Assembly: GCA_028290765.1 (NCBI GenBank)
Contig: JAQGJF010000614.1
Location: 1-10,519, forward strand
Reading direction: 5' to 3'
Length of the DNA: 10,519 nucleotides
From: Tardiphaga sp.
Lineage (GTDB): Bacteria > Pseudomonadota > Alphaproteobacteria > Rhizobiales > Xanthobacteraceae
In this document: one piece after another, positions 1 through 10,519 of the stretch
Numbering within the stretch: the first letter of the stretch is position 1
How the letters are laid out: each line of letters begins with the position of its first letter
Notes under the pieces: model-generated
Database searches by the model: none
What the model was told of the DNA's origin: nothing
The model's input: the letters and a program-made list of their open reading frames with translations, nothing else
Made by a program: the position numbers and the translations under genes

Positions 1-89
1 GGTGAGGGGTTACGACCTATCGATAGGCCGTAACCCCTCACCCGGATTGCATCTGGCGATGCAAGCCGACCTCTCCCCATGGGAGAGGT
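1..89. repeat. Cluster of three intergenic hairpins (rhizobial-type palindromic repeat)
   Basis: Three consecutive inverted repeats are visible. Positions 1-42 form an almost perfect palindrome: 1-14 pairs with 29-42, there is one mismatch at 15/28, and the core is CCTATCGATAGG. Positions 47-53 (TTGCATC) pair with 58-64 (GATGCAA) around a 4-base loop. Positions 69-77 (ACCTCTCCC) pair with 81-89 (GGGAGAGGT). The composition (CCCTCACCCGG followed by a GACCTCTCCC stem) resembles a dispersed intergenic repeat common in Bradyrhizobium relatives; this is from memory. It lies just downstream of the acyl-CoA dehydrogenase gene and may help end or stabilise its transcript, but no T-run follows, so I do not call it a terminator. 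The element may extend beyond the left edge. Positions 90-132 show nothing further. Confidence 0.75.
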
Positions 90-132
90 GGACTGCACGC
101 GTTGTAAGGTTTGATCTTCACCATTGCCTCGC

Positions 133-1908
133 TTACGCCGCCGTCAGCAATTCCCCGATCTCCGCCATCCCAACCGCGCGCTCGCCGAGCAGATGTCCGG
201 CGATGGCGCGCTCGGCGCCGTCGCTCGTCAGCTTGAACGGATCGCGCGGCAAAATCCGGTGATCGACCACCAGGCGCGACAGCAGCGCCCGCCGCGCGTC
301 GCCACGCGCATCATGAATCCGGTGGCCTTCCCATGCCAACGCGACGGCGCTGGCGACATGATACAGCACGCTGGTGGCGCGACGCGCTTCAGCCTCGCTG
401 TCGGCGCGGCCGGCGACCTCGCGCGCCAGCGCGATGGCCCGATCGGTGAGATCGCGCAGCCGGTCGCGCCAGGCTTGCGGCACGCCGGTGGCGTCATCGA
501 GCCTGGCGTGCAGGTCGGCCGCCAGCGCGGCCTCGGCGCCGTGGCGCCCAACCGCGCGCTTCAAGGCATCGAGGGCGACGATATTACCGGTGCCTTCCCA
601 GATCGAGCCGAGATGGGCGTCGCGCAGCAACCGCGCGGTGGCGAATTCCTCGACGTAGCCGATGCCGCCGCGCATCTCCATGGCGTCGCCGCACACCTTG
701 CGGGCGTCGCGGGTGGCGCGGAATTTCAGCGTCGGGGTCAGGATGCGCAGCAGCGCCGCCGCATCCTGGCTGCCGGCCTCGGCGCGATCCAGCGCATCGG
801 CGGTGAGAAAGCTCATCGACAGGCCCTGCTCGGTCGGAAGCATGATCTTCATCAATTGCCGCCGTGCCAGCGGTAGATCGACGATGCGGCTGCCGAACAC
901 CACGCGGCCTTGCGCCACCGCCATCGCATCGTGATACGCCCGGCGCATCAGCGCCGTCGATTTGACGCCGTTGGACAGCCGCGACGAATTCACCATCTCG
1001 GCCATCTGCACGAAACCGCGATCGAGCTTGCCGACCGCGTAGGCAATCGCACCCTCCAGCTTGATCTCGCCTGAAGCCATCGAGCGGGTGCCGAGCTTGT
1101 CCTTCAGCCGCACGATCCGGTAGTGATTAAGCGAGCCGTCATCGAGCCGGCGCGGCATCAGGAACAGCCCGACGCCGCGGGTGCCGGCCTCGGCGCCCTC
1201 GGGCCGCGCCAGCAACATCACGATCTGCGCATCGGCATTGGAGCAGAACCATTTCTCGCCGGTCAGGCGCCAGTGGTCGCCCTCCCGCACAGCCGTTGTC
1301 GCCAGCGTGCCGACATCGGAACCGCCCTCCTTCTCGGTCATGAACTGGCCGCCCTGGGTCAGCCGCGTCATGTCGGTTTGCGTCAGGCCGTCGAGATATT
1401 TTTGCTTCAAGGCCTCGTCGCCGAATTTCGACAGCAGCTTGGCCGCGCCGTCGGTGACGTTGATCGGGCAACCCATGCCGAACTCAGCCTGGTTGAACAG
1501 GAACGTAAAAGCGTGTTTCGCCGCCACCGGATAGGTCTGCGGCCAGCCCAGAATGCCCTTGCGATGCGACATGGCATGAATGCCGAATTCACCGAATGCG
1601 GCGTTCTCCAATTCGCGGTAGGCCGGGTGATATTCGATCCATTGCGCGTCGCGGCCGAAGCGGTCGCGCTGGTGCAGCACCGGGACGTGCTTGTCGGCCA
1701 TGCGCGCGCATTCGTCGAGCGGACCGCCAGCCAGGGCACCCAAGCGCTCCAGATGCGGCTCGATATGGGCAAACAACGCGTCGGGCAGATGGATACGCAG
1801 CAGATCCGCCAGAGCCGGGTCGGCACGATAAAAATTCATACCTGATGTGTCGGGCGCGATCAGGTTCGCGGGCGCCGTTGGCGACGCAATACGGGCGGTA
1901 GCGGTCAC
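133..1908 (-). CDS. AidB-like acyl-CoA dehydrogenase
   Basis: A 591-residue flavoprotein of the acyl-CoA dehydrogenase superfamily, in the long branch that includes AidB rather than the ~380-residue short/medium-chain enzymes. Expected role: FAD-dependent alpha,beta-oxidation of an acyl-CoA, with electrons passed to ETF. Visible family motifs are TEKEGGSDVG (191-200, flavin/substrate region), LTGEKWFCSNADA (about 215-227), RLKDKLGTRSMASGE (about 267-281), GGIGYVEE (414-421) and IWEGTGNI (436-443). E438 sits where the catalytic base is found in this superfamily. A ~120-residue N-terminal extension precedes the core, as in AidB. The start is a GTG (1906-1908) preceded on the minus strand by AAGGA; an in-frame ATG at residue 24 is the alternative. 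It is divergent from the SDR gene at 2014, with 105 bp between. The substrate cannot be told from the sequence, and a role in alkylation resistance like AidB is not implied. Confidence 0.93.
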   Translation of the reverse strand: MTATARIASPTAPANLIAPDTSGMNFYRADPALADLLRIHLPDALFAHIEPHLERLGALAGGPLDECARMADKHVPVLHQRDRFGRDAQWIEYHPAYRELENAAFGEFGIHAMSHRKGILGWPQTYPVAAKHAFTFLFNQAEFGMGCPINVTDGAAKLLSKFGDEALKQKYLDGLTQTDMTRLTQGGQFMTEKEGGSDVGTLATTAVREGDHWRLTGEKWFCSNADAQIVMLLARPEGAEAGTRGVGLFLMPRRLDDGSLNHYRIVRLKDKLGTRSMASGEIKLEGAIAYAVGKLDRGFVQMAEMVNSSRLSNGVKSTALMRRAYHDAMAVAQGRVVFGSRIVDLPLARRQLMKIMLPTEQGLSMSFLTADALDRAEAGSQDAAALLRILTPTLKFRATRDARKVCGDAMEMRGGIGYVEEFATARLLRDAHLGSIWEGTGNIVALDALKRAVGRHGAEAALAADLHARLDDATGVPQAWRDRLRDLTDRAIALAREVAGRADSEAEARRATSVLYHVASAVALAWEGHRIHDARGDARRALLSRLVVDHRILPRDPFKLTSDGAERAIAGHLLGERAVGMAEIGELLTAA

Positions 1909-1965
1909 GGCGTTTCCTTGTGCTCTTCTGGCGGAAGCTTATGTGTTCGATCATGCCCCTGAACC

Positions 1966-1991
1966 GCGGGCGAATAAAGTCCCGCGCCCGC
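1966..1991 (+). promoter_or_regulatory. Possible leader hairpin upstream of the SDR gene
   Basis: In the 105-bp divergent gap between the acyl-CoA dehydrogenase and SDR genes, GCGGGCG (1966-1972) can pair with CGCCCGC (1985-1991) around a 12-base loop. An alternative pairing uses CGCGGG (1965-1970) with CCCGCG (1981-1986). It ends about 8 bases before the GGAG that probably serves as the SDR ribosome binding site. The two competing stems could affect translation, but in GC-rich DNA such pairings arise by chance. I cannot point to clear promoter boxes in this gap. Confidence 0.22.
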
Positions 1992-2013
1992 CGCAACCGG
2001 AGAATCATCGCCC

Positions 2014-2715
2014 ATGGATATTCCGCAGTACAAAACTGCCTTGATCGTCGGTGCCGGCGAAGGGCTCAGCGCCTCGCTGGCGCGGCTGTTCGCCCGCGAG
2101 GGCATCCGCATCGCCGTGGCCGCCCGCAACATCGACAAGCTCGATGCGCTGTGCCGTGACACCGGGGCCACGGCCTTTGCCTGTGACGCCACCGATCCGG
2201 CCAGCGTGGCGCGGCTGTTCGAGGCCGTGGAACGCGATGTCGGCGTGCCCGACGTCGTCGTCTACAATGCCAGCGGCCGGGCACGTGGCGCCTTTACCGA
2301 TCTCGCCGCCGCCGATGTCGCGCAGGCCATCGCGGTGAGCGCGTTCGGCGGTTTCCTGGTGGCGCAGCAGGCCGTGAAGCGCATGCTGCCCCATAAGCGC
2401 GGCGCGATCCTGTTCACCGGCGCCTCCGCCAGTGTCAAAGGCTATGCGCAATCCGCCCCCTTCGCGATGGGCAAGTTCGCGCTGCGCGGGCTGGCACAAA
2501 GCATGGCGCGCGAATTGTCGCCGCAGGGCATCCACGTCGCGCATTTCGTCATCGATGGCGGCATCCGCAGCTCGGTCCGCACTGAACCCGCCGACCGGCC
2601 GGATTCGATGCTGGATCCCGACGCCATCGCGCTCAGCTACTGGAACGTGCTGCAACAGCCGCGCAGCGCCTGGACCTGGGAGCTGGAATTGCGGCCGTGG
2701 GTGGAGAAGTTTTAG
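2014..2715 (+). CDS. Atypical short-chain dehydrogenase/reductase lacking the catalytic Tyr
   Basis: A 233-residue Rossmann-fold protein of the SDR superfamily. The nucleotide-binding loop is VGAGEGLSASL (about 12-22), a loosened form of TGxxxGxG with Ser in place of the third Gly. D61 lies after the third strand (CDATD), and NAS (85-87) replaces the usual NAG. A Ser-rich strand FTGASAS (134-140) supplies the usual Ser. The normal YxxxK motif reads F150-A-M-G-K154: Lys is kept but the catalytic Tyr is Phe. The following helix, ALRGLAQSMARELSPQGIHV, is typical SDR. I recall a widespread proteobacterial SDR subfamily with this residue also replaced, so it may be a family trait rather than decay. 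The start is supported by GGAG about 11 bases upstream. It probably acts with the acyl-CoA dehydrogenase and the crotonase nearby on CoA thioesters; the reaction is unknown. Confidence 0.88.
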   Translation: MDIPQYKTALIVGAGEGLSASLARLFAREGIRIAVAARNIDKLDALCRDTGATAFACDATDPASVARLFEAVERDVGVPDVVVYNASGRARGAFTDLAAADVAQAIAVSAFGGFLVAQQAVKRMLPHKRGAILFTGASASVKGYAQSAPFAMGKFALRGLAQSMARELSPQGIHVAHFVIDGGIRSSVRTEPADRPDSMLDPDAIALSYWNVLQQPRSAWTWELELRPWVEKF

Positions 2716-2734
2716 GAGCACCGTACACAGTGGT

Positions 2735-2876
2735 CGTCATGCCCGGGCTAAAGCGCGAAGCGCGGCTTCGCGTACGTCCCGGGCATCCACGTCTTAAAGG
2801 CCGCGCCAAAAGAAAGACCTGGTTGGCCGGGACTTATGCGCGAAGACGCGCTTCCCGCTTCCGCCCGGCCATGACG
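2735..2876. repeat. Long nested palindromic intergenic element
   Basis: An element of about 142 bp that can fold back on itself. The outer arms 2735-2772 and 2839-2876 are inverted copies with 33 of 38 positions matching. The inner arms 2778-2796 and 2813-2831 are also inverted copies (15 of 19). The ends carry GTCATGCCCGGGC and GCCCGGCCATGAC, the signature I associate with the abundant intergenic palindromes of Bradyrhizobium and Rhodopseudomonas genomes. It fills most of the 197-bp gap between the SDR and crotonase genes, so transcription may be interrupted or the joint message processed here. No ORF within it is credible. Confidence 0.82.
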
Positions 2877-2912
2877 GGGAGAGGTCGATAATCAAAAATA
2901 GGGAGCGACGAC

Positions 2913-3746
2913 ATGACCAGCACCGCCACCACCATCGACACCGGCACCAACGAACTGTTGTGCGAAATCCGCGACCGCGTTGCCGTCATCACGCTGAACC
3001 GGCCGGAAGCGCGCAATGCGCTGTCCGATCATCTGACCCCGGCGCTACGGACCATGATCCGAAGTTGCGGTGAGAATCCGCAAATCGGCGCTTTGCTGAT
3101 CACCGGCGCCGGCACCGCGTTTTGCGCCGGCGGCGACGTCAAGGGCATGGGCTCCAACCGCGACCCGAAAAAGCAGGCGATGTCCTTCGAGGACAAGGTC
3201 GCCGACCTGCAGGAGCGGCAGCGGCTCCTCACCGGCGCGCTGGTGTCGGTGCGCAAGCCGACCATCGCGGCACTGCCTGGTGCCGCGGCCGGCGCCGGCC
3301 TCGCCATCGCGATGGCCTGCGACATCCGCATCGCCGCGGAATCCGCCTTCGTCACCACCGGCTATCTGCGCGTCGGGCTCAGCGGCGATTACGGCATGGC
3401 CTGGTTGCTGACACGCCTCGTCGGCACTTCCCGGGCGCGCGAATTGATGTTCACCGGCGACCGCATCGATGCACAACGTTGCGAGGCGATCGGCCTCGTC
3501 AACCGCGTGGTGCCGGACACGAGGCTGCAGGAAGAAGCTTTCGCGATGGCCAAGGCGATGGCGGCGGGGCCGACGCTGGCCTTGCGCTACATGAAGGATA
3601 ACCTCGACGAAGCGCTGGCATTCGATTTCGCCACCGCGCGGGATCACGAGGCCGAGCGGCTGGTCCGCACCAGCATGACCGCGGATCACCACGAAGCCGT
3701 GCAGGCCTTTGTCGAGAAGCGCAAGGCGGTGTTCAAGGGGGATTGA
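2913..3746 (+). CDS. Crotonase-fold (enoyl-CoA hydratase/isomerase family) protein
   Basis: A 277-residue protein with the crotonase fold, the usual length for this family. Visible parts are VAVITLNRPEARNAL (23-37), the first oxyanion-hole segment FCAGGDVKGM (70-79), the second segment GAAAGAGL (123-130) followed by ACDIRIAAESA (135-145), and VGLSGDYG (154-161) leading to LLTRLVGTSRARELMFTGDRIDA. It would bind an acyl-CoA and stabilise its thioester enolate. By eye alignment to rat mitochondrial hydratase, the two catalytic Glu positions (E144, E164) correspond here to A131 and Y151. D159 instead occupies the region where other crotonases, such as 4-chlorobenzoyl-CoA dehalogenase, carry their acting Asp. 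Plain hydratase activity is therefore doubtful. GGGAG precedes the ATG. The gene follows the SDR on the same strand but is separated by a palindromic element, and it converges with the LysR gene 10 bp away. Confidence 0.9.
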   Translation: MTSTATTIDTGTNELLCEIRDRVAVITLNRPEARNALSDHLTPALRTMIRSCGENPQIGALLITGAGTAFCAGGDVKGMGSNRDPKKQAMSFEDKVADLQERQRLLTGALVSVRKPTIAALPGAAAGAGLAIAMACDIRIAAESAFVTTGYLRVGLSGDYGMAWLLTRLVGTSRARELMFTGDRIDAQRCEAIGLVNRVVPDTRLQEEAFAMAKAMAAGPTLALRYMKDNLDEALAFDFATARDHEAERLVRTSMTADHHEAVQAFVEKRKAVFKGD

Positions 3747-3756
3747 ACCGGCGAGA

Positions 3757-4674
3757 TCACTTCGCGGCGCCGCGCTGCCTGGTGGGCTCCGGCGCCTTGG
3801 CGAAATCGACAAAGGCGCGCAGCGCCGCCGGCAACTGGCGGCGGCTCGGATAATACAGGAAGAAGCCGGGATAGGCCGGACACCAGTCGGACAGCACCCG
3901 CACCAGTTTGCGCTTCGCGATCAGTTCTTCGACCTCGGCTTCGAAGACGTAGGCGAGGCCGGCGCCGTCCAGCGCCGCATCGACCATCAGGCCGCCATCG
4001 TTCAAGGTCAGCGGTCCTTCGACGTCGATTTTCACTTCGATACCGCCGCGCTCGAATTCCCAGTGATACATCGCAGCGCTCGCGAAACGGTAGCGAACGC
4101 AAGGCAGGCCGGTGAGATCGTGTGGCGTGACCGGCGGCTTGTGAAGCTTGAAATAGCCTGACGAGCCGACCACCGCAAAGCGATGCCGCGGGCCGATCGG
4201 CACCGCGATCATGTCGGCGGCGATCGACTCGCCGAACCGCACGCCGGCGTCGAAACCCGCCGACACCATGTCGACCAGCGCATTGTCGATGACCATATCG
4301 ACATTCACGTCCGGAAAGGCGCGCAGGAATCGCGTCACGATCGGCAGCAGCACGAGTTGCGCGGACTGGCGGGCGGCGTTGAAGCGCAGCGTGCCCATCG
4401 GCTTGCCGCGGAAATTATTCAGATCCTCCAGCGCGTCGTCGATGTCCTGGAAGGCCGGGTTGATGCGCGAGAACAAAAGCTCGCCGGCCTCTGTGAGCGC
4501 CACGCTGCGGGTGGTGCGGTTGACCAGCCGCAGATCAAGACGCTCTTCGATGCCGCGCAAGGCGTGACTCAGCGCCGAGGCCGACACGCCAAGTTCGACC
4601 GCCGCGTGACGGAAACTGCGGTGCCGGGCGATGGCCAGGAAGGTCGCCAGGTCGGAGGGGTCGATGCGCCGCAT
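3757..4674 (-). CDS. LysR-family transcriptional regulator
   Basis: A 305-residue LysR-type regulator of standard length. Residues 1-60 form the winged helix-turn-helix: DLATFLAIARHRSFRHAAVELGVSASALSHALRGIEERLDLRLVNRTTRSVALTEAG is summarised here by its key parts SFRHAAVELGVS (20-31), ALSHALRGIEE (34-44) and the wing NRTTRSVALTEAG (52-64). A linker helix (about 66-88) precedes the two-lobed effector domain (about 92-295). The arrangement, divergent from an SDR across 129 bp, is classical for a LysR protein controlling its neighbour and itself. The sequence type (wing NRTTRSVALTEAG, effector domain starting PMGTLRFNA) is that of the large group often annotated as DNA-binding regulators beside oxidoreductases; no inducer can be named. 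No clear ribosome binding site precedes the ATG, and the leader after the predicted -10 box is short. Confidence 0.92.
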   Translation of the reverse strand: MRRIDPSDLATFLAIARHRSFRHAAVELGVSASALSHALRGIEERLDLRLVNRTTRSVALTEAGELLFSRINPAFQDIDDALEDLNNFRGKPMGTLRFNAARQSAQLVLLPIVTRFLRAFPDVNVDMVIDNALVDMVSAGFDAGVRFGESIAADMIAVPIGPRHRFAVVGSSGYFKLHKPPVTPHDLTGLPCVRYRFASAAMYHWEFERGGIEVKIDVEGPLTLNDGGLMVDAALDGAGLAYVFEAEVEELIAKRKLVRVLSDWCPAYPGFFLYYPSRRQLPAALRAFVDFAKAPEPTRQRGAAK

Positions 4675-4701
4675 TGATGAATTTTGCTCAGTAGCTCGTG
4701 G

Positions 4702-4707
4702 ATTATA
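4702..4707 (-). promoter_or_regulatory. -10 box for the LysR gene
   Basis: Read on the minus strand, these bases are TATAAT, a perfect -10 hexamer, ending 27 bases before the LysR ATG. No good -35 hexamer is found 16-18 bases upstream, as expected for a promoter that is weak or controlled by its own regulator. The predicted leader is only about 20 bases. Confidence 0.4.
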
Positions 4708-4727
4708 TAGCCGATTATCTCAGCTAT
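4707..4727. promoter_or_regulatory. Dyad, candidate LysR operator between the divergent genes
   Basis: ATAGC (4707-4711) and GCTAT (4723-4727) form an inverted repeat with an 11-base spacer. It touches the -10 box of the LysR gene and lies about 75 bases upstream of the SDR start, the position expected for a LysR recognition site that represses its own gene and activates the divergent one. A direct repeat GATTAT (4701-4706 and 4713-4718, 12-bp step) overlaps it. The exact T-N11-A pattern is not at the dyad centre, so this is a candidate only. Confidence 0.35.
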
Positions 4728-4803
4728 GGCGAGGCGCTAATTCTCCACCCATCAGCCCGGCGACAAACGCGCCCGGCTCCATCGGCAGAGAAAGGACATC
4801 GTC

Positions 4804-5637
4804 ATGCGCGTCTGGTTCATCACAGGAGCTTCCCGGGGTTTTGGCGCCCTGATCGCGGCGGAAGCCCTGGCCACCGGCGACGCGGTGGTCGCCACCGCCC
4901 GCGATCCGTCGACCGTTACCGCAAAGCTCGGCAAACATGAGCGGCTGCTGACCGTGCGTCTCGACGTCACCAGCGAAGCCGAGGCCCATGACGCGGTCGG
5001 CCAGGCGGTCAAAAAATTCGGGCGCATCGACGTTCTCGTCAACAACGCCGGCTACGGATTGCTCGGCGCGATCGAGGAAGCCGGTGCCGCGGAAACCGAA
5101 AAACTGTTCGGCACCAACGTGTTCGGCCTGCTCGGCGTCACCCGCGCGGTGCTGCCGCATATGCGCCGTCAGCGCTCCGGCCATATCATCAATTTGTCGT
5201 CGGTCGGCGGCTACGCAGGTTTTCCGGGCTGGGGCGTCTATGGCGCGACCAAATTCGCGGTCGAGGGCATCAGCGAAGCGCTGGCAGGCGAAGTGGCGCC
5301 GCTCGGCATCAAGGTCACGGTGGTCGAACCCGGATTTTTCCGCACCGACTTCCTCGACGAGACCTCGCTGGCGCGCACCGCGCTTCAGATCGAGGACTAT
5401 CGCGAGACCGTCGGCAAGACCCGCAATCACGCCGCCGACGTCAACCACGGCCAGCGCGGCGATCCGCGCAAGCTGGCGAAGGCCTTCATGCAACTCGTTG
5501 CTGCGCCCAATCCGCCGACGCGCCTGCCGCTCGGCAGCGACACGGTCGAGCGCATCGAAATCAAGCACGCCCATGTCGAGCAGGAGTTGGCGGCCTGGCG
5601 CAGCGTGGCGACGTCGACCGACTGGACGGACGCGTGA
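4804..5637 (+). CDS. Classical SDR-family oxidoreductase
   Basis: A 277-residue short-chain dehydrogenase/reductase with all classical motifs: TGASRGFG (7-14, cofactor loop), R33 after the second strand (TARDP, suggesting NADP preference), D54, NNAG (80-83), catalytic S133, Y146-G-A-T-K150 (YxxxK), and PGFFRTDF (176-183). It should reduce or oxidise a carbonyl/alcohol with NAD(P); the substrate is not evident. The ~80-residue tail after the PG motif carries LPLGSDTVERI, common to the branch of SDRs that are neighbours of LysR regulators. AAAGGA lies about 9 bases before the ATG. It is divergent from the LysR gene at 3757-4674, which probably controls it. A palindromic element follows 10 bases after the stop and may mark the end of the transcript. 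Confidence 0.93.
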   Translation: MRVWFITGASRGFGALIAAEALATGDAVVATARDPSTVTAKLGKHERLLTVRLDVTSEAEAHDAVGQAVKKFGRIDVLVNNAGYGLLGAIEEAGAAETEKLFGTNVFGLLGVTRAVLPHMRRQRSGHIINLSSVGGYAGFPGWGVYGATKFAVEGISEALAGEVAPLGIKVTVVEPGFFRTDFLDETSLARTALQIEDYRETVGKTRNHAADVNHGQRGDPRKLAKAFMQLVAAPNPPTRLPLGSDTVERIEIKHAHVEQELAAWRSVATSTDWTDA

Positions 5638-5647
5638 GTCGTAGACT

Positions 5648-5717
5648 TGTAGCCCGCATGAGCGGAGCGACATGCGGGGACTCAGCCCCGGATGTCGCTT
5701 CGCTCATCCGGGCTACG
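5648..5717. repeat. Palindromic intergenic element
   Basis: Two 32-base arms, 5648-5679 and 5686-5717, are inverted copies with about 28 of 32 positions matching, separated by 6 bases. The ends read GTAGCCCGCATGAGCGGAG and its inverse CATCCGGGCTACG, a form (GTAGCCCGGATGAGCGAAGCG) that I recognise as a very abundant intergenic palindrome in Bradyrhizobium-type genomes. The hairpin would be very stable and could act in transcript ending or mRNA protection after the SDR gene. It differs in sequence from the elements at 1-89 and 2735-2876. Confidence 0.85.
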
Positions 5718-5823
5718 GCTGTGGCCAATTCTTCCGACGAATAGACAAAATATCATCTATCGATTGGAAGAATGCCGACTGCTGCGCGATGAATCCTTCG
5801 AACACCAATCCAAAGGATTTCAG

Positions 5824-6258
5824 ATGCGCAGCAACCCTTCCGGTCACTCGATCACCGAGACCGCTTCCAACAAGATGTTTATGCAGCACATTTTCGCCGA
5901 ACTGGCGAAGGGCAATCGCAGGCCGTTCGCCGAGGCGATGGCGGACGACTTCTGCTGGATCATCACCGGCTCGTCGAACTGGGCCAGAACCTATCGCGGC
6001 AAGGCCGCGGTCCGTACTGAGCTGCTCGACCCGCTGTTCGCGCAGTTCGCCGGCGAATACAGTAACAGCGCCCAGCGCTTCATCGCCGAAGAAGACTATG
6101 TGGTGGTGCAATGCCGCGGCAACGTCACCACCAAGAAGGGTGAGGCCTACAACAACAGCTATTGCTATGTGATACGGCTGGCCGGCGGCAAGATGCGCGA
6201 ATTGACCGAGTATATGGACACCGCGCTGACCGAGCGGGTTCTGGTTGCGCCCGCCTGA
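5824..6258 (+). CDS. SnoaL/NTF2-like protein
   Basis: A 144-residue single-domain protein of the NTF2/ketosteroid-isomerase-like fold, the usual size for this family. Supporting sequence includes an N-terminal helix with KMFMQHIFAELAKGN, then ADDFCWIITGSSNWARTYRGKAAV, in which the Trp and the YRGKAAV segment are typical of the cone-shaped fold. The C-terminal strands are NNSYCYVIRLAGGKMRELTEYMDTAL, with the hallmark xYCxVxRxxxGKxxExxEYxDT spread over about 111-135. Such proteins bind or isomerise small hydrophobic ligands, but many have no known activity. The ATG at 5824 is chosen because AAAGGA lies just upstream. The frame is open back to 5692, but that earlier start lies inside the palindromic repeat. 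It converges with the GNAT gene, leaving 12 bp between stops. Confidence 0.85.
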   Translation: MRSNPSGHSITETASNKMFMQHIFAELAKGNRRPFAEAMADDFCWIITGSSNWARTYRGKAAVRTELLDPLFAQFAGEYSNSAQRFIAEEDYVVVQCRGNVTTKKGEAYNNSYCYVIRLAGGKMRELTEYMDTALTERVLVAPA

Positions 6259-6270
6259 GACCGCCGTCTT

Positions 6271-6894
6271 TTATCGCGCCAACGGCGCGGGGGCAAAACC
6301 TTCCGTCGCCGCGACCCGCCACGTCTCGCATGGAATGTCCTGCGGCGCGACGTCGATGGGCTTCTGGAAGCGAACCTGCTTCCAGTCGCCCTGCGAGGGC
6401 GCGAAGCCGTAACCGGACTTGCGGGCCACGTGAATCATGGCGTCGTTGGAACGCAGCGTATCGCCGAACATCTGCCGGGCGCCGAACGCGGCGGCGCGGC
6501 ATTCCAGATTGGCGAGCAATGCCGTGCCGATGCCCTGTCCCTGCCAGCGATCATCGATGGAGAGACCGAATTCGAAATTCGCGGTTTCCGGATCGAAGGC
6601 ATAGCGGGCTTCGCCGACCATCGTGTCGCGGCCGTCGACCCGGGTGGTCGCAACCACGGAGAAGCCGCCGCCGCGGCCAAGGTGGACGAATTTCTCCAGT
6701 TGGGTCTGCGGCAGTTCACTGGCCGCTCCCATCAACCGGTTATAGCGGGAGCGCACCGACAGCGATCGGAAATAATCCTGCAGCGCCTGCGCGTCACGCG
6801 GCTCGACGAACCGTACCGTCACGAGGTCGCCCGAGCGCGAGAGCAAGACGTCCGAATATTGCTGCAACTGATCCAGATCCAGAGGCTTCATCAT
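6271..6894 (-). CDS. GNAT-family N-acetyltransferase
   Basis: A 207-residue protein with one GNAT domain. The N-terminal part has TVRFVEPRDAQALQDYF (about 26-42), a usual opening of the fold. Residues 92-112 form the central strands (MVGEARYAF, NFEFGLSID), and R116-W-Q-G-Q-G-I-G-T124 matches the acetyl-CoA pyrophosphate-binding loop (R/Q-x-x-G-x-G/A). The later segment NDAMIHVARKSGYGF (about 150-164) is the helix and beta-bulge typical of GNATs. It would move an acetyl group from acetyl-CoA to an amine; the acceptor is unknown. GGGAG lies 3 bases before the ATG at 6894 and 6 before the next ATG at 6891, so either may be used. A longer frame starting at 6963 would run through a terminator-like stem and is rejected. 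It lies downstream of the DUF1127 gene on the same strand, separated by that stem. Confidence 0.88.
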   Translation of the reverse strand: MMKPLDLDQLQQYSDVLLSRSGDLVTVRFVEPRDAQALQDYFRSLSVRSRYNRLMGAASELPQTQLEKFVHLGRGGGFSVVATTRVDGRDTMVGEARYAFDPETANFEFGLSIDDRWQGQGIGTALLANLECRAAAFGARQMFGDTLRSNDAMIHVARKSGYGFAPSQGDWKQVRFQKPIDVAPQDIPCETWRVAATEGFAPAPLAR

Positions 6895-6914
6895 GCGCTC
6901 CCGTGGTGGGGTCG

Positions 6915-6952
6915 AAAAGACGGCCGGCGTCCCGTTCGAGGCGACGCCGGCC
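6915..6952 (-). terminator. Stem-loop terminator between the DUF1127 and GNAT genes
   Basis: On the minus strand, GGCCGGCGTC (6952-6943) and GACGCCGGCC (6931-6922) form a perfect 10-bp GC-rich stem around an 11-base loop, followed by GTCTTTT. It begins 7 bases after the DUF1127 stop and ends about 20 bases before the GNAT start. The T-run is short, so the terminator may be leaky, letting part of the transcription continue into the GNAT gene. Confidence 0.6.
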
Positions 6953-6959
6953 TGGCGGC

Positions 6960-7163
6960 TCACGCCCGCCAGAACGGCTTTTCGGCTTCGTAGGCGATGT
7001 CGCTCCGGGACAAGCCGACATCATGCAGGTCGCGCTCGTTCCACCGCGCCAATTCGAGGCGCTGCTGCCGGCGCTCCCGCCAAACCTTAAGGGTTTCGCC
7101 AATCTGGGCGAAAAAGCCCGTTCCATGATGATTTGTCATCGATTCATGCGTGCAAGTAGACAT
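6960..7163 (-). CDS. Small DUF1127 (YjiS-like) protein
   Basis: A 67-residue protein with a DUF1127 domain at its C-terminal half. The conserved part runs from about residue 23 to 66: a basic helix TLKVWRERRQQRLELARW (24-41), then the family signature NERDLHDVGLSRSDI (42-56) and the ending EAEKPFW (59-65). DUF1127 proteins are small, Arg-rich and common in Alphaproteobacteria. Some are known to bind RNA or take part in sRNA turnover, or in stress and phosphate/carbon responses, but the role of this one is not known. AGGAG lies about 7 bases before the ATG, and a candidate promoter sits further upstream, giving a leader of about 24 bases. It is divergent from the GcvA-type LysR gene, with 135 bp between. 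The strong stem after its stop suggests a mostly monocistronic short transcript. Confidence 0.87.
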   Translation of the reverse strand: MSTCTHESMTNHHGTGFFAQIGETLKVWRERRQQRLELARWNERDLHDVGLSRSDIAYEAEKPFWRA

Positions 7164-7194
7164 TTTTCTCTCCTGAAGCTAATCTATTACCGCA

Positions 7195-7223
7195 AATATC
7201 GCTCTGTCAGGCGGTTTCGACAA
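7195..7223 (-). promoter_or_regulatory. Candidate sigma-70-type promoter for the DUF1127 gene
   Basis: On the minus strand TTGTCG (7223-7218) and GATATT (7200-7195) are separated by 17 bases. Each matches 4 of 6 consensus bases, which is usual for alphaproteobacterial housekeeping promoters. Transcription would start near 7188, about 25 bases before the ATG, with the AGGAG ribosome binding site in between. Confidence 0.42.
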
Positions 7224-7241
7224 ACGACATGTTGTCCCGCG

Positions 7242-7264
7242 ATACATGAGATAAACTCATGCAT
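7242..7264. promoter_or_regulatory. LysR-type operator (T-N11-A dyad)
   Basis: ATxCATGAG (7242-7250) and CTCATGxAT (7256-7264) form a 23-bp dyad with a single mismatched pair and a 5-base ATAAA centre. T7247 and A7259 give the T-N11-A pattern of LysR recognition sites, exactly centred on the dyad. It lies 35 bases upstream of the GcvA-type LysR gene and upstream of the divergent DUF1127 promoter, so the LysR protein is the natural candidate to bind it. Binding is inferred. Confidence 0.55.
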
Positions 7265-7300
7265 TTAGGCCTCGGAACCTGCATTTAGGCCCCGGAAAAT
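7261..7300 (+). repeat. 20-bp tandem duplication across the LysR start region
   Basis: Two adjacent 20-base units, 7261-7280 and 7281-7300, match at 17 of 20 positions. Both begin GCATTTAGGC and continue CxCGGAA. The second unit supplies the weak ribosome binding site (CCGGAAA) and the first two bases of the ATG at 7299. In the first unit the same place reads CTG (7279-7281). The first unit overlaps the right edge of the operator dyad. Confidence 0.7.
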
Positions 7301-8198
7301 GACCGCAAGGCTGCCTTCGCTCAACGGATTGCGCGCATTCGAGGCGGCCGCCCGGCACCTCTCCTTCACCCATGCCGCCGCCGAGCTGAACGTCACCCAG
7401 ACCGCGATCAGCCATCAGATCCGGCGGCTCGAAGAGGAGCTGGGTATCAGCCTGTTCGTGCGGCAGAATCGGGCGCTGGCCCTGACGCCGGAGGCGAGGG
7501 ATTATTTGCCCGGCGTGCGCGCTGCGTTCAACGATCTGCGCCTCGCCACCGAGCGATTGCAGCGCCGGGATAACGATCACGTGCTGACGGTGAGCACCCT
7601 GGCGTCGCTGGCGGCGAAGTGGCTGTTGCCGCGGCTTTCCGCATTTCAGGAGGCTCATCCCGGTATCGACGTCCGCATCACCACCTCGACCGCTTTGGTC
7701 GACTTCAAGAGCGGCGATGTCGACGCCGCGATCCGCTATGGCCGCGGCCATTGGCCGGGGCTGCGCGCCGACTGGCTGACCGCCGACCAGTTGTTTCCAG
7801 TCTGCAGCCCGGCGCTGTTGACCGGGGACAGACCGTTGCGCTGCCCACAGGACCTGGCCAATCACGTGCTGCTGCACTCGAGCCAGGGCTATGACGACGA
7901 CTGGCGATTGTGGCTGACCGCAGCCGGGCTGCCGGCCAACATTTCCAAACAACCCGGCCTGAGCTTCGACCTGATCTTCATGACGGTACAGGCCGCGATC
8001 GACGGCATCGGCGTCGCGATCGGGCGAACCACCTATGTCGAGGGCGACATCGCCAAGGGGCGCCTGGTGGTCCCGTTCAAGATTACGCTGCCGGCGGACG
8101 CCGGCTTCTATCTGGTCTCGCCGGAGGCGAGCGCCGAAAAGCCCAAGCTCGCGGCATTTCGGCAATGGATGCTCGCTTCGGTGCAGGGCAAAAACTGA
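7299..8198 (+). CDS. GcvA-type LysR regulator, probable controller of the tricarballylate genes
   Basis: A 299-residue LysR-type regulator of the GcvA branch. The N-terminus LPSLNGLRAFEAAARHLSFT (5-24) and the recognition helix VTQTAISHQIRRLEEELG (32-49), with the wing RALALTPEARDYL (58-70), are characteristic. The effector domain begins at about residue 93 with the GcvA-like VLTVSTLASLAAKWLLPRL and HPGIDVRI; VDAAIRYGRGHWPGL (141-155) is another typical segment. It lies upstream of a TcuC-like carrier and TcuA-like dehydrogenase on the same strand, 152 bp before the carrier. By position it may do the job of TcuR, the LysR activator of tricarballylate use in Salmonella, which is normally divergent from tcuABC. 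I therefore do not give the symbol. The start is in the second unit of a 20-bp tandem repeat, with only a weak GGAAA as ribosome binding site. Confidence 0.92.
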   Translation: MTARLPSLNGLRAFEAAARHLSFTHAAAELNVTQTAISHQIRRLEEELGISLFVRQNRALALTPEARDYLPGVRAAFNDLRLATERLQRRDNDHVLTVSTLASLAAKWLLPRLSAFQEAHPGIDVRITTSTALVDFKSGDVDAAIRYGRGHWPGLRADWLTADQLFPVCSPALLTGDRPLRCPQDLANHVLLHSSQGYDDDWRLWLTAAGLPANISKQPGLSFDLIFMTVQAAIDGIGVAIGRTTYVEGDIAKGRLVVPFKITLPADAGFYLVSPEASAEKPKLAAFRQWMLASVQGKN

Positions 8199-8350
8199 CC
8201 GGCTTTCTAAGCCTATAGCGCGGATCGACCTGCACTTTTGGGGGTTGGTGGCACGATCCCGGCGTGGCAGGATTATCCGCAGAGGCAGCAAAATTGCCCC
8301 GGCCGGTGCGCGCTTGCACGGGTCGCGCCAATCGGAGGATCTCAACCGCC

Positions 8351-9661
8351 ATGTCGCAAACGATCACGTCGAACCCCCCAGAGATCAAATCACGTCTTGG
8401 CGCCATCCTGCGCGCGACCAGCGGCAATTTCCTCGAACAGTTCGACTTCTTCCTGTTCGGCTTCTATGCCAGCGCGATCGCCAAGGCGTTCTTCCCGGCC
8501 CAGAACGAAACCGCGGCCTTGCTGAATACGTTCGGCGTGTTCTGGCTTGGCGCGCTGATGCGCCCGGTCGGCGCCATCGTGCTCGGCGCCTATATCGACC
8601 GCATCGGCCGGCGCCGGGGCCTGATCGTGACGCTCGGCATCATGGCCGTCGGCACCGTCATCATCGCGATCTGCCCGACCTATGAGACGATCGGCGTCGC
8701 CGCGCCGATCCTCGTGCTGCTTGGCCGATTGGTGCAGGGATTTTCCGCCGGCGTCGAACTCGGTGGCGTCTCGGTCTATCTTTCCGAAATAGCCACTCCC
8801 GGCAACAAGGGCTTCTACACCTCGTTCCAGTCCTCGAGCCAGCAGGTCGCCATTTTCGTTGCCTCGCTGATCGGGTTCATGCTCAGCGAAGTGATGCCGC
8901 AGGATATGGTCGCGGCGTGGGGCTGGCGCATTCCGTTTTTCATCGGCTGCCTGATCATTCCCTTCATTTTCATTCTGCGGCGAACGCTGGAAGAAACCCC
9001 GGCGTTCCTGGCCATGAAGAAGCATCCCACCGCCTCCGAGGTGTTCAGTTCGGCTACCGCCAACTGGCGTATCGTCGTGCTCGGCATGATGATGGCCGTG
9101 CTGACCACCACCACCTTCTACTTCGTCACGGTCTATACGCCGACCTTCGGCAAGACCGTGCTGAAGCTGACCAACCAGGAAGCCCTGACCGTGACCCTGC
9201 TGGTGGCGGTCACCAACTTCATCTGGAATCCGGTCGGCGGCGCGCTGTCCGACCGGATCGGCCGCAAGCCGGTGCTGCTGGCGATTGCCTGCCTCTCGCT
9301 GGTCACGGCCTATCCGGCGCTGCACTGGCTGATCGTCGCACCGACCTTCGGCAAGATGCTGTCCGTCGAGATGATGTTCTCGTTCTATTTCGGCGTCTAC
9401 AGCGGCACCATGCTGGGCGCATTGGTCGAAGTGGTGCCGGCCCATGTCCGCACCACCTGTTTCTCGCTGGCCTTTGCGCTGGCCGCCGGCCTGTTCGGCA
9501 CGTTTACGCCGTTTGCATCGACCTGGCTGATCGATCACACCGGCGACAAGGCGTCTCCCGGCTACTGGCTGATGTGCGCCGCGGCGCTGGGTATCATCGC
9601 AGCGCTGGCGATCTATCGCGGCGGCAAGACCATCGAAACCCGCGAAGCCGTTGCTGCATAG
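8351..9661 (+). CDS. tcuC: MHS-family MFS transporter, probable tricarballylate/citrate:proton symporter
   Basis: A 436-residue inner-membrane carrier with about 12 hydrophobic segments, of the metabolite:H+ symporter branch of the major facilitator superfamily. The N-terminus [15 protein letters not shown] (26-40) is the MHS hallmark. MFS motif A occurs twice, as [12 protein letters not shown] (79-90) and [12 protein letters not shown] (297-308), marking the two 6-helix halves. Helix 4-5 with [20 protein letters not shown] (124-143) is also typical. Its citrate-type family and direct position before a tricarballylate dehydrogenase make it the likely TcuC, importing tricarballylate (or a related tricarboxylate) with protons. 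The ATG at 8351 is chosen because GGAGG (8334-8338) precedes it, though the 12-base spacing is long; the earlier in-frame ATG at 8264 would add 29 residues unlike the family. The next gene starts 72 bases after the stop. Confidence 0.87.
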
Positions 9662-9685
9662 GCCCCCTCCCCGCGCTCGCGGCCA

Positions 9686-9699
9686 TCGGCCCCGGCCGA
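9686..9699 (+). other. Small intercistronic hairpin between carrier and dehydrogenase genes
   Basis: TCGGCC (9686-9691) and GGCCGA (9694-9699) form a tight GC-rich hairpin in the 72-base gap between tcuC and tcuA. No T-run follows, so it is not a terminator; it might stabilise the upstream message. Such short GC hairpins are frequent by chance in this DNA. Confidence 0.25.
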
Positions 9700-9733
9700 C
9701 AGCCTTTGCCATGCCCAAAAGAGAACGAGACGC

Positions 9734-10519
9734 ATGGTCGACCTGACCCGAAAATTCGACGTGCTGGTGATCGGCGGCGGCAACGCCGCGCTGTGCGCCG
9801 CGATCAGCGCGCGGCGCAGCGGCGCCTCGGTACTGGTGCTGGAAGGCGCGCCGAAATTCTATCGCGGCGGCAATACCCGCCATACCCGCAACATGCGCTG
9901 CGCCCACGACGCCGCCACCGACATCCTCACCGGCCCCTATACCGAGAATGAATTTTTTGAGGATCTGTTGCGCGTCACCGAAGGGCAGACCGACGAGGAA
10001 CTGGCGCGCCACATGATCAGGGAGTCGAAGGACATCCTGAACTGGATCGTCGAACAGGGCGTGCGCTGGCAGCCGTCGCTGGGCGGCACGCTCAGCCTCG
10101 GCCGCACCAATTCGTTCTTCCTTGGCGGCGGCCGGGCGATGCTGAATGCGCTTTACCTGACCGCCGAACAGCTCGGCATCGACATCCTCTACGACGCCGA
10201 GGTGCTCGACCTTGAGATCGAGCACGGCATGTTCCTGTCGGCGTCGCTGAAGCAGGGCGCAGGTCTCGTGAAGGTGCGCGCGGCGGCGCTGGTCGCGGCG
10301 GCCGGCGGCTTCGAGGCCAACATCGAATGGCTGAAGCAATATTGGGGCGACGCCGCCGACAATTTCCTGATCCGCGGCACGCCCTATAATCGCGGCTCGA
10401 TCCTGAAGATGCTGCTTGAAAAGGGCGTGCAGGAAATCGGCGACGGTCTGTTCCAGCGCCGCCGGATCAAGTTCGAGCTTGCCAGCGAGTTCGGCAATGC
10501 TGCCGGCCTCGATCGGCGG
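9734..10519 (+). CDS. tcuA: FAD-dependent tricarballylate dehydrogenase, N-terminal part; frame scrambled after residue 237
   Basis: The first 237 residues match the TcuA (CobZ N-terminal-like) flavoprotein family. DVLVIGGGNAALCAA (9-23) is the FAD-binding Rossmann loop with E37 as the ribose ligand; RGGNTRHTRNMRCAHD (44-59) is the family's own signature; GGGRAMLNALY (131-141), LVAAAGGFEAN (186-196) and FLIRGTPYNRGSILK (211-225) follow as expected. TcuA oxidises tricarballylate to cis-aconitate, and TcuB then re-oxidises its FADH2. The family is about 460-490 residues, so at most half is present. After GVQEIGD (231-237) the expected continuation (PTQCHA and on, from memory) is absent. The frame stays open to the window edge but the last 25 residues (GLFQRRRIKF onward) are foreign to the family; the opposite strand there codes for a later TcuA segment. 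The start is the ATG with weak GAACGAG upstream; it is likely co-transcribed with the carrier gene. Confidence 0.85.
   Translation, partial: MVDLTRKFDVLVIGGGNAALCAAISARRSGASVLVLEGAPKFYRGGNTRHTRNMRCAHDAATDILTGPYTENEFFEDLLRVTEGQTDEELARHMIRESKDILNWIVEQGVRWQPSLGGTLSLGRTNSFFLGGGRAMLNALYLTAEQLGIDILYDAEVLDLEIEHGMFLSASLKQGAGLVKVRAAALVAAAGGFEANIEWLKQYWGDAADNFLIRGTPYNRGSILKMLLEKGVQEIGDGLFQRRRIKFELASEFGNAAGLDRR
10433..10519 (-). other. Inverted fragment of the tcuA-like gene (inversion or chimeric junction)
   Basis: Read on the minus strand from 10519, these bases give 29 codons starting PPIEAGSIAELAG, continuing LELDPAALEQ and ending TVADF at 10433. This resembles the segment that TcuA/fumarate-reductase-type flavoproteins carry in their second half (A-x-S/T-I/L-x-x-L-A-x-K-x-x-x-D-P-A-A-L-x-x-T-V-x-x-F/Y-N). 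The next minus-strand codon is Leu where Asn is expected, so the match stops there. The shared 12 bases GAAATCGGCGAC (10433-10444) read EIGD forward and VADF in reverse, both fitting the family, so the junction lies within them. Confidence 0.7.

Follow-up and report, generated by a model that had tools for sequence, protein, structure and literature searches.

The right end of the contig carries an inverted join within tcuA, the gene for the FAD-dependent tricarballylate dehydrogenase. The last 75-87 bases are very probably a fold-back (inverted) chimera, that is, a chimeric contig end, and the join is most likely not a real biological feature. The window, meaning the whole stretch of DNA that was analyzed, is the entire contig (10,519 bases). 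The features needed to follow the argument are:

7299..8198, plus strand: LysR-type regulator of the GcvA kind, upstream of tcuC (NF008352, E 3.5e-122, above cut-off)
8264..9661, plus strand: tcuC, tricarballylate/proton symporter (NF011656, E 7e-198, above cut-off); the start is probably downstream of 8264, because the family match starts only at residue 42
9734..10444, plus strand: 5' part of tcuA, normal until the join (NF006130, E 4.4e-97)
10433..10444, no strand assigned: overlap of both homologies at the join, GAAATCGGCGAC, with at most 12 bp shared (end of the forward and start of the reverse homology in relatives)
10433..10519, minus strand: inverted later part of tcuA, reaching the contig end (NF006130 positions 321-349)

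The plus frame of 9734-10519 matches the TcuA profile (NF006130) over residues 6-237, corresponding to profile positions 4-236 of 467 (E 4.4e-97). Residues 238-262 do not extend this match, in agreement with the sequence-only reading, which had described the frame as family-like up to GVQEIGD and its last 25 residues as foreign. The tcuA part at 9734..10444 could be aligned with each of the 80 loci fetched (the best of 199), which are mostly Bradyrhizobium and share 84-91% protein identity with the window over the matched part; DNA identity in the genus reaches 89% among the matches listed. For most comparisons we used 86 relatives, comprising these 80 loci and six from the top of the genus-wide DNA matches. 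By title most are Bradyrhizobium; one is a Microvirga (L057), and some are bins assigned no further than order, family or class. Against the forward continuation of tcuA in these relatives, bases 10445-10519 are 21-31% identical, which is chance level, like unrelated DNA.

The same bases are recognizable on the other strand. The minus strand of 10433-10519 translates to PPIEAGSIAELAGKLELDPAALEQTVADF, and this 29-residue peptide matches NF006130 at positions 321-349 (E 1e-3); a Pfam search of the tail returned one chance-level match only (E 0.16). At the DNA level and E <= 1e-3, 78 of the 80 loci match the tail on the opposite strand, the best at 87% over 87 bp. Shortening the words, relaxing the E limit and constraining the position raises this to 80/80, with the match end 339 bp downstream of the first arm. 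The claim that the minus strand codes for a later part of TcuA, and the expectation that its peptide would align to TcuA proteins, are confirmed by these profile and DNA matches. Where the tail and the relatives differ, the third codon position is affected most often (894 mismatches, against 371 and 361 at the other two), and the tail is therefore true tcuA coding sequence.

In alignments to relatives, forward homology stops at 10443/10444 and reverse homology starts at 10433, an overlap of up to 12 bases. This overlap is the junction 12-mer GAAATCGGCGAC that had been singled out as a two-way sequence, a description that stands. The two matching sites in relatives are 339 bp apart start to start, with 327 bp between the arms, and tcuA is intact and in normal orientation in all 86, with no stop between the sites; the inverted orientation was found in none of them. 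For reference, the full tcuA frame in one relative (L090) is 476 residues long, and the frame after it, of 369 residues, we take to be tcuB from the place it occupies. In the window, the join lies 75 bases before the contig end and the contig stops before the second arm. Thus, of the two junctions of the inverted segment, the left one alone is present.

The arms have the character of a chance-level repeat, not a conserved one. The junction word occurs at a single site in the window (10433-10444; shuffles expect 0.01), and 4 of the 80 loci contain it, as one arm only. A perfect 12-base arm pair is present in 0/86 relatives, in which the arms show 1-9 mismatches of 12 (median 3); three of the 86 have near-complementary arms with 1 mismatch. 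A 12-bp inverted repeat pair about 0.4 kb apart had been proposed from the letters of the window. The spacing is close to this (339 bp), but 12 bp is only an upper limit on the true repeat in the window's organism, because no relative has a perfect pair. Position 3 of the junction word carries an A; the second arm has this base in 86/86 relatives, the first arm in only 9/86. The contig's copy of the word therefore resembles the second arm, and to judge from this base fewer than 12 bases may truly be shared. We examined roughly 1.4 kb in each relative, which gives about 637,000 pairs of sites no more than 600 bp apart. A median of 868 of these pairs equal or exceed the arms in complementarity, and perfect 12-base inverted pairs occur by chance at about 0.15 per gene within that distance. 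The complementarity at the join site is thus high yet not special, which is predicted by annealing-driven joining and by homology-driven inversion alike.

We searched for the join in 265 genomes of the genus with a 147-base query that spans it and found it in none (0/265). The query has a match in 256 of these genomes, the nine others being uninformative on the join, and the result rests on the matches listed plus the best E-value per genome for the remaining genomes (best of any genome, 7.3e-27). The matches listed cover bases 1-71/72 or 61-147 of the query, never both. In a genome with the join, the score should approach that of both pieces added together; in one genome (G164) the two pieces match separately, at 106 and 108 bits. 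Long matches to the whole 786-base query end at 710-711 among the matches listed, and of the 113 plasmid records with a DNA match to 9734-10519, none of the 20 listed extends past query base 712. Among 5.8 billion proteins, the window's own protein was the only one at E <= 1e-3 (best of 168 candidates). This search used words from residues 219-262 and covered proteins of 0.55-1.75 times 262 residues sharing exact words, a range that longer forms of the chimeric protein could escape. The junction 30-mer has no exact match in viral contigs. Separately, one genome (G020) has two stretches on the same contig (C445, 6741-6811 and 197978-198048) that are both 93% identical to the pre-join tcuA stretch and lie in opposite orientations, which suggests two tcuA copies in that genome.

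A fold-back chimera at the contig end, which the sequence-only reading had offered as the simplest alternative to an inversion, fits all of these findings: the join is inverted and connects nearby segments of one locus (in relatives the opposite-strand match lies 339 bp downstream), the arms at the junction agree in relatives at a median of 9 of 12 bases, and the join was not found elsewhere in the genomes, protein database and viral contigs searched. We envisage that a strand ending at one tcuA site would pair, through a complementary stretch of about 8-12 bases, with the other site, 339 bp from the first, on a strand of the same polarity. A polymerase would then copy on, and the product would read tcuA first forward and then, from a later point, backward. 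For the other strand, the process would amount to a plain hairpin, in which a strand end at the second arm folds onto the first arm and copies upstream tcuA. We infer that such a molecule was most likely made in vitro, during amplification or library preparation, and that the assembler may have extended the contig end with one or a few chimeric reads at a place of thin true coverage. Chimeric short-read extension would also be expected to stop as the contig does, 75 bases past the join and before the second arm. A second fold-back contig end in the same gene cluster (L006, below) also speaks for a chimera. Against it, the left junction would be identical in appearance under a true inversion; assemblers normally require one or more real reads spanning a join, so that some molecule with the join existed; and the control of contig ends described below is small, its one terminal fold-back sitting at a longer native repeat.

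Published chimeras provide close parallels. Of 475 chimeras from multiple displacement amplification, 406 were inverted, with the segments of 337 of these less than 10 kb apart, and priming occurred at 2-21 complementary bases (PMC1855051). The join described here shares the inverted orientation, the short complementary junction and the proximity of the segments (<10 kb), but it is one join in a contig, not in a read (PMC1855051). In sonicated human libraries, chimeric reads begin with forward sequence, pass through a short native inverted repeat and go on with the complement of the interior; they were filtered at a total repeat length of at least 8 bp (PMC10908179). The window has the same order of parts with a short imperfect native inverted repeat, as in the PDSM model for such reads, although that model is described in human short-read libraries and the arms here are 327 bp apart (PMC10908179). 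Our search of the literature on chimeric contig ends with hairpins found nothing related.

A genuine inversion in tcuA, of about 350 bp and bounded by the short inverted arms, is improbable, whether as a fixed lesion or as a reversible switch. The junction geometry is exactly as expected for it, with as many as 12 bases shared at the left arm, and near-complementary arms occur at the same two sites in relatives, in three with a single mismatch. However, the contig stops before the second junction, none of the 265 genus genomes carries the join, no relative has perfect arms, and perfect inverted pairs of 12 bases, no more than 600 bp apart, occur by chance at the frequency per gene given above. 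Nor did a comparison of the 10 other open reading frames in the window with NCBIfam reveal a site-specific recombinase among the families listed (three of the 10 have no family at E <= 1e-10). The part of the sequence-only reading that saw an inverted join in tcuA is upheld, while its suggestion of an on/off switch or a lesion in tricarballylate oxidation has no support beyond the join itself. Were it real, the join would mark an inversion within the gene of a metabolic enzyme.

Bacterial invertons include intragenic ones. An intragenic switch here would use arms of at most 12 bp to invert about 350 bp of this catabolic flavoenzyme gene and so turn off tricarballylate use in part of the population, a proposal that we consider highly implausible. 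As in bacterial invertons, a segment between inverted repeats is joined in the other orientation; unlike them, the contig lacks the second junction, the relatives lack the other orientation and any perfect repeat, and no recombinase was seen in the window (PMC11892184). Inverted repeats at these sites are not conserved (median of 3 mismatches of 12), only the normal orientation is found in the relatives, and no site-specific recombinase was seen nearby, among the window's 10 other open reading frames. Titles and abstract openings of the papers listed on tcuA and tricarballylate make no mention of inversion or phase variation.

It is likewise highly implausible that the inverted tail derives from tcuA of another Bradyrhizobium strain in the sample, through a join between molecules of two genomes: the nearest relatives do differ between the 420 bp body (L090, L092 and L005, 89-90%) and the tail (L047 at 87% among the 86 relatives, and G056 at 90% among the genus matches listed), but pairs of relatives with 88-90% body identity have tail identities of 74-90% (5-95% range), within which the 82-84% of the tails of L090, L092 and L005 is ordinary, body and tail identity are uncorrelated across the 86 relatives (rho 0.11, p 0.32), and 87 bases are too few to decide, so that the hypothesis is not needed.

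The left contig end has a different character. Bases 1-42 form an almost perfect palindrome, and sequences about 78-95% identical to bases 1-90 are scattered over many places in related genomes, with many copies in some of them. In at least four of 60 genomes, the similarity starts at base 1 and continues to about 381-396, across the palindrome and into the neighboring gene. A second fold-back at this end was considered and rejected, given the dispersed copies and the matches running through the palindrome. We conclude that the contig breaks here in the ordinary way, at a natural palindromic dispersed repeat of Bradyrhizobium, and this repeat (1-90) is the likely reason for the break.

As a control, we examined the contig ends that fall within the fetched loci, a small sample of 20 ends of 17 contigs, of which 18 have their last 150 bases covered by relatives (the right ends of L004 and L009 have no relative over this stretch). 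A terminal inverted join is present at one of the 18 covered ends, compared with the tcuA join in none of the 265 genomes. This case is the right end of a contig from a metagenome bin (L006), where 6478-6744 form a fold-back with perfect inverted arms of 107 bases that include the last codons of the gene after tcuA. It surrounds an inner stretch resembling a native inverted repeat, longer than the repeat in the window, and is probably another chimeric contig end in a public metagenome bin. At two other right ends, opposite-strand matches occur beside forward ones: three loci beside three forward for L012, which has an internal palindromic stretch, and two beside 25 forward for L019.

Returning to the fold-back chimera as the preferred explanation, terminal joins of this kind can mimic intragenic inversions and yield false protein tails. 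The chimeric protein predicted from this contig is already in the protein database, as a cluster of one sequence from one contig. Such fold-backs would be flagged by screening each contig end, over about one read length, for matches on the opposite strand.
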